Source: Acidovorax delafieldii (GTDB lineage Bacteria > Pseudomonadota > Gammaproteobacteria > Burkholderiales > Burkholderiaceae_C). From it: a DNA stretch of 64,000 nucleotides. How positions within the stretch are numbered: position 1 is the first letter of the stretch; each line of letters opens with the position of its first letter. Below the pieces are notes generated by a model. The model saw only the letters and a list, made by a program, of their open reading frames with translations, had not been told where the DNA came from and searched no databases. Positions 1 to 64,000 of the stretch are shown piece after piece. A program made the position numbers and the translations under genes. The stretch is from contig NZ_VJWE01000001.1 of assembly GCF_007993815.1 (NCBI RefSeq), forward strand, positions 62,001-126,000, written 5' to 3'.

Positions 1-979
1 GGCGTTTGACGCCGTCAGCGCCACGGCGCTGCGCCACAGCCAGGAGCAGAACCACCACCTGCTGCGCGCGGCCCGGCCGGTGCTGGAGCAGCTGACCCGG
101 GCCATTGCGGGCATGCGCTACTTCGCCATGCTCACCGACGCGCGCGGCATCGTGGTCGATGTGCAGGGCCATTGCGACCGGAGCGACCCGCGCGCCAGCG
201 CCATTGGCCGCGTGGGCATTGATTTATCGGAAGCAGCCGTGGGCACCACCGCCATCGGCGCCGCACTGGAAGAGCTGCAGCCTGTGTGGTTGCACCGGGG
301 CGAGCATTTTTTTGACGACAACGCCAGCTACAGCTGCGCCGGAGCGCCGCTGTTCGACCCCCAGGGCCGCTGCATGGGCATGCTGGACCTGACGGGTGTG
401 GATGTGCCCGAACGGCCCGAGCTGCGCCACCTGGTGGCCCGGTCGGCCCGCGCCATGGAAGACGCACTGCTGCTGCAACTGCCCCATGCCCTGCTGCTGC
501 GCGTGAACTGGCCGGGCTGCCCGCTGGGCGGTGAAGGCGACGGCCTGCTGACGCTGGACGCCGATGGCTGCGTGGTGGGTGCCAACAGCATGGCCCGCCA
601 GCTGGTGCCGCAACCCCTGCGCGCGCCCGGCCTGCCCGGTGCCCGCACCCACTGCAGCGACCTGCTGGCCATGCCCTGGACCATGCTGTTCGACGCGGCC
701 CGCCAGCAACGCAGGGAGCCGCTGGATTTGCCGCTGTGGTCGGGCCTGCGGCTGCACGCGCTGGCGCAGCTGCCCGCACACGCCCGCACCGTGGGCGACA
801 CGCAAGCAGCAGCGGTGCCAGGCATTGCGTCGGCGCCTGCCCCGCTGCGCGAGGCCGAAGTGGCCATGATCCGCCGCGCGGTGCAGGAAGCGCGCGGCAA
901 CGTGGCTGAGGCGGCGCGCGCGCTGGGCATCAGCCGCGCCACGGTGTACCGCAAGCTCGGCGCCCCCAAAGGCGGGTGA
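1..979 (+). CDS. GAF-domain transcriptional regulator with Fis-type HTH (5' truncated by window)
   Basis: The reading frame is open from base 2, so the start lies upstream and 325 residues are visible. A GAF-type sensor spans roughly residues 25-130, with the GTTAIG and SYSCAGAP(L)FDPQG motifs of AcoR/DhaR-type regulators. A weak PAS-like stretch follows, then a Fis-type helix-turn-helix at the C-terminus (NVAEAARALGISRATVYRK). Family members normally carry an AAA+ sigma-54 activation domain between sensor and HTH. None is present: there is no GESGTGKE or GAFTGA motif, and only about 100 residues separate the two parts. It therefore cannot activate sigma-54 polymerase in the usual way and may act as a simple DNA-binding activator or repressor. 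The target is unknown because upstream genes are not visible. Confidence 0.85.
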   Translation, partial: AFDAVSATALRHSQEQNHHLLRAARPVLEQLTRAIAGMRYFAMLTDARGIVVDVQGHCDRSDPRASAIGRVGIDLSEAAVGTTAIGAALEELQPVWLHRGEHFFDDNASYSCAGAPLFDPQGRCMGMLDLTGVDVPERPELRHLVARSARAMEDALLLQLPHALLLRVNWPGCPLGGEGDGLLTLDADGCVVGANSMARQLVPQPLRAPGLPGARTHCSDLLAMPWTMLFDAARQQRREPLDLPLWSGLRLHALAQLPAHARTVGDTQAAAVPGIASAPAPLREAEVAMIRRAVQEARGNVAEAARALGISRATVYRKLGAPKGG

Positions 980-1028
980 CGGGCCCGCGCCGCTGCCCAC
1001 ACCGCCGTGCAGGCGCCCGGCGACTCCA

Positions 1029-1094
1029 TTTCAAGCCTTATCGACCGATAGCGCTAGTGCAATATGCCTGAATAGCTATAAAATATGTAGCAAA
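1029..1094. repeat. Dispersed Comamonadaceae-type intergenic repeat, copy 1
   Basis: AT-rich stretch between convergent genes with the words TCAAGCCTTAT, GATAGCGCTAGTGC, AATAGCTAT and GTAGCAAAT. The same words in the same order recur at 28985-29046 and 59928-59992. Confidence 0.75.
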
Positions 1095-1129
1095 TCAATC
1101 ACCCAATCAACCGAGGCGCCTCGGGCCGC

Positions 1130-1576
1130 TCAGGCACGCGGCCGGCGCAGCCCCACCACCGGCTGCGCGCTGCGCCGCTGCTGACGCTCCAGCGCTCCAT
1201 CGGCGGCGGCTTTCAGCAGGCGCTGGAAGGACGGGCACTGGGCGTGGCTCTCGGCCGGGCAGGCGGCCGCGTGCCGCAGGCCGTTGCTCATGGCCTTGAG
1301 GCGCTTGACCATGGTGTCAAGCTCGTCGGCCTTGCTTGACAGCAGCTGCCGGTCGATGTTCGGCTCGCCACTGGGCAAGAACATGGACCGGATGTCGTCC
1401 AGCGAGAACCCGGCCGACTGACCCAGCGCAATCAGCGCCAACTGGTCCATCACGCCGGGCGCAAACCGGCGGCGCTCCCCCGGTTGCCCCACCGACTGGA
1501 TCAGCCCCTTCTCCTCGTAATACCGCAGCGTGGACGCCCGCAGCCCGGAGCGTTTGGCGACTTCGGCAATGTCCAT
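1130..1576 (-). CDS. MerR family transcriptional regulator
   Basis: 148-residue MerR protein. The N-terminal winged HTH (residues 1-70) has the family motif LRYYEEKGL, followed by a dimerisation helix (about 75-102) and a short effector region with Cys106 and Cys114 (ACPAESHAQCPSF). The two cysteines suggest thiol or metal sensing, but the four-Cys iron-sulfur motif of SoxR is absent. I chose the ATG at 1576 because the HTH starts there; an in-frame extension to 1672 would run through the divergent promoter. It is divergent from the DUF2938/flavodoxin/DUF2798 cassette. A dyad in a 19-bp-spacer promoter between them is the expected MerR-type operator, so it very probably controls both itself and the cassette. 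The inducer is unknown. Confidence 0.9.
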   Translation of the reverse strand: MDIAEVAKRSGLRASTLRYYEEKGLIQSVGQPGERRRFAPGVMDQLALIALGQSAGFSLDDIRSMFLPSGEPNIDRQLLSSKADELDTMVKRLKAMSNGLRHAAACPAESHAQCPSFQRLLKAAADGALERQQRRSAQPVVGLRRPRA

Positions 1577-1587
1577 GAAAAAACCTC

Positions 1588-1618
1588 TTGACCTCAAGTT
1601 GACTTGAACTTCTATATT
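1588..1618 (+). promoter_or_regulatory. MerR-type promoter with SoxR-box-like dyad
   Basis: A -35 TTGACC (1588-1593) and -10 TATATT (1613-1618) are separated by 19 bp, the over-long spacing typical of MerR-controlled promoters. The spacer holds the dyad TCAAG-TTGA-CTTGA (1594-1607) inside CCTCAAGTTGACTTGAAC, which closely resembles the E. coli SoxR box CCTCAAGTTAACTTGAGG. It points at the 1660 gene. Confidence 0.8.
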
Positions 1619-1659
1619 CCGTTCAAAACCTTCTCCCGTCAACTTTCCGAGGTGTTTTG

Positions 1660-2157
1660 ATGACTCTCTCACTGCAAGACATTCCCCTCGCCATGCTCCT
1701 TGGCATCGGCGCCACCGCCGTCATGGATGCCTGGCTGTTGCTGCTCAAAAGGCTGGGGGTGCCCACGCTCAACTTCGCTTTCCTCGGCCGCTGGGTAGGC
1801 CACCTGGTGCGCGGGCAAGTCGCCCATGCCGCCATCGCCAAGGCGGCCCCGGTCCGGGGCGAACTGGCCTGGGGCTGGCTCACGCACTACGCCGTGGGCG
1901 TGGCCTTTGCCGGGGTGCTGCTGTCCCTGCAGGGCGCTGCCTGGGTCCACAGCCCCACCCTGTGGCCCGCGCTGGCCGTGGGCATGGGCACCGTGGCGGC
2001 GCCGCTCCTGGTGATGCAGCCCGCCATGGGCTCGGGCTTTGCGGCATCGCGCACGACCACCCCGCTCAAGAACTGCCTGCGCAGTTTGGCCAACCACACC
2101 GTGTTTGGCCTGGGCCTGTATCTCTCCGCGCTGGTCATCGCACTGATTTCACGCTGA
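1660..2157 (+). CDS. DUF2938 family membrane protein
   Basis: 165-residue hydrophobic protein with four or so membrane segments, matching the DUF2938 pattern (SLQDIPLAMLLGIGATAVMDAW near the N-terminus, GWLTHYAVGVAFAG mid-protein). Function is not known. The ATG at 1660 has GAGG about 8 bases upstream; an in-frame TTG one codon earlier is less likely. It is the first gene of a three-gene cassette under the MerR promoter, with a flavodoxin-like reductase and a DUF2798 membrane protein. This suggests membrane redox or detoxification work, which is inference from context. Confidence 0.85.
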   Translation: MTLSLQDIPLAMLLGIGATAVMDAWLLLLKRLGVPTLNFAFLGRWVGHLVRGQVAHAAIAKAAPVRGELAWGWLTHYAVGVAFAGVLLSLQGAAWVHSPTLWPALAVGMGTVAAPLLVMQPAMGSGFAASRTTTPLKNCLRSLANHTVFGLGLYLSALVIALISR

Positions 2158-2205
2158 CCTGTCCCGCGCCTTCTCCCCCGAAATCACTCCCAAGGAACCC
2201 ACACC

Positions 2206-2805
2206 ATGCAACACATTGCCATCGTTTATCACAGCGCCCACGGCCACACCGCACACATTGCCCACCACGTGCTGGAAGGCGCACGCTCCGTGCCGGGCGT
2301 CCTCGCCGAACTGGTCCGGGCCGAAGACCTGGCGCAGGCGCCCGACCGCCTGCTGAGCTACGACGGTGTCATCCTGGGTTCGCCCACCTACCTGGGCGGG
2401 GTGTCCGGGCCGTTCAAGACCTTCATGGATGCCACGGGCCGCCTGTGGAAAACGCAGCAGCTCAAGAACAAGCTGGCGGCGGGCTTTACCGTGTCGTCGC
2501 TGCCCGCGGGCGACAAGCAGTCCACGCTGATGTCGATGTGGGTGTTTGCCATGCAGCACGGCATGGTGTGGGTGGGCAACCCCATCCTGCCCGAGCAACA
2601 CGCCGGGGTGCCGTACGACGAGGCGGCCAACCGCCTCGGCTCCTGGTCGGGCCTGATGGCGCAGGCGGGCCACGGGGCGGCCGCCGATGCCTTTGTGCCC
2701 GGCGACACCAAGACCGCCCGCATGTTCGGCCAGCACTTTGCCGAGACGCTGCAACGCCTGAGCGGTGTGGGCGCACGCCAGCCTGGCGAGGAGGTTGCAG
2801 CATGA
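2206..2805 (+). CDS. Flavodoxin-like NAD(P)H-dependent FMN reductase (WrbA-type)
   Basis: 199 residues with a flavodoxin fold. The FMN phosphate loop is SAHGHT (about residues 9-14), and the second flavin loop GSPTYLGGVSGPFKTFMD is characteristic of the NAD(P)H:quinone oxidoreductase/WrbA group. Such enzymes reduce quinones by two electrons in the cytoplasm. An AAGGA ribosome site lies about 10 bases before the ATG. The gene sits 48 bases after the DUF2938 gene and overlaps the next one by four bases (ATGA), so it belongs to the MerR-controlled cassette. The exact substrate cannot be read from the sequence. Confidence 0.88.
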   Translation: MQHIAIVYHSAHGHTAHIAHHVLEGARSVPGVLAELVRAEDLAQAPDRLLSYDGVILGSPTYLGGVSGPFKTFMDATGRLWKTQQLKNKLAAGFTVSSLPAGDKQSTLMSMWVFAMQHGMVWVGNPILPEQHAGVPYDEAANRLGSWSGLMAQAGHGAAADAFVPGDTKTARMFGQHFAETLQRLSGVGARQPGEEVAA

Positions 2806-3032
2806 TCCCCGCCCGCTATGGACCGGTGCTGTTCAGCTTGATCTTGTCGGGCGTGATGTCGCTGCTGGTGTCGGGCATCTCCACCTTTCGCGCGCTGCAG
2901 CCGCAGCAGGACTTTGTGAGCCTCTGGACAGGCGCCTGGCTCTCAGGGTGGCTATTCGCCTTCCCGGCGGTGATGCTGGCAGCGCCGCTGGCCCGCAAGG
3001 CGGTGGCGTTGCTCACCACCGCCAAGGGCTGA
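2802..3032 (+). CDS. DUF2798 family small membrane protein
   Basis: 76-residue protein with two transmembrane helices (about residues 8-28 and 43-66), matching the DUF2798 layout (LFSLILSGVMSLLVSGISTFR, then WLSGWLFAFPAVMLAAP). Function unknown. Its ATG overlaps the TGA of the reductase gene (ATGA), which implies translational coupling. It is the last gene of the MerR cassette. Confidence 0.85.
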   Translation: MIPARYGPVLFSLILSGVMSLLVSGISTFRALQPQQDFVSLWTGAWLSGWLFAFPAVMLAAPLARKAVALLTTAKG

Positions 3033-3040
3033 GCACCTGC

Positions 3041-3152
3041 GAGCGGCTGACAAAACTCAGCGAAGCGGCCCTGGCTAGGCGTTTCGCCGCAGGCAGTACA
3101 AGCAGTACGACAAGGCGAGACAACGACGCCAGGGGAGTTTTGTCAGTCGCTC
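3041..3152. repeat. Inverted-repeat element between convergent genes
   Basis: The 18-base arm at 3041-3058 (GAGCGGCTGACAAAACTC) pairs with 3135-3152 with one mismatch. The interior holds smaller repeats (GTAC-AAGCA-GTAC; GGCG...CGCC). The right arm overlaps the last codon of acr3. It may act as a bidirectional terminator or be a small palindromic mobile repeat. Confidence 0.6.
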
Positions 3153-4215
3153 ACGCCCGCTCGTACCAGCCCTTGCTGCGGTTGACGAGGTGCACCACCA
3201 GCAGCATCACCGGCACCTCGATCAGCACACCCACCACGGTGGCCAGCGCGGCGCCCGAGTGGAAGCCGAACAGGCTGATGGCGGCGGCCACCGCCAGCTC
3301 GAAAAAGTTGGAGGCGCCGATCAGTGCCGATGGGCAGGCCACGCTGTGCTTCTCCCCCACCGCGCGGTTGAGCCAGTAGGCCAGCCCCGCGTTGAAAAAC
3401 ACCTGGATCAGGATGGGCACGGCCAGCAGCGCAATCACCAGTGGCTGCTGCAGGATGGCCCGGCCCTGGAACGCAAACAGCAGCACCAGCGTGGCCAGCA
3501 ATGCGGCGATGGACCAGGGCCCCATGCGCGCCATGACGGCATCGAACACCGCCTGCCCTTGGGCCAGCAGCGACCGGCGCAGCCACTGGGCCAGCACCAC
3601 CGGGATCACGATGTAGAGCATCACCGAGGTCAGCAAGGTGTCCCACGGCACGGTGATGGCCGAGATGCCCAGCAAGAACGCCACCAGCGGCGCAAATGCA
3701 ACCACCATGATGCTGTCGTTCAGCGCCACCTGCGACAGCGTGAACAGCGGGTCGCCGCCCGTGAGGCGGCTCCATACAAACACCATGGCCGTGCAAGGCG
3801 CAGCCGCCAGCAGGATGAGGCCTGCGATGTAGCTGTCCAGCTGGTCCGCAGGCAGGTAGGGCGCAAACCAGTGGCGGATGAACAGCCAGCCCAGCAACGC
3901 CATCGAAAACGGCTTGACCAGCCAGTTCACCACCAGCGTCACGCCAATGCCCCGGGCGTGCTTGCGCACTTCGCCCAGCGCACCGAAGTCCACCTTCACC
4001 AGCATGGGGATGACCATCACCCAGATCAGCAGGCCCACGGGCAAGTTGACCTTCGCGATCTCCATGCGGCCCACCGCCTGAAACACTGAGGGGAAGAATT
4101 GCCCGAGCGCAATGCCCACCACGATGCACAACAGCACCCACACGGAGAGGTAGCGCTCGAACACGCTCATGGGGGCCGGGACGGCGGCTCCGGCCGGGTT
4201 GCACTGCACCGTCAT
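3151..4215 (-). CDS. acr3: ACR3 family arsenite efflux permease
   Basis: 354 residues with about ten membrane helices, matching the Acr3 family that exports As(OH)3 using the proton gradient. The conserved cysteine in the fourth helix motif AAAPCTAMVFVW is Cys141, and the GASNFFELAVA helix is also present. ArsB of the other arsenite pump family is unrelated, so this is the ACR3 type. The start overlaps the stop of arsC by four bases. It is the last gene of arsR-arsI-arsC-acr3 and exports the arsenite that ArsC makes. Confidence 0.95.
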   Translation of the reverse strand: MTVQCNPAGAAVPAPMSVFERYLSVWVLLCIVVGIALGQFFPSVFQAVGRMEIAKVNLPVGLLIWVMVIPMLVKVDFGALGEVRKHARGIGVTLVVNWLVKPFSMALLGWLFIRHWFAPYLPADQLDSYIAGLILLAAAPCTAMVFVWSRLTGGDPLFTLSQVALNDSIMVVAFAPLVAFLLGISAITVPWDTLLTSVMLYIVIPVVLAQWLRRSLLAQGQAVFDAVMARMGPWSIAALLATLVLLFAFQGRAILQQPLVIALLAVPILIQVFFNAGLAYWLNRAVGEKHSVACPSALIGASNFFELAVAAAISLFGFHSGAALATVVGVLIEVPVMLLVVHLVNRSKGWYERA

Positions 4216-4718
4216 GGCGTGGCGGCGGCACGCGACAGCTCGCGCGCGGTGTGCTGCAGCAGGGTCTTTTCAAGCTTGTCGGCAGGCAGGTTGATGAGCA
4301 GCTCCAGCCGCTGGTGGATGGCGTGCAAGGTCTTGCGGAAAGCCTCGCGCTTTTCATCGTCCGTGCCGTCCCCTGCGGACGGGTCGGCGTAGCCCCAGTG
4401 CGCAGTGGCGGGGTGGCCGGGCCAGATGGGGCAGACCTCGCCGGCCGCGTTGTCGCAGACGGTGATGATGAGGTCCATCATGGGTGCGCCCGGGGCGGCA
4501 AACTCGTCCCAGCTTTTGCTGCGCAGGCCTTCGGTCGAGATGCCAGCGGCACGCAGCACCTGCAGGCCCAGCGGATTGGGTTGCTGGTTGTCGCGCGGGC
4601 TGCTGCCCGCCGAGTACGCGTGGAACCGGCCCGGTGCCATGTCGTTGAGCAATGCCTCGGCCAGGATGCTGCGGGCCGAGTTGTGGGTGCAAAGAAAAAG
4701 AACGTTCAAAGCGGTCAT
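4212..4718 (-). CDS. arsC: Arsenate reductase, low-molecular-weight phosphatase fold
   Basis: 168 residues of the thioredoxin-linked ArsC class. The P-loop is FLCTHNSARS with nucleophile Cys10. Further redox cysteines are Cys88 and Cys96 in VCDNAAGEVCP, and the acid region is GYADPSAGDG. It reduces arsenate to arsenite in the cytosol by a Cys10-Cys88-Cys96 relay, as established for this family. It overlaps acr3 by ATGA and follows arsI by 9 bases, so the three genes are one transcript. A tail of about 30 residues extends past the usual fold. Confidence 0.95.
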   Translation of the reverse strand: MTALNVLFLCTHNSARSILAEALLNDMAPGRFHAYSAGSSPRDNQQPNPLGLQVLRAAGISTEGLRSKSWDEFAAPGAPMMDLIITVCDNAAGEVCPIWPGHPATAHWGYADPSAGDGTDDEKREAFRKTLHAIHQRLELLINLPADKLEKTLLQHTARELSRAAATP

Positions 4719-4727
4719 GCGGCGCTC

Positions 4728-5231
4728 TCAGCAGCAACTGGTTTTGGCGGTTGTGGCCGTGGCCGGGCCGCAGCACGCCGCACGAGGGGCCGCAGGTGCA
4801 GGGGCTGCCACCGCCGCTGGCGCGCAGCAGGCGCCCGCTGATGAAGACGGTGTGGCCTCGTTGAAGACGGGGATGTCCCCCAGGGTGTGAAAGTGCTCCC
4901 ACGCAATGCCCTGCGGGTCAGTCACCCAGTGCTTTTCGCTGCGGGCGTAGCAGCAGGTGGTGTTGCCCTCGTCGAGCAAGGCCATGTCGGCAGCCTCGGC
5001 GCGCGCCTTCAGTTCGGCCAGCTCCTGAGCGTCGTCGGTCTGCATGCCAAAGTGGTCCAGGCCTGGCTTGGCGCCGCGCGTGGAGATGGCGAAATTGACG
5101 CGCGGATCCTCCAGCATCCACTTGGCGTAGTCAGCCTCCACCCGCGCGGGGGCGGCAGCAAACAGCTTGGAATAGAAGGCGATGCTCTGGGCCAGATCAT
5201 CGACATGCACATGGGCGTGGAAGCGTTTCAT
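4728..5231 (-). CDS. arsI: ArsI/CadI family C-As lyase-type dioxygenase with Cys-rich tail
   Basis: 167 residues. The first 125 form a VOC (vicinal oxygen chelate) domain like ArsI, the Fe(II) dioxygenase that cleaves methyl or aryl groups from trivalent organoarsenicals. The vicinal pair Cys93-Cys94 (TTCCYARSEK) matches the organoarsenical-binding cysteines, and His60 and Glu112 fit metal ligands. The tail from about residue 128 is an Ala/Pro linker with three further CC pairs (135-136, 153-154, 166-167). I start at the ATG at 5231, with AAGGAG upstream; an extension to 5276 would be non-homologous. CadI-type annotation is possible for relatives, but arsR, arsC and acr3 neighbours favour arsenic. 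Confidence 0.9.
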   Translation of the reverse strand: MKRFHAHVHVDDLAQSIAFYSKLFAAAPARVEADYAKWMLEDPRVNFAISTRGAKPGLDHFGMQTDDAQELAELKARAEAADMALLDEGNTTCCYARSEKHWVTDPQGIAWEHFHTLGDIPVFNEATPSSSAGACCAPAAVAAPAPAAPRAACCGPATATTAKTSCC

Positions 5232-5263
5232 GGGGTTCTCCTTGGGGCAACGGTGAGGAACGG

Positions 5264-5590
5264 TCAGCAATGGCAAGAAGCAACCGCGCCGTCAGGGGTA
5301 CAGCCCTGGCCTTCGCAGCAGTTTTCAGTGAGGTAGGCCAGCAGCGCATTCATCGTGTCGAACGCGGCGCGGTAGATGAGGTTGCGGCCCTGCCGCTCCT
5401 GGCTGATGAGCCCGGCATGCGACAGCTCCTTGAGGTGAAAGGACAGGGTGTTGGGCGCCACCTCCAGCTGGGCGGCCAAGTCGCTGGGGGTCAGCCCCGC
5501 AGGGCCCGCCACCACCAGCGCACGAAAGACCCGCAAGCGGACCTCCTGGGCCAGGGCTGCGAGGGCACGGACAACATCGGTTTCTTGCAT
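5264..5590 (-). CDS. arsR: ArsR family arsenic-responsive repressor
   Basis: 108-residue winged-helix repressor with recognition helix region APNTLSFHLKELSHAGLI. It lacks the ELCVCDL metal site of the E. coli type. Instead it has C-terminal cysteines Cys91-Cys92 and Cys97 (ENCCEGQGC) plus Cys106 and Cys108, resembling the C-terminal As(III) site of the Acidithiobacillus ArsR type. Binding of As(III) should release DNA. The ATG at 5590 fits the family N-terminus. It heads the ars operon, and a near-palindrome 13-24 bases upstream of the ATG is the likely operator. Confidence 0.92.
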   Translation of the reverse strand: MQETDVVRALAALAQEVRLRVFRALVVAGPAGLTPSDLAAQLEVAPNTLSFHLKELSHAGLISQERQGRNLIYRAAFDTMNALLAYLTENCCEGQGCTPDGAVASCHC

Positions 5591-5602
5591 TGATCGATAA
5601 TA

Positions 5603-5614
5603 CAACGATTGTTG
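5603..5614 (-). promoter_or_regulatory. Probable ArsR operator
   Basis: The near-palindrome CAACGATTGTTG lies just upstream of arsR in an AT-rich patch (ATACAACGATTGTTGAATTATTG overall, read on the plus strand). Its position and sequence suit an autoregulatory ArsR site. Confidence 0.6.
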
Positions 5615-5770
5615 AATTATTGAAAGCGGCTTCCAAACACGTATTGGAAAACCACTCTTGCCACAGATGGTCGCCAAGTGCCCAAGAGCGCGTACCCGCC
5701 ACAGGCCGTTACGTTTTGGCCCCACCCTACAGTCGTATGATGACCCGCGTACAAAAAAGGGCGGGAGCAC

Positions 5771-7477
5771 GTGGACGATATGGTTTCAATCTGGCATGGC
5801 GCCATGCAGGTGTTTGTGGTGGGGTTTCCGCCACTGCTGCAAAGCCTGCTGTTCTGGGTGTTTGCGGCACTGGTCGTGCACGTGTGCCAGCAGTTGGTGG
5901 AGCACACTGCGTATTCGGTGGACCCGTCCAGCCGCCGCATCAGCGCATCCCACGCATCGCTGTGCATTGGCTCCATCGTGTGGGCGCTGGATGTGGTGGG
6001 CCTGTTCCTGTACAACGAGCTTTCGCACCATGTGCTGGAGCTGGTGCCCGCGCTCAGCGGCCTGGTCATCATGGTGGTGAGCGCGCGGCTCACCATCCCC
6101 ACCCTCAGCACCGGCGCCAGCAAGCGCCGCATTGCGCTGGCCAGCTTGTGGCTGGCGATGGGCACGCTGGCAGGGCACTTCACCATCACCAGCAGCCACG
6201 TGCAGAGTTTCGGGCAGATCAACCTGCCGGCCACTGTGCTGTCGCTGGGCATTGCCACCGGCATTTCGTGCTATTGCGCCATCCGCCATCGCGCCGCCAA
6301 GCTGAGCGTGCTCAACCCCCGCTATCGGGCCCAGAACTGGGCAGACAAGCTGCTGTGCGGCGGCGCGATCCTGGTACTGCACTGGCTGTTGGTCAACACC
6401 TTTCCCATGCACCAGGGCAACCACGATGCGGCGTCCGATGGCGCTGCCTTGCTCGTTGTGATGCTGGTGTTTGCGATGGCGGTGGCCATGGAGCATCTGA
6501 GCAACCTGCGCTCGGACGCGGGGCGACAGCAGCTGCTGCGGCGCGGGTTGTCGATGATGCGCACCTCGGCATTGGCCCACAACGCCCACAGCGATATCCA
6601 ACAGTCGCTGATTGCCGACCACCTGGACCGCCTGCTGCATCCCGACAACCTGGCCCTGCATTTCCAGCCCATCATCCACACCCAGCGCAGCGGGGTGCAG
6701 CTGGAGGCACTGCTGCGCCTGACAGACACCACCCTGGGCCGCATCAACCCTGAAACCTTCTTGCTGGTGTGCGAGCTGCAGGGCAAGACGGCGGAGGTGG
6801 ACCGCATGATTGTGTGCAATGCGCTCGACCATCTGTGCAACTGGCGAGCGCAGGGGATGGACGCAGTGTCGATCAGCGTCAATGTGGCACCGGTCACGCT
6901 GATGCACGAGAGCTTTGCGCCCTGGCTGGGCCTGCAGCTGGCCCAGCGCGGCCTGCCCCCGCGCACCCTGAAGCTCGAAATGACCGAGCACGCCGTGATT
7001 GCGCTGGCCCCCCAGATGGTGGCGGCCATCAGCGCGCTGAGCGCCCTGGGTGTGGCCGTTTTGATGGACGACTTTGGCGCCGGGTATTCGTCCCTGGGCA
7101 TGCTGGCCGAGCTGCCGATTGCGGGCATCAAATGCGACCGCCTGTTCGTACGCCAGCTGCCGCAGGACCGCCGCCGCCAGAAGCTGCTGCGGCACATCAG
7201 CTCCCTGGCGCGGGACCTGGGCCTGTCGGTGGTGGTTGAAGGCGTGGAGACGCCCGAAGAGCTGCGGGCCCTGGCGGCCGCCGGGCTGCACCACATCCAG
7301 GGCTACCTGTTCAGCCGCCCCATTGCAGCGCCTGACGTGCCCAATTGGCACCGAACGCAACTGCAGTCGCAGCGTGCCGCATTGCAAGCACTGCTGCACA
7401 CGCCGGGCAGTGGCCGGGACAGCGATACCTCTTTTGTGCCCACGCAGCCCGGCATGCACTGGGCCTCGGGCGCATGA
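5771..7477 (+). CDS. Membrane-bound EAL domain cyclic-di-GMP phosphodiesterase
   Basis: 568 residues. The N-terminal 245 residues form about seven membrane helices with paired histidines (SHH at 85-87, GHFTIT at 135-140), reminiscent of an MHYT-type sensor but not clearly one. The EAL domain runs from about 275 to 525. Catalytic residues look complete: Glu312 (LEALLR), Asn371 (SVNVAP), Glu403/406 (LEMTE), Asp433-434 (DDFGAGYSS), Lys454 (GIKCD), Glu490 (EGVE) and Gln510 (QGYLF). It should hydrolyse c-di-GMP, and there is no GGDEF partner domain. The GTG start at 5771 has GGGCGGGAG upstream; ATG at 5780 is an alternative. It is divergent from arsR and overlaps the next gene by ATGA. Confidence 0.9.
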   Translation: MDDMVSIWHGAMQVFVVGFPPLLQSLLFWVFAALVVHVCQQLVEHTAYSVDPSSRRISASHASLCIGSIVWALDVVGLFLYNELSHHVLELVPALSGLVIMVVSARLTIPTLSTGASKRRIALASLWLAMGTLAGHFTITSSHVQSFGQINLPATVLSLGIATGISCYCAIRHRAAKLSVLNPRYRAQNWADKLLCGGAILVLHWLLVNTFPMHQGNHDAASDGAALLVVMLVFAMAVAMEHLSNLRSDAGRQQLLRRGLSMMRTSALAHNAHSDIQQSLIADHLDRLLHPDNLALHFQPIIHTQRSGVQLEALLRLTDTTLGRINPETFLLVCELQGKTAEVDRMIVCNALDHLCNWRAQGMDAVSISVNVAPVTLMHESFAPWLGLQLAQRGLPPRTLKLEMTEHAVIALAPQMVAAISALSALGVAVLMDDFGAGYSSLGMLAELPIAGIKCDRLFVRQLPQDRRRQKLLRHISSLARDLGLSVVVEGVETPEELRALAAAGLHHIQGYLFSRPIAAPDVPNWHRTQLQSQRAALQALLHTPGSGRDSDTSFVPTQPGMHWASGA

Positions 7478-8607
7478 CCCCCATGGCTGTAATCAAAACC
7501 CTGGTCCTGGGCGGCTACGGCAACTTTGGGGCGCGCATCTGCCGCGCCCTGGTGAGCGATGAGGCCACACGCCACCACATGGCCCTGCTGGTGGCGGGCC
7601 GGGATGCCTCGCAAGCGAAGGCCCTGGCCACTACGCTGGGCCACGGTGCACAGGGCGTGGCGCTGGACCACCAGGCGCCGGGCCTGGCCGCCACCTTGCG
7701 CGAGTGGGGTGTGGGTCTGGTGATCCACACGGCGGGCCCTTTTCAGGCGCAAGCCTACAACGTGGCCCAGGCGGCGGCCGAGGCGGGGGCGCACTACATC
7801 GACCTGGCCGATGGCCGCCGGTTTGTGTGCGACTTTCCCGCCGCCATGGAGGCTGCATTCACTGCCGCCGGGCGCACGGCCATCGCGGGTGCCAGCACGG
7901 TGCCCGCGCTGTCCTCGGCCGTCATCGACCACCTGTGTGCAGGCTGGCAGCGCATTGACAGCATCGACATCTGCATTGCCCCTGCGCAACGGGCGCCCCG
8001 GGGCCAGGCCACGCTGGCGGCGGTGCTGAGCTACTGCGGCCTGCCCATCGACGTGTGGGACGGTGGCCGGTGGCAGCCGCACAGTGGCTGGGCGCGGCCC
8101 CGCCCCGTCCAGTTTCAGCGGCTGCGCCCTCGCCTCGGGGCGGTCTGCGACATCCCGGACCTGGAGATCTTTCCCGCCCATTACCAGGCCCGCGACCGCG
8201 TCACCTTCCGCGCGGCCCTGGAGGTCGGCCTGGCGCAGAGAGCCTTCGCCACCCTGGCCGCGCTGCGCCGCTGGGGCGTGCTGCCCCACCCCGAAAAGCT
8301 GGCCTGGCTGATGCACCACGCGGGCGGCGCGCTGGACTTTCTGGGCACACCGCTGGGCGGCATGGTGGTGCGTGTGGCGGGTGCCGACGCACAAGGCCAG
8401 CCACTGCGCCGCGCATGGCACGTTGCGGCCGACCACGACCACGGCCCCGAGATTCCCTGCATGGCCGCCATCCTGCTGGCCCGCCAGCTGGCAGCAGGGC
8501 AGCCGCTACCCACCGGGGCGCACACCAGCACCAGCCTGCTGCCCCTAGAGGCCTTTGCCCCCGAGTTTGCGAAGTGGGGCATGCTGACGGATGTGGTGGA
8601 GGAATGA
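7474..8607 (+). CDS. Saccharopine dehydrogenase family NAD(P)-dependent protein
   Basis: 377 residues opening with a Rossmann loop (VLGGYGNFGARIC, about 10-22) and the saccharopine-dehydrogenase/homospermidine-synthase style follow-on (HTAGPFQAQAYNVAQAAAEAGAHYIDLADG). The family includes oxidoreductases for amino acid adducts and many uncharacterised proteins, and the substrate cannot be assigned. Its ATG overlaps the EAL gene stop (ATGA), and another in-frame ATG lies three codons on. The SRPBCC gene begins 4 bases after its stop. The tight packing implies one transcript with the EAL phosphodiesterase. Confidence 0.85.
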   Translation: MTPMAVIKTLVLGGYGNFGARICRALVSDEATRHHMALLVAGRDASQAKALATTLGHGAQGVALDHQAPGLAATLREWGVGLVIHTAGPFQAQAYNVAQAAAEAGAHYIDLADGRRFVCDFPAAMEAAFTAAGRTAIAGASTVPALSSAVIDHLCAGWQRIDSIDICIAPAQRAPRGQATLAAVLSYCGLPIDVWDGGRWQPHSGWARPRPVQFQRLRPRLGAVCDIPDLEIFPAHYQARDRVTFRAALEVGLAQRAFATLAALRRWGVLPHPEKLAWLMHHAGGALDFLGTPLGGMVVRVAGADAQGQPLRRAWHVAADHDHGPEIPCMAAILLARQLAAGQPLPTGAHTSTSLLPLEAFAPEFAKWGMLTDVVEE

Positions 8608-8611
8608 GCCC

Positions 8612-9136
8612 ATGGCCCACCGGAAATTGACCTACCCCATGCCAGCGCGGGCCGACGTTGTGTTCGATGCCTTCCACTACCACGAGTGGCGGTGCCAGTG
8701 GGATTCGCTGGTGCGCCGCACCAGCGTGGAAAGCGGTGCGCCCTGCCCCAGTGTGGGCGCCACCACCGAGAACCTGGGCGCCGGCGCGTTGCGGGCGCTG
8801 TCCATGCGCACGCAGTTCGTCAGCTATGACCGCCCCGTGCTCGCAGCTGCGGCCATGGTCGGCCGGTCGTTCCCTTTCTCCCAGTGGGCCGCATCCATGC
8901 GCCACCAGGAGCAAGGCCCCCACCAGTCCCTGCTGATCTACACCTATACCTTTCAAGTGGGCCCCGCAGCCTTGCGGGCGGTCATGGAGCCTTTGGTGGA
9001 CTGGGTCTTTGTCCGCAAGACGCGCCAACGGTTCCAGCGCCTGGCGCAGTTCCTGGCGGTCCGTGCTGTCGACATTGCAGCTTGGCAACAGGCGCAGGGC
9101 CCTGCGCCCTCTGCCGCGCAGAAGGCCCGCCCATGA
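8612..9136 (+). CDS. SRPBCC (START-like) family protein
   Basis: 174 residues. The pattern ARADVVFDAFHYHEWRCQWDSLVR near the N-terminus and a long C-terminal helix (residues about 125-160) fit the polyketide-cyclase/SRPBCC helix-grip fold, which binds hydrophobic ligands. No catalytic residues can be named. GGAGG lies 9 bases before the ATG, inside the previous gene. It overlaps the next gene by ATGA. I infer a lipid or hydrophobic-ligand role from the membrane-protein neighbours; this is not shown. Confidence 0.75.
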   Translation: MAHRKLTYPMPARADVVFDAFHYHEWRCQWDSLVRRTSVESGAPCPSVGATTENLGAGALRALSMRTQFVSYDRPVLAAAAMVGRSFPFSQWAASMRHQEQGPHQSLLIYTYTFQVGPAALRAVMEPLVDWVFVRKTRQRFQRLAQFLAVRAVDIAAWQQAQGPAPSAAQKARP

Positions 9137-9531
9137 ACCACGCGTCAGCCCAACTGCTGCGCGCCAGCCTCGTGATCGTCTGGCTGGCCACCGCGGTGGT
9201 CAGCGTGTGGGAGCTGCACGGCCAAAGCCGCGAGCTGCTGGCGGGCCTGCCCACCGCGTGGACCGAGGGCAACACATCGTGGCTGCCCACCGCCATCATC
9301 CTGGCCGGGGCGGCTGCCGATGCGGTGCTGGGGCTGTGGCTGGCGCTCCGCCCCGGCCGCAAGGTATATGGTGCGGCCCTTCTGATGATGCTGATCATGA
9401 CAGTGCTGGCCACAGCCATACATCCTGCATGGTGGCTGCACCCCTTCGGGCCGCTGACCAAAAACCTACCGATTGCCGCCATCCTGTGGGTGCTGCTGCA
9501 AGACGAGGCCACTTCATTGCAAAAGCCATGA
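9133..9531 (+). CDS. Small four-helix membrane protein (DoxX-like)
   Basis: 132 residues with four hydrophobic segments (about 10-28, 54-75, 82-100, 104-122) and the DoxX-like sequence HPAWWLHPFGPLTKNLPIAAILWVL. The function of this subgroup is not known. Both ends are ATGA overlaps, with the SRPBCC gene upstream and the DUF2269 gene downstream. Confidence 0.75.
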   Translation: MNHASAQLLRASLVIVWLATAVVSVWELHGQSRELLAGLPTAWTEGNTSWLPTAIILAGAAADAVLGLWLALRPGRKVYGAALLMMLIMTVLATAIHPAWWLHPFGPLTKNLPIAAILWVLLQDEATSLQKP

Positions 9532-10022
9532 GCCTGTACCTCACCCTCAAATGGCTGCACATCATCTCCAGCGTGCTGCTGGTGGGCACCGGGCTGGGCT
9601 CGGCGTTCTACATGTTCTTTACCAACCGCAGCGGTAATGTGCAGGCGCAGGCGGTGGTCACGCGCCTGGTGGTGCGGGCGGACTGGTGGTTCACCACGCC
9701 CACGGTGTTCCTCCAGCCCGCCACGGGGCTCGCCATGGCTGCGATGGCAGGCTTGCCCTGGAGCACGCCATGGCTCGCGGTATCCATTGCGCTGTACCTG
9801 GTGGCCGGTGCCTGCTGGCTGCCCGTGGTGTGGCTGCAGTTGCGCATGCGCGACATGGCGATAAAGGCGGCAGAGGCGACGCAGTCCGCGCACGGTGATG
9901 GCGTGCTGCCGCCCTTGTACTGGCGCTACGCCCGCTGGTGGGAGGCGCTGGGCTACCCGGCCTTTGTGGCCATGGCCGTGGTGTTCTACCTGATGGTGAA
10001 CAAACCGGCCCTGAACTTCTGA
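9528..10022 (+). CDS. DUF2269 family integral membrane protein
   Basis: 164 residues with four membrane helices. The start KWLHIISSVLLVGTGLGSAF and the end YPAFVAMAVVFYLMVNKPAL match the DUF2269 family, which has no assigned function. The ATG overlaps the DoxX-like gene stop. The following kinase gene starts 16 bases on. Confidence 0.85.
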   Translation: MSLYLTLKWLHIISSVLLVGTGLGSAFYMFFTNRSGNVQAQAVVTRLVVRADWWFTTPTVFLQPATGLAMAAMAGLPWSTPWLAVSIALYLVAGACWLPVVWLQLRMRDMAIKAAEATQSAHGDGVLPPLYWRYARWWEALGYPAFVAMAVVFYLMVNKPALNF

Positions 10023-10037
10023 ACCTATCATCGCCCC

Positions 10038-11735
10038 ATGCTGATCGAGACGCTGGACACCGCCCGCGACCTGGGGCGCCTGAAGGAAATTCTGGGCGTG
10101 ATGGTGCGCCACGGGTTTGGCGACACCGTGCGCCGCCTGGGCCTGGCCGACCGGCTGGAGCGCGCGGGCCAGGCACTGAACTGGACCCACGCAGCAGACC
10201 TGGCCCGCGTGGAGCCGCCCGTGCAGGTGCGCCTGGCGCTCGAAGAGCTGGGCCCCGCGTTCGTCAAGTTTGGCCAGATCCTCGCGGGCCGGGCCGACCT
10301 TTTTGGCCCGGAGTGGATTGCAGAATTCGAGAAACTGCACAGCCAGGTGCCCGCTGTGCCCATCGATGCGCTGCGCCCGCAACTGCGCGAAGACCTGGGC
10401 GCCGAACCCGAAGCCGTTTTTGCCTGGTTTGACACCACGCCGCTGGCCGCCGCATCGATTGCGCAAGTGCACCGCGCACGCCTGCAGGACGGCAGCGAAG
10501 TCATCGTCAAGATCCGCCGCCCCGGCATTGCCGACACCATCCAGGCCGACCTGCGCCTGCTGCAGCGCCTGGCCGCGCTGGCCGAGGCAGAGCTGCCAGC
10601 GCTCAAGCCCTACCGGCCCCAGCAACTGGTGCGCGAGTTCGCGCGCTCGTTGCGCCGCGAGCTGGACCTGGCCGGCGAATGCCGCCAGGCCGAACGCATT
10701 GCCACCAACATGGCCGCACTGCCTCACATCGTGATCCCGCGCGTGCACTGGGCCTACACGCGCGAGCGCATCAACGTGCAGGACTTCATCGACGGCACGC
10801 CCGGCGGCGCCCTGGCCGCGCTGACGCCCGAGGCCGGTTTTGACCGCACGGTGCTGGCGCAGCGCGGCGCGCAGGCGGTGCTGCAGATGATCGTGAAGGA
10901 CGGCGTTTTCCACGCCGATCCGCACCCCGGTAACGTGTTCTACCTGCCCGGCAACCGCATTGCCTTCATCGACTTTGGCATGGTGGGCCGCCTGTCGCAG
11001 CGCCGGCGCGACGAGCTGCTGCAGCTGCTGCTGGGTCTGGTGGAGCACCAACCGCAAGCCGTGGCCGATGTGCTGCTGGACTGGACGGGCGACGCGCAGG
11101 GCCTGAATCTGGGTCAGCTCGAAACCGAGATCGAAGCCTTTGTGGACCAGTACCACGGCGTGCCCCTGGCGCAGCTGAGCCTGGGACAGATGCTGGCAGA
11201 TGTGACGGCCATCCTGCGTGAACACCACCTGGGCCTGCCGTCCGATCTGGCGCTGCTGATCAAGGCCTTTATCTCGCTCGAAGGCATGGGCCGCAACCTC
11301 GACCCAGACTTTCACATGGCGACCGAAGCCCTGCCGCTGCTCAAGCAGGTGGTGCGCGCACGCTACGAGCCCAAGGTGCTGGCCGGGCGGGCCTGGAGCA
11401 CCTTGCGGCGCGCGCTGGCCACGGTGGAGCAGTTGCCGGACGACATCGGGCGGCTGCTGCGCAACGCGCGGCGCGGGCACCTGCAGGTGGGCATTGAGCT
11501 GGCGCACCTCAAGCGTGTGGGCGACCAGATCGACCGGTCGGCCAACAGGCTGGCGATGGCGCTGGTGATTGCCGCGCTCATCATTGGCTCGTCTATCGTG
11601 ATGACCGTGAAAGGCGGGCCCACGCTGTTCGGCCTGCCAGCGTTTGGGTTCCTCGGTTTCTTTGGTGCGGTGGTGTGTGGCCTGTGGCTGGTGCGGGCCA
11701 TCTGGCGCAGCAGCCACCACCGCGATGATGACTGA
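10038..11735 (+). CDS. ABC1/UbiB family atypical protein kinase
   Basis: 565 residues of the UbiB/ADCK family. The signature KFGQILAGRADLF (about residue 77) is the KxGQ motif, followed by the Ala-rich nucleotide loop (TPLAAASIAQVHRA), the HADPHPGN catalytic loop and DFGMVGRL. Two transmembrane helices lie at the C-terminus (about 505-560). Relatives support ubiquinone biosynthesis by ATPase activity on membrane lipid intermediates. It is not in a ubi operon here; it ends the EAL-led gene run with a 16-base gap, so a dedicated role is possible. No gene symbol is assigned for that reason. Confidence 0.9.
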   Translation: MLIETLDTARDLGRLKEILGVMVRHGFGDTVRRLGLADRLERAGQALNWTHAADLARVEPPVQVRLALEELGPAFVKFGQILAGRADLFGPEWIAEFEKLHSQVPAVPIDALRPQLREDLGAEPEAVFAWFDTTPLAAASIAQVHRARLQDGSEVIVKIRRPGIADTIQADLRLLQRLAALAEAELPALKPYRPQQLVREFARSLRRELDLAGECRQAERIATNMAALPHIVIPRVHWAYTRERINVQDFIDGTPGGALAALTPEAGFDRTVLAQRGAQAVLQMIVKDGVFHADPHPGNVFYLPGNRIAFIDFGMVGRLSQRRRDELLQLLLGLVEHQPQAVADVLLDWTGDAQGLNLGQLETEIEAFVDQYHGVPLAQLSLGQMLADVTAILREHHLGLPSDLALLIKAFISLEGMGRNLDPDFHMATEALPLLKQVVRARYEPKVLAGRAWSTLRRALATVEQLPDDIGRLLRNARRGHLQVGIELAHLKRVGDQIDRSANRLAMALVIAALIIGSSIVMTVKGGPTLFGLPAFGFLGFFGAVVCGLWLVRAIWRSSHHRDDD

Positions 11736-11755
11736 ACGCTGCATACCACTGGTTT

Positions 11756-11805
11756 AAAAAGCACACGCCGCGCTACCCCACCAGGCAAACAGACGCGGCG
11801 TGTGC
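11756..11805 (-). terminator. Rho-independent terminator of the tup operon
   Basis: A perfect 12-bp stem GCACACGCCGCG (11761-11772) / CGCGGCGTGTGC (11794-11805) has a 21-base loop. Read on the minus strand it is followed by TTTTTAAA. It sits 31 bases beyond the last tup-operon gene and just past the end of the convergent kinase gene. Confidence 0.8.
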
Positions 11806-11835
11806 ACACACTCGCAGCCAGACGGCCGCCCGCGT

Positions 11836-12678
11836 TCAGGGCAGCCCAAACCCCAACCGTTGCAATACCGCCTGCGCGGCCGGTTGGCGCAGCGCACTGG
11901 CAAACGCCTGCGCCGCAGCGGGCGCATCGGCCCGCACGGTCACGCCATACCTAGCGCCCACCTGCAGCGCGGCCGGCAGCTGCACCACATGCAGGCGCGG
12001 CACCTCGGCCTGGGCGGCCACTGCGTTGGTGCAGTAGGTCAGAAACACATCGACCTGGCGCTGGTCCATCACCCAGGCATAGGTGCCCCGGCCCGCAGGC
12101 GGCTTGGGCGAATCCGCACCGCCGGTGAGCTTCAGGGCCTTGGCGTCCAGCTGGGCATACGCACCCGGCTGAACCTTGTCGGCCTGGCGGAACAGCGCCC
12201 ACGCGTAGTCGCCCGACGGGTCGGCCTTGGGCGTGGAGGTGCCCACGCGCACATCGCTGCGCAGCAAGGTGGTCAATAAGGTGTCGGGGGTGTCAGGGGT
12301 GGCGCTGATCTGCTCGCTGGTCAGCGCACACAGCGCGTTGCGCGTGAACACCACGGGCGCCTGCCAGCCGCCCCGGACCGCCAGGTGCTGCGGGTGGTCG
12401 GTGTCGGCCGAGGCAAAGACCTGTGCGGGCTCGCCCTTCTCGATGCGCTCACGCAGCAGGCCCGAGGCGCCAAAGGTCAGCGCCACCTTCTGGCCGGTGC
12501 TGGCCTCGTGGTCGCGCGCGATCTCGGTGAACGCTTCGCGCAGGCTGCCAGCGGCATACACCTGCACGGGGGCAGCGTCAGCCATGGGCGCCAGGGCGGG
12601 CGCGGCCACACAACCGGTCAGGGCCCAGGCCAGCCCGGCGGCTGCAGCGGCCACCGCCGCGGGTGAACGGTTTGCCAT
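11836..12678 (-). CDS. ModA-like molybdate/oxyanion ABC transporter binding lipoprotein
   Basis: 280 residues. A lipoprotein signal (LAWALTGC, Cys about 23) is followed by a ModA-type periplasmic binding fold (VYAAGSLREAFTEIA, LTFGASGLLRERIEKGEPAQVFASAD), which binds molybdate or tungstate through backbone and Ser contacts. It begins 9 bases after tupA, so the operon encodes one permease, one ATPase and two binding proteins. Whether both feed TupBC is not known; an alternative is that this protein delivers to a transporter elsewhere. It is the last gene before the terminator. Confidence 0.85.
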   Translation of the reverse strand: MANRSPAAVAAAAAGLAWALTGCVAAPALAPMADAAPVQVYAAGSLREAFTEIARDHEASTGQKVALTFGASGLLRERIEKGEPAQVFASADTDHPQHLAVRGGWQAPVVFTRNALCALTSEQISATPDTPDTLLTTLLRSDVRVGTSTPKADPSGDYAWALFRQADKVQPGAYAQLDAKALKLTGGADSPKPPAGRGTYAWVMDQRQVDVFLTYCTNAVAAQAEVPRLHVVQLPAALQVGARYGVTVRADAPAAAQAFASALRQPAAQAVLQRLGFGLP

Positions 12679-12687
12679 GGGGAGTGC

Positions 12688-13524
12688 TCACTGCGCCGCG
12701 TTCGGGAAGAACAGCTGCTCGCCACCAATCTTGTAGCCCGCAATCGCCTGCTGGCCGGCGGGAGACACCACCCAGTCCACAAACTTCTGCGCGTCCTGCG
12801 ACTTCAGATGGGGGTGCTTGGCGGGGTTCACGACCATCACGCCGTACTGGTTGAAGAGCTTGGTGTCGCCCTCGACCAGAACGGCCAGGTCCGCGCGGTT
12901 CTTGAAGTTGAGCCAGGTGCCACGGTCGGCCAGCACATAGGCGCCGCTTGACGCCGCGATGTTGAGCGCTGGCCCCATGCCGCAGCCACATTCCTTGTAG
13001 CCGCTGCCTTTTGAGGTATTTGCAGCCTCGGCACCGGCCAGCTTCCAGTAGCGCAGCTCGGCCGCGTGGGTGCCGCTCTTGTCGCCGCGCGAGATGAAGT
13101 TGCCATTGGCGGCAGAGAGCTTCTGCAGCGCTTGCACGATGTCTTTGCCTTTGGTACCCACCGGGTCGTTCTTGGGGCCGATGAGGATGAAGTCGTTGTA
13201 CATCACGGGGTAGCGCTTCACGCCCCAGCCATCGGCCACAAACTTTTCTTCGGCCACCTGGTCGTGCACGAACAGCACGTCCGCGTCGCCCCGGCGTGCC
13301 ATATCGAGCGCCTGCCCCGTGCCCAGCGCCACCACCTTGATGTCCAGGCCGCTGGCCTTCTTGAACTCGGGCAGCAGGTAGCCAAACAGGCCCGACTGCT
13401 CGGTCGAGGTGGTGGAGGCCATGGTGATGCTCTGCGCAAACGCTGAACCCGACGCTACCAAAACAATAGCTGTCAGCGCTTTGGACACTAGCGCTACCGC
13501 GCGAAAAGGCTTGAAATTTTTCAT
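12688..13524 (-). CDS. tupA: Tungstate ABC transporter substrate-binding protein TupA
   Basis: 278 residues with a cleavable signal (about 1-29, ending SGSAFAQ) and the TupA hallmark TTSTEQSGLFGYLLP at the mature N-terminus, which forms the tungstate site. GTGQALDMARRGDADVLFVHD is also typical. I place the start at 13524, where the signal peptide begins. An in-frame ATG at 13608 has a better ribosome site (AAAGGAG) and overlaps the tupC stop, but would add 28 residues encoded by a repeat. The signal-peptide DNA (13459-13520) itself matches the dispersed Comamonadaceae repeat. It follows tupC and precedes the ModA-like gene. Confidence 0.92.
   Translation of the reverse strand: MKNFKPFRAVALVSKALTAIVLVASGSAFAQSITMASTTSTEQSGLFGYLLPEFKKASGLDIKVVALGTGQALDMARRGDADVLFVHDQVAEEKFVADGWGVKRYPVMYNDFILIGPKNDPVGTKGKDIVQALQKLSAANGNFISRGDKSGTHAAELRYWKLAGAEAANTSKGSGYKECGCGMGPALNIAASSGAYVLADRGTWLNFKNRADLAVLVEGDTKLFNQYGVMVVNPAKHPHLKSQDAQKFVDWVVSPAGQQAIAGYKIGGEQLFFPNAAQ
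13459..13520. repeat. Dispersed repeat, copy 2, inside the tupA signal-peptide codons
   Basis: Read on the minus strand it gives AATTTCAAGCC, then GGTAGCGCTAGTG, AAGCGCTGACAGCTAT and TGTTTTGGTAGC, the ordered words of the intergenic copies elsewhere in the window. Here they are in frame and encode residues of about 2-24 of TupA. Confidence 0.7.
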
Positions 13525-13602
13525 CGCCGGGCCGCCCCAAGATGAAAAGGCCCCCTTGGGGGGCAGTGACCACACGAAGTGGGAAGCGTGGGGGTCAATT
13601 CG
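13525..13602. repeat. Second intergenic repeat type upstream of tupA
   Basis: The stretch holds the GC hairpin CCCCCTTGGGGGG (13551-13563) and GACCACACGAAGTGGGAAG. This recalls a frequent Comamonadaceae intergenic repeat (recognised from memory). It remains an open frame in phase with tupA. Confidence 0.5.
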
Positions 13603-13604
13603 CG

Positions 13605-14333
13605 TCATACCAGCTCTCCTTTGACAAACAATCGGGCGGCCTCCGGCAGGGGGCCATTGAAAAAGTCGTGCACCGGCAAGTCCGCCACCAGACGGCCGTG
13701 CTCCATGTAGATCACGCGGCTGGCCAGGCGCTTGACCTGGCCCAGGTTGTGGCTGCTGAACACCATGGTCACGGGGTGTGCCGGGCCGGCCGCGCCGTGG
13801 CTGGCCGCAAAGTCGGCCATCAGGGCCTCGACCTCGCGCTTGGCATGGGGGTCGAGGCTGGCGGTGGGCTCATCGAGCAGCAGCACATCGGGCCGCAGGG
13901 CCCATGCACGGGCCAGCGCCACACGCTGCTGCTGGCCGCCCGACAGGGTGCGCGCGTTCTGCGCTGCAATGCCCTGCAGGCCCACCCGCTGCAAGGCCGT
14001 CAGGGCCAGCGGGCGCGCATCGCGCCAGCGGGTGCCGCGCAGCCACAGGGCCAGGGCCACGTTGTTCTGGGCACTGGTGCGCAGCATGTGCGGGCGCTGG
14101 AACAGCATGGCCTGGCGCAGCGACGCATCGCATTGCAGGCCGCCCCCATGCGTGTCGGCCAGGCCATGCAGCACGCGCAGCAAAGTGCTCTTGCCACTGC
14201 CATTGGCGCCCACCAGCGCCACGCGCTCGCCGGGTGCGATGCGCAGCGTGACCTGGTCCAGCGCCTGCACGCGGCCGTAGCGCACGGTCACCTGCCGCAG
14301 GTCCACCCAGGGGGTTGGCAAAGGCCCGCTCAT
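13605..14333 (-). CDS. tupC: Tungstate ABC transporter ATP-binding protein TupC
   Basis: 242-residue ABC ATPase. Walker A is GANGSGKST (about 42-50), the Q-loop is LFQRP, the signature is LSGGQQQR, Walker B is LLLDEPTASLD, and the H-loop is FSSHN. It powers uptake through TupB at the inner membrane. It overlaps tupB by four bases at its start. Its stop overlaps an alternative tupA ATG. The assignment to tungstate, not sulfate or molybdate, rests on the TupA neighbour. Confidence 0.93.
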   Translation of the reverse strand: MSGPLPTPWVDLRQVTVRYGRVQALDQVTLRIAPGERVALVGANGSGKSTLLRVLHGLADTHGGGLQCDASLRQAMLFQRPHMLRTSAQNNVALALWLRGTRWRDARPLALTALQRVGLQGIAAQNARTLSGGQQQRVALARAWALRPDVLLLDEPTASLDPHAKREVEALMADFAASHGAAGPAHPVTMVFSSHNLGQVKRLASRVIYMEHGRLVADLPVHDFFNGPLPEAARLFVKGELV

Positions 14334-15067
14334 GCAGCCACTCCCACCGGCGTGCTGGAGGCCGAGCCATCCACCCGCTCGCGCCAGCGCCTCAGCAACG
14401 CGATCAGCACATTGAGCGCCAGCACCACGACCAGCAGGATCATGCCCAGCGCCAGTGCCAGCGGCAGGTCACCCTTGCTGGTCTCCAGCGCGATGGCGGT
14501 GGTCATCACGCGCGTGAAGCCGTCGATGTTGCCACCCACGATCATCACGGCGCCGACCTCGGAGATCGCGCGGCCAAACGATGCCAGCAGCACGGTGAGC
14601 AGCGCATACCGCTCGTCCCACGCCAGCAGCAGGCTACGCAGCAGCGGGCCGGCGCCCATGGAGCGCAGCTGCTCGCCATGCGCGCGCTCGGCGTCTTCCA
14701 CCGTCTGGCGCGTGAGCGCGGTGACCACCGGCAGCACCAAAATGGCCTGCGCCAGCACCATGGCCTTGAAGCTGAACAGCCAGCCCAGCGACCCCAGCGG
14801 CCCGCTGCGCGAGAGCACCAGGTACACCACCAGCCCCACCACCACCGAAGGCACGGCCAGTAAGGTGTTGAGCACCGCCAGCACGGCGCCACGGCCAGTG
14901 AAGCGGGCCACGCCCAGCCAGGCGCCCAGCACCAGGCCCACCCCGCAGGCCATCAGACAGGCGGTGGCGCTGACAGACAAGGAACGGCCCACGATGGTCC
15001 AGAGGACAGGGTCGGACGAGAGGGTGAGTTCAAGCGCTGTGCTCGCGCTTTCGGTGAGGGTGGACAT
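14330..15067 (-). CDS. tupB: Tungstate ABC transporter permease TupB
   Basis: 245 residues with about six membrane helices and the ABC permease EAA-type loop (SFGRAISEVGAVMIVGGN), which contacts TupC. The sequence resembles TupB/WtpB permeases, with SLSVSATACLMACGVGLVLGAWLG near the N-terminus. It is the first gene of tupBCA, is divergent from the ModE-type regulator, and shares a 63-base intergenic region with it. Confidence 0.93.
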   Translation of the reverse strand: MSTLTESASTALELTLSSDPVLWTIVGRSLSVSATACLMACGVGLVLGAWLGVARFTGRGAVLAVLNTLLAVPSVVVGLVVYLVLSRSGPLGSLGWLFSFKAMVLAQAILVLPVVTALTRQTVEDAERAHGEQLRSMGAGPLLRSLLLAWDERYALLTVLLASFGRAISEVGAVMIVGGNIDGFTRVMTTAIALETSKGDLPLALALGMILLVVVLALNVLIALLRRWRERVDGSASSTPVGVAA

Positions 15068-15108
15068 GGGCCAGGGGATCGGTTTGGGCTATCGTAGGCA
15101 CCCATCCA

Positions 15109-15122
15109 ATATCCAGCGATAT
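15109..15122. promoter_or_regulatory. Putative ModE-type operator
   Basis: A perfect dyad ATATC-CAGC-GATAT lies between tupB and the divergent regulator, 9 bases before the regulator's GTG. ModE sites are AT-rich dyads with TAT-type half sites, so this is a reasonable autoregulatory and tup operator candidate. Confidence 0.5.
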
Positions 15123-15130
15123 GAACTCCC

Positions 15131-16258
15131 GTGCATAGGGTCCAACTTCACTACACACTCAGCCGCGACGCGGGCACTGCGCTCATCCGCAATCCGTTGC
15201 CCGAGCTGTTGCAGGCGGTGGCCGAGCGTGGCTCCATCTCGGGCGCTGCGCGCGCGCTGGACCTGTCCTACCGCCATGTCTGGGGCGCCCTCAAACGCTG
15301 GGAAGACCAGCTGGGCGGCGAATTGATCATCTGGGGCAAGGGCCAGTCGGCGCAACTCAGCGAGTTCGGCAGCAAGCTGCTGTGGGCCGAACGCCAGGCC
15401 CAGGCCCGCCTGGCGCCCCAGATTGCCGCGCTACACGCCGACCTGGAGCGCGCGTTTGCCGTAGCCTTCGACCCCAACGCCCATGTGCTCACCCTCTACG
15501 CCAGCCATGACGATGCATTGGCGGCGCTGCGTGCACATGCCGCAACGCAAACCGATGCAGGCGCGCTGCACCTCGACATCCGGTTCACCGGCAGCGTGGA
15601 CGCCATCCGTGCGCTGAACGAGGGGCGTTGCACCCTGGCGGGCTTTCACACCGTGGCTGACGCAGCCGCACAGTCGCTCACCGCGCGCACCTACCAGCCA
15701 CTGCTACAGCCCGGGCTGCACAAGATCATTGGATTCGCACAGCGCACCCAAGGGCTCATCGTGGCCCCCGGCAATCCGCTGGGTCTGCGCAGCCTGGCCG
15801 ATGTGGCCCGCACCGGCGCCCGCTTCATCAACCGGCCGCTGGGCTCGGGCACGCGGGTGCTGCTGGACGACCTGCTGGCCCAGGCCAGCATGGACCCAGG
15901 GAGCATCGTGGGCTACGCGCTCAACGAACCCTCCCACACCGCCATCGCCCAGGCCGTGGCTGCAGGGGCTGCCGATGTGGGCATGGGCATCGAGCTAGCG
16001 GCCCGCGCGCGCGGGCTGGACTTTGTCCCCCTGGTGCACGAGCGCTACCACCTGGCATGCCTGAAAGCCAGCCTGGACCAGCCCGCCACGCTGGCACTGC
16101 GCACCCTCTTGCAAACACCTGAATGGCTGGCACACATGACCACACTGCCGGGTTACACCGCCTGGCACTGCGGCGAGGTGCAGGCCATGAGCACGGTGTT
16201 GCCGTGGTGGCAATTTGCGCGGAAAAAGCGTGCTTCCACGCCTAGGAAGAAACCCTAA
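15131..16258 (+). CDS. ModE-type winged-helix regulator with periplasmic-binding-protein domain
   Basis: 375 residues. The N-terminal 110 residues form a ModE/LysR-like winged helix (LLQAVAERGSISGAARALDLSYRHVWGALKRWE). The C-terminal 240 residues are a PBP-like domain (GLIVAPGNPLGLRSLADVARTGARFINRPLGSGTRVLLDDLL) similar to those that follow ModE HTHs in place of the molybdate-binding Mop/TOBE domains. It probably senses tungstate, molybdate or a pterin precursor and controls tupBCA, from which it is divergent. The GTG at 15131 is the only good start; the ATG just upstream is out of frame and stops at once. Confidence 0.85.
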   Translation: MHRVQLHYTLSRDAGTALIRNPLPELLQAVAERGSISGAARALDLSYRHVWGALKRWEDQLGGELIIWGKGQSAQLSEFGSKLLWAERQAQARLAPQIAALHADLERAFAVAFDPNAHVLTLYASHDDALAALRAHAATQTDAGALHLDIRFTGSVDAIRALNEGRCTLAGFHTVADAAAQSLTARTYQPLLQPGLHKIIGFAQRTQGLIVAPGNPLGLRSLADVARTGARFINRPLGSGTRVLLDDLLAQASMDPGSIVGYALNEPSHTAIAQAVAAGAADVGMGIELAARARGLDFVPLVHERYHLACLKASLDQPATLALRTLLQTPEWLAHMTTLPGYTAWHCGEVQAMSTVLPWWQFARKKRASTPRKKP

Positions 16259-16440
16259 TTGCTGCAGTTTTGATAGCTGAAGAATGAGCAGCTGCTGCGG
16301 GATAACACCGTCACGCTGCTGTCAGACTCCGCCTACAGTGCTCCGTAGAATCGCGCCGTCGTCAAAGTGTGCCCTGCCTCAGCGCCTACCCGCGCGGGGC
16401 CCGGGCATCTCGCACACACAGCCTTTTTATTGGAGACACC

Positions 16441-17061
16441 ATGCAGGCTCTATTGAAGTTATCAAGAGGGATCGACTGGATTAACACCCAGGTCGGCAAG
16501 TACGTGGTCTGGCTGATCCTGGCCTCCACGGTCATCAGCGGCGTGAACGCCGTGGTGCGCAAGGCGTTCAACATCAGCTCCAACGCATTCCTGGAAGTGC
16601 AGTGGTACCTGTTTGCTGCATCGTTCCTGCTGGCAGCTGGCTACACGCTGCTGCAGGGCGAGCACGTGAAGGTCGATGTGATCTCGAGCCGCTTTTCCAA
16701 GCGCACACAGATCTGGATCGACGTGTTCGGCTACATCGTCTTTCTCACCCCCATGTGCCTGGCCGTGCTCTGGTATGGGGTTCCGTTCTTCACGCGCGCA
16801 CTGGCATCGGGCGAAATGTCCAACAACGCAGGTGGCCTGATCCGCTGGCCCGTGTACCTGATGATGCCCCTGGGCTTCACGCTGCTGTGGCTGCAAGGCA
16901 TTTCTGAACTCATCAAGCGCCTGGGCTTCCTGCAAGGCCTGATCGAAGATCCGACGGTCAAGAAGGTCGAAAAGACGGCCGAGGAAGAACTGGCTGAATC
17001 CATCCGCAACCTGGCCGAAGCCGCCAAGGGCAACGGCAAGAACAAGGCCGAGGCTCACTGA
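16441..17061 (+). CDS. TRAP transporter small permease (DctQ-type)
   Basis: 206 residues with four membrane helices (about 20-42, 58-78, 97-118, 143-166), the DctQ layout, with FLEVQWYLFAASFLLAAGYTL typical of the keto-acid/mannitol group. A charged tail (170-206) is rich in Glu and Lys. GGAGACACC precedes the ATG. It pairs with the large permease 27 bases downstream for sodium- or proton-driven import of organic acids; the substrate is unknown. Confidence 0.92.
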   Translation: MQALLKLSRGIDWINTQVGKYVVWLILASTVISGVNAVVRKAFNISSNAFLEVQWYLFAASFLLAAGYTLLQGEHVKVDVISSRFSKRTQIWIDVFGYIVFLTPMCLAVLWYGVPFFTRALASGEMSNNAGGLIRWPVYLMMPLGFTLLWLQGISELIKRLGFLQGLIEDPTVKKVEKTAEEELAESIRNLAEAAKGNGKNKAEAH

Positions 17062-17088
17062 GCGGCCCTACCAAGCGGAGCACACACC

Positions 17089-18876
17089 ATGGAATTTTTG
17101 ACCCATAACCTCGCCCCCATCATGTTCGCGGGGCTCATCTGCTTCTTGCTGGTGGGCTTCCCGGTCGCATTCAGTCTGGGCGCCTGTGGACTTTTCTTCG
17201 CCTTTATCGGCATTGAATTGAACGTACTTCCCGAAGCGCTGCTGCAAGCCGTGCCGCTGCGCATCTTCGGCATCATGCAGAACGACACCCTGCTGGCCAT
17301 TCCGTTCTTCACGCTCATGGGGCTCATATTGGAGCGAAGCGGGATGGCGGAAGACCTGCTGGACACCATTGGCCAGCTGTTTGGCCCCATCCGGGGTGGC
17401 CTGGCACTGGCCGTGATCTTTGTGGGCGCGCTGCTGGCAGCCACCACGGGCGTGGTGGCCGCGTCGGTGATATCGATGGGCCTGATCTCGCTGCCCATCA
17501 TGCTGCGCTATGGCTATGACCGCCGACTGGCTGCGGGCGTGATTGCCGCGTCCGGAACCCTGGCGCAGATCATTCCGCCGTCGCTGGTGCTGATCATCAT
17601 TGCCGACCAGATGGGCCGCAGCGTGGGCGACATGTACAAGGGCGCCTTCCTGCCCGGCTTGATGCTCACCGGCTTCTATGCGCTGTACGTCATCCTGCTG
17701 GCAATCTTCAAGCCCCAATGGGTGCCTGCGATCCCGCCCGAAGCCCGTACGCTGCGCGACGACAACGGCAAGAGCGGTGTGACCTCCCTGCTGGTGCTGA
17801 CCGGCATCTGCGTGGCAGCCTCGATGTATGTGGCCAAGAACATGGCCGCCCTGCACACCTGGTGGTCGGGCGAGGCGGTGGAACGCGTGGCGCTGGACGA
17901 AACCATCGTGGTGGCCATGTGCTTTGGCGTGGCCCTGGCCTTCGTGGTCGCCAGCGTCAACAAGATCACCCGCCTGGGCCTGCTGTCCAAGGCTGCGGAA
18001 CGCGTGACGTTCGTGCTGATTCCCCCGCTGCTGCTGATCTTCCTGGTGCTGGGCACCATCTTCCTGGGTGTTGCAACCCCCACCGAAGGCGGCGCCATGG
18101 GCGCGCTGGGCGCAGGCATCATGGCCATCATCCGTGGTCGCCTGAGCCTTTCGCTGCTCAAGCAGGCCGTAACTACCACCACCAAGCTGTCGTGTTTTGT
18201 GGTGTTCATCCTGGTGGGCGCGACCATGTTCGGCCTGACCTTCCAGGGCGTGGACGGCCCGCTGTGGGTGGAACACCTGCTGACCGGCCTGCCCGGTGGC
18301 CAGCTGGGCTTCCTGATCGTCGTGAACATCATGGTGTTCTTCCTGGCGTTCTTCCTGGACTTCTTCGAGCTGTCCTTCATCGTGGTGCCCCTGCTGGCCC
18401 CGGTGGCCAACAAGCTGGGCATCGACCTGATCTGGTTTGGCGTGCTGCTGGCCGTGAACATGCAGACCTCGTTCATGCACCCACCGTTCGGCTTCGCGCT
18501 GTTCTACCTGCGCAGCGTGGCCCCGGCGAAGGAGTACCTCGACAAGGTCACCAAGAAGATGATTGCGCCGGTGACCACGCCGCAGATCTACTGGGGTGCC
18601 ATCCCGTTCCTGGTCATTCAGCTGATGATGGTGGGCCTGATCATCGCCTTCCCAGGCATCGTCTCCAGCGGCCTGGACAAGGCCGAGGTGTATGACCTGG
18701 ACAAGGTCCGTATGGAAATGGAAGCCACCATGCCTGACGCTGCCGGAGCCCCCGAGGCAACCGACCCCACGGCTGGCATGGAAGGCGCTGGAGCTGCCCC
18801 TGGCGATACTGCGGCCCCCGCTGCAGACAACCCACTCAAGGCCCTGCAGGATTCGCTGGCCAACGAGAAGAAGTGA
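17089..18876 (+). CDS. TRAP transporter large permease (DctM-type)
   Basis: 595 residues, long for DctM (usually about 430). The extra length is an expanded middle (about 215-320) and an Ala/Pro-rich tail (550-595). About 14 hydrophobic helices are visible. Motifs include PFFTLMGLILERSGMAEDLLDTIG and GVATPTEGGAMGALGA. Such long large permeases go with DctP proteins of about 360 residues, matching the binding protein at 19413-20495 on the other strand. A strong terminator follows. Confidence 0.93.
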   Translation: MEFLTHNLAPIMFAGLICFLLVGFPVAFSLGACGLFFAFIGIELNVLPEALLQAVPLRIFGIMQNDTLLAIPFFTLMGLILERSGMAEDLLDTIGQLFGPIRGGLALAVIFVGALLAATTGVVAASVISMGLISLPIMLRYGYDRRLAAGVIAASGTLAQIIPPSLVLIIIADQMGRSVGDMYKGAFLPGLMLTGFYALYVILLAIFKPQWVPAIPPEARTLRDDNGKSGVTSLLVLTGICVAASMYVAKNMAALHTWWSGEAVERVALDETIVVAMCFGVALAFVVASVNKITRLGLLSKAAERVTFVLIPPLLLIFLVLGTIFLGVATPTEGGAMGALGAGIMAIIRGRLSLSLLKQAVTTTTKLSCFVVFILVGATMFGLTFQGVDGPLWVEHLLTGLPGGQLGFLIVVNIMVFFLAFFLDFFELSFIVVPLLAPVANKLGIDLIWFGVLLAVNMQTSFMHPPFGFALFYLRSVAPAKEYLDKVTKKMIAPVTTPQIYWGAIPFLVIQLMMVGLIIAFPGIVSSGLDKAEVYDLDKVRMEMEATMPDAAGAPEATDPTAGMEGAGAAPGDTAAPAADNPLKALQDSLANEKK

Positions 18877-18919
18877 TCCGAACCGCACAGGGCTGTTGAC
18901 CAGCCCCTGAAGCAACCAG

Positions 18920-18953
18920 AGCCCCGGCAGACGTCATCTGCCGGGGCTTTTTT
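18920..18953 (+). terminator. Rho-independent terminator after TRAP permeases
   Basis: A perfect 12-bp stem AGCCCCGGCAGA / TCTGCCGGGGCT with a 5-base loop is followed by six T. Confidence 0.93.
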
Positions 18954-19339
18954 CATGGGCCTATGGCGTGCAGAGCGTGCTCAAAGACAGGACCGTCAAC
19001 GAACGGCTCGACGTCGCCCTCCCCAAAACCTAAGGACCTACAGCAAAACGACCGCCACGCGTTGAGACGTTGGCTTCTTCGCGCCACTTAACCCGCTGGC
19101 AAGCGTCTGCCTATGGCGATAAACGGACTTTGCACACCACGGGAAGCGATGGCCTCAACCACCCCTGGTATCCCATCAGAAACGTTTGCGCCGAGGGATC
19201 ACGCAGACCTGCCGATCACAGCAACAAGGGCGACACCTTGAGCGCCAGCCGACCGAACATCGCCGGGCATCCCGGCGGCATCATCTGCCCCGCAGTACGG
19301 CGGGACCGAGCACCCCACCCCATACCACCCACCAGACGC
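18954..19339. other. Gene-free interval between two terminators
   Basis: About 390 bases between the convergent TRAP genes. I see no tRNA, repeat copy or convincing gene. A short open stretch at 18957-19032 (reading AYGVQSVLKDRT... to a TAA) could be a gene remnant but is unsupported. Confidence 0.5.
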
Positions 19340-19372
19340 AAAAAAACCCGCCAGGCGAACCAGGCGGGTTTT
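19340..19372 (-). terminator. Rho-independent terminator after the TRAP binding-protein gene
   Basis: The stem AACCCGCC / GGCGGGTT (19345-19352 and 19363-19370) is followed on the minus strand by a run of seven T. Confidence 0.88.
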
Positions 19373-19412
19373 CTGATCGACATGCCCTGCGGCTTGCGCC
19401 GCAGCCGGGCTA

Positions 19413-20495
19413 TCAGATCTTCTGTGCGGACATGAAGGTGTCGTAGCGGGCTTCGGCAAAGCGGAACCAGAGGATCTGGTCGCGCTGGAAGGCACGCATG
19501 TCGGCGTAGATCTTCTTCCACTCGGGGCTCTTGGCGTCGTTCTCGGCGAACACTTCCATCGAAGCCTTGAACGAAGCGTCCATCACAGCTTGCGAGAAAG
19601 GCAGCACCTTGGTCTTGGCAGCCACGAGTTGCTTCAGGGCCGTGGGGTTCAGCGCGTCGTACTTGGCCAGCATGTCCACGTGGGCCACGTTGGTCGCGGC
19701 TTCGATGATGGCCTTGTTCTCAGCCGACAGGCCGTCGAACGCCTTCTGGTTGACGAAGAAGTCCACTTCAGGACCACCTTCCCACCAGCCGGGGTAGTAG
19801 TAGAACGGAGCGACTTTGTTGAAGCCCAGCTTCTGGTCGTCGTACGGACCCACCCACTCGGCGGCATCCAGCGTGCCCTTTTCGAGGGCTTGGTAAATTT
19901 CGCCGCCAGGGATGCTCTGGGGCACAGCACCCAGCTTCTGCATCACTTCACCGATCAGGCCTCCACCCAGGCGCATCTTCATGCCCTTGAAGTCGGCAGG
20001 CGACTTGATTTCCTTGCGGAACCAGCCACCCATCTGCGTGCCGGTGTTGCCACCTGCGAAGCTGATCATGTTGAAGCCGCCGTAGAACTCGTTCATGAGC
20101 TTGCGGCCGTTGCCATGCAACATCCAGGCGTTCATCTGGCGGGCATTGAAGCCGAAAGGCACTGCCGAGCCCAGCGCGAAGGCGGGGTTCTTGCCGTAGA
20201 AGTAGTAAGGCACGGTGTGTGCCATTTCCACGGTGCCTTGCTGCACGCCGTCCACCACGCCGAAGGGAGGCATCAGCTCGCCACCAGCGTGCACGGAGAT
20301 TTCAAACTTGCCGCCCGACATGGCCTTGACGGCCTTGGAGAACACATCAGCGCCGCCATAGATGGTGTCCAGCGACTTGGGGAAGCTGGAAGCCAGACGC
20401 CAGCGAATGGCAGCCTGGGCGTGGACGGCGGGCGCAGCGCCTGCAGCCAGCACACCGGCAATGCCAGCATGCTTGATGATTGAACGACGATCCAT
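19413..20495 (-). CDS. TRAP transporter DctP-type solute-binding protein
   Basis: 360 residues with an N-terminal export signal that has a twin-arginine look (MDRRSIIKHAGIAGVLAAGAAPAVHAQ). The mature protein matches the TakP/mannitol-chloroaromatic branch (RWRLASSFPKSLDTIYGGADVFSKAVKAMSGG; GTLDAAEWVGPYDDQKLGF). It captures an organic acid in the periplasm. The ATG at 20495 begins the signal; the frame extends further but without a signal-like sequence. It is convergent with its probable permease genes, an unusual layout for a TRAP system. Confidence 0.92.
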   Translation of the reverse strand: MDRRSIIKHAGIAGVLAAGAAPAVHAQAAIRWRLASSFPKSLDTIYGGADVFSKAVKAMSGGKFEISVHAGGELMPPFGVVDGVQQGTVEMAHTVPYYFYGKNPAFALGSAVPFGFNARQMNAWMLHGNGRKLMNEFYGGFNMISFAGGNTGTQMGGWFRKEIKSPADFKGMKMRLGGGLIGEVMQKLGAVPQSIPGGEIYQALEKGTLDAAEWVGPYDDQKLGFNKVAPFYYYPGWWEGGPEVDFFVNQKAFDGLSAENKAIIEAATNVAHVDMLAKYDALNPTALKQLVAAKTKVLPFSQAVMDASFKASMEVFAENDAKSPEWKKIYADMRAFQRDQILWFRFAEARYDTFMSAQKI

Positions 20496-20739
20496 GAGGT
20501 TCTCTCCGATATATTGATTGCAAAACTTGGTGCGCACGCGTTGTGCACGGCCGACCAAGGACATGTTTCAGCCGGGACCATTGTAGGAACATGACCCCCA
20601 GGACTTTTGCGGGTTTTCCCGCGAAATTCCGGCGCCAACACACACCTTCAGGGTTCTGCAAGCATCTGCGCGACAGCAGTGCGAAAGCCCTCACGGCACC
20701 CCCGGCCAGCGCGACGCGCTGCCCACAGCCCGCCTCCGT

Positions 20740-22635
20740 TCAGCCCGCGTTGCCAGGCAAAAACCGAGCGGTAATCGATGCGCGAATACCTGCCGCATCC
20801 AGCCCTTGCAACTCCAGCAACTTGGCCGGGTCGCCATGTTCGATGAAGACATCGGGCAACCCCAGCTGCAGCACGGGGCGCAAGATGCCCATGGCGTTGA
20901 GCGCTTCGGTCACTGCACTGCCCGCACCGCCCATGATGGCGCCCTCTTCCACCGTCACAAGCGCATCGTGGCGTTCCGCCACCTCGCGCAGCAAGGCTTC
21001 ATCGATGGGCTTGGCCCAGCGCATGTTGACCACGGTGGCATCGATCGCCTCGCCCACTTCGAGCGCGGGATACAGCAAGGTGCCAAACGCCAGGATGGCA
21101 ATGCGGGGCGCCTTGCCGTCCGCATCAACCTTGCGCTCGCGGCGGATCTCGCCTTTGCCGAACGGCAGGCCATCGAGCGCAGCCAGCGGCGCCACACCCG
21201 CGCCGCTACCACGCGGGTAACGCACGGCCACGGGGTGGTCCTGTTCAAACGCACTGCTGAGCAACTGGCGGCATTCGCGCTCGTCGGCGGGGCAGGCCAT
21301 GCTCATGTTCGGAATGCAGCGCACGAACGGGATGTCATAGGCGCCTGCGTGCGTGGCACCGTCGGCGCCCACCAGGCCCGCACGGTCCAGTGCAAACACC
21401 ACGGGCAGGTTCTGCAAGGCCACGTCGTGAATCAACTGGTCGTAGCCACGCTGCAAAAACGTGGAGTAGATGGCAACCACGGGCTTCACACCCTCGCAGG
21501 CCATGCCCGCAGCGAACGTGACAGCGTGCTGTTCAGCAATGCCCACGTCGTAGTAGCGGTCCGGAAAACGCTTTTCGAACTCGACCATGCCCGAGCCCTC
21601 GCGCATGGCGGGCGTGATGCCCACCAGGCGCGAGTCCTGCGCCGCCATGTCACACAGCCACTGGCCGAACACCTGGGTGAAGGTCTGCTTGGGCGGCGTG
21701 GCGGGCTTGGTCAGGCCCACGGAGGGATCGAACTTTCCGGGGCCGTGGTAGGCCACGGGGTCGGCCTCGGCCAGCTTGTAGCCCTGCCCCTTCTTGGTGA
21801 CCACGTGCAGGAACTGCGGACCCTTGAGGCTCTTGATGTTCTCCAGGGTAGGGATCAGCGAATCGAGGTCGTGCCCGTCGATGGGGCCGATGTAGTTGAA
21901 GCCGAATTTCTCGAACAGCGTGGCGGGCACCACCATGCCCTTGGCCTGTTGCTCGAAGCGCTTGGCAAATTCGAGCAGGGGCGGCACGGGGCGCAAAACG
22001 GTCTTGCCCACGTTCTTGGCGGCGGCGTAGAACTGCCCGCTCATCAGTTGCGCGAGATAGCGGTTGAGCGCGCCCACGGGCGGGCTGATGCTCATGTCGT
22101 TGTCGTTCAGCACCACCAGCAGGTTGCAGTCGGCTACACCCGCGTTGTTGAGCGCCTCGAACGCCATGCCGGCACTCATCGCCCCATCTCCAATGATGGC
22201 CACGGCATGTCGGTTGTCGCCCTTGCGCTTGGCAGCCAGCGCCATGCCCAAGGCTGCCGAGATGCTGGTGCTGGAATGCGCTGTGCCAAACGTGTCGTAG
22301 ATGCTCTCCGCCCGTTGCGGAAAGCCCGAGATACCGCCCATCTGGCGCAGCGTGTGCATGCGGTCGCGGCGGCCGGTCAGGATCTTGTGCGGGTAGGTCT
22401 GGTGGCCCACATCCCATACCAGGCGGTCTTCCGGGGTGTTGAAGACATGGTGCAAAGCCACTGTCAGCTCTACCGTGCCCAGGTTGGAGCTGAGGTGGCC
22501 ACCGGTCTGCGACACGCTCTGCAGCACGAACTCGCGCAACTCGGTCGCCAGCACCTTGAGGTCCGCGCGCGAGAGCCGGCGCAGGTCTGCCGGGTCATTG
22601 ATGGTCTGCAGCAAGGGGAAGGGTGTCGTGGACAT
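20740..22635 (-). CDS. dxs: 1-deoxy-D-xylulose-5-phosphate synthase
   Basis: 631 residues, full length. It condenses pyruvate and glyceraldehyde 3-phosphate, the first step of the MEP isoprenoid pathway, using thiamine diphosphate. The cofactor motif is [18 protein letters not shown] (about 152-169). [36 protein letters not shown] and the C-terminal transketolase domain are intact. It lies downstream of ispA on the same strand with a 91-base gap that holds a dispersed repeat copy. The grouping xseB-ispA-dxs is common in beta- and gammaproteobacteria. Confidence 0.97.
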
Positions 22636-22680
22636 TGACTATTCTTTTGATAGCTACGAGCGCAAGAGATTCAAGCACCA
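22636..22680. repeat. Dispersed repeat, copy 3 (ispA-dxs gap)
   Basis: The words CTTTTGATAGCTACGAGCGC and GATTCAAGCA occur in an AT-rich patch in the ispA-dxs gap. Partial copy. Confidence 0.55.
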
Positions 22681-22726
22681 GCAGGCATTTGGACATTGAG
22701 AGAGTCGCCAGGGACCAGGGCCGGGC

Positions 22727-23701
22727 TCAGTGGGAGCGGCGCACGACCATGTCCGCCAGGGCTGCCAGGGCACGGGTGTCGGGCAAGCCACTGCGACCCA
22801 GGGCCGCATGGGCCTCGGCCAGCAGCTCCTGCGCGTAGGCCTGCGCACGCTCCAGACCGAGCAACGATACGTAGGTGGGTTTGTCTGCGGCCGCGTCCTT
22901 GCCCGCCGTTTTCCCCAGGGTGGCCGAGTCCGCCACCACATCCAGGATGTCGTCCACCACCTGGAACGCCAGCCCCATGGCAGCGCCATAGTCTGACAGG
23001 GCCTGGTAGGCGGTGGGCGCCGCGTGGCCACACAGGGCCCCCATGAGCACGCTGCCCTGGAGCAAGGCGCCCGTCTTGAGGCGGTGCATCTGGCGCAGTT
23101 GCGCTTCGGTCAGCGCCACGCCCACGCTGGCCAGGTCAATCGCCTGACCGCCCGCCATGCCGGCCGAGCCCGCAGCCCGCGCCAGCAGCCGGCACAAAGC
23201 CGCCTGCATGGCAGCGGGGATCAGGGTGTTGTCGGGGGTCAGCAGTTCAAACGCAAAGGCCTGCAGCGCGTCGCCCGCCAGCAGGGCCTGGGCTTCGCCA
23301 AACTGCACATGCACCGTGGGTTTGCCACGGCGCAGCACGTCGTTGTCCATGCAGGGCATGTCGTCGTGGACCAGCGAATACGCGTGGATCAGCTCCACCG
23401 CGCACGCGGCACGCAGGGCAGCTTCGTTCAGAGCTGCCTGAACCGCCGCGCCCTCGGGTGCCACGGAGTCCGAGGTGCCGCTGCGCGCCGCCTCGTAGGC
23501 AGCCAACACCAGCAAGGGTCGCAGGCGCTTTCCGCCGTCCAGGACGGCGTAACGCATGGCGTCGCCCAGCCCTGCCGGAGCGCCGTCGCCCACCCACAAG
23601 GACAGCGCCTGCTCCACACGGGCGAGGTGATTCTGGCTCCAGAGATTCGTATCCAGGGGCGGGTTCAACGCCGTCGAGGAAGTCATCGGCAATGCGCTCA
23701 T
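22727..23701 (-). CDS. ispA: Polyprenyl (farnesyl/geranyl) diphosphate synthase
   Basis: 324 residues. Both aspartate-rich motifs of short-chain prenyl synthases are present: first motif DDMPCMDND and second motif DDILD, with GGKRLRPLL near the N-terminus. It makes farnesyl diphosphate from IPP and DMAPP in the cytosol. The ATG at 23701 overlaps the xseB stop (ATGA) and has CCAGGA upstream; a further ATG five codons in is less favoured. Its neighbour dxs supplies precursors. Confidence 0.95.
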
Positions 23702-23940
23702 TCCTGGTTCCATGGTTGCAGCTGGCCGTCGTCCAGCACCTTGATCTGGTCCTGCACGGCATCGAGCCGGTGGCGGCAAAAAGCCAGCAAGGCGGCGCCG
23801 CGCTGGTAGCCAGCCAGCATCTGGTCCAGCGGCAACTGGCCCGATTCAATGCGGGCCACGAGTTGCTCCAGCTCCTCCAGGGCCGCCTCGTAGCTGGCAG
23901 GTTCGGCGGGAGGAGCAGGGGTTGCGGGGGCCTTGGGCAT
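23698..23940 (-). CDS. xseB: Exodeoxyribonuclease VII small subunit
   Basis: 80 residues, with the XseB core [40 protein letters not shown] (about 16-55) and an Ala/Pro-rich N-terminus. It is the small subunit of the nuclease that degrades single-stranded DNA. It is coupled to ispA by a four-base overlap. Confidence 0.95.
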
Positions 23941-24096
23941 GGAGGGGGCGGCAGTGCGCGGGTGAAAAACCGGTGATTTTAGGCGCAGCGCTGTGGCGCC
24001 CGTGTCAGACAGTGGCCGATCCGTGGGAGGTCTCTATTTTTCCGGAACCGGTGTTTTCTATTCACGTAGCGGGGGTGCGGGAATAACCCCACCGCC

Positions 24097-24171
24097 TATA
24101 ATCCCATTCCCGTCGAGCCGGCTACCCACCCTAGCCGGTTTTCTTTTTCCAGATGCGCCTTCACGGGCGCA
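24097..24171 (+). promoter_or_regulatory. Structured leader with TATAAT box and terminator-like hairpin
   Basis: TATAAT at 24097-24102 lacks a good -35. It is followed by CCGGCTA (24118-24124) / TAGCCGG (24132-24138) with a T-rich run to 24148, then a second hairpin TGCGCC (24154-24159) / GGCGCA (24166-24171). The Rieske oxygenase gene begins at 24216. This could be an attenuator, or a terminator for a very short transcript. Confidence 0.5.
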
Positions 24172-24215
24172 CCTCCCGCACTCTCTCTGTGGGGAGTCTT
24201 TAGGTCAGGTCACCC

Positions 24216-25370
24216 ATGTCTGATTTAAGTCTTCAACTGCAGCAGGCCGCAAGCCAACTACCAGTTTCGAGCTACTTTGATGATGCGCTGTTCCATCGCG
24301 AGCTGGAGACCATCTTCCAGCGCGGGCCCCGCTATGTGGGGCATCAATTGGCTGTGCCCAACGCGGGCGACTACTACGCACTGCCCCAGGAGGGCGAGGG
24401 CCGCGCGCTGGTGCGCAACGCCCAGGGCGGTATCGAGCTGGTCTCCAACGTCTGCCGCCACCGGCAGGCGGTCATGCTCAAGGGCAAAGGGTCGCTGAAC
24501 ACCCAGCAAAAGGGCAGCGCGGGCGGCAACATCGTGTGCCCACTGCACCGCTGGACGTACAACCCCAAGGGCGAGCTGCTGGGCGCACCGCATTTCGCGC
24601 ACGACCCGTGCCTGAACCTGAACAACTACAAGCTGCGCGAGTGGAACGGCCTGCTGTTTGAAGACAACGGCTACGACGTGGCTGCCGACCTCGCCCAGAT
24701 GGGACCACGCGCCGACCTGGACTTTGACGGCTACGTGCTCGACCACGTGGAGCTGCACGAGTGCAACTACAACTGGAAGACCTTCATCGAGGTCTATCTG
24801 GAGGACTACCACGTGGGCCCCTTCCACCCGGGCCTGGGCAGTTTTGTCACCTGCGACGATCTGCGCTGGGAGTTCGGCAAGAACTACTCCGTGCAGACCG
24901 TGGGTGTAGCCAACCGCCTTGGCAAGGCCGGCAGCCCCGTGTACGAACGCTGGCACGAAGCCTTGCTCGCCTACCGCGAGGGCAAGCCGCCCAAGCATGG
25001 CGCCATCTGGCTCACGCTGTACCCGCACATCATGGTGGAGTGGTATCCGCATGTGCTCACCGTGTCCACGCTGCACCCCATCAGCCCGACCAAAACACTG
25101 AACATGGTGGAGTTCTACTACCCCGAAGAAATCGCTGCGTTCGAGCGCGAGTTCGTCGAGGCGCAGAAGGCCGCCTACATGGAGACCTGCATCGAGGACG
25201 ACGAAATCGGCGAGCGCATGGACGCGGGCCGCAAGGCCCTGATGGCACGCGGCGACAACGAGGTGGGCCCCTACCAAAGCCCCATGGAGGATGGCATGCA
25301 GCACTTCCACGAGTGGTACCGTGAGGCGATGGGCTCGGACACCATCGACCCGGCCACGCCAAAACGCTGA
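24216..25370 (+). CDS. Rieske non-heme iron oxygenase, alpha subunit type
   Basis: 384 residues. The Rieske [2Fe-2S] ligands are Cys80, His82, Cys108 and His111 (VCRHRQAV ... VCPLHRWTY). The mononuclear iron histidines are His199 and His204 (EDYHVGPFHPGL). Enzymes of this family hydroxylate or demethylate aromatic or aliphatic substrates using electrons from a reductase. No reductase, ferredoxin or beta-subunit gene is adjacent, so it probably uses a general electron donor. The substrate is unknown. A structured leader lies upstream. Confidence 0.9.
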   Translation: MSDLSLQLQQAASQLPVSSYFDDALFHRELETIFQRGPRYVGHQLAVPNAGDYYALPQEGEGRALVRNAQGGIELVSNVCRHRQAVMLKGKGSLNTQQKGSAGGNIVCPLHRWTYNPKGELLGAPHFAHDPCLNLNNYKLREWNGLLFEDNGYDVAADLAQMGPRADLDFDGYVLDHVELHECNYNWKTFIEVYLEDYHVGPFHPGLGSFVTCDDLRWEFGKNYSVQTVGVANRLGKAGSPVYERWHEALLAYREGKPPKHGAIWLTLYPHIMVEWYPHVLTVSTLHPISPTKTLNMVEFYYPEEIAAFEREFVEAQKAAYMETCIEDDEIGERMDAGRKALMARGDNEVGPYQSPMEDGMQHFHEWYREAMGSDTIDPATPKR

Positions 25371-25423
25371 ATACGGCGGCAAAACCCTGCCAATCTGCAG
25401 GCCCGCCGTGGTCTGCTCTCATT

Positions 25424-25472
25424 ACAATAGCTGCCAGTGCTTAAAAAATAAGCGCTGGCAGCTATTTTCATT
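25424..25472. repeat. Dispersed repeat, copy 4, forming a terminator-like hairpin
   Basis: AATAGCTGCCAGTGCTT (25426-25442) pairs with AAGCGCTGGCAGCTATT (25450-25466) with one mismatch, followed by a T-rich run. It separates the Rieske oxygenase and DMT genes and is nearly identical to the copy at 50571-50609. Confidence 0.85.
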
Positions 25473-25510
25473 TTTGCGCCCCACGGCGCGCTTCAAAAGA
25501 TCACAACCCG

Positions 25511-26422
25511 ATGCAAGCCCTCTGGATGGTGTTGGCCGCGTTCCTGTTTGCCAGCATGGGCGTGTGCGTCAAGATCGCCTCGGACTTCTTCAACTCCGCT
25601 GAGCTGGTGTGTTACCGGGGCCTCATCGGCATGTTGATTCTCTGGCTGCTGTCACGCTCGCAAAAAGTGACGCTGTCCACGCGGTACCCCGGCATGCACG
25701 CCTGGCGCAGCCTCGTGGGGGTGGCGTCGCTGGGCGCCTGGTTCTACGCCATTGCGCACCTGCCGCTGGCGACCGCCATGACGCTCAACTACATGAGCAG
25801 CGTGTGGATCGCGGCCTTCCTGGTCGGCGGCACGCTGCTGGCCTGGCGACCATCCGCCGCCACGCCCCGGCCTGCGCTGCAAGGCCCGCTGGTGCTGACG
25901 GTGCTCACCGGGTTCGTGGGCGTGGTGCTGATGCTGCGCCCCAGCCTGGACCAGAACCAGGCGTTCGCCGGGATGATTGGCCTCATGTCCGGCTTGTCAG
26001 CCGCATTTGCCTACATGCAGGTGGTGGCGCTGTCGCGCCTGGGCGAGCCTGAGTCGCGCACCGTCTTCTACTTTGCGGTGGGCTCCGCGGTGGCGGGCGG
26101 CTTTGCTATGCTGTTCACCGGCATGTCGGACTGGCCGGGCTGGCAAGCGCTGTGGCTGCTGCCCATCGGGGTGCTGGCGGCTGGCGGGCAACTGTGCATG
26201 ACCAAGGCTTACGCCAGCGCCAAGACCCAGCGCGGCACGCTGGTGGTGGCCAATCTGCAGTATTCGGGCATCGTGTTTGCCGCCGTCTACAGCGTGCTGT
26301 TGTTTGGCGACAAGATCCCGCCCATCGGCTGGATCGGCATGGCCCTCATCGTGGGCAGCGGCATTGTGGCCACCATCTTGCGGGCCCGGGCCGCGCCCGG
26401 CGCACCGGCCGAAGAACACTGA
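25511..26422 (+). CDS. DMT family (EamA) exporter
   Basis: 303 residues with ten membrane helices arranged as two EamA repeats (about 1-145 and 155-295). Such inner-membrane carriers export amino acids, nucleosides or other metabolites; the substrate is unknown. The ATG at 25511 follows directly after the dispersed repeat hairpin, so the promoter is probably within or just after the repeat. The sulfurtransferase gene follows 101 bases on. Confidence 0.9.
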   Translation: MQALWMVLAAFLFASMGVCVKIASDFFNSAELVCYRGLIGMLILWLLSRSQKVTLSTRYPGMHAWRSLVGVASLGAWFYAIAHLPLATAMTLNYMSSVWIAAFLVGGTLLAWRPSAATPRPALQGPLVLTVLTGFVGVVLMLRPSLDQNQAFAGMIGLMSGLSAAFAYMQVVALSRLGEPESRTVFYFAVGSAVAGGFAMLFTGMSDWPGWQALWLLPIGVLAAGGQLCMTKAYASAKTQRGTLVVANLQYSGIVFAAVYSVLLFGDKIPPIGWIGMALIVGSGIVATILRARAAPGAPAEEH

Positions 26423-26523
26423 CCGATACAAAAACCAATGCGCGCAGGCGAGGACAGTCCCCATCGGGATGGCCACAATGGAGGCCTCCCCGCCCAACCG
26501 GTTGCTTTGCACCTGATCTGCCG

Positions 26524-27429
26524 ATGACCACCTACACCACGCTCATCTCCGCCCCCGACCTGCAAGCCCTCATCGCCAGCGGTGCGCCGCTGATGGTGTT
26601 TGACTGCAGCTTCGAACTCATGCAACCGACGGCCGGCGCGCAGCAATATGCGCAAGCCCATATCCCCGGCGCCGTGTACGCCAACCTCGACAATGACCTC
26701 AGCGCCAAGCATGGCGCACCTGGGGCCACCGGCACTGTGACGGCGCAGGAGGCTGACCAGCCCGCATCCGGCGGCCGCCACCCGCTGCCCAGCCGCGAAC
26801 GTTTTGCCATGTGGCTGTCCAGCGTGGGTTTTGCCAACAACATGCAGGCCGTGGTGTACGACCGCCAGGGCGCCAACTACTGCGGCCGCCTGTGGTGGAT
26901 GCTCAAATGGGCAGGCCATGACGCCGTGGCTGTGCTCGACGGCGGACTGCAGGCCTGGCAGGCCGCAGGTGGTGCGGTCCACAGCGGAGAAGAGCCGTCG
27001 CACTTCCAGTCCCACTTTGCACTGAACGAGCCCTTGCGCCAGCTGGCCACGGCCAGCGATGTCCTGGCCCGCCTGCAGCGCCCCGCAGACCAGACCGTGA
27101 TCGATGCCCGCGCCGGCGCCCGCTACCGGGGCGAGGTGGAGCCGCTGGACCCGGTGGCCGGCCACATTACGGGCGCGCTCAACCGCCCCTTTGCCGAGAA
27201 CATCGGTGCCGACGGCCGCTTCAAACCCGCAGCCACGCTGCGCGCAGAGTTCGACGCCCTGCTGGCGGGCCGTGACCCGGCGACCGTGGTGCACCAGTGC
27301 GGCAGCGGTGTGAGCGCCGTCCCCAATCTTCTGGCCATGGAGATTGCCGGCCTGGGGCACACCGCGCTGTTCGCGGGCAGCTGGAGCGAATGGTGTTCAG
27401 ACCCCACGCGCCCAGTCGAAAAAGGATGA
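26524..27429 (+). CDS. Sulfurtransferase (thiosulfate / 3-mercaptopyruvate type), two rhodanese domains
   Basis: 301 residues with tandem rhodanese domains (about 1-150 and 165-300). The catalytic Cys259 lies in HQCGSGVSAVPN, closer to the CGSGVTA loop of mercaptopyruvate sulfurtransferases than to CRKGVTA of thiosulfate types. It transfers sulfur to thiols or cyanide in the cytosol. The N-terminal domain is catalytically inactive, as usual. Its operon status with the exporter is uncertain. Confidence 0.9.
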   Translation: MTTYTTLISAPDLQALIASGAPLMVFDCSFELMQPTAGAQQYAQAHIPGAVYANLDNDLSAKHGAPGATGTVTAQEADQPASGGRHPLPSRERFAMWLSSVGFANNMQAVVYDRQGANYCGRLWWMLKWAGHDAVAVLDGGLQAWQAAGGAVHSGEEPSHFQSHFALNEPLRQLATASDVLARLQRPADQTVIDARAGARYRGEVEPLDPVAGHITGALNRPFAENIGADGRFKPAATLRAEFDALLAGRDPATVVHQCGSGVSAVPNLLAMEIAGLGHTALFAGSWSEWCSDPTRPVEKG

Positions 27430-27451
27430 ACAACGCCCACTGCGGCGTCTA

Positions 27452-27721
27452 AGAGCGTGTTCACGGTCTTTTCAAGGCCGCGCAAGCACCTTGCCGGGAT
27501 GGGATGCAAGGCGCGGTGCGCAGCCAATAGCCCGTGCTATTGGCAAGCCCCGCAACGCCGCAGACCGCCCGGCAAGGCACTTGCCCGAAGGGTTGGAGTG
27601 AAATCGGGCGATTGGACGCCCCGGCCGCTTGCATGGGCATAAGCCCATGCGGCGCATCCGAAGCATCCACTCATCCCGATTGCACTCCAACGCGGCCCTG
27701 AAAAGACCGTGAACACGTTCT
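27452..27721. mobile_element. 270-bp element with 30-bp terminal inverted repeats (MITE-like)
   Basis: The left end at 27452-27481 (reading AGAGCGTGTTCACGGTCTTT...) and the right end at 27692-27721 are inverted copies matching at 28 of 30 bases. Inside are perfect hairpins CCAATAGC/GCTATTGG (27524-27543) and GCATGGGC/GCCCATGC (27631-27650), the pair CTTGCCGGG / CCCGGCAAG, and TTGGAGTG...CACTCCAA. There is no credible protein and no obvious target-site duplication. It lies about 307 bases upstream of flhD. Confidence 0.75.
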
Positions 27722-28027
27722 AGCGAACGCCGCCGGTTGCAAAAGCGCAAAAAAGATGGTTTTGCAGGCGCTATCAAAACCATGAGCAGAATTCGGGGAC
27801 CGGTGCCTGCCAACGCAGCAGATGCACCCCTCTTGAAAGCCAGCAGACGCCTGATCTGCTTGTAGGGCAAATTCCTACACAGCCCACCGCGAAACCAGAC
27901 ACGCGGCACAGCCAAACCCCGACTTAATTTCTGATTGGGGCGGTTTCACAATCCATTTCAACGGATCACGCAAAACCTGCAGTCAGCAGGCCACGCAAGA
28001 CCCGGTACTGGAAAAAAGGAAGCCGCC
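27722..28027 (+). other. flhD upstream region
   Basis: 306 bases between the inverted-repeat element and flhD. It has a partial dispersed-repeat word (GCGCTATCAAAAC, 27769-27781) and a GGAAG ribosome site before the ATG. This is where the flagellar master promoter should lie; I could not pick a convincing -35/-10. Confidence 0.5.
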
Positions 28028-28354
28028 ATGACCAACGAACAAATCCTCGCTGAAATCCGCGAAGCCAACCTCACCTACCTGATGCTGGCCCAAACCCTGA
28101 TCCGTCAGGACAAGGCCGAAGCGGTTTTCCGTCTGGGCATGAACGAGGAGTCTGCCGATATTCTCGCTTCGCTGTCGGCAGCGCAAGTGATGAAACTGGC
28201 CTCCCGCAACACGCTACTTTGCAGCTTCCGCGTGGACGACAACCTGGTGTGGAGCTTGCTGACCAACCACTCGGCCAAGAAGGTGGGCAACGACGCCACC
28301 AACACCCTGCACGCCAACATCCTGATGGCCAGCCGCGTGTCGGAAGTGCTCTGA
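28028..28354 (+). CDS. flhD: Flagellar transcriptional activator FlhD
   Basis: 108 residues matching FlhD (ILAEIREANLTYLMLAQTLIRQDKAEAVFRLGM; SFRVDDNLVWSLLTNH). With FlhC it forms the D4C2 complex that turns on class II flagellar genes. The ATG at 28028 is preceded by AAGGAAGCCGCC. It lies 44 bases before flhC. No other flagellar structural genes are in the window, so the master operon stands alone. Confidence 0.97.
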   Translation: MTNEQILAEIREANLTYLMLAQTLIRQDKAEAVFRLGMNEESADILASLSAAQVMKLASRNTLLCSFRVDDNLVWSLLTNHSAKKVGNDATNTLHANILMASRVSEVL

Positions 28355-28398
28355 AGCACTAGCCCGCAGCGTTGTCCCGTTCTCACCGAAAGCCCGCC

Positions 28399-28962
28399 AT
28401 GTCCTCCACCACCACCGCCGCCGCCAAAGCCCCTGTCAAAAGCGTTCTGAATGAATCCAAGCAGATCGAACGCGCAGCCATGCTGATCCAGATGGGCGCC
28501 CGCATGCAGGTGCTGGAGTCCGAGACCACGCTGTCGTATGAGCGCCTGATCCGCCTGTACAAGGAGATCGCGGGCAAGTCGCCCTCCAAAGGCCAGCTGC
28601 CCTTCTCCACCGACTGGTTCCTGACCTGGCAAGAGAACATCCACAGCTCGCTGTTTTTGAACATCTACGAGTACCTGTCCAAGGGCGTGGACCTGGATTC
28701 GGTGGAGCTGCTGACCAAGGCCTACCGCCTGTACAACGAACAAGTCGCCACGGCCGAGATCGAACCACTGCTGTCCTTCACCCGCGCCTGGCGCCTGGTG
28801 AAATTCGTGGACGCCGGCATGTTGACCCGCACCAAGTGCAGCCAGTGCAGCGGCCAGTTCGTGACCGAGCTGTACGAAAACCGCCATTTCACCTGCGGCC
28901 TGTGCAACCCGCCCGCCCGTGCCGGCAAGAGCAAGACCGCCGGCGCGCTGATGCTGCATTGA
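28399..28962 (+). CDS. flhC: Flagellar transcriptional activator FlhC
   Basis: 187 residues. The zinc site is Cys147, Cys150, Cys166 and Cys169 (KCSQC ... TCGLC), and the core SLFLNIYEYLSKGVDLDSVELLTKAY matches FlhC. It is the DNA-binding partner of FlhD. The ATG at 28399 was chosen over an upstream in-frame ATG because it sits at the family N-terminus; there is a short Thr/Ala-rich lead. A terminator lies about 85 bases after the stop. Confidence 0.97.
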   Translation: MSSTTTAAAKAPVKSVLNESKQIERAAMLIQMGARMQVLESETTLSYERLIRLYKEIAGKSPSKGQLPFSTDWFLTWQENIHSSLFLNIYEYLSKGVDLDSVELLTKAYRLYNEQVATAEIEPLLSFTRAWRLVKFVDAGMLTRTKCSQCSGQFVTELYENRHFTCGLCNPPARAGKSKTAGALMLH

Positions 28963-28984
28963 CACCTTGGCGTGATTTTTGAGC

Positions 28985-29046
28985 GCAAAGCGCCCGATGC
29001 GCTAGTGCATATTGCCGCTCTAGCTATTGATTAGATAGCAAACAAA
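28985..29046. repeat. Dispersed repeat, copy 5
   Basis: The words GATGCGCTAGTGCATATTGCC, TAGCTATTGA and TAGATAGCAAAC are ordered as in copies 1 and 11. It sits between flhC and its terminator. Confidence 0.75.
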
Positions 29047-29047
29047 T

Positions 29048-29070
29048 AAGGCCCTATTCGGGGCCTTTTT
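29048..29070 (+). terminator. Terminator after flhDC
   Basis: The stem AAGGCCC / GGGCCTT with a 6-base loop is followed by TTTTT. Confidence 0.88.
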
Positions 29071-29132
29071 GCTGTCTGCTTTCTGCTGTCTGCCGATGGA
29101 ATGTGGTGCGAGGGAGAACGCCGAGCCACCCA

Positions 29133-29714
29133 TCAACGCCCCGCAAGCAAGGTGCGCACGTTCTCGTCCACGGGCACCGCATAGTTGTGCGCCGCAATCA
29201 CATGGTTGCCCACCGGGTTCACCAGCTTAAGGCTGATGTACACCACCGAGGCCGACACCGCGTACGTGCCCACGACTACGGCCTGCGCGTTCTGCGCCTG
29301 GCTGACCTCCCGCACCTCGCGCGACAGCAGCAACTCGCCCTGTTCGCGGTGCAGCACCAGGTTGTCGCGCAGCTTCACCTCCGTCACGCGCAGCCCACGC
29401 TGCACCATGCGCCCCGCGATCTGCTCCGAAAAGATGCGCCCCAGCCGCGACGACTCGTTGAGCCGGTCCACATTGACCAGGGTGGCCACCAACAGCGGCT
29501 GGCTCGCGTCCAGCGGCGCGTTGAGCAGCAAGGCATCCGTTGCCCGGTCGTTCACCTCGATCAGGTCGGTGCGCGACACGCCACCCGCACTGTTGCCGTA
29601 GTAATAGCTGTGGACCGGGTTGGTCGAGCAGCCCTGCACCGCCAGGGCCGACACCACCACCATGCCCAAGCACCACGCGGACCTGAGCTTGCCGGGATGG
29701 AAACGGCGCATCAT
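29133..29714 (-). CDS. FlgO-like outer-membrane lipoprotein
   Basis: 193 residues. The lipobox is ALAVQGC (Cys29). The body matches the FlgO domain (LLVATLVNVDRLNESSRLGRIFSEQIAGRMVQRGLRVTEVKL ... AVVVGTYAVSASVVYISLKLVN). FlgO in Vibrio is a flagellum-associated outer-membrane lipoprotein, and similar domains occur in non-flagellar lipoproteins. Being next to flhDC (convergent) makes a motility link attractive but unproven. The start overlaps the stop of the upstream lipoprotein gene (ATGA), so the two are co-translated. Confidence 0.85.
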   Translation of the reverse strand: MMRRFHPGKLRSAWCLGMVVVSALAVQGCSTNPVHSYYYGNSAGGVSRTDLIEVNDRATDALLLNAPLDASQPLLVATLVNVDRLNESSRLGRIFSEQIAGRMVQRGLRVTEVKLRDNLVLHREQGELLLSREVREVSQAQNAQAVVVGTYAVSASVVYISLKLVNPVGNHVIAAHNYAVPVDENVRTLLAGR

Positions 29715-30445
29715 GGTGCCACCACCCGCCAGGTTTTAACGGGGGTGGGTGGGGGTGCGGGCACCAAGACCTCTGGCTGGTACAGCGCAGCATCTTCCCG
29801 CTCGATGTAATACAGGTCTGCGGAACCAGCCAAATAACGGTCACGGCTCTTGAGTGTCGTAGTGATCAGAACTTCAGTCCGCGTAGGCCCTCCCGCTGCG
29901 GCACCTTGCGTATACAGATGGGCCATGTCCAATGCCAAGCCCGCTCCCACCCCCAGTGCTGTCGCAACGCCTGGGAGCAAAGTGCGATCCGAATAGTGCA
30001 CCTTCCAGTCACGCCATACCCCCACGCCGGTCCCGATGAGGGTCCCAGCGATCGGGACAGGGAAATTGGGCGGAACACCGGCCAGGTGTTGAACCACCTG
30101 GGTCTGCACCTCCAGCTCCACCGCAGTAGGAACCGTGGAAAGGACAACGCCGCGGTTCAACAAATGCACTGTCAGCAGTTTGAGGAAACCCGCGTTGAAG
30201 CTGGATTTGTCCGCCACCGTCACGTGAATGGGGTACTCGCCTGCAGGCCAGGACGCGATCTTCTCGGCAACTCGCCCAGCCACATCCCCAGCCAGCACAT
30301 CCCAGTGGTGCACGGCGCGGGCCTTTTTCTGGCCAGTAGCAGGATAGTTGTCGGCGCGTGGCACGTCCAGGGTGCCGCAGCCAGCCAGCAGCGTTGCTGC
30401 CAGCAACGGCACAACGGTCGAAATGCGCAGGAGGGAAGATCGCAT
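29711..30445 (-). CDS. Lipoprotein of unknown function
   Basis: 244 residues with a lipobox (LLAGC, Cys23). The mature part mixes beta-rich sequence with a glycine-rich hydrophobic stretch (about 140-165, TALGVGAGLALDMAHL). I do not recognise a domain. It is first of a two-gene unit with the FlgO-like lipoprotein, overlapping by four bases, so both proteins probably act together at the outer membrane. Confidence 0.8.
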   Translation of the reverse strand: MRSSLLRISTVVPLLAATLLAGCGTLDVPRADNYPATGQKKARAVHHWDVLAGDVAGRVAEKIASWPAGEYPIHVTVADKSSFNAGFLKLLTVHLLNRGVVLSTVPTAVELEVQTQVVQHLAGVPPNFPVPIAGTLIGTGVGVWRDWKVHYSDRTLLPGVATALGVGAGLALDMAHLYTQGAAAGGPTRTEVLITTTLKSRDRYLAGSADLYYIEREDAALYQPEVLVPAPPPTPVKTWRVVAP

Positions 30446-30585
30446 GGAGCCATGTTAGTGGCGCCAGCCATCCGTGATCGGCACAACAAAGCCGTCTTTC
30501 CCCACCTTAAGCCGCGATTTCAGCGCTTGGTGACGCCACTACAAGCACTCACAATAGCCGTACACCCAATAAACCCCGGAAGACC

Positions 30586-31833
30586 ATGCACACCAAGAAC
30601 ACGACACAACGCCTCGCGTCCCTGCTGGCCTTGACCGCCGCGCTGGCTGGCTGCGGCGGCGGATCGGACAAAACTGCCACGCCCGCGCCGCCTGCACCGC
30701 CACCTCCGCCTGCTGCGGCCCCCGTCAGCGTGAGTTTCGTGCTGTCCGCCAACAACGTGCTTGAACCCAGCAGCTCGGAGCCTCTGTCCGTCAATGTCTC
30801 TACGAACGGCAGCGCCGCGCCAAACGGCACCGCTGCCACCTTCGCCGTGAACCCCAGCACTGCCGGCACCCTGGCCCCTGTGGCACCCACAACGGTTGGT
30901 GGTGTCGCCAGCACCACCTTGACGGTCAGCAGCCTGCCGCCCACCGCGACATTTCAGGTGACAGCCACTGCCACCAGCAGCGCCAACTCGGCCAGTGACA
31001 GCCTGACGTACTATGTGCGCCCCGCTCACAAGCCGCTGCAGGTGTTGGTCCCCGCCTATTTCACGGCCACCGGTACATCGTCCCCTTGGGCCACGCTGAC
31101 GAGCGGAGCGACCAGCTATCCCGATGTCCAGATCAACGTCATCGCCAGCACCAACAGCGGCATCCTGACAGCTTCCACCAAGGAAGACACCGACCTCACC
31201 ACCGCAGTCAAAGCCTTCAGGGCGGTGTCAGGCACCAGCAACCGCGTGATCGGGTATGTGGCAACCTCATCGAGCAGCGGCGGCACGCTCTCCGTCGCCG
31301 ACGTCAAGGCCACCATCGACAACTACATCAGGCTCTATCCCAAACTGCTTGATGGCTTTTTTCTGGACGGCATGGCCACCGACAGCGCGCGGGTCGCTTA
31401 CTTCCAGGACATCTACAACTACGTCAAGGGATTGACCTCGGGCATGAGTACGGGTGCCAGCGCTCCGGGCACCCCTCTCCTGGTTGGCAATCCTGGCACC
31501 TACCCTGTCCCGGCCTACGCCGCGGTTGCTGACACTCTGGTGACCTACGCAGGCAATTCAGCCGCGTACCAGAACGTGGATCCACAGCCGTCGAGCACCT
31601 GGGTCTATGCCAAGGCCAACACAGCGCAAGCGATGCTGGTGCACTCGGCCAGCACCTGCACCGAGATGCAAGCAGCCGTGAAGAATGCGAACCGCCCACG
31701 CCTGAACACGGGCATGGTGTACGCCACCAACCTGGCTATCGGAGCCCCATGGTCGGCCCTGCCCACCTACTGGCCACAGTTGCTGGGCACCGTAGATGCC
31801 CTCAACAAGGAACGCACCTTGCCGCTCTGCTGA
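30586..31833 (+). CDS. Spherulation-specific family 4 (spherulin-4-like) lipoprotein
   Basis: 415 residues. The lipobox is ALAGC (Cys23), followed by a Pro/Ala linker (32-45) and an Ig-like beta domain (about 48-145). A spherulin-4 / GH114-like TIM-barrel domain (about 150-410) starts at LQVLVPAYF and includes VIGYVATSSSSGG and YPKLLDGFFLDGMATD. In relatives the barrel motif ends FLDE; here the Glu is Gly, so a catalytic acid may be missing. The related PelA hydrolase domain acts on exopolysaccharide. The gene stands alone. Confidence 0.82.
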   Translation: MHTKNTTQRLASLLALTAALAGCGGGSDKTATPAPPAPPPPPAAAPVSVSFVLSANNVLEPSSSEPLSVNVSTNGSAAPNGTAATFAVNPSTAGTLAPVAPTTVGGVASTTLTVSSLPPTATFQVTATATSSANSASDSLTYYVRPAHKPLQVLVPAYFTATGTSSPWATLTSGATSYPDVQINVIASTNSGILTASTKEDTDLTTAVKAFRAVSGTSNRVIGYVATSSSSGGTLSVADVKATIDNYIRLYPKLLDGFFLDGMATDSARVAYFQDIYNYVKGLTSGMSTGASAPGTPLLVGNPGTYPVPAYAAVADTLVTYAGNSAAYQNVDPQPSSTWVYAKANTAQAMLVHSASTCTEMQAAVKNANRPRLNTGMVYATNLAIGAPWSALPTYWPQLLGTVDALNKERTLPLC

Positions 31834-31906
31834 GGACCGTGGGCCATGCCGTACCAAGCGCTGAACGCCTACATGCATTGTTTGTAGGCCCCCTCACAAT
31901 CGGCGC

Positions 31907-33169
31907 ATGACGACTGAGCCCACTTCCACGCCCTCCTCGCAAACTCCCCTGGAGGAGGGGCAAGCAACAGCCGCGTCGGCAGCAGACGCTGCACCCCGCC
32001 AGGACTCCGATGCCCCTGAAATAGCAGGGTACGCCCCGGCAGCCGGTCCGGCGTCCCACGCAGCCCCTCTCATGCTCCACATGCCCGTGGACGTGCGCAA
32101 CCTCTCCCTCGCGTTGCTGGCACTGTTCGCCAGCGTCGCGCTGCTGCACTGGGCCAGTGCGGTGTTCATCCCGATCATGCTGAGCTTGTTGCTGACCATT
32201 GCGCTGCGGCCAGCGGTGGAGATGATGGCCCGGCGGCATGTGCCGCGGGCGCTGGGGGCGGGCTTGTTGCTGGTGGCCATCGTCGCCGGGCTGGCCAGCA
32301 CGGCCTGGTCGCTCAGCGACGGGGCGGCCCAACTGGTGGACTCGGTCCCTGTCGCCGCCAAGAAGGTCCGCGACAACCTCAAGGCACGCGCGGGTGGCAG
32401 CAGTCCGCTGGACACTGTGCAGAAGGCGGCCACCCAGATCGAGCAGGCCGCCAACGAAAACAGCGCCGCCAGCGCAGCGCCCCGCCGGGGCGTGCAGCGG
32501 GTGATCGTGGAGCGCCCGCCCTTCAACATCCGCGACTACCTGTGGAGCGGCACCATGGGCCTGATGTCGGCGCTGGGGCAGCTGATGGTGGTGGTGTTCC
32601 TGACCTACTTCGCCCTCGCCTCGGGCAACCTGTTTCGCGACAAGCTGCTGCGCATTGCGGGCACCAGCCTGGAGCGGCGCAAGGTCACCATCCATGTGCT
32701 GCAGGACATCACCCAGCAGATACAGCGTTATCTGCTGCTGCAGGTGTTCACCAGCGTGCTGGTCGGCCTGGCCACCGGCGCGGCCTATTGGGCATTGGGG
32801 CTGGAAAACGCCGCCGTATGGGGGGTGGTGGCCGCCGTGCTCAACCTCGCGCCATACATCGGCTCGGCGCTGGTCACGGGGGCCTCGGCCCTGGTGGCTT
32901 TCTTGCAGTTTGGCACGCTCGACATGGCCATGGCCATTGGCGGTGCCTCGCTGGTCATCCACACGCTGATCGGCAACCTGCTGACCCCCTGGCTCACCAG
33001 CCGCACCAGCAGCATGAGCCCCGTGGCCGTGTTCATCAGCGTGCTGGCCTGGGGCTGGCTGTGGGGCCTGTGGGGACTGCTGCTGGGCATCCCGGTGATG
33101 ATGGCCGTGAAGGCCGTGTGCGACCGGGTGGAAGACCTGAAGGCCGTGGGCGAGTTGCTGGGCGACTGA
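31907..33169 (+). CDS. AI-2E family transporter (PerM-type)
   Basis: 420 residues. A hydrophilic, Pro/Ala-rich N-terminus (1-60) precedes about eight membrane helices with the family core (PPFNIRDYLWSGTMGLMSALGQLMVVVFLTYFALASG; GVVAAVLNLAPYIGSALVTG). Family members include the TqsA autoinducer exporter and sodium/proton antiporters, so the substrate is open. The loop at 170-200 is charged. No neighbour clarifies its role. Confidence 0.9.
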   Translation: MTTEPTSTPSSQTPLEEGQATAASAADAAPRQDSDAPEIAGYAPAAGPASHAAPLMLHMPVDVRNLSLALLALFASVALLHWASAVFIPIMLSLLLTIALRPAVEMMARRHVPRALGAGLLLVAIVAGLASTAWSLSDGAAQLVDSVPVAAKKVRDNLKARAGGSSPLDTVQKAATQIEQAANENSAASAAPRRGVQRVIVERPPFNIRDYLWSGTMGLMSALGQLMVVVFLTYFALASGNLFRDKLLRIAGTSLERRKVTIHVLQDITQQIQRYLLLQVFTSVLVGLATGAAYWALGLENAAVWGVVAAVLNLAPYIGSALVTGASALVAFLQFGTLDMAMAIGGASLVIHTLIGNLLTPWLTSRTSSMSPVAVFISVLAWGWLWGLWGLLLGIPVMMAVKAVCDRVEDLKAVGELLGD

Positions 33170-33519
33170 GCGACTTGGCCACCGAGCGACGCAGCGTCTG
33201 CCACTGACGCCGTCACTGCGGCTCGGGCCGTCTGGATCTCCGCACCTTTCCACACGTGGACTCTGGCCTCGCACCAGAGATGCAGCTCCCCGAATTCCCG
33301 AACACCAGAGCGCAACTGCGCCACCCAACTGTCGTTGGTGATTGTTTCCAATACTGGAACAGTTAGTTTGCGACTGGGTGGTTTTTCTCTGAACACCATC
33401 GGCGTACAGTTCATCCCATCGATGAGCCGAACCCGCAAGGCGACTCACCGAACCCGGTTCAGAAATGGTTTTTGACCCGGCTTTTTTGAGACGCTTTTTA
33501 ACTTTCAAGGATTTTCATC
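33170..33519 (+). promoter_or_regulatory. Gene-free region upstream of the DUF4148-like gene
   Basis: 350 bases without a gene. It contains the dyad TTCCA-ATAC-TGGAA (33346-33359) and ends with CAAGGA just before the ATG. This is the likely control region of the small secreted protein. Confidence 0.5.
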
Positions 33520-33813
33520 ATGAACAAGACCGCCCGTTTCCTCTCCGTCGCTGCTGTTGCCGCTTTCGCCGCTTTTGGTGCCCATGCTGACGAAGCCGAT
33601 GGCTCGCAATTTGCCCTGAAGTTCGACACGAGCCGCACCCGCGCTGAAGTGGCTACCGAAGCTGCCACCGTGGCACAAACACGCAGCATCGAGCCAGCAG
33701 GTTCGCGTGTGGTGACCTACAAGTCCACCGCTGACCGCGCTGCCGTTCGTGCACAGGCTGCTGAAGCCGTGCGCACCGGCCAAATCCCTTCGGGCGAATT
33801 CAGCGCCATGTAA
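33520..33813 (+). CDS. Small secreted DUF4148-like protein
   Basis: 97 residues. A clear signal peptide (1-23, ending AFGAHA) is followed by a charged, Ala-rich mature part (TRAEVATEAATVAQ; SRVVTYKSTADRAAVRAQAAEAVRTGQIPSGEFSAM). The TRAEV/RAAV pattern is that of DUF4148, a family of small periplasmic proteins common in Burkholderiales and of unknown function. AAGGA lies upstream. It is a single gene with its own terminator. Confidence 0.8.
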   Translation: MNKTARFLSVAAVAAFAAFGAHADEADGSQFALKFDTSRTRAEVATEAATVAQTRSIEPAGSRVVTYKSTADRAAVRAQAAEAVRTGQIPSGEFSAM

Positions 33814-33845
33814 TTCCATGGATTGATTGACACAGTTGCGGGACT

Positions 33846-33897
33846 TCCCATGGTGGTGGCACTTCGCGCAGTGCGGATGCTGCTGCCATGGGAGGTG
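33846..33897 (+). other. Strong imperfect hairpin downstream of the DUF4148-like gene
   Basis: CTTCCCATGG at 33844-33853 faces CCATGGGAGG at 33886-33895, with an inner GCACT-TCGCGC-AGTGC hairpin (33860-33875). It lies before the terminator, so the transcript probably ends with a long structured 3' region. Confidence 0.5.
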
Positions 33898-33933
33898 TTT
33901 TAGACACGCAGTTCCACACTGGCCAAACAAACT

Positions 33934-33957
33934 GGGCTCCCATTGGGAGCCCTTTTT
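33934..33957 (+). terminator. Rho-independent terminator
   Basis: The stem GGGCTCCC / GGGAGCCC with a 3-base loop is followed by five T. Confidence 0.9.
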
Positions 33958-34020
33958 GTTGTGGGTGCCCGCGATGGCAGCAGGCCGGAAAGTGCGGGTT
34001 CGGACCGCTGTGCCCGCAGA

Positions 34021-36810
34021 TCAGCCCGTATTGCGCAGCCCCGCTGCAATCCCGTTGATGGAGATGTGAATCCCGGTCTGCACCCGCTCGTCGCCCTGCC
34101 CTGCGCGCCAGCGGCGCACCAGCTCGACCTGCAAGTGGTGCAGCGGATCGATGTACGGGAAGCGGTGCTTGATGGACCGCGCCAGCGCCGTGTTGTGCGT
34201 CAGGCGCTGCTTGTCGCCCGTGATGCGGGTGAGTGCATCGGCCGTGCGGTGCCACTCGGCCTCGATGCTGGTGAACACCTTTTTGCGCAGACGCGCGTCG
34301 GTCACGAGTTCGCTGTAGCGTGACGCCAGGGCCAGATCACTCTTGGCCAGCACCATGTCCATGTTGGACAGCAGGGTGCGGAAGAACGGCCACTGGCGGT
34401 ACATCTTCTGCAGCAGCGCCAGCTGGGCCTTGGGGTCCTTGCCTTCGGTGTTGATGAAGGCTTCCACCGCCGAGCCAAAGCCGAACCAGCCGGGCAGCGT
34501 GAGGCGGCACTGGCCCCAGCTGAAGCCCCAGGGGATGGCGCGCAGGTCTTCGATCTTCTGGCTGGCCTTGCGGCTGGCAGGGCGCGAGCCGATGTTGAGT
34601 TCGGCGATCTCGCGGATGGGCGTGGAGTTGAAGAAGTAGTCGGTGAAGCCCGGGGTCTCGTACACCAGCGCACGGTAGCTGCCCATGCTGGCCAGCGAGA
34701 GCTGCGCAGCAGCATCCAAAAACGCCTTGGTTGCGGGCTTGGTGGGCTGCAGCAGGGTGGCTTCGAGCGTGGCGGCAACGAGCGTTTCCAAATTGCGCCG
34801 GCCGATCTCGGGGTTGGCGTATTTCGAGGCAATGACCTCGCCCTGCTCCGTCAGACGGATCTGGCCGCGCACGGTGCCGGGCGGCTGCGCCAGAATGGCC
34901 TGGTAGCTGGGGCCACCGCCACGGCCCACGGTGCCGCCCCGGCCATGGAACATGCGCAGCTGGATGCCGTGGGTGGTGGCGAGTTCATCGAAGAGTTCGA
35001 CGAGGGCGATCTCGGCGCGGTACAACTCCCAGTTGCTGGTGAAGATGCCGCCATCCTTGTTGCTGTCGCTGTAGCCCAGCATGATGTCCTGCTCGCCGCC
35101 GCTGCGCTGCACCAGCGCGGCCACGCCGGGCAGGCTGTAGAACTCGCGCATGATGGGCGCGGCATTGCGCAGGTCTTCGATGGTTTCGAACAGGGGCACC
35201 ACGATAAGGTGGTTCTTCGACTCGGCATCCAGCGTGCCGTTCATCAGCCCCACTTCCTTTTGCAGCAGCAGCACTTCGAGCAGGTCGCTCACCGTTTCGG
35301 TGTGGCTGATGATGTAGTGGCGGATGGCCTCGTGGCCAAAGCGCTCGCGCATCACACGGGCAGTTTCAAAAATGGCCAGCTCGCCTTGGGCGTGGGCCGA
35401 ATATTCCGCGCCCACCACGCGCAGCGGACGCGCGTCGTTCAGCAGCTTGATCAGCAGTGCGCGCTTGGCGGCCTCTTGCAGGTTGGCATAGTTGGGCTCG
35501 ATACGGGCCTTGGCCAGCAGCTCGGCCACAACCTCTTCGTGCTTGTCGGAGCTTTGGCGCAGGTCCACCGTGGCCAGGTGGAAGCCAAACACTTGCACCG
35601 CGCGGATCAGCGGGTGCAGTCGCTCGGCAGCCAAGGCCTGGCCATGGTGAGACTGCAGCGAGGCCTCGATCACCCGAAGGTCGGCCAGGAACTCCTCGGC
35701 GCTGGCATAGGCGTTTTGTGGCGCCACCGCATGGCGCGCGGCTTCGCCACCGGTCAGATCCTTGAGCGATGCTGCAAGGCGCGCATAGATGCCAGTCAGC
35801 GCACGGCGGTAGGGCTCGTCCACGCGGTGTTCGTTCGTGTCGGGCGAGCGCTGGGCCAGGGCCTCCATCTCGGCGGACACCTGCACCAGGCGGGCCGACA
35901 GCGACAGCTCGCCGCCCAGGTAGTGCACTTCCGTAAGGTAGTGGCGCAACGCCACCTCGGCCTGGCGGCCCAGGGCGTATTGCAAGGTCTGCGCGGTCAC
36001 ATTGGGGTTGCCATCGCGGTCGCCGCCAATCCACTGGCCCATGCGCAAGAAGCTGTGCACGGGGTACTGACCGAGTTCGCTTTCGAGGTCGGCGTAGATC
36101 TTGGGGATCTCGCGCAGGAAGGTCGCTTCGTAATACGACAGCGCGTTCTCGATCTCGTCGGCCACGGTGAGCTTGCTGTAGCGCAGCAGGCGCGTCTGCC
36201 ACAACTGCGCCACACGGGCCCGCAGCAGGGCTTCGTTGGCAGCCAGCTCGCGCGGGGTGAGCGCGTCCTTGGCACTGTTGTAGAGCTGGGCGCGCACCTG
36301 GATGTCGTCGCGCGTGGCCAGCAACTGGGCGATGTCTCGCTCGGCGTCCAGAATGCTCTTGCGCTGCACCTCGGTGGGATGGGCCGTGAGCACGGGGGCC
36401 ACGTAGCTGCCCGCCAGCGTCTGCGAAATCGTCTTGGGCGCAATGCCAGCCCAGCGCAGGCGCGACAGGGCGACCTCGATGCTACCCTCTTGCGTGTCGC
36501 CTGCGCGCTCGTGCACAGCGCGGCGGCGGATGTGGTGGCGGTCTTCGGCCAGGTTGGCCAGGTGGCTGAAATAGGTGAAGGCGCGGATCACGCTCACCGT
36601 CTGGTCGCCCGACAGGGACTTGAGCAGCTTCTTGAGCGCGCGGTCGGCCTCCTGGTCGGCGTCGCGGCGGAAGGCCACGGAGAGCTTGCGGACCTGCTCG
36701 ACCAGCTCATAAGCCTCCACCCCCTCCTGCTCCCGGATCACGTCGCCCAGAATGCGGCCCAGCAGGCGGATGTCATCAATCAGGGGCTGGTCCTTGTCGG
36801 ATCGTTTCAT
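34021..36810 (-). CDS. ppc: Phosphoenolpyruvate carboxylase
   Basis: 929 residues, full length. It fixes bicarbonate onto PEP to give oxaloacetate, feeding the TCA cycle. Landmarks are the catalytic His motif [11 protein letters not shown] (about 156), [10 protein letters not shown], the [14 protein letters not shown] loop and the C-terminal [11 protein letters not shown]. The ATG at 36810 (KRSDKDQPL) was chosen because the 28 residues further upstream are not family-like. It is divergent from hemC across about 130 bases. Confidence 0.97.
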
Positions 36811-36938
36811 GCAGGAGTCTCCGGGATGGGTGGGATGGCCTGGCGCGTTGAGCCCGCATGGCCGCAGGCCGCACCAGCCCCAGTGCGGGCGCATGCTAGC
36901 ATCCTGCGCCGCTGAATAATTACAAACAGGTTACGAAC

Positions 36939-37871
36939 TTGAGCCCCTCGCCAACGCCCCCCATCGTCATCGCCACCCGCGAAAGTCGCCTTGCGCTGTG
37001 GCAGGCCGAGCATGTCAAAGCGCTGCTCGAAGCCCGTGGCCACAGCGTGCAACTGCTGGGCATGACCACCAAGGGCGACCAGATTCTGGACAAGTCCCTC
37101 AGCAAGGTGGGCGGCAAGGGCCTGTTTGTGAAAGAGCTGGAAGTGGCGCTGGAAGAAGGCCGCGCCCACATTGCCGTGCATTCGCTCAAGGACGTGCCCA
37201 TGGAGCTGCCCGAGGGCTTTGCCCTGGCCTGCGTGATGGAGCGCGAAGACCCGCGCGATGCCTTTGTCTCCCCCCGCTACGAGAACCTGGACGCCCTGCC
37301 GCAGTGTGCCGTGGTGGGCACGTCGAGCCTGCGCCGCCAGGTGCTGCTGCAGGCTCTGCGGCCTGACCTGAAGATCGAGCCCCTGCGCGGCAACCTCGAC
37401 ACCCGCCTGCGCAAGCTGGACGAAGGCCAGTACGACGCCATCGTGCTGGCCGCCGCAGGCCTCAAGCGCCTGGGGCTGGAAGCCCGCATCCGCACCACGT
37501 TCGAGCCCAGCGCCATGCTGCCCGCTGCAGGCCAGGGCGCGCTGGGCATCGAGGTGCGCAGCGACCGGCAAGACCTGATCGACGCGCTGGCACCGCTGGC
37601 CCACCAGACCACCTGGCTGACCGTGGCCGCAGAGCGCGCCGTGAGCCGCGCCATGGGGGGCAGCTGCTCGATGCCCCTGGCAGCGCACGGCACCTTCACC
37701 CACGGCGTGCTGCAGCTGGACGCCGCCTGGGGCGACCCCGAGGACAAAGCCCCGCTGGTGCGCGCCCAGGCCTCTGCCCCGGTCACCACACTGGCGCAGG
37801 CAGAAGCCCTGGGCGACGCGATCGCGCAGCGCCTGCGTGCTGGGGGTGCGCGCGGCATCACCCCGGCCTGA
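36939..37871 (+). CDS. hemC: Hydroxymethylbilane synthase (porphobilinogen deaminase)
   Basis: 310 residues. It assembles four porphobilinogens into hydroxymethylbilane. The dipyrromethane cofactor cysteine is Cys243 ([11 protein letters not shown]). [22 protein letters not shown] is the family N-terminus. No ATG or GTG fits ahead of that motif, so the start is the TTG at 36939 with a weak AGG upstream; low initiation may limit flux. hemD follows one base after the stop. Confidence 0.95.
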
Positions 37872-37872
37872 G

Positions 37873-38700
37873 ATGGGCACCTCAGCGCCCCGGGTCATCG
37901 TCACACGCCCTGCCCGCGAAGCGGCGCATTGGGTGGCGCAACTGGGCGCACACGGCATTGAGGCCGTGGCACTGCCCCTGATTGCGATTGGTCCCTGCAC
38001 GGACACCACCATGAAACAGGCGCTGGACTTGGCCCGCGCCAACGTCGGCACCTACCGCGCTCTGATGTTTGTCAGTGGCAACGCCGTGGCGCACTTCTTT
38101 GAGCCAAATCACCCTGTAGCGCTGGATATTCATGCCCTGGCAGCTACAAAAACAAGAGCATGGGCGCCCGGCCCAGGCACCACCCGCGCGCTGGAGCAGG
38201 CCGGCGTGCCGTCCAACGCCATCGACGGGCCCGCGCCCGATGCACCGCAGTTCGACTCCGAGGCTCTGTGGCAGCAGGTGGCCCCCCAGGTGCGGCCTGG
38301 CGACCGCGTGCTGATCGTGCGCGGTCGCTCCGCCACGCCGCAGGACGCACACGAATCGCCCCAGGGCAATGGCCGCGAGTGGCTGGCCCAGCAGATCGAG
38401 GCGCGGGGCGGTCACGTGGAGTTTGTGGTGGCCTACCAACGCGGCGCGCCCCGCTTCACGGCCCAGGAGGTGGCGCTGGCGCAACAGGCGGCGCACGACG
38501 GCGCTGTCTGGCTGCTGAGCAGCTCCGAGGCGGTGGCCCACCTGGCCGAGGCCCTGCCCGGCCAATACTGGGGCGCAGCACAGGCGCTGACCACCCACCC
38601 GCGCATCGCCGAAGCAGCCCGCGCAGCGGGCTTTGGCACCGTGCGGGAATGCCGTCCGGCGCTGGAAGACGTGGTGGCCTCGATAGAATCGGCCGCATGA
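37873..38700 (+). CDS. hemD: Uroporphyrinogen-III synthase
   Basis: 275 residues. It cyclises hydroxymethylbilane with inversion of ring D. The family pattern is weak as usual, with VIVTRPAREA at the N-terminus, LMFVSGNAVAHFF and PGPGTTRALEQAG. Residues about 80-94 (HPVALDIHALAATKT) are encoded by a copy of the dispersed repeat and fall where related proteins have a short loop. It starts immediately after hemC and overlaps hemX by ATGA. Confidence 0.93.
   Translation: MGTSAPRVIVTRPAREAAHWVAQLGAHGIEAVALPLIAIGPCTDTTMKQALDLARANVGTYRALMFVSGNAVAHFFEPNHPVALDIHALAATKTRAWAPGPGTTRALEQAGVPSNAIDGPAPDAPQFDSEALWQQVAPQVRPGDRVLIVRGRSATPQDAHESPQGNGREWLAQQIEARGGHVEFVVAYQRGAPRFTAQEVALAQQAAHDGAVWLLSSSEAVAHLAEALPGQYWGAAQALTTHPRIAEAARAAGFGTVRECRPALEDVVASIESAA
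38110..38156. repeat. Dispersed repeat, copy 6, inside hemD
   Basis: Contains TGTAGCGCTGGATATT, CCTGGCAGCTAC and AAAAACAAG, resembling the intergenic copies at 25424, 50562 and 56593. It keeps frame through hemD and is markedly AT-richer than flanking codons. Confidence 0.6.
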
Positions 38701-39806
38701 GTTCTGCGCCCCCCGACGATCTGCCCTCCACGCCCCCTGCAGCCGCTGTGGGCGCGCCAGCAGTGAGCCCGGCCCCCTCGGCCGCTGCCACCGGCCGCAG
38801 TGGCGCCATGACCTTGCTGTTGGGCACCGTGGCGGTGGCCGCATTGGTCAGCAGCGGCCTGCTGTGGCAAAAGCTCAGCGCCATCCAGGAACAACTGGCC
38901 CGGCAGTCCGCCGATTCGGGCGCCCTGGCCATCGAAGCCCGCACCATGGCCCGCCAGGCCGAAGAGTTGGTGCGCGACACGGCGGCTCGCCTCTCAGTGG
39001 CGGAGGCCCGCGTGAGCGAGGTTGCCCTGCAGCGCAGCCAGCTCGAAGAACTCATGCAAAGCCTGTCGCGTTCGCGCGATGAAAACCTGGTGGTGGACAT
39101 TGAGTCGGCCATCCGCCTGGCGCAGCAACAGGCCCAGCTCACCGGCAGCCTGGAGCCGCTGGTGGCAGCGCTCAAAAGCGCCAACCAACGCATCGAGCGC
39201 TCTGCGCAGCCCCGCCTGGCCCCCGTGCAGCGCGCCATCGGCCGCGACCTGGACCGCCTGACCCGCGCCACCGTGACCGACACCGCCGGCCTGCTGGCCC
39301 GCCTGGACGACCTGGTGCGCCAGGTGGACGACCTGCCCGTGCTCAATGCCGTGGCCCAGGCCGCCTCAACCAAGCGCCTGTCCGCCGGCACCGCAGCCCC
39401 TGGCAGTGCCCCCGCCCCCACCGAGGGCCTGGCCTGGTGGCAAGCGGCCCTGCAGCGCAGCTGGGAGGTGGTACGCGACGAGGCCCGCAGCCTGGTGCGC
39501 GTGAGCCGCATCGACCAGCCCGAAGCCATCTTGCTGGCCCCTGAGCAGACCTTCTTTTTGCGCGAGAACCTCAAGTTCAAGCTGCTCAATGCACGCCTGG
39601 GCATCCTGGCACGCCAGTTCGAGTCGGCCCGTGCCGACCTGACCGCGGCCACCGCAGCGCTCAACAAGTATTTCGACCCCGCATCGCGCCGCACCCAGAA
39701 CGTGGCCTCCACCCTGCAGCAGGCCCAGGCCAGCATGAAGGCGGCCGAGCTGCCGCGCCTGGACGAAACCCTGTCGGCCCTGGCCACCGCCGCTGCGGGA
39801 CGTTGA
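38697..39806 (+). CDS. hemX: HemX-like membrane protein
   Basis: 369 residues. An Ala/Pro-rich cytoplasmic lead (1-35) and one membrane helix (about 38-58) are followed by a long helical, coiled-coil-prone region (60-180) and a C-terminal domain (RSWEVVRDEARSLVRVSRIDQPEAILLAPEQTFFLRENLKFKLLNARLGIL). It matches HemX of the hemCDXY cluster, often mislabelled uroporphyrinogen-III methyltransferase; no SAM-binding motif is present. It overlaps hemD by four bases. Confidence 0.92.
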   Translation: MSSAPPDDLPSTPPAAAVGAPAVSPAPSAAATGRSGAMTLLLGTVAVAALVSSGLLWQKLSAIQEQLARQSADSGALAIEARTMARQAEELVRDTAARLSVAEARVSEVALQRSQLEELMQSLSRSRDENLVVDIESAIRLAQQQAQLTGSLEPLVAALKSANQRIERSAQPRLAPVQRAIGRDLDRLTRATVTDTAGLLARLDDLVRQVDDLPVLNAVAQAASTKRLSAGTAAPGSAPAPTEGLAWWQAALQRSWEVVRDEARSLVRVSRIDQPEAILLAPEQTFFLRENLKFKLLNARLGILARQFESARADLTAATAALNKYFDPASRRTQNVASTLQQAQASMKAAELPRLDETLSALATAAAGR

Positions 39807-39810
39807 CAAT

Positions 39811-41088
39811 ATGCGCGCTGCACTCTGGCTTTTGGCGTTGTTTGGCGTGGCGGTGGCGGCCGCGCTGTTTGCGGGCAACAACCAGGGCACCGTCACCCTG
39901 TACTGGCCGCCTTACCGCATCGACTTGTCGCTCAACATGGTGGTATTGCTGCTGGTGGGCGGTTTTGTCACCGTTTATGCGGCGCTGCGGGCCCTGGCGG
40001 CGCTGCTGGCGTTACCGCACCAGGCACGCCGCTGGCGCGTGCAGCAAAAAGAGCGTGCCATGCACGGCGCACTGCTCGACGCGTTGACCCACATGCTGGG
40101 CGGCCGGTTCATCCGCTCGCGCAAGGCCGCTGTGGCCGCGCTGTCGCAAGAACACGCGCTGGAGGCCAGCGGCGAGGCCGTGCCCCACGGCAAGCAGCTG
40201 CGCGCGCTGGCCCACATGATCGCCGCCGAGGCGTCACACGCCCTGCAAGACCGCGCCACCCGCGAAAGCCATCTGCAGGACGCACTGCAGGAAGCCCCCA
40301 TGCGCGGCTCCATCAACGAGCAGGAAATGCACGAAGGCGCCCAGATGCGCGCCGCCCGCTGGTCGCTGGACGACCGCGATGCCAACGCGGCGCTCGACCG
40401 CCTGGCAGCCCTGCCCCAGGGAGCCGCGCGGCGCACCCTGGCGCTGCGCATCAAGCTCAAGGCCACCCGTCTGGCGCGCCAGACGCAAGAGGCGCTGGAC
40501 ACCGCACGCCTGCTGGGCAAGCACCGTGCGTTCTCACCCAATGCCGCACAGAGCATCGTGCGCGGCCTGGCCACCGAACTCATCAACAGCGCGCACGATG
40601 TCGCTCAGTTGCAGCAGATCTGGCTGTCTCTGGAGACCAGCGAGCGCAACATGCCCGAGCTGGCCATCCACGCCGCCCAGCGGCTGGCTGCACTGGGCGG
40701 CGATGCCACGCAGGTGCGTGCCTGGTTGCTGCCCGTGTGGGAACGCATGGTGGAGCTGCCCGATGCCTTGGCCGAGCAACACGCCCTCAAGCTGGTGCGT
40801 GCGCTGGAGGCGGGGCTGGATGCGCTCGACGGCCCCTGGCTGGCCCGCATCGAGTCCGCCCAGCAAGCCAACCCACGCGACGCCCGCCTGCAATACCTGG
40901 CGGGCATGGCCTGCCTCAAGCGCCAGCTGTGGGGCAAAGCCCAGCAGCTGCTGACCCAGGCAGCCCAACAGCTCAACGACGCTCCAATGCGCGCCAGCGC
41001 CTGGCGCCACGTGGCCGAACTGGCCGAGCAACGCGGCGACGACAGCGCCGCCGTCAGCGCCTGGAAACAGGCCGCGCTGGCCCGATAA
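39811..41088 (+). CDS. hemY: HemY-like protein (TPR, heme biosynthesis cluster)
   Basis: 425 residues. Two N-terminal membrane helices (about 3-20 and 40-64) are followed by helical TPR-like repeats to the end. LFAGNNQGTVTLYWPPYRIDLSLN is the HemY N-terminal signature. This is the proteobacterial HemY of the hemCDXY operon, not the protoporphyrinogen oxidase of that name; its exact role is unsettled. It starts four bases after hemX. Confidence 0.93.
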   Translation: MRAALWLLALFGVAVAAALFAGNNQGTVTLYWPPYRIDLSLNMVVLLLVGGFVTVYAALRALAALLALPHQARRWRVQQKERAMHGALLDALTHMLGGRFIRSRKAAVAALSQEHALEASGEAVPHGKQLRALAHMIAAEASHALQDRATRESHLQDALQEAPMRGSINEQEMHEGAQMRAARWSLDDRDANAALDRLAALPQGAARRTLALRIKLKATRLARQTQEALDTARLLGKHRAFSPNAAQSIVRGLATELINSAHDVAQLQQIWLSLETSERNMPELAIHAAQRLAALGGDATQVRAWLLPVWERMVELPDALAEQHALKLVRALEAGLDALDGPWLARIESAQQANPRDARLQYLAGMACLKRQLWGKAQQLLTQAAQQLNDAPMRASAWRHVAELAEQRGDDSAAVSAWKQAALAR

Positions 41089-41471
41089 CCCGGGCATCGC
41101 GGGTTGCTCTGGCGCCCCGCCCCCGTACCGCCCGCCATCGCTGCACTTGATGCAGCCACGCCACCTCCTCCATTCGCCAAGGTGTCTCCACAGGGGCACC
41201 GGCGCACCAGCAAGGTCCATGCAGGCGCCACGCCGGTGCCCTGCGGATGCCAGCAAATAGCCGCTCCGCAGAAATTGCACAGCATTGGGGAACTTTGAGC
41301 GCTCAAGGCATATCGATTCAATAAATTTGAATCAAGGCATCAATCTGCCTGAAGCTGATCACAGCCAGCGCTTCCTACACTGCGCCATCGCCCAGCGCGT
41401 TGTGCCGCCAAGTCCGGCGGCCCTTGCAGCCTTCGCTCACCTCATTTTTACACCGACCTCCAGATTCGCTG
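41089..41471 (+). promoter_or_regulatory. Control region of the cytochrome b561-YceI genes, with two palindromes
   Basis: 383 bases without a gene. It holds the perfect palindrome TTGAGCGCTCAA (41295-41306) and, 8 bases on, the dyad GATTCAA-TAAAT-TTGAATC (41315-41333). The spacing suggests tandem sites for a regulator of the downstream genes. No terminator for hemY is evident. Confidence 0.55.
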
Positions 41472-42044
41472 ATGACAGCCACTTCCACGACGACCCTCGA
41501 CACCCCGCGCCGGTACACGCGCACCGCCATGCTGTTGCACTGGGTGCTGGGCCTGGCGCTGATCGCTCTGTTTGGCGTCGGCGTCTACATGGCTGACCTG
41601 CCCTTTTCGCCCCAACGGCTGAAGCTGTACAACTGGCACAAATGGGCCGGCGTGACCATCCTGGTGCTGTCGGCGCTGCGCCTGCTGTGGCGCGCCACGC
41701 ACCGCCCACCGGCGCTGCCCAAGGCGATCGAGAAGACCATGCCCGGCTGGCAGAAGCTGGCACACCACGGCACCCACCACCTGCTGTACGTGCTCTTCTT
41801 CGCCGTGCCCCTGATTGGCTGGGCCTACAGCTCGGCGGCGGGGTTCCCCATCGTGTTCCTTGGCCTGTGGCAGCTGCCCGACCTTGTGCCGGTGAGCAAG
41901 GACCTGGCCGAGGCCATCAAGCCCTGGCACCAGTACACCGCGTTTGCATTGGCCGCGCTGGCGCTGCTGCACATCTCCGCAGCGCTCAAGCACCAGCTGG
42001 TCGACCGTGATGGCCTGCTGCACCGCATGCTCCCCGGGAAATAA
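41472..42044 (+). CDS. Cytochrome b561 family protein
   Basis: 190 residues with four membrane helices and the conserved heme-binding histidines (MLLHWVLGLAL near 22-26; YNWHKWAGV; HHGTHHLLYVLF; KPWHQYTAFALAALALLHISAALKH). It probably passes electrons from quinol at the inner membrane. The ATG at 41472 begins the family-like region. It is followed by two YceI genes, a frequent grouping of cytochrome b561 with YceI in proteobacteria. Confidence 0.92.
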   Translation: MTATSTTTLDTPRRYTRTAMLLHWVLGLALIALFGVGVYMADLPFSPQRLKLYNWHKWAGVTILVLSALRLLWRATHRPPALPKAIEKTMPGWQKLAHHGTHHLLYVLFFAVPLIGWAYSSAAGFPIVFLGLWQLPDLVPVSKDLAEAIKPWHQYTAFALAALALLHISAALKHQLVDRDGLLHRMLPGK

Positions 42045-42162
42045 CCAGCCTCCACCTCCAGGGCGCCATGGCAACCCCTGGTGGGTACCTTGCCCACCTC
42101 AAAGGTCGCTCGCCCCCTGCGACCACCGCTTCCACCTTTTGTGAATTGAACGGAGTTTCTGC

Positions 42163-42738
42163 ATGCATCTGTCTTCTACCTTGTCCCGCATCGTGATCGG
42201 CGCTGCCCTCGTTGCGGGCGCGCAAGCCGCCCTGGCCCAGCAGCAGCTGGTGCCCGCGCAGAGCGAGGTGCAGTTCACCGCCCGCCAGATGGGCGTGCCA
42301 CTGGAAGGCCAGTTCAAGAAGTTCAGCGCCCAGGTAGCGTTTGACCCGGCCAAACTGGCCACCAGCAAGATCGCCTTCACGGTGGACACCGGCAGCGCCA
42401 CGCTGGGCTCCCGCGAGACCGATGCAGAGCTGCCCAAGCCCGCGTGGTTCAACGTGCCCAAGTTCCCGCAGGCCCAGTTCGTGTCGTCCAGCATCAAGGC
42501 CCTGGGCGGCGGCAAGTTTGAAGTGGCGGGAGCGCTCACCATCAAGGGCAACAGCCAGAACGTGGTGGTGCCCGTGACGCTGACCCAGAACGGCACCACC
42601 ACCACCGCCACAGGCGCGCTGCCCATCAAGCGGCTGGCCTTCAAGATTGGCGAAAACGAGTGGGCCGACACCTCCATGGTGGCCGACGACGTACAGGTCA
42701 AGTTCAAGCTCGCGCTGACCGGCATCGGCAAGCTCTGA
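42163..42738 (+). CDS. YceI family periplasmic protein (first copy)
   Basis: 191 residues: signal peptide (1-25, ending AQAALAQ) then a lipocalin-like YceI beta-barrel (VPAQSEVQFTARQMGVPLEGQFKKFSAQVAFDPAKLATSKIAFTVDTGSATLG). YceI proteins bind isoprenoid quinones or similar lipids. The protein is 119 bases downstream of cytochrome b561 and likely works with it. Confidence 0.92.
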   Translation: MHLSSTLSRIVIGAALVAGAQAALAQQQLVPAQSEVQFTARQMGVPLEGQFKKFSAQVAFDPAKLATSKIAFTVDTGSATLGSRETDAELPKPAWFNVPKFPQAQFVSSSIKALGGGKFEVAGALTIKGNSQNVVVPVTLTQNGTTTTATGALPIKRLAFKIGENEWADTSMVADDVQVKFKLALTGIGKL

Positions 42739-42825
42739 GCGCTGCGCCCCTCTGCATTTGGCCGCCGCTGCTAGCGACCTCCCCTTTCCCTTTGTCCTTT
42801 CCTTTTTGACCCATCAGGAGTTTCC

Positions 42826-43401
42826 ATGCGCAAGTCCCTCTTCGCCCTGGCTGTCGCCGCCACCCTGTTCGCCGGTGCTGCCCAAGCCCAATCGGCCAAC
42901 TATGCCATCGACCCGACGCACACCTTTGCCTCGTTCGAGATCAGCCACTTTGGCGCCGCCGTGAACCGCGGCCGCTTCGACAAGAAGGAAGGCACCGTCC
43001 AGCTCGACAAGGCTGGCAAGTCGGGCAAGGCCGAGATCACGTTCGACGTGACCTCGGTGAACACGGGCACCCCCGCGTTTGACAAGCACCTGCAAAGCGC
43101 CGACCTGTTCGACGCTGCCAAGCACCCCACGATGAAGTTTGTCTCCAGCAAGTTCGTCTTCAACGGCGACAAGGTCGCCAGCGTCGAAGGCCAGCTCACA
43201 CTGCTGGGCAAGACCGCCCCCTTGACCCTCAAGGCCAACCAGTTCAACTGCTACGACAGCCCCATGCTCAAGCGCGAAGTGTGCGGCGGCGACTTTGAAG
43301 CCACCATCGACCGCACCCAGTGGGGCATGAACTACGGCGTGGAATGGGGCTTCCCCAAGAACGTGCGCCTGGTGGTGCAGATTGAAGCCGTGAAGCAGTA
43401 A
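42826..43401 (+). CDS. YceI family periplasmic protein (second copy)
   Basis: 191 residues with a signal peptide (1-22, ending GAAQAQ) and YceI domain (YAIDPTHTFASFEISHFGAAVNRGRFDKKEGTVQLD ... CGGDFEATIDRTQWGMNYG). It is closer to the canonical E. coli YceI than the first copy, so the pair looks like an old duplication with divergence. CAGGAG lies before the ATG. A strong terminator follows. Confidence 0.94.
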   Translation: MRKSLFALAVAATLFAGAAQAQSANYAIDPTHTFASFEISHFGAAVNRGRFDKKEGTVQLDKAGKSGKAEITFDVTSVNTGTPAFDKHLQSADLFDAAKHPTMKFVSSKFVFNGDKVASVEGQLTLLGKTAPLTLKANQFNCYDSPMLKREVCGGDFEATIDRTQWGMNYGVEWGFPKNVRLVVQIEAVKQ

Positions 43402-43469
43402 ACCAGGCCGAGCGGACCTGGGGTGCAGCGGGCTGACTTGCTCCGCCCCGCCTCCGGCTGCTTGCGACC

Positions 43470-43506
43470 AGCCACCCGTGCGCCTTGCGCCGGGTGGCTT
43501 TTTTTT
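43470..43506 (+). terminator. Terminator after the YceI genes
   Basis: The stem AGCCACCCG / CGGGTGGCT is followed by eight T. Confidence 0.93.
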
Positions 43507-43554
43507 GGGGCCAGCCCGTCCTCATCTGCCAGCCCTCTGGGTATAAAAATTAAC

Positions 43555-43584
43555 TTAACGTAAATCAATTACGAATAGTAGAAT
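43555..43584 (+). promoter_or_regulatory. Promoter with embedded palindrome upstream of the VOC gene
   Basis: A -35 TTAACG (43555-43560) and -10 TAGAAT (43579-43584) are 18 bp apart. The spacer holds the 15-bp imperfect palindrome CGTAAATCAATTACG (43559-43573), MarR-site-like. A repressor bound here would block the promoter. Confidence 0.6.
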
Positions 43585-43612
43585 TGCGTTCACCGATTTG
43601 AGGAGACTCTGC

Positions 43613-44236
43613 ATGAACGCCGTTCTGAACCCGACCGACCTGGCCAACCTGCCGGCACCCGCCGCCATCCAGCAGTTGCACCACTACGCCTACAAGGCCC
43701 GCGACGCCGAGGAAACGCGCCAGTTCTATGAAGACATCCTGGGCTTGCCGCTGTACCACATCATCCAGAGCGACTATGTGCCCAGCACCGGCGAGTACTG
43801 CCCCTACACCCACTTCTTCTTCCGCCTGCAGGACGGCTCGTTCATCGCCTTTTTCGACCTGGGCGACGACGTGAAGGCCGAGCCCTCGCCCAACACGCCC
43901 CTGTGGGTCAACCACATCGCGTTCCGCGTGAACACCGTGCAGGAGCTGGAGAACACCAAGCAGCGCCTGGAGGCGCATGGTGTGGAAGTGCTGGGCGTGA
44001 CGGACCACCACATCTTCAAGAGCATCTATTTCTTCGATCCCAACGGCATTCGCCTGGAGCTGTCGGCCCAGCTGGCCAACGACGAGCAGATGGAAAAAGA
44101 CAGCACCGTGGCCCACGCCCGCCTGCGCGAGTGGACGGCGCGCAAGGAGCAATGGCGCAAGGAACGCGCCGAAGGCAAGGTGGATGCGCCGCTCAAGCCC
44201 CAGCAAAACGACCGGCCGGAGTTTGTGCGCAAGTAA
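43613..44236 (+). CDS. VOC family (glyoxalase/extradiol dioxygenase-like) protein
   Basis: 207 residues. A VOC domain (about 18-150) has probable metal ligands His23/24 (LHHYAYKA), His90s (NHIAFRV) and Glu (IRLELSA). The rest is a highly charged helical tail (155-207, WTARKEQWRKERAEGK). It could be a ring-cleavage dioxygenase or isomerase; no substrate can be named. AGGAG precedes the ATG. It has its own palindrome-bearing promoter and no co-transcribed partner. Confidence 0.85.
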   Translation: MNAVLNPTDLANLPAPAAIQQLHHYAYKARDAEETRQFYEDILGLPLYHIIQSDYVPSTGEYCPYTHFFFRLQDGSFIAFFDLGDDVKAEPSPNTPLWVNHIAFRVNTVQELENTKQRLEAHGVEVLGVTDHHIFKSIYFFDPNGIRLELSAQLANDEQMEKDSTVAHARLREWTARKEQWRKERAEGKVDAPLKPQQNDRPEFVRK

Positions 44237-44377
44237 GCCGACCTGACCCCAGGCCTCCACGGTCCACGGGGTCGGCTGCACTGGCTGTGGTGCGCAGCCC
44301 CGTCCAACGGCCCTCCCACCGCTTTGCGATGGGATTTTTGGCCCTACAGCGCTGAAGCGCCACATCACATTGCCCCA

Positions 44378-44405
44378 ACAGCTATACAAAAGATAGCAAC
44401 TATCC
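44378..44405. repeat. Dispersed repeat fragment, copy 7
   Basis: AACAGCTATACAAAAGATAGCAACTAT overlaps the stop codon of the M48 peptidase gene. Only the AGCTAT/GATAGC part is present. Confidence 0.45.
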
Positions 44406-46259
44406 CGCTGCCTGTTGCTGCGCCCGCATGATCTGGTGGCGCTGCCAGTAGTGGCTGACCACGGCGTTGAACTGGTCCTTGTCCTTCTTGAGGCCGGGCA
44501 GCTTGATCTTGCTGGTCTTGGCGCCCAGGCCCAGGGCGTTCTTCTCGGGGTGGGTCACGATCAGCGCGTTGCCAAAGCTGCTTTCCTTGAATTCCAGCCC
44601 CTTGATGGCATCCCAGAACACCGTGGTCTCATCGGCCGAGGTGCGGATACCGTCGATACTCACCTCCACCGTCGCATCGCCCTTGAGGGCAAACACCACG
44701 GGCGGGAAGTACTGCAGCACCAGGGCCCGCTCCTCGTCGTTGGCGGGCTCGTAGCGGTAGGCCAGGCTGCGCTCGTGGTCTTGCGCAAACTGCTGCTCGT
44801 AGGCGCTCCACAGCCGCTGCTCGATGGCGTCGGCGGTCAGGATCTCCTGCACCCAGGTGGTGGCGGGCACGCGCACGGCGATGGCGCCGTAGTCGCGCTC
44901 TTTCAGGGCCATACCCACGTTGCGCAGGCGCTCGGGCATGGCGGGATGTGAGTCGAAGGGGTGCGGCACATTGGCCGTCTTCATCGCATCCACAAAGTCG
45001 GGCGATGCCGCGTAGGGCGCCAGCCCCTGGGCCACAAAACTGGCAATGCCCAGCGTGCTGTTGTCGTGCCGCTCGTTGCGGCCAAACAGTTCGTCCTCGA
45101 TGCGGTAGCGGTATTGGGCGTAGGCGGCAATCTTGACCAGCGACTGTGCAATCGCCGCCGGGCTCACCAGCTTGGCCGCCAGGCGGTCGGCCTTGAACTC
45201 ACGCTCGCGGCTGTCGCTGGCCAGGGCGATTTCGAAAATGGTGCGGTACAGGTCCAGCAGCGGCGACGCCATGGCCGACAGCCCGCCCGTGCGGATGGCA
45301 TGGCGGTAGTGGTCAAACTGCACCAGCTTGGGCCCCAGCTGTGCGCTGCGCCGCGTGTCGCCCCCGCGCAGGTGGGCTAGTTCATGGCCCAGCACGGCGT
45401 CGGCCTCAGTCTGGTCCAGAATGCGCAGCAGCGGCAGGCTCACAAACAGCGTGCGGCCCGTGAGGGTCTGCTGACCCACGGTGATCGGGGCCTCGGTCAC
45501 GAAGAAGTTGGCATCAATGCCAGCCACGATGTGCCGGGGCGGCTCTGTCTTCAGGCGCTGCGCCAGGTGGCGGATGCGCTGCCACAGCAGCGGCGCATCG
45601 GCCTCGGCCACCAGCTCGCCCACCACCTGGTTGCTGGACTGCACCCGCTTGAAGATGCCCGCCACCGCCACCAGCACCCCCGCCGCCACGGCAAGCCCCA
45701 CAAACAGCACCAGCTTGGGCGAGTACTTGTGGAAGAAAAACGCCGTCACCCAGAAGGACAGCCACACCGCCATCGTCCCTTGCACCACCAGCGCCGTGGC
45801 ACTGGCCCAGGACGTCAGCCGCCAGCCCGCCACAAAGCTCACGTACTGCAGCGTGCGGTCGGCAAACGCCAGCGCCCCCAGCCCCAGTACCGCCAGCAGC
45901 AGCGCCGCGCTGGCCACCAGCGTCCACAGCGACAGCTTGCGCGCCATGTGGAACTGCCAGACATCGGAGAAGGCGTCGCACAGCGCATCGCGGTACTCGC
46001 GGGCCTCGGGGTCTGCATTGCTGCAGATGGTGGACGGCGGGTTGCTGCGGTAGTAGTCCTTGCGCGCCTGTTTCTCGTCGGCGGGCAGGCCCTTTTCGGC
46101 ATCGATACGCTGGCTGATGCCGGCCACAAAACGGGCGTCCTGGTCGGTCTGGGCATAGCGGGTGAACACATAGGTCACCGCAGGCACCAGAAACAGCGCA
46201 AGCAGCGCATAGGCAAAGACCTTGACCAGGCCCAGGCGCCAGGCAGATTGAAACGTCAT
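44400..46259 (-). CDS. M48 family membrane metallopeptidase
   Basis: 619 residues. A first membrane helix (about 10-32) is followed by three more (110-135, 150-170, 185-205), then a peptidase domain with zinc motif HELAH (VLGHELAHLRGGD, about 312-316) and a third ligand in the ADRLA helix region (SREREFKADRLAAKL). A C-terminal domain of about 120 residues is unassigned. Related membrane M48 enzymes (HtpX-like) act in envelope quality control. The ATG at 46259 starts just before the first helix. The gene is monocistronic and divergent from valS. Confidence 0.9.
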   Translation of the reverse strand: MTFQSAWRLGLVKVFAYALLALFLVPAVTYVFTRYAQTDQDARFVAGISQRIDAEKGLPADEKQARKDYYRSNPPSTICSNADPEAREYRDALCDAFSDVWQFHMARKLSLWTLVASAALLLAVLGLGALAFADRTLQYVSFVAGWRLTSWASATALVVQGTMAVWLSFWVTAFFFHKYSPKLVLFVGLAVAAGVLVAVAGIFKRVQSSNQVVGELVAEADAPLLWQRIRHLAQRLKTEPPRHIVAGIDANFFVTEAPITVGQQTLTGRTLFVSLPLLRILDQTEADAVLGHELAHLRGGDTRRSAQLGPKLVQFDHYRHAIRTGGLSAMASPLLDLYRTIFEIALASDSREREFKADRLAAKLVSPAAIAQSLVKIAAYAQYRYRIEDELFGRNERHDNSTLGIASFVAQGLAPYAASPDFVDAMKTANVPHPFDSHPAMPERLRNVGMALKERDYGAIAVRVPATTWVQEILTADAIEQRLWSAYEQQFAQDHERSLAYRYEPANDEERALVLQYFPPVVFALKGDATVEVSIDGIRTSADETTVFWDAIKGLEFKESSFGNALIVTHPEKNALGLGAKTSKIKLPGLKKDKDQFNAVVSHYWQRHQIMRAQQQAAG

Positions 46260-46615
46260 AGGTTCGGATGGTTGTGACGGCCCGGCTCTATGGCGCCGGA
46301 GGGTTGAACATCCCCCGCAAGCCACTGCACCAGTCCTTGTTGTAGATCGTGATCCGTAAGCGGAGCCTGGTTCACGTTGCCGCGCCCTTCCCACTCCGCC
46401 GGCCGGGATTATCAGGACGCATTCACCCGCGCCCCCAGGCACAAGGTAACCATTGGAAAGAATCGGCCGACAGACGGTGAGCAGCCCCCGAACGGGCGAA
46501 GGCCCTGCGGGGCCAGCGCCGGGGTGGCGGTCCCTTAAAATGTGCGGTTAACCCTCTTGTTCGTCGGAGCGCTCCCTGCGGCCGCTCCGCCCCACTGCCC
46601 CCACTGCGACACCCC
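46260..46615. other. Divergent intergenic region M48 peptidase / valS
   Basis: 356 bases with no gene seen. A TAAAAT at 46536-46541 could be a -10 for valS, but no matching -35 is clear. Confidence 0.4.
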
Positions 46616-49513
46616 ATGAGCACGCCCCAACCACAACCCGGCCTCGAAAGCCTGTCCAAGTCGTTTGAACCTGCTGCACTGGAAGCCCACTGGGGCCCCG
46701 AATGGGAAAAGCGCGGGTATGGCACCGCAGGCCACCGTGGCACGGGCCAGCCCCAGGCGGGCGAGCCCGCCTTTTCCATCCAGTTGCCCCCGCCCAACGT
46801 GACTGGCACGCTGCACATGGGCCATGCGTTCAACCAGACGATCATGGACAGCCTCACGCGCTACCACCGCATGAAGGGCTTCAACACCGTATGGGTGCCG
46901 GGCACCGACCACGCAGGCATCGCCACGCAGATCGTGGTGGAGCGCCAGCTGCAGGAGCAGGGCATCAGCCGCTACGACATGGGCCCCACCCCGCCCGAGG
47001 CGCGCAAGAACTTCGTGAGCAAGGTGTGGGAGTGGAAGGAAAAGTCCGGTAACACCATCACCACGCAGATGCGCCGCATGGGCGACAGCGTGGACTGGAG
47101 CCGCGAATACTTCACCATGGACGACAAGCTGAGCGCAGTCGTCACCGACACCTTCGTGAAGCTGTACGAACAGGGCCTGATCTACCGCGGCAAGCGCCTG
47201 GTGAACTGGGACCCCAAGCTGCAGTCCGCCGTATCCGACCTGGAAGTCGAGAGCGAAGAAAAAGACGGCTCGCTGTGGCACATCGCCTACCCGCTGGCCG
47301 ATGGATCGGGCAGCCTGACGGTGGCCACCACCCGCCCCGAGACCATGCTGGGCGACGTGGCGCTGATGGTGCACCCCGAGGACGCGCGCTACACGCACCT
47401 CATCGGCAAGATGGTCAACCTGCCACTGTGCGACCGCCAGATCCCGGTGATCGCCGACGAGTACGTGGACAAGGAATTCGGCACGGGCGTGGTGAAGGTG
47501 ACGCCTGCGCACGACCAGAACGACTACGCCGTGGGCCAGCGCCACAAGCTGCCCATGATCGTGGTGCTGACGTTGCAAGCCACCATCAACGAGAACGCGC
47601 CCGCCAAGTACCAGGGCATGGACCGCTTCGTGGCCCGCAAGGCCGTGGTGGCCGACCTGGAAGCCATCGGCGCGCTGGTCGAGGTCAAGAAGCACAAGCT
47701 CATGGTGCCGATCTGCACCCGCACCGGCCAGGTGATCGAGCCCATGCTGACCGACCAGTGGTTCGTGGCCATGAGCAAGGTGTCCGACCAGGACCCCACC
47801 GGCAAGAGCATTGCGCAAAAGGCCATCGACGCCGTGGCCAGCGGCGATGTGAAGTTCGTGCCCGAGAACTGGGTGAACACCTACAACCAGTGGATGAACA
47901 ACATCCAGGACTGGTGCATCAGCCGCCAGCTGTGGTGGGGCCACCAGATCCCGGCCTGGTACGACGAAGACGGCAACGTGATCGTCGCCCGCACCGAAGC
48001 CGAGGCGCAGGCCAAGGCCCCGGGCAAGCAGCTGCGCCGTGACGAGGACGTGCTGGACACCTGGTACTCGTCCGCGCTCGTGCCCTTCAGCACCATGGGC
48101 TGGCCGAACCAAGGCACCGCCGAGACCGACGACTTCAACCTGTACCTGCCCAGCACCGTGCTGGTCACGGGCTACGACATCATCTTCTTCTGGGTCGCCC
48201 GGATGATCATGATGACCACGCACTTCACGGGCCGCGTGCCGTTCAAGCATGTGTACATCCACGGCCTGGTGCGCGACGCGCAGGGCAAGAAGATGAGCAA
48301 GTCCGAAGGCAACGTGCTCGACCCGGTGGACCTGATCGACGGCATCGCGCTGGAGCCCCTGCTGGACAAGCGCACCACCGGCCTGCGCAAGCCCGAGACC
48401 GCGCCCACGGTGCGCAAGAACACGCAAAAGGAATTCCCCGAGGGCATTCCCGCCTACGGCGCCGATGCGCTGCGCTTCACGTTTGCCGCATTGGCATCGC
48501 TGGGCCGCAGCATCAACTTCGACAGCAAGCGCTGCGAGGGCTACCGCAACTTCTGCAACAAGCTCTGGAACGCCAGCCGCTTCGTGCTGATGAACTGCGA
48601 GGGCCAGGACTGTGGCCTGAAGGAGCACACCAAGGAAGAGTGCCAGCCCGGCGGCCCGGCCCACGGCTACATGCAGTTCAGCCAGGCCGACCGCTGGATC
48701 AGCTCGCTGCTGCAAAAGACCGAGGCCGAAGTCGCCAAAGGCTTTGAAGAGTACCGCCTGGACAACGTGGCCAACACGATCTACGACTTTGTCTGGAACG
48801 AGTACTGCGACTGGTACCTGGAGATCGCCAAGGTGCAGATCCAGAACGGCACCGAAGCGCAGCAACGCGCCACGCGCCGCACGCTGATCCGCACGCTGGA
48901 AGCCATCCTGCGCCTGGCCCACCCCATCATCCCGTTCATCACCGAGGCCCTGTGGCAGGTGGTGGCACCTGTGGCCGGCATCCCGGGCGAATCGGTCAGC
49001 ATTGCGCGCTACCCCCAGGCCCAGCCCGAGAAGATCGACGAGGCCGCGATTGCCCACATGGGCCGCGTGAAGGGCCTCGTGGACGCATGCCGCGCGCTGC
49101 GGGGCGAGATGAACGTGTCTCCCTCCACCCGCCTGCCCCTGTACGTGGTGGGCGACACCGAGTTCATGCGTGGCGTGGGCCCGGTGCTGCAGGCGCTGGC
49201 CAAGCTCAGCGAGGTGAAGGTGTTTGACGACGAGTCCGCCTGGGCCGCCGCCGCACAGGCCGCGCCCGTGGCCGTGGTGGGTGACGCCCGCATGTGCCTG
49301 TACATGGAGATCGACGTGGCGGCTGAGAAGGCGCGCCTGTCCAAGGAAATCGCGCGCATCGACGGCGAGATCACCAAGGCCAACAACAAGCTGTCCAACG
49401 AAGCCTTTGTGGCCAAGGCCCCCGCGGCGGTGATCGAGCAGGAGAAAAAGCGCATTGCCGACTTCGGCGCCACGCTGGGCAGATTGCGCGATCAGCTGAC
49501 ACGGCTGGGCTAA
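46616..49513 (+). CDS. valS: Valyl-tRNA synthetase
   Basis: 965 residues, class I synthetase. The HIGH-type motif is [15 protein letters not shown] (about 61-75) and the KMSKS loop is [11 protein letters not shown]. The editing domain lies between them ([17 protein letters not shown]), and a C-terminal coiled coil (about 900-962, [23 protein letters not shown]) is typical of ValRS. It charges tRNA-Val and hydrolyses mischarged threonine. Monocistronic. Confidence 0.97.
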
Positions 49514-49646
49514 AACCCGGGCCATACTGCGCCATGGCAGCCCGTCCCGTAAGGGCTGCCCGCCCCGTTTTCATGTTTTGCCGGTGTGGGTTGCGGGCTG
49601 CAGTGCAGCCCGGGCACACCGCCACCCATCCGTCCAGAGGAGCCCC

Positions 49647-50534
49647 ATGACTGTTGCCACGACCGTTCGCAAAGCCGTTTTCCCCGTTGCCGGACTGGGC
49701 ACGCGTTTTCTGCCCGCCACCAAGGCCAGCCCCAAGGAGATGCTGCCCGTGGTGGACAAGCCGCTGATCCAGTACGCAGTGGAAGAGGCCTACGCCGCCG
49801 GCATCCGCCACATGATTTTTGTGACTGGCCGCAGCAAGCGCGCCATTGAAGACCACTTCGACACCGCCTACGAGCTGGAGGCCGAGCTGGAAGCGGCCGG
49901 CAAGAAGGAACTGCTGGAGCTGGTGCGCTCCATCCAGCCCAGCGACATGGACTGCGCCTTTGTGCGCCAGCCCCGCTCCCTGGGCCTGGGCCACGCAGTG
50001 TTGTGCGCGGAGCCCCTGGTGGGCAAGGAGCCCTTTGCCGTGCTGCTGGCCGACGATTTGATGGTGGGCCCTCAGGGCGGTCAGCCCGTGCTGGCGCAGA
50101 TGGCGACCGCGTTCCGCCAGCAAGGCCGCTCGGTGATCGCAGTGCAAGAGGTGCCCGAGGACCAGGTGCACAAATACGGCATCGTGGCGGGCGAGCCTGC
50201 CGGTGGCCCGTTGATCCGCATCCAGCGCATTGTCGAAAAGCCCAAGGCGGCCGATGCCCCCTCGCGCATGGGCGTGGCAGGCCGCTACATCCTCACGCCC
50301 GGCGTGTTTGACGAGATCCGCAACCAGCCGCGCGGCGTGGGCGGCGAGATCCAGCTCACCGACGGCATTGCGCGCCTGATGAACAATGAAGCCGTCTACG
50401 CCTTCCAGTACGAAGGCAAACGCTACGACTGCGGCAGCAAGGAAGGGTTTCTGGAAGCGACGGTGGAACTGGCCCTGAAGCACCCGCAGGTGGGGGCGCA
50501 CTTCCGGGACTACCTGAAGAACCTGGCGCTGTAA
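49647..50534 (+). CDS. galU: UTP-glucose-1-phosphate uridylyltransferase
   Basis: 295 residues. The nucleotidyltransferase loop is [37 protein letters not shown] (about 12-48), and DDLMVG, KYGIV and VEKPK are also present. It makes UDP-glucose for envelope and exopolysaccharide synthesis. AGAGGAGCCCC precedes the ATG at 49647. It ends before a repeat hairpin that separates it from the convergent TusA-like gene. Confidence 0.97.
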
Positions 50535-50561
50535 ACGCGGCCGGCCAAGCCCTCTGACACT

Positions 50562-50616
50562 TCAAAATCGATAGCTGCCCGTGCTTATTGGATAAGCGCT
50601 GGCAGCTATTTTTACG
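50562..50616. repeat. Dispersed repeat, copy 8, acting as a hairpin terminator
   Basis: ATAGCTGCCCGTGCTTAT (50571-50588) pairs with ATAAGCGCTGGCAGCTAT (50592-50609), with T runs after it on the plus strand. Nearly the same sequence as copy 4. It sits between convergent galU and tusA-like genes. Confidence 0.85.
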
Positions 50617-50617
50617 T

Positions 50618-50845
50618 TCAACGGCGGCGCAGGATGTGGATGAACTCCTCGCCCACGGTCTGTTGCTCCACCAGCTCGTTGCCGGTCTGCTTGGCAAACG
50701 CCTGAAAGTCGCGCAGCGATCCGTTGTCTGTCGCCACCACCTTGAGCAGCTGGCCGCTGGCCATGTCCGACAGCGCCTTCTTGGCCTTGAGGATGGGCAA
50801 GGGGCAGTTCAGGCCCCGGGTGTCGATTTCTTTGTGAATGTCCAT
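50618..50845 (-). CDS. TusA/SirA-like sulfurtransferase
   Basis: 75 residues of the TusA fold with the catalytic-Cys motif CPLPILKAKKAL (Cys14 when the second ATG is used). It carries sulfur as a persulfide for tRNA thiolation, molybdenum cofactor or sulfur oxidation; which applies here is unknown. Two ATGs are possible: 50851, overlapping the Nudix stop as TGATG, or 50845, nine bases after AAAGGA. I prefer the latter. It is co-transcribed with the Nudix gene. Confidence 0.88.
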   Translation of the reverse strand: MDIHKEIDTRGLNCPLPILKAKKALSDMASGQLLKVVATDNGSLRDFQAFAKQTGNELVEQQTVGEEFIHILRRR

Positions 50846-50850
50846 GGTCA

Positions 50851-51435
50851 TCAATCCTTTGGCGGCGTCGCGGCCGGGGCTTGTTCGTCCAGCCCACGGC
50901 GGCGTTCTGCATTTTCTTCGGCCGTGAAAAACACGGGCTCGTGGCCCCGGGTGCGCAGCCAGTCGGCCAGCGCGTAGCCCGTGCCCGCAGGCCAGCATTT
51001 GAGGTCTGGCAGATCGTACAACCGGTAGTCCACCAGCTCCGGCGAGAGTTGCACCTGCCCGGTGGCCACCACGTGGTAGGCAATGATGACCTGGTTCATG
51101 CGCAAAAACTCGTAGGCCCCCACCAGGGTGGTGGACTGCACATCGAGGTTGGTCTCTTCCTTGACCTCGCGCGCAATGCCCTCCTGGGGCGACTCGCCCG
51201 CCTCCATGAAGCCGGTGATCAGCGCAAACATCTTGCCCGGCCATGCCGCATTGCGCGCCAGCAGCACCTTGCCGTCGATCTCCACAATGGCAGCCAGCAC
51301 GGGCGTGGGGTTGTTCCAGTGCGTCCAGCCGCAGGCGGGGCAGCGCAGCCGCTCCTTGTCGCCGCCGTCTTCGGCCAGCGTGATGGGCTGCAACTCGGTG
51401 GCACAGTGGGGGCAAAAACGGACTTCGTAGGGCAT
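50851..51435 (-). CDS. Nudix hydrolase with N-terminal zinc ribbon (NudC-like)
   Basis: 194 residues. A zinc ribbon (FCPHCATEL ... RCPACGW, about 7-36) precedes the Nudix box GFMEAGESPQEGIAREVKEETNLDV (about 75-99). The box has Asn where the consensus has Gly after EET. The ribbon resembles NADH pyrophosphatase NudC, but the protein is shorter and lacks the N-terminal domain, so the true substrate is open. The stop overlaps the TusA-like start region. Confidence 0.88.
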   Translation of the reverse strand: MPYEVRFCPHCATELQPITLAEDGGDKERLRCPACGWTHWNNPTPVLAAIVEIDGKVLLARNAAWPGKMFALITGFMEAGESPQEGIAREVKEETNLDVQSTTLVGAYEFLRMNQVIIAYHVVATGQVQLSPELVDYRLYDLPDLKCWPAGTGYALADWLRTRGHEPVFFTAEENAERRRGLDEQAPAATPPKD

Positions 51436-51500
51436 ATGCTATCTTTTATGTAGCTGCTGAGGCATGTTCAACTAGCACAAGCAGCCATTCTGATTCAAAA
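51433..51500. repeat. Dispersed repeat, copy 9
   Basis: The words ATGCTATCTTTTATGTAGCTGCTGA, CAACTAGCACAAGCAGC and GATTCAAAA lie between cysM and the Nudix gene (same strand). It is more degenerate than copies 4 and 8. Confidence 0.55.
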
Positions 51501-51559
51501 ACCTGCGAAGAGGCACCCGGCAATGCCCCTGGAGCCCACTGCGCAGGCCGTTTCACAGG

Positions 51560-52462
51560 TCACGCAGGAAACACCCCGGTCGACAAATACCGGTCGCCCC
51601 GATCGCACACGATGAAGACGATGGTGGCATTGCTGTCGCGCGCAGCGATCTGCTGCGCCACCCAGCACGCGCCTGCAGCCGAGATGCCGGCAAAAATGCC
51701 CTCTTCGCGCGCGAGGCGGCGGCACATGTCTTCGGCGCTGTCCTGGCTCACATACACCAGCTCATCGACCGTGCTGGCGTCATAAATCTTGGGCAGGTAC
51801 TCCTGCGGCCACTTGCGGATGCCCGGGATGCGCGAGCCTTCTTCGGGCTGTGCACCGATGATCTGGATGGCAGGGTTCTTCTCCTTGAGGAACCGCGACA
51901 CGCCCGTGATGGTGCCCGTGGTGCCCATGGCGCTCACAAAGTGGGTGATGCGCCCGCCGGTCTGCTCCCAGATCTCGGGGCCTGTGGTTTCGTAGTGAAT
52001 GCGGGGGTTGTCGGGGTTGCCAAACTGGTCCAGCACCTTGCCCTCACCACGCTTTTGCATGGCCTCGGCCAGGTCGCGGGCGTGCTCCATGCCGCCGCTC
52101 TTGGGCGTGAGCACCAGTTCTGCGCCAAAGGCCTTCATGGTCTGTGCACGCTCGATGGACAAATCCTCAGGCATCACCAGCACCATGCGGTAGCCCTTGA
52201 TGGCCGCGGCCATCGCCAAAGCGATGCCGGTATTGCCCGACGTGGCCTCGATCAGCGTGTCGCCAGGGCGGATGTCGCCACGCTCTTCGGCGCGGCGGAT
52301 CATCGACAGTGCAGGCCGGTCCTTGACGGACCCCGCCGGGTTGTTGCCTTCCAGCTTGCCGAGCACCACATTGCCCCGCGCGGCGTTATCCTGGGCCCCA
52401 ATGCGCTGCAGCGCCACCAGCGGCGTGTTGCCTACCGCGTCTTCAATCGTCGGATATTTCAT
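51560..52462 (-). CDS. cysM: Cysteine synthase B
   Basis: 300 residues. The PLP lysine lies in NNPAGSVKDRPAL (about 41-53). The substrate loop is EATSGNTGIALAM, and the cofactor phosphate loop is SAMGTTGTITGVSR. It makes cysteine from O-acetylserine and sulfide or thiosulfate in the cytosol. The CysM assignment over CysK rests on the KLEGNNPAGSVKDRPA context and length. It is divergent from the tRNA-Leu gene. Confidence 0.95.
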   Translation of the reverse strand: MKYPTIEDAVGNTPLVALQRIGAQDNAARGNVVLGKLEGNNPAGSVKDRPALSMIRRAEERGDIRPGDTLIEATSGNTGIALAMAAAIKGYRMVLVMPEDLSIERAQTMKAFGAELVLTPKSGGMEHARDLAEAMQKRGEGKVLDQFGNPDNPRIHYETTGPEIWEQTGGRITHFVSAMGTTGTITGVSRFLKEKNPAIQIIGAQPEEGSRIPGIRKWPQEYLPKIYDASTVDELVYVSQDSAEDMCRRLAREEGIFAGISAAGACWVAQQIAARDSNATIVFIVCDRGDRYLSTGVFPA

Positions 52463-52501
52463 ACGCCCTACTGTGCCATAATTCAGGGCTTCACATATTC
52501 C

Positions 52502-52586
52502 GCCCGGGTGGTGAAATTGGTAGACGCAGGGGACTCAAAATCCCCCGCCGCAAGGCGTGCCGGTTCGATTCCGGCCCCGGGCACCA
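52502..52586 (+). tRNA. tRNA-Leu (anticodon CAA)
   Basis: An 85-base type II cloverleaf with acceptor GCCCGGG/CCCGGGC, discriminator A and an encoded CCA end. The anticodon stem GGGGA/TCCCC encloses loop CTCAAAA with anticodon CAA. A long variable arm (CCGCCGCAAGGCGT) precedes the T arm GGTTCGATTCC. It reads the UUG codon. Confidence 0.97.
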
Positions 52587-52594
52587 CAGTCAAC

Positions 52595-52629
52595 AAGGCC
52601 GGTAGCTTCCACGAGCTATCGGCCTTTTT
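52595..52629 (+). terminator. Terminator after tRNA-Leu
   Basis: AAGGCCGGTAGCT pairs with AGCTATCGGCCTT (one G-T pair), and a run of five T follows from 52625. Confidence 0.9.
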
Positions 52630-52692
52630 GCTGGGCCAGCCGCTGTGGCGGCGGCATGTGATTTCTGCACACCTCCACACCCAGCCACCGCC

Positions 52693-52806
52693 ATGACCGC
52701 CCAGGATCTGATCGCGCACGCCACCGTGCTGGCCTACCGGCTGGCGGGTTACGCCCTGCAGAACATGGCCGAGGATGCGGCCCTGCTGGCGATGATGTTC
52801 TGCTGA
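52693..52806 (+). CDS. Possible small protein, 37 residues
   Basis: A short open frame after the tRNA terminator encodes a mostly helical peptide (MTAQDLIAHATVLAYRLAGY ... AMMFC). It has codon use like its neighbours, but no good ribosome site and no recognised family. It may be chance; it is included because the next gene is 54 bases away on the other strand and nothing else explains the interval. Confidence 0.25.
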   Translation: MTAQDLIAHATVLAYRLAGYALQNMAEDAALLAMMFC

Positions 52807-52859
52807 CCTTCGCGTCGCGGCAGCAGCCTCCGCGCTTCGCCCCACCCTCGCGCTGCACA

Positions 52860-53738
52860 TCAGCGCGCAGCCAGCAACAGGAAGTCCTGCTCATAACCCT
52901 TGAGCGATTGCGCCGCACGCAGCCGGTGCGCAGGCGTCATGGCGTTGTGCAGGCGCGCAAACCCCTCGCAGCCCTCGGCCACCAGCGCTTGTGCGTAGCG
53001 CTGGTAGGCGACGTCCGGTGACGTCACCACGCGGTCCAGGAAGCCGAGCATCAGCGTGCGTGCCTGGGCGGTGTTGCCACGGTCGGCCTGGATGCTGCGC
53101 AGCACCTGCACCAAGTCTTTTTGCCGGCGCACACGCTCGGCATAGGTGCGCTGCGGGTCAAAAGCCGACTGGGCGATAAAGGCGCGCAGCACGGCCTTCT
53201 GGGGTTCGTCCAGCGCGCCATAAAAGGTTTCGAGCTGCGACGAGAGGTCCTTGAAGCGGCGCTCGCGCATCTTGTCGGGCGATGGGTCCAGCCATTCGGA
53301 TTTCCAGTCAGCGTTGCTGTCGGCCTGCTTGCGCTCCAGATTGCGGATCTGCGCCTCGGACAGCTGCGAGGCCAGCCACACCACCTTGGGCTCGGCATGG
53401 GCCAGCACCTTGTCCAGCTGTGTACGAGCCTCGTCATAGATGCGGCAGGCCTGCTCGGGGGTGATGGTCGCGGGCAACTGCTGCTGCACCTTTTGCAACA
53501 GCTCGGCATGCTGGGGCAGCATGGTGTCGCGGTGCCAGCGGTGCAGGTCGCCCAGGTCGCCCCGCACACGCTCCGTCTGCGCGTCCGACAGGTCAAGGTA
53601 ACGGTTCAGCTGCCAGTACGCCAGGTGGGGCACCTGGTTGTACGCCAGCCGCACTGTGCTGCAACCCGCCAGCAGCACACAGGCAACGGCCAGCGCGGCG
53701 ATGCACAGGGTGGTGCGCAAACGGGACAAAGCGGGCAC
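52860..53738 (-). CDS. DUF6279 family lipoprotein
   Basis: 292 residues. A lipobox (ACVLLAGCSTVRLAYNQVPHLAYWQLNRYLDLSDAQ) is followed by an all-helical mature domain rich in Arg, Glu and Gln to the end, the DUF6279 pattern. Function is unknown. I place the start at the GTG at 53738, which has TTTGGAG six bases upstream and gives a normal signal length; the frame runs on to 53870 but without signal-like sequence. Confidence 0.82.
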   Translation of the reverse strand: MPALSRLRTTLCIAALAVACVLLAGCSTVRLAYNQVPHLAYWQLNRYLDLSDAQTERVRGDLGDLHRWHRDTMLPQHAELLQKVQQQLPATITPEQACRIYDEARTQLDKVLAHAEPKVVWLASQLSEAQIRNLERKQADSNADWKSEWLDPSPDKMRERRFKDLSSQLETFYGALDEPQKAVLRAFIAQSAFDPQRTYAERVRRQKDLVQVLRSIQADRGNTAQARTLMLGFLDRVVTSPDVAYQRYAQALVAEGCEGFARLHNAMTPAHRLRAAQSLKGYEQDFLLLAAR

Positions 53739-53913
53739 GGCGGCTCCAAACAAGGGGAATGGCACAGGATAGGCCCAAGGCTGCGCACGGCGGCCACAGG
53801 GCCCGGATACCCCAGCCCGCGCACCAGGATTTAGCCAAAGGCACCCACCCGCACGGAGGTCCCACGCCACACCCTGCGACGGATGCGCACAAGGGGCCGG
53901 CTGACGCGCGGGG

Positions 53914-54129
53914 TCAGTTGTCCTGTCGCCGGATCAACTGGCGGCCACTGGCAGTGATGGCCAGTTCACCCCCCGTCCCCTTGGTGATGAAGCCCCATTC
54001 GAGCAGTCGCCCCGACACATGGTCCTTGAGCGCATGGGGCAGCGTGATGACTTCGCCCATCTCCAGTTGCTTGAGGGTCTCGATCTCGTCCACAGTGGGG
54101 TCGAAATGCGGAGCGTGGTAAGTGGTCAT
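53914..54129 (-). CDS. Conserved small protein of unknown function
   Basis: 71 residues, soluble, with a winged-helix-like look (VDEIETLKQLEMGEVITLPHALKDHVSGRLLEWGFITKGTGGELAITASGRQLI). The ending resembles the wing of small MarR/HTH proteins (beta hairpin then short helix), but no family is certain. It lies upstream of the DUF6279 gene on the same strand, 175 bases apart. Confidence 0.7.
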   Translation of the reverse strand: MTTYHAPHFDPTVDEIETLKQLEMGEVITLPHALKDHVSGRLLEWGFITKGTGGELAITASGRQLIRRQDN

Positions 54130-54216
54130 GGTGGTCGCTCTCCAACAAGGTTGCTGAATGAAAGACAGACTTCCGCGCGGCCAGATTAGTTCACAGCCCC
54201 CGTGGGCGCAAGCGCG

Positions 54217-55161
54217 TCATCCCGCAACCGGCGGGCTACCCACCTCTGCCATGTTCTGGAGCCAGCGCGCAAACGTGGCCAGCACCGGGGGCTGGGCCTG
54301 TGCGGGGCTGATGAGGTAGTACGCCCGCTCGCCGCGCAGCGGGCGGTTGCAGGCCACCACCAGCTCGCCGCTGGCGATTTCGGCCTCGATGAGCAGCGGC
54401 GGGATCAGCGCCACGCCCATGCCATGCGTGGCGGCCACGGCCAGCATGGAGAACAGCTCGTACCGCGGGCCATCCAGCGCGTGCGGTGCCTCCACCCCCA
54501 TCGCATCGAACCACTGGCGCCAGCCGTAGGGGCGTGTGCTTTGCTGCAGCAGCGGCAGCTCGGCCAGCGCCTCGGCGGCCACGGGCTGGTGGGCGCGGCC
54601 CCGGCCCCGGGGCGCGGCGGATTCGAGCAGGCGCGGGCTGCACACGGGCACCACGTCTTCGTGCATCAGCAGTTGCGCCTGTACGCCGGGCCAGTTGGCC
54701 ACCTGCTCGGGCGTGCCGGCATACAAGGCGGCATCGAAGGTGGTGTCGGCAAACAAGAAGGGCCGCGTCTGTGTGTCGATGTGCACCACGATATCGGGAT
54801 GCGCCTGCGCCAGGTGCGGCAGGCGGGGGATGAGCCAGCGCGTGGCAAAGGTGGGCACCGCCGCCAGCGTAAGGGTGCCGCCCTCGCCCTGGTGGGCCAT
54901 CACGTCCAGCGTATCGCGCTCCAGCCCCTGCAGCCAGCGCGCCACCTGGCGGCCATAGTGCGCGCCAGCAGGCGTCAGCACCACGCCGTGGCGCGTGCGG
55001 CGAAACAGTGCCACGCCCAAAAATTCTTCCAGCGCCTGGATCTGGCGCGAGACGGCGCTTTGGGTGAGCGACAGCTCCTGCGCGGCGCGGGTGTAGCTCT
55101 CGTGGCGGGCGGCCACTTCAAAACAGGCCAGGGCCTGGGTCGATGGAATGTTGCGGCGCAT
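54217..55161 (-). CDS. gcdR: LysR family regulator, probable regulator of glutaryl-CoA catabolism
   Basis: 314 residues. The N-terminal HTH is [45 protein letters not shown] (about 10-55) and the C-terminal effector domain spans 90-300. The sequence is of the GcvA-like branch. It is divergent from gcdH across 180 bases, the classic arrangement of GcdR. The effector is probably glutarate or glutaryl-CoA; this is inferred from position. Confidence 0.85.
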
Positions 55162-55341
55162 GATGAAGAGGAATTTTTAAGTGACCAGCCACGCCTTGGC
55201 TTAGCTAGCCGCCAGTATTCCATACATTCCATAAACGCATGTCTGGATGAAAAGAACTCGCTTGCGGGCCACCACCCCAAGGCCTACGATGCGTTCCAGA
55301 TTCGTTTTTTTCTTCCCCCCCTTTCCGACCTGGAGACACAC

Positions 55342-56538
55342 ATGGCCCACGCCGCTTTTCAATGGGATGACCCTTTCCTCCTGAGCCAGCAACTGACCGA
55401 CGACGAGCGCGCCATCCGCGACGCCGCCGCAGCGTATTGCCAGGACAAGCTGGCACCCCGCGTGCTGGACGCCTTCCGCCACGAAAAGATGGACGTGAGC
55501 ATCTTCCGCGAGATGGGCGAAGTGGGCCTCTTGGGCCCCACCATCCCCGAGCAATACGGTGGCCCCGGCCTAAGCTATGTGGCCTACGGCCTGATCGCCC
55601 GCGAAGTGGAGCGTGTGGACTCGGGCTACCGCTCGATGGCCAGCGTGCAGTCGTCGCTGGTGATGGTGCCCATTTATGAATTCGGCAGCGAAGCCCAGCG
55701 CCAGAAGTACCTGCCCAAGCTCGCCAGCGGCGAGTGGATCGGCTGCTTTGGCCTGACCGAGCCCGACCACGGCTCTGACCCTGGCAGCATGGCCACGCGC
55801 GCCTACAAGGTCGATGGCGGCTACAAGCTCAAGGGCAGCAAGATGTGGATCACCAACAGCCCCGTGGCCGACGTGTTCGTGGTCTGGGCCAAGGAAGTGT
55901 CCGAAGGCGGCGCCGTGGGCCCCATCCGCGGCTTTGTGCTGGAAAAGGGCATGAAGGGCCTGACAGCCCCCGCCATCCACGGCAAGGTGGGCCTGCGCGC
56001 CTCCATCACCGGCGAGATCGTGATGGACGATGTGTTCGTGCCCGAAGAAAACGCGTTCCCTGAAGTGCAGGGCCTCAAGGGCCCCTTCACCTGCCTGAAC
56101 AGCGCGCGCTACGGCATTGCCTGGGGAGCCCTGGGCGCGGCCGAGTTCTGCTGGCACACTGCCCGCCAGTACACGCTGGACCGCAAGCAGTTTGGCCGCC
56201 CCCTGGCTGCCAACCAGCTCATCCAGAAGAAGCTGGCCGACATGCAGACCGAGATCGCCATCGGCCTGCAGGCCTGTCTGCAGTTCGGCCGCATGAAGGA
56301 TGCGGGCACGGCCAGCGTGGAAGGCACCTCCATCATCAAGCGCAACAGCTGCGGCAAGGCGCTGGACATTGCCCGCCTGGCGCGCGACATGATGGGCGGC
56401 AACGGCATCAGCGACGAATTCGGCGTGGCCCGCCACCTGGTGAACCTGGAAGTGGTGAACACTTACGAAGGCACGCACGATGTGCATGCCCTCATCCTGG
56501 GCCGCGCCCAGACGGGCATCGCAGCGTTCGCCAACTGA
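55342..56538 (+). CDS. gcdH: Glutaryl-CoA dehydrogenase
   Basis: 398 residues, an acyl-CoA dehydrogenase using FAD. The catalytic Glu376 lies in [20 protein letters not shown]. The Arg of [12 protein letters not shown] near residue 94 binds the glutaryl carboxylate and marks glutaryl-CoA dehydrogenase. It oxidatively decarboxylates glutaryl-CoA to crotonyl-CoA in lysine and tryptophan breakdown. The ATG at 55342 has TGGAGACACAC upstream. A hairpin lies after its stop, then the CoA transferase gene. Confidence 0.95.
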
Positions 56539-56559
56539 TCGGCCTGCGCCCCGAAAACC

Positions 56560-56592
56560 GGCAAAAACACCGCCTTTGCGGTGTTTTTGCCT
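56560..56592 (+). terminator. Hairpin after gcdH
   Basis: A 14-bp stem GGCAAAAACACCGC (56560-56573) / GCGGTGTTTTTGCC (56578-56591) with T-run in the right arm; probably a terminator or a 3' stabiliser within the operon. Confidence 0.75.
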
Positions 56593-56642
56593 TGTAGCGC
56601 CAGTCAATCATGCGCTGACAGCTATCAATTTCATAGTACACC
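56593..56642. repeat. Dispersed repeat, copy 10
   Basis: TGTAGCGCCAGTCAATCATGCGCTGACAGCTATCAATTTCATAG: ordered words GCGC...GCGCTGACAGCTAT as in copies 2, 4 and 8. It lies directly before the CoA transferase gene and may carry its promoter. Confidence 0.75.
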
Positions 56643-56647
56643 ACACC

Positions 56648-57922
56648 ATGACCACCCCCTCTACCTCTCCCGGCGCCCTCGCAGGCATCAAGGTGCTCGA
56701 CCTCTCCCGCGTGCTCGCGGGCCCCTGGTGCACCCAGGTGCTGGCTGATCTGGGGGCGGACGTTGTCAAGGTGGAGCGCCCCGGCGTGGGCGACGACACG
56801 CGCCAGTGGGGTCCGCCCTTTTTGAAAGACGCCGAGGGCAACGACACCAACCAGGCCAGCTACTACACCGCCTGCAACCGCAACAAGCGCTCGGTCACCA
56901 TCGACATGGCCTCGCCCGAGGGCCAGGCGCTGATCCGGCAGATGGCGCAAGAGGCGGACATCGTGGTGGAGAACTTCAAGGTCGGTGGCCTCAAGCAATA
57001 CGGCCTGGACCACGAGAGCCTGCGCGCGCTCAACCCGCGCCTCATCTACTGCTCCGTCACCGGCTTCGGGCAAGACGGGCCCTACGCCGAGCGCGCAGGC
57101 TACGACCTGATGGTGCAGGCCATGACGGGCCTGATGAGCATCACCGGCCAGGCCGACAGCCAGCCCGGCGGCGGCCCCATCCGCGTAGGCGTGGCCGTGA
57201 TCGACCTGTTCACCGGCCTGTATGCCAGCAACGCCATCCTGGCCGCGCTGCACGTGCGCGACAACGCCACCAATGGCTCGGGCCAGGGCCAGCACATCGA
57301 CATGGCGCTGCTCGACGTGGGCATGGCCGTGCTGGCCAACCAGGCCTCGGGCTTCCTCGCCACCGGCAAGGCGCCCGGCCGCATGGGCAACAGCCACCCC
57401 AGCCTCGCGCCCTACCAAGACTTCCCCACGCAGGACGGCAACATGCTGCTGGCCATTGGCAACGACGGGCAGTTCCAGCGCTTTTGCGCCGCCGCCGAGC
57501 AGCCCCAGTGGGCCAGCGACCCGCGCTATGCCACCAACACACTGCGCGTGCAAAACCGCACCGCGCTGATCCCCGCCATGGAGGCCGTGACCCGCACGCG
57601 CACCACAGCCGAATGGATCACGCTGCTGGAAGACAAGGCCGTGCCTTGCGGCCCCATCAACACCATTGCCCAGGCGTTTGACGACGCGCAGGTGCAGGCC
57701 CGTGGCCTGGCCGTGACGCTGCCGCGCTGGAAGGACGGCGAGGCAGCCACCGACAAGGTGCAGCAGATCACCGGCGTGGCCAGCCCGCTGCGCCTGTCGG
57801 CCACGCCACCGGTGCTGCGCAATGCGCCGCCGGCACTGGGGCAGCACACCGATGAAGTGCTGCGCGAAATGGGGCTGGACCCGGCGCGCATCGCTGCGCT
57901 GCGGGCCAGCGGGGTTTTGTAG
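56648..57922 (+). CDS. CaiB/BaiF family CoA transferase (probable glutarate CoA-transferase)
   Basis: 424 residues of the class III CoA transferase family. The N-terminal motif is LAGIKVLDLSRVLAGPWCTQVLADLGADVVKVERP. The catalytic Asp lies in GQHIDMALLD (about residue 218). GFGQDGPYAERAGYDLMVQAMTGLMSITG is characteristic. Placed after gcdH, it most likely activates glutarate using succinyl-CoA (like the human SUGCT protein), giving a complete entry to glutaryl-CoA. That pairing is inference. Confidence 0.92.
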   Translation: MTTPSTSPGALAGIKVLDLSRVLAGPWCTQVLADLGADVVKVERPGVGDDTRQWGPPFLKDAEGNDTNQASYYTACNRNKRSVTIDMASPEGQALIRQMAQEADIVVENFKVGGLKQYGLDHESLRALNPRLIYCSVTGFGQDGPYAERAGYDLMVQAMTGLMSITGQADSQPGGGPIRVGVAVIDLFTGLYASNAILAALHVRDNATNGSGQGQHIDMALLDVGMAVLANQASGFLATGKAPGRMGNSHPSLAPYQDFPTQDGNMLLAIGNDGQFQRFCAAAEQPQWASDPRYATNTLRVQNRTALIPAMEAVTRTRTTAEWITLLEDKAVPCGPINTIAQAFDDAQVQARGLAVTLPRWKDGEAATDKVQQITGVASPLRLSATPPVLRNAPPALGQHTDEVLREMGLDPARIAALRASGVL

Positions 57923-57969
57923 CCAAACCCACGCGGCACCGAGCTGCGCAACGCCCCCGCCATTGAACG

Positions 57970-57997
57970 GCCTTGCCCTCACCGGCAAGGCGTTTTT
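57970..57997 (+). terminator. Terminator after the CoA transferase gene
   Basis: The stem GCCTTGCC / GGCAAGGC with a 6-base loop is followed by GTTTTTATT. Confidence 0.88.
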
Positions 57998-58013
57998 ATT
58001 GGCACTGCATGAA

Positions 58014-58076
58014 TCCAATCAGGCCCTGGCGCTTGTCCAATAAGCACCCATCGCTATCAATTTCATAACAAGCTCA
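58014..58076. repeat. Dispersed repeat, copy 12
   Basis: CCTGGCGCTTGTCCAATAAGC, then CATCGCTATCAATTTCATAAC: the family's loop variant (CTTGTCCAATAAGC) and the same tail as copy 10. Confidence 0.75.
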
Positions 58077-58116
58077 GCCACTCGCGGCGCCTGAGCGCGA
58101 TTTAGTCTTGGCAAAA

Positions 58117-58144
58117 AGAGATGTACAAAAAATTACACATCTCT
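58117..58144 (+). promoter_or_regulatory. Dyad upstream of the chemotaxis receptor gene
   Basis: Perfect inverted repeat AGAGATGT (58117-58124) / ACATCTCT (58137-58144) with a 12-base A/T-rich spacer, followed by CATAAT (58146-58151) as a possible -10. It resembles an NsrR box but is one base longer. Confidence 0.5.
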
Positions 58145-58310
58145 CCATAATGGCATCGGGAATCTCTCCGGCGCGGCGCACAGCACGCGCCGGTTGACCG
58201 AGACGAGAGGCGCAGTGGGACAACCGCCGCAACGTACGGGGAAGTCCAGCTGGGCCGCATGCACTTTGCCCCGCCCCAGCGGCGAATCGTGGACCCCACA
58301 GGAGTTCCCC

Positions 58311-59912
58311 ATGAAGCTCAGCCTCAAGCTCCCCCTGGCCTTCACCGTGTCGCTGCTTTTGCTGTTTGCAGCGGCGCTGTTTGGCATCAGCCGCCTGAAC
58401 CAGGCGCTCGACACCTACCAGACCACCGTGGCCCAGAGCTTCGAGCACGAGCGCATGGCGGCCGGCATGCTCAATAACTTCAAGGTACAGGTGCAGGAGT
58501 GGAAGAACGTGCTGTTGCGCGGCAAGGACCCAGCCCAGCTCACGCGCTACTGGGCCGCGTTTGAAAAGCAGGAAAAGGCCATTAAGGACGAGTCGCAAAA
58601 ACTCATCGCCGCACTGCCCGCTGGCGAAGGCAGAGAGCGCGTGACCCAGTTTGCGCAAGCGCATGAGCGAATGGGCGCCGCCTACCGCCAAGGGTTTGAG
58701 GCCTTCAAGGCAGCCGACCACGACCCGCAAGCCGGCGACAAGGCCGTGGCGGGCATGGACCGCGAGCCCTCGCAGCTGCTGGACCAGGCCGGTGGCCTGA
58801 TCGCCAAGGCCAGCAGCGAAGTGGCCGAGCGCGCCGCCAATGCAGCGCAGCGGGCCACCACCATCAGCCTGGTGGTGATGCTGGTGGTGTGCGCGCTGGG
58901 CATAGCAGGCGCCATTGCCTTCAGCCGCACCGTGGTGAACCCGCTGGACAACGCGGTGCGCGTGTCGCAGGCCGTGGCCAGCGGCGACCTGACGGTGGCA
59001 CGGCACGTGCAGGGCAAGGACGAGATCGCACTGCTGCTCAATGCCTTGCACGACATGCAGATCAGCCTGTCGCAGGTGGTAAGCAATGTGCGCAACAACG
59101 CCGACAGCGTGGCCGCCGCCAGCACCGAGATCGCGCAGGGCAACAACGACCTGAGCGCCCGCACCGAACAGCAGGCCAGCGCGCTGGAGCAAACATCGGC
59201 ATCGATGGAAGAACTCAGCTCCACCGCGCAGGCCAACGCCGAGAACGCGCGTACCGCCAACCAGTTGGCTGTGAGCGCCAGCACCGTGGCCGTGCAGGGC
59301 GGTGATGTGGTGGCCGAAGTGGTGACGACCATGAAGGGCATCAACGACAGCAGCCGCAAGATCGCCGACATCATCAGCGTGATCGATGGCATCGCCTTCC
59401 AGACCAACATCCTGGCGCTGAACGCGGCCGTGGAAGCCGCCCGCGCCGGCGAACAAGGCCGGGGCTTTGCCGTGGTGGCGGGCGAGGTGCGTAGCCTCGC
59501 GCAGCGCAGTGCCGAGGCCGCCAAGGAGATCAAGACCCTGATCCACGCCAGCGTGGAGCGCGTGGAACTGGGCACCACGCTGGTGGACAAGGCGGGAGCC
59601 ACGATGAACCAGGTGGTGAGCGCCATCCGCCGCGTGACCGACATCGTGGGCGAGATCAGCGCCGCGAGCAGCGAGCAAAGCGCAGGTGTGGCCCAGGTAG
59701 GGGACGCCATCACCGAAATGGACCAGGCCACGCAGCAGAACGCCGCGCTGGTCGAACAGAGCGCCGCCGCCGCCGACAGCCTCAAGGTGCAGGCGCAGCA
59801 GCTGGTGCAGGCAGTGGCGGTGTTCCGGCTGGCAGACACCGACGCCCCCCCCCCCAGACAGGCCAGCATGCCCGCACCGGGCCACCACCAGCCCCGGTTG
59901 GCCGCAGGCTGA
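58311..59912 (+). CDS. Methyl-accepting chemotaxis protein
   Basis: 533 residues. An N-terminal helix (about 6-28), a periplasmic four-helix sensor (30-185), a second membrane helix (about 187-208) and HAMP (210-262) lead to the signalling domain. Its hairpin tip is [57 protein letters not shown] (about 355-410). There are methylation-region helices on both sides, and the C-terminus lacks a clear CheR-binding pentapeptide. It is Tar/Tsr-like, with an unknown ligand. CAGGAG precedes the ATG. Single gene. Confidence 0.95.
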
Positions 59913-59927
59913 AGCGGAGCAGCCATT

Positions 59928-59992
59928 TCAAGCCTAATCGGCTTGAAGCGCTAGTGCATCAAATGCCAATAGCTACATAAATAGTAGCAAAT
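59928..59992. repeat. Dispersed repeat, copy 11
   Basis: The words TTCAAGCCTAATCGG, GAAGCGCTAGTGCATC, CCAATAGCTAC and AATAGTAGCAAAT match copies 1 and 5 closely. It lies just before the end of ribH (opposite strand). Confidence 0.8.
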
Positions 59993-60001
59993 GGCGCCTT
60001 C

Positions 60002-60550
60002 TCAGGCTTCAGCCAGCGCAGGGGTTGCCTGCTGCACGGTGGCCAGCGTGGGCGAGGCCAGCTTGCGCAGGTAGGCCATGGTCTGCAGGCAGGCCTGGGC
60101 CACCTCAGTGCCCTTCTTCACAAAATGCTCGCGGAAGAAGCGCACATGGTCCTCGTGGTCGTGGAAGTCGCGCGGCGTGAGCACGGCCGACATCACAGGC
60201 ACCTCGGTGTCGAGCTGCACGCGCATCAGCCCGTCGATGACGGCGGTGGTGACGAACTCGTGGCGGTAGATGCCGCCGTTGACCACCAGCGCACAGGCCA
60301 CGATGGCGTCGTAGCGCCCGCTGCGCGCGAGCTTGCGGGCCAAAAGCGGAATCTCGAACGCACCGGGCACATCGAACAGCGCCACCTGCGCGGGGGGCAG
60401 GCCGTGGCGGTCAAACTCGGCCAGGGCCGCGTCGCGGGCCTGGTGCACGATGTCCTGGTGCCAGCTGGCACTGATGATAGCCACGCGGGCGCCACGGTGG
60501 GCAGCGACGGGAGCCAGGGGGGAAATGGAAGGTGACGAAGACTGATTCAT
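60002..60550 (-). CDS. ribH: 6,7-dimethyl-8-ribityllumazine synthase, type II (RibH2-like)
   Basis: 182 residues. It joins the ribityl-uracil and dihydroxybutanone phosphate to make lumazine, the direct riboflavin precursor. It resembles the RibH2 branch (ISASWHQDIVHQARDAALAEFDRHGL; VPGAFEIPLLARKLARSGRYDAIVACALVVNGGIYRHEFVTTAVIDGLMRVQLDTEVPVMSAVLTP), known from Brucella and related rhizobia, and not the icosahedral RibH1 type. No other rib genes are adjacent. An FMN riboswitch lies 155 bases upstream. GAGGAACCC precedes the ATG. Confidence 0.92.
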   Translation of the reverse strand: MNQSSSPSISPLAPVAAHRGARVAIISASWHQDIVHQARDAALAEFDRHGLPPAQVALFDVPGAFEIPLLARKLARSGRYDAIVACALVVNGGIYRHEFVTTAVIDGLMRVQLDTEVPVMSAVLTPRDFHDHEDHVRFFREHFVKKGTEVAQACLQTMAYLRKLASPTLATVQQATPALAEA

Positions 60551-60704
60551 GGGTTCCTCAAAACAGGTCATACCAGAATCAGGGCGCGCGCGAACACGGC
60601 GCCTGCACAGGGCGGCGCAGGCCCTGCGCCATGCCAGCGCGCAACAAAGCACGCAGGCAAATGCCAAAGGCCCAGCCACCCATGGCGGGAGCTGTGGGTT
60701 TCGC

Positions 60705-60868
60705 GATCTCTTTCATCCGGACTGTGACCGTCGGCTCTGGTTTCGCACCAGATCTGCTGACCCTGCAGGCCGATCCGAAGAACGGAACCGCAGGCGCTCG
60801 CGGGCTGTTGCCGACTTTTCAGCCAACAAATACCGCCGGTGGGGAATTCCGCCCCGCCCTGAGAACGC
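60705..60868 (-). promoter_or_regulatory. FMN riboswitch (RFN element)
   Basis: Read on the minus strand the conserved RFN blocks occur in order: GTTCTCAGGGCGGGG (60868 down), AATTCCCCACCGGCGGT, AGCCCGCGAGCGCC, GGTCAGCAGAT, GAGCCGACGGTCACAGTCCGGATG and AAAGAGA (to 60705). Binding of FMN should reduce ribH expression. Downstream (60610-60650) GC-rich alternate hairpins around GGCGCAGGGCCTGCGCC could serve as the expression platform. A 9-bp hairpin GTCGGCCCC/GGGGCCGAC (60870-60898) lies just 5' of it. Confidence 0.95.
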
Positions 60869-61007
60869 TGTCGGCCCCGACGGTCATCCGGGGCCGACGG
60901 GTGGGATTTTAGGCGGCGGGCACGCAGTACGCCGTCGCGCAGGCGATTGCCTGCACTGGCAGTGCCGGTTTCTGCGGCTGTGGGCTGTATTGAATGCCGA
61001 AGTCTGC

Positions 61008-61493
61008 TCAGCGCACGCGCTGAAACCCGCCTTCGGCCCAGGCCGCTGCGCTGGCGGGCGTGAGCTTGAAGGTGGGCGGCGCGGACGCACGGGCAACCTC
61101 TTCACCCAGCTCGTCCTGCGCGCTCAGCGTGGCCGTGGCGCCTTCCTCATCGGGCACGATGGCCAGCGCCACGCGCAGGCGCTGGCCGTCTGCGGTGGTG
61201 ATGTGCACGCTCTTGTTCAGCTGCGCGTGCAGTTGCTGCTCATGGCGGCGCACCACTTCGCTGGCGGTCTTGACCAGGGTGTGGAAGGCCGACACATCGA
61301 GGGGCTTGGGGTTCTTCTTGTCGCGGCCCATGGTCCAGGGGCCCACCAGCGCGGGTTCGGCCTCGCCCTTCAGCGTCATGGACACGGCCCAGCCATCGTC
61401 GTCTTCGTTCTTGATGACCTGCGCCGTCCAGAGCCCATCGCTCCAGCAGCGGGGTTCCTGGATGGTGTCGGGCGTGTCGGGTGCGTCGGTCAT
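61008..61493 (-). CDS. Conserved protein of unknown function
   Basis: 161 residues, soluble, acidic (PRCWSDGLWTAQVIKNEDDDGWAVSMTLKGEAEPALVGPWTMGRDKKNPKPLD). No signal, membrane segment or recognised domain. The ATG at 61493 starts the compositionally normal region; the frame continues to 61571 but that part overlaps a likely promoter zone. It is likely a family known mainly from Comamonadaceae, which is from memory of similar sequences and not searched. Confidence 0.75.
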   Translation of the reverse strand: MTDAPDTPDTIQEPRCWSDGLWTAQVIKNEDDDGWAVSMTLKGEAEPALVGPWTMGRDKKNPKPLDVSAFHTLVKTASEVVRRHEQQLHAQLNKSVHITTADGQRLRVALAIVPDEEGATATLSAQDELGEEVARASAPPTFKLTPASAAAWAEGGFQRVR

Positions 61494-61608
61494 GGAGAAA
61501 AAGGTCTGGATGGCAGGAAAGGGCGCAGAGCATAACGGCAGGGCCTGGCCGCCCCAATTTCCAATAACCATTGGTTATCGAAAGGGGCCAGGCATAGCGC
61601 GGGCCTTG

Positions 61609-62583
61609 CTACTCCCCCAAAACGTCCGGCGCCACACCCGCCGTGTCGCGCAGCACGTCGATAAAGGCCTGTGCCGAGGGCGTGGGCGGCTCGCCCAGGC
61701 GGGTGATGAGGCCATAGCTGGGCATGCGGTCGGGCAGCTCGACGGGAATGCGCGAGAGCAGGCCCCGGTCCACGTATTTCTGGATCAGCGCAGCGGGCTG
61801 CAGAGACATCATGTGGGTGGTGTTCATCAGCTCCAGCGCGAACAGGAAGGATGGCGTCTCCACCACCCCCGCCGTGAGCGCCAGGCCCGCGCCACCAAAC
61901 AGGTCGTCCGACACCTTGCGCACGGCCGTGGAGGCGGGGTACAGAATCCACGGCCAGTGGGCCAGCTCGGTGAGCGACAGGTCGGTGGCGCCGCGCAGCG
62001 GGTGGTGCTGCCCACCCACCACATGGAGCGGCTCGGCGGACAGGTGCTCGTAGTGGAACTGGCTGCGCTGGTCCTCGGTGGTGAAGCGGCCGATCATCAG
62101 GTCGATCTTGCGCTCGGCCAGCCAGGCAATGAGCTGGTCGCTGCTCTGCTCCAGGATCTTGATGACCAAGAGGGGCCGCAGGCGCTGGATCTCCACCACC
62201 GAGGCCACCAGCACATGCGCGGCCGAGCCGGTGATGGCGCCCACCGTCACATGGCCGTGGCCGCCCTGCTTGAGGGCGTTGAACTCGTCGACAAACTTGC
62301 GCTGCCCATCGAGCGCTGCGCTGGCGTAGCGCAGCGTAAAAAGCCCCAGCTCGTTGGGCCGCATGCCGCGCGAAAGGCGGTCGAACAGGCGCGCCTCCAG
62401 GATCTCCTCGATGTCCATCAGGATCTTGGTGGCAGCAGGCTGCGTAACGTGCATCTGCTCGGCCGTCAGCCGCAGGTTGCGCGTGCGGCCCAGGATGTCC
62501 AAAAACTGCAAATGCCGAAAGCGCAGCCGCGCGCAGGCCTGCGCCAAAGACAAGGGTTTACCCGGAAATTCGTCTGGACTCAT
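61609..62583 (-). CDS. LysR family regulator, probable controller of sugar-acid catabolism
   Basis: 324 residues. The HTH is RFRHLQFLDILGRTRNLRLTAEQMHVTQPAATKILMDIEEILEARLFDR (about 20-70), typical of the GbpR/PcaQ-like branch, with a C-terminal effector domain (VTVGAITGSAAHVLVASVVEIQRLRP). The start at 62583 is preferred; another ATG lies 10 codons upstream. It is divergent from a TRAP binding protein and an IlvD/Edd dehydratase, so it probably senses the substrate they handle. Confidence 0.88.
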   Translation of the reverse strand: MSPDEFPGKPLSLAQACARLRFRHLQFLDILGRTRNLRLTAEQMHVTQPAATKILMDIEEILEARLFDRLSRGMRPNELGLFTLRYASAALDGQRKFVDEFNALKQGGHGHVTVGAITGSAAHVLVASVVEIQRLRPLLVIKILEQSSDQLIAWLAERKIDLMIGRFTTEDQRSQFHYEHLSAEPLHVVGGQHHPLRGATDLSLTELAHWPWILYPASTAVRKVSDDLFGGAGLALTAGVVETPSFLFALELMNTTHMMSLQPAALIQKYVDRGLLSRIPVELPDRMPSYGLITRLGEPPTPSAQAFIDVLRDTAGVAPDVLGE

Positions 62584-62739
62584 AAGCGTTTGGAATGGAT
62601 TGTCGCAAAACATTCAGTGGACCCGGCAGGGCGCGAAACCTAACCTTCGCCTTGCGTTCATGACGGCTTGCCCAAAAAAGCTGCATACGCCGACGGCCTC
62701 GCCAGCGGGGTCCCGCCATTCCAACGGAGACAAGACACC

Positions 62740-63759
62740 ATGCAATTCCATTCCCTCGCCAAATCCTTGGCGCTTGCCGCCGCGCTGCTGGCCGCCCTCG
62801 CCGCCCCCGTCTCGGCCCAAGTCAAGGAACACACCTTCAAGGTCGGCATTGGCCTGAGCGACGACCACCCGCAGGCCCAGGCCGTGCGCCACTTTGCCGA
62901 GCGCCTGCAGGCCAAGAGCGGCGGCAAGATGAACGCCAAGCTGTTCGCCAGCGGCGCCCTGGGCAACGACGTGAGCATGACCTCGGCCCTGCGCGGCGGC
63001 ACGCTGGAGATGACGATTCCCGATTCGTCCACGCTGATGTCGCTGATCAAGCCCTTTGGCGTGCTGAACCTGCCGCTCACCTTCAACACCGAGGCAGAAG
63101 CCGACGCCTTGCTCGACGGCCCCTTCGGCCAGAAACTGCTGGCCATGCTGCCGGACAAGGGCCTGATCGGCCTGGGCTTTTGGGAAAACGGCTTCCGCCA
63201 TGTGACCAACTCGCGCCGCCCCATCAACACAGCCGACGATCTGGCGGGCCTGAAGCTGCGTGTGATACAGAGCCCCCTGTTCCTGGACACCTTCAACGCC
63301 CTGGGCACCAACGCCACGCCCATGCCGTTCACCGAGCTGTACACCGCCATGGAACAAAAGGCCGTGGACGGCCAGGAGAACCCGCCCGCCACCATCCTGG
63401 CCAGCAAGTTCTATGAGGTGCAAAAGCACCTGGTGCTGTCGCGCCACATGTACAGCGCCTGGGTGCTGCTCATCTCCAAGAAGACCTGGGACGGCCTCTC
63501 GGCCGACGAAAAGAAGATCGTGCAGGAGGCCGCGCGTGAGGCCACGCTGTTCGAGCGCAAGACCATCCGCGCCTTCAGCGAAACCGCCCTGGGCGAGCTG
63601 AAGAAGGCCGGCATGCAGATCACCGAGCTGCCCGCCGCCGAGCAGGCCAAGCTGCGCACCAAGCTGCAGCCCGTGCTGGCCAAGTACGGCAAGGAGTTTG
63701 GTGAAGAGACCACCAGCGAAATGATGGGCGAGCTGGCGAAGGCGCGGGGCAGCAAGTAA
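62740..63759 (+). CDS. TRAP transporter DctP-type solute-binding protein
   Basis: 339 residues with a signal peptide (1-26, ending PVSAQ) and the DctP signature ([59 protein letters not shown]). It binds an organic or aldonic acid in the periplasm. Relatives with the [10 protein letters not shown] motif bind C4-dicarboxylates or sugar acids. The matching permease genes are not in the window. GGAGACAAGACACC precedes the ATG. Divergent from the LysR gene and followed by a dehydratase gene. Confidence 0.93.
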
Positions 63760-63829
63760 GCGCTTGGTTCGTTCCACAGGGCGCAGCTTCTGGCTACGCC
63801 CAGCCCCTCTTTTGCGACGCTTCGACCCC

Positions 63830-64000
63830 ATGACAAAGACACCCCGCCGCCCCTTCCGCTCCCGCGAATGGTTTGCCGCGCCCGAGCGCTCGGACATGAC
63901 CGCGCTGTACCTGGAGCGGTTCATGAACTATGGGCTCACGCCCGAAGAGCTGCGCTCGGGCCGACCCATCATCGGCATTGCGCAGACGGGCAGTGACCTG
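63830..64000 (+). CDS. IlvD/Edd family dehydratase (3' truncated by window)
   Basis: The first 57 residues are visible ([47 protein letters not shown]). This matches the N-terminus of the dihydroxy-acid/sugar-acid dehydratases that eliminate water from aldonic acids or dihydroxy-acids using a [2Fe-2S] or [4Fe-4S] cluster. The R-S-x-x-WF opening and TGSDL are typical of the arabinonate/xylonate-type group. The cluster cysteines lie beyond the window. Confidence 0.85.

Follow-up and report, generated by a model that had tools for sequence, protein, structure and literature searches.

A REP-like dispersed repeat as the probable coding sequence of the predicted TupA signal peptide in Acidovorax and relatives

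Random sequence is considered a ready source of new signal peptides, and we know of few examples whose source can still be traced. Several systems in which short repeats meet coding sequence have been described. Intragenic REPs are on record in other species, where many of the N-terminal ones may be untranslated (PMC3733652), and REPINs persist together with single-copy, vertically inherited RAYTs (PMC8049555, PMC3116915). Delihas (2007) describes predicted signal peptides formed by MITEs, above all that of YPO1552 in Yersinia (PMC2759123, PMC2229807), and RU-1f forms predicted membrane segments (PMC2759123). A further repeat, BRE, is 75 to 91 bp long with about 69% GC and occurs in Acidovorax, Polaromonas, Delftia, and others (Hot et al. 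2011; PMC3110155).

Here, we analyzed a 64,000-nt stretch of the Acidovorax delafieldii genome (the window), in which the tupA gene begins with two dispersed repeats. Judged from sequence comparison, the predicted TupA signal peptide probably (at roughly 85%) descends from a REP-like repeat copy that was domesticated long ago.

The repeats at the tupA start

The tupC gene lies upstream of tupA (Table 1); the coupled ATG is followed by 28 GC-rich open codons, the internal ATG, and MKNFKPFRAVALVSKALTAIVLVASGSAFA/QSITM. The original prediction was that the N-terminal codons of TupA are a dispersed repeat, and a full-length copy of an ∼63-nt repeat is indeed found there, at codons 3 to 24 of the short form, after Met-Lys. 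It codes for N-F-K-P-F-R-A-V-A-L-V-S-K-A-L-T-A-I-V-L-V-A. The predicted Sec signal peptide, read by eye as MKNFKPFRAVALVSKALTAIVLVASGSAFA/QS with the cleavage place before QS assumed, has a charged n-region, a hydrophobic h-region, and A-X-A ahead of the mature part. Codon usage of the signal region is untypical, with a score of −0.25 versus 0.65 for the whole gene.

Table 1. Features of the tupA locus and further repeat copies in the window
Feature	Position	Strand	Remarks
tupA, long frame	12688..13608	-	306 aa; from the ATG overlapping the tupC stop; Pfam PBP_like_2, E=1.9e-40
tupA, short frame (MKNFKPF...)	12688..13524	-	from the internal ATG; equivalent to the form of most orthologues
∼63-nt repeat, full-length copy	13453..13518	-	predicted TupA signal peptide, NFKPFRAVALVSKALTAIVLVA
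Second dispersed repeat	13525..13602	-	follows the tupC-coupled ATGACG and precedes the internal ATG
tupC	13605..14333	-	TGA overlaps the upstream tupA ATG (ATGA, 13605-13608)
Shine-Dalgarno-like AAAGGAG	13616..13622	-	3' end of tupC, ahead of the coupled ATG; read from the sequence
Repeat copy inside the hemD frame	38095..38160	+	uroporphyrinogen-III synthase; FFEPNHPVALDIHALAATKTRA; forward frame 0
Repeat copy	25414..25479	-	weight matrix score 50.6
Repeat copy	1028..1092	+	R1 (C10:63028-63092)
Repeat copy	56575..56638	+	R1 (C10:118575-118638)

The 16-mer AATAGCTGTCAGCGCT is matched six times in the window at ≤3 mismatches, versus 0.52 expected, and 0 of 100 shuffles reach six. A BLAST search of the tupA stretch against the whole genome returned 40 places at E≤10, tupA itself among them; 30 of these were aligned, without inner gaps over ∼63 nt. 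A profile, R1, was built from 22 of the 30, with tupA and seven others left out, and found at least 150 copies in the 5.02-Mb genome, all at E<1e-9, with tupA at E=8.6e-14. A weight matrix run over 555 kb around copies gave 186 copies scoring >18, 174 scoring ≥40, and 173 scoring ≥45. No coding overlap was called for 78 of the 174; of the remaining rows, many merely abut a gene. Both strands carry copies, which may fall between genes or at the N-terminal, internal, or C-terminal parts of reading frames. An imperfect hairpin of −12.35 kcal/mol is common to ten genome consensus strings, without compensatory changes; no Rfam match was obtained up to E=1 at positions 13400 to 13700 of the window. 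One frame per strand is open in many copies and presents a start-like charged stretch followed by a hydrophobic run, the forward one spelling F-K-P-x-x-x-x-A-L-V-x-x-A-L-x-A-I-V-L-V/I-A and the reverse one I-A-A-S-A-L-x-T-S-A.

Since these frames are hydrophobic, alanine- and leucine-rich signal peptides might happen to match the translated repeat. In a recoding test, each peptide was kept, its codons were redrawn 20,000 times from genome usage, and the results were scored with the weight matrix. Recodings of the TupA peptide already average 18.1 (sd, 6.5), as expected of chance likeness, but their maximum is 45.9 and the tupA copy itself scores 72.0. The other 20 coding copies tested, soluble proteins included, each exceed all 20,000 recodings (z of 4.2 to 9.2 over the 21). 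These 21 were chosen from the N-terminal and internal rows of the census, with C-terminal rows left out; rows with a start codon only within the repeat or beyond it, or with a probable gene start farther downstream, were dropped (for example, C10:177570, C2:365677, C10:118573, C10:57793, C1:991043, C9:142578, C1:527645, C4:249503, C1:152855, C6:47362, C12:8797, C15:3117, and C4:204949), as were reverse-strand frame 0 rows and the remaining reverse-strand frame 1 rows. Across 192 kb from repeat-free genomes (48 loci), the weight matrix score does not exceed 6.5, and tupA, DsbD, and M16 starts of repeat-free genomes score ≤−14, except for two tupA loci, L074 (12.5) and L076 (17.2). The tupA start thus resembles the repeat as DNA. 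Synonymous recoding and the repeat-free background rule out chance similarity, to which we attach almost no credence.

Upstream of the signal peptide, the original prediction placed another repeat, in frame with the tupC-coupled ATG. This stretch is a second dispersed repeat with five other strong copies in the genome (E of 9.8e-15 to 5.8e-8); its 16-mer core is not overrepresented in the window (3 matches versus 2.69 expected). In four orthologous loci (L033, L037, L038, and L039), ...AAAGGAGARCTGGTATGACG leads into the signal peptide with no second repeat; the window, L031, L032, L035, and L036 have 84 to 87 nt extra after ATGACG or the like, in frame and ending in a new ATG. L034 holds two tandem copies that break the frame, so an internal ATG probably serves there. 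The insert occurs in 6 of 81 tupA loci (80 loci with tupC), the window among them, and is therefore not private to this genome. ATGA is found on both of its sides at tupA.

The upstream ATG with its Shine-Dalgarno-like sequence is left in frame in five of these loci and out of frame in one. Because AAAGGAG still stands ahead of it, this ATG may still be used, and translation of tupA here may start either there, with a 28-aa extension, or at the internal ATG only. By eye, the extensions of the window and L031 differ by similar numbers of silent and replacing changes. A recent change of start had also been proposed, and this holds in part: compared with relatives without the insert, the second repeat has altered the start context, but the signal-peptide copy does not count as recent (see below). 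The second repeat entered later, downstream of the tupC-coupled start codon and ahead of the signal peptide. By eye, it begins right after ATGAC at tupA and in two other copies of the same genome (loci considered: the window, L111, L114, and L116), so that a role at gene starts is possible for this repeat as well.

Repeat-coded sites in relatives

The tupA orthologue set consisted of the best 80 of 575 confirmed loci plus the window. Scores at the tupA start were above 10 in 52 of the 81 loci, below −15 in 26, and between these values in 3. Orthologues scoring >0 always hold the repeat in frame 0, mostly exactly 84 nt ahead of the mature part (72 to 108). The original prediction held that repeat DNA became the coding sequence of the predicted signal peptide, and that the same signal peptide in repeat-less genomes would speak against it. 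The presence/absence test with profile R1 in 44 genomes strongly supports the prediction: all 31 genomes with tupA scores of >20 carry the 63-nt repeat, in 4 to at least 118 copies, and all 11 with scores below −15, whose signal peptides are unlike it, have 0 or 1 copies; the case that would have spoken against the prediction did not arise. No copies were found by R1 in the genomes of the intermediate L074 and L076, whose tupA starts could be old remnants or chance.

The repeat copy stands in nearly one register in tupA of Acidovorax, Simplicispira, Diaphorobacter, Rhodoferax, Polaromonas, and Ottowia and is, judged from this shared register, not recent. Along the TupA tree, the repeat label falls into clusters and changes 10 times, with well-supported branches forcing at least 5 of these changes; repeat presence and absence follow kinship, and the genomes are therefore not independent points. 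In the PurL tree, a single clade of repeat-rich genomes is rejected (p-AU 0.000178), so losses or repeated gains are needed, and repeat-free relatives nested among repeat-rich ones may have lost the whole family; the long branches of G029 and G016 make tree places unsure. A single origin of the family without loss is upheld by neither the TupA nor the PurL tree. In one MAG (G003:C195; L382 and L383), the tupA copy appears twice, letter for letter the same, at mirrored positions of a single contig; the assembly may contain an inverted duplicate there.

Could the repeat part of tupA be untranslated? For N-terminal REPs of several species, this is the view taken by Di Nocera et al. (2013; PMC3733652), and translation would then start downstream. 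For tupA this is very improbable: in most orthologues the tupC-coupled ATG opens the repeat part, and the start would otherwise have to lie inside or after the signal peptide. Moreover, all orthologues scoring above 0 hold the copy in one frame, and translation of PurL and MoeA must run through their internal copies.

We return to the repeat as coding sequence. In this genome, it forms the predicted signal peptides of seven genes besides tupA. Coding calls were made with a home-made codon score (not a gene finder) and Pfam, and signal peptides and membrane helices were assigned to repeat-coded segments by eye. Forward frame 0 serves in TupA, a TctC receptor, an amidohydrolase, and a DUF2147 protein; the reverse strand serves in DsbD, an M16 peptidase, a SIMPL protein, and the gene at C3:267589, which has a sub-threshold DUF4198 match only. 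Copies are also present in the membrane proteins CobS, CbiB, and UbiA and, in frame, in MoeA, PurL, an HI0933-like flavoprotein, AroE, HemD, an APH-family kinase (which we take to be SrkA), and a molybdopterin oxidoreductase (presumably formate dehydrogenase). Further in-frame carriers are presumably UvrD, ornithine carbamoyltransferase, and a metallopeptidase-like protein.

We compared sites by searching 30 genomes for the moeA, purL, DsbD, and M16 genes. The moeA gene is repeat coded in 19 of 20 repeat-bearing genomes (the exception, G022, is empty) versus 0 of 8 repeat-free ones, with G018 and G040 unclassified because they gave a paralogue match only. The repeat occupies the loop between GRPMAVGR and VLFGLPGNP, and filled loops are ∼22 aa longer (53 to 64 positions as cut versus 30 to 37); repeat-free G016 has a long loop of 50 positions without the repeat. 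For purL, the counts are 22/22 (three of them weak, at 9.7, 12.1, and 15.7) versus 0/8, with a usual net gain of 4 aa. In the assembly of Ottowia beijingensis GCS-AN-3 (L272), the PurL frame breaks at the repeat region to give two separate open frames, owing perhaps to a true frameshift, perhaps to an error in sequencing. The predicted DsbD signal peptide is repeat coded in 22/22 versus 0/5 genomes, with three genomes lacking a match and the count leaving out three further loci and one unexamined match from genomes with two or three matches. That of the M16 peptidase is repeat coded in 19/21 versus 0/7, with two genomes lacking a match; the starts in G008 and G041 score 0 and 2. In repeat-free genomes, the corresponding sites are empty or hold a different sequence.

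Dialects, transposase, and the origin of coding copies

Genomes differ in their versions of the repeat. G000 has 122 occurrences of the loop variant GCGCTAGTGNNNNATGC, G002 has 88, and G005 has 28, versus 0 or 1 in each of the other 36 genomes. The variant GCGCTTRTCNNNNAAGC is found 11 times in G000, 16 in G002, and 63 in G005 and, for example, 177 times in G001, 232 in G003, and 284 in G040, exact counts in which some near-palindromic places are counted on both strands. Reversed-pattern controls gave 0 to 2 per strand.

Repeat copies inside genes follow their genome's dialect in part. AGTG marks all three genes (tupA, purL, and moeA) in G000 and two of them in G002, where purL has GGTG. All three genes of G004 have ACCGC, as do 7 of 12 sampled places of that genome. 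AGCCC marks all three genes of G021 and G023 and 8 of 11 sampled places of G021, one of which is moeA itself; it also occurs singly in other genomes (moeA of G007, tupA of G010, and G036). Over 33 gene copies from 11 genomes, the matrix of the own genome ranks at a mean of 3.48 of 11 and comes first in 12, with each of the 11 dialect consensuses made from 6 to 10 copies, ten of them biased because these are top matches to this genome's profile (G000 excepted). Joint relabelling gave a mean as low as 3.48 in 2 of 20,000 cases. Without G005, whose three genes rank 9 to 11, the own genome is first in 12/30 with a mean of 2.73 of 10, reached in 1 of 20,000 relabellings; tupA ranks 7 to 8 in G002, G004, and G011.

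One explanation is that coding copies are gene segments overwritten in place, in a gene-conversion-like process with single-stranded repeat DNA, and that this is still ongoing. Repeat copies align gap free, and the small net length change at PurL, tupA, and M16 fits replacement rather than plain insertion. By eye, partial likeness to the repeat (IAIKN; YQKS) is visible at some M16 and PurL sites even in repeat-free genomes, in keeping with an overwriting of similar DNA. The tupA, purL, and moeA copies of G000, G004, and G021/G023 carry the variant common in their genome, and own-genome ranks are better than chance. On the other hand, MoeA truly gains its ∼22 aa, the own genome comes first in little more than a third of cases, AGCCC turns up singly elsewhere, and G005 ranks near the bottom, albeit with copies chosen by means of a biased profile; parallel selection acting on a binding site could also produce this picture. 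We regard ongoing overwriting as possible but tentative. It is just as tentatively that we suggest that single-stranded copies made by RAYT might convert sites of partial similarity, with export signals and loops of conserved proteins evolving along with a mobile repeat. If this is true, a change of repeat dialect alters the protein sequences of TupA, PurL, and MoeA together.

The repeat might instead be a selected protein- or RNA-binding site, kept for a function in DNA or RNA (chromosome organization, mRNA control, or an uptake-sequence-like signal), of which the signal peptide is a tolerated by-product. Its long persistence, the variant switching that takes in coding copies, and the conserved hairpin core are in keeping with such a site. 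The spread of copies over both strands and all kinds of gene places and the lack of an Rfam match in the tupA stretch are less so, and a binding site does not predict recurrence at signal peptides. We consider it unlikely.

Repeat-made export signals, our preferred reading, need a way for the repeat to spread. Transposase mobilization of single-stranded hairpins is established for other REPs. A Y1 transposase match was found in 33/33 genomes searched, repeat-free ones too, as was a 228- to 246-aa gene similar to the G000 transposase, which passes NCBIfam NF047646 (REP-associated tyrosine transposase; 84.5 bits, cutoff of 80). The presence of the Y1 family in all 33 genomes weakens the idea that transposase presence alone explains that of the repeat family. 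The repeat lies over the transposase stop codon in 13/24 repeat-rich, 1/2 low-copy, and 0/7 repeat-free genomes, at a masked score of ≥13, a cutoff chosen after the scores were seen. This copy is forward, often degenerate, and ends at TGTCCC; read on the other strand, the TGTCCCC/TGACCCC end agrees with GGGGWSAS, a motif of TIR-type transposase genes according to Di Nocera et al. (PMC3733652). Close copies on both sides of the gene are found in G040 only. Related genomes may share one stop-codon event, and the link between the resident REP-type transposase and the 63-nt repeat is therefore suggestive. In Diaphorobacter (G032; L327), a copy near the transposase start shares its frame with what may be an N-terminal extension of that protein. 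Acidovorax temperans DSM 7270 (G011) has 37 Y1_Tnp matches, most of them identical-scoring 153-aa IS200-like frames.

We envisage the following course. The repeat would land on or overwrite a gene start in a hydrophobic frame and supply a usable Sec signal, and selection would keep copies at gene starts in the two hydrophobic frames. Its spread would most likely proceed via the resident REP-associated tyrosine transposase, mobilizing single-stranded hairpins. Events of the same kind are seen at the other predicted exported proteins, in membrane helices, and at the other in-frame places. Repeat DNA has thus become part of ordinary proteins repeatedly in Acidovorax and relatives, with a single repeat family, read from either strand, providing several conserved proteins across a bacterial family with predicted export signals. 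Repeat-free relatives are natural controls for repeat-coded sites, so the birth of new export signals and the concerted rewriting of conserved proteins by mobile repeats can now be tested. There is also a warning: REP-like "intergenic" repeats may be coding, and a Pfam domain can begin with a translated repeat, as DUF1010 does.

Comparison with known repeat systems

That domain (PF06231), in one annotated cassette ORF (L490:1156-1401), starts with ∼22 repeat residues in forward frame 1. DUF1010 cassettes belong to mobile resistance integrons in enterobacterial plasmids and have no link to export. The 63-nt consensus matches 1813 plasmid records at E≤0.01, and the repeat is present in integron regions of enterobacterial plasmids, for example, at L491:1499-1564. 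An IMP-1 plasmid (L492, 861-2522) holds six copies spaced about 319 nt apart.

The second repeat at tupA may be BRE, which it resembles in length, GC content, and hosts; the 63-nt repeat is set apart from BRE by its length.

The 63-nt repeat resembles REP/REPIN-RAYT systems in being a short, dispersed hairpin repeat of high copy number and, as is typical of REPs, it is palindromic and largely outside genes; it may also be associated with a RAYT gene, which has a copy at its end in 13/24 repeat-rich genomes. REPs have 20 to 40 bp and a GTAG (or CGTC) tag, whereas this repeat is conserved over ∼63 nt, and the tag place reads GTAG in the G002 consensus, CTAG/CTAC in most other genomes, and CAAG in the sample from G000. 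Unlike REP/REPIN, it is used in frame as the predicted signal peptides of conserved exported proteins, and its variants are partly common to coding and noncoding copies. The main text of PMC3733652 makes no mention of signal peptides, Acidovorax, Comamona, Delftia, Polaromonas, or Rhodoferax.

Rickettsia palindromic elements (RPE) are likewise in-frame palindromes within protein genes, as described in PMC2229807, and moeA and purL share the RPE-like pattern of an in-frame repeat in a conserved gene and its absence at the same site in relatives. RPEs have 105 to 146 bp and reside in obligate intracellular alphaproteobacteria, whereas the 63-nt repeat is shorter, belongs to free-living Betaproteobacteria, and gives predicted export signals from both strands.

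The closest precedent for repeat-made signal peptides, among the systems compared here, is the enterobacterial RU-1/RU-2/RU-3 MITEs. Many of the proteins concerned there are small or hypothetical, with examples mostly within single genera; the 63-nt repeat is found in the conserved TupA, DsbD, and M16 peptidase of many genera, and the sites of repeat-free relatives differ. Intragenic REPs, the in-frame elements of Rickettsia, and RU-2 of Yersinia are thus already known. Relative to PMC3733652, PMC2759123, PMC2229807, PMC8049555, and PMC3116915, what is new here is the involvement of conserved exported proteins, the use of both strands, the family-wide comparison of sites, and the concordance of dialects.
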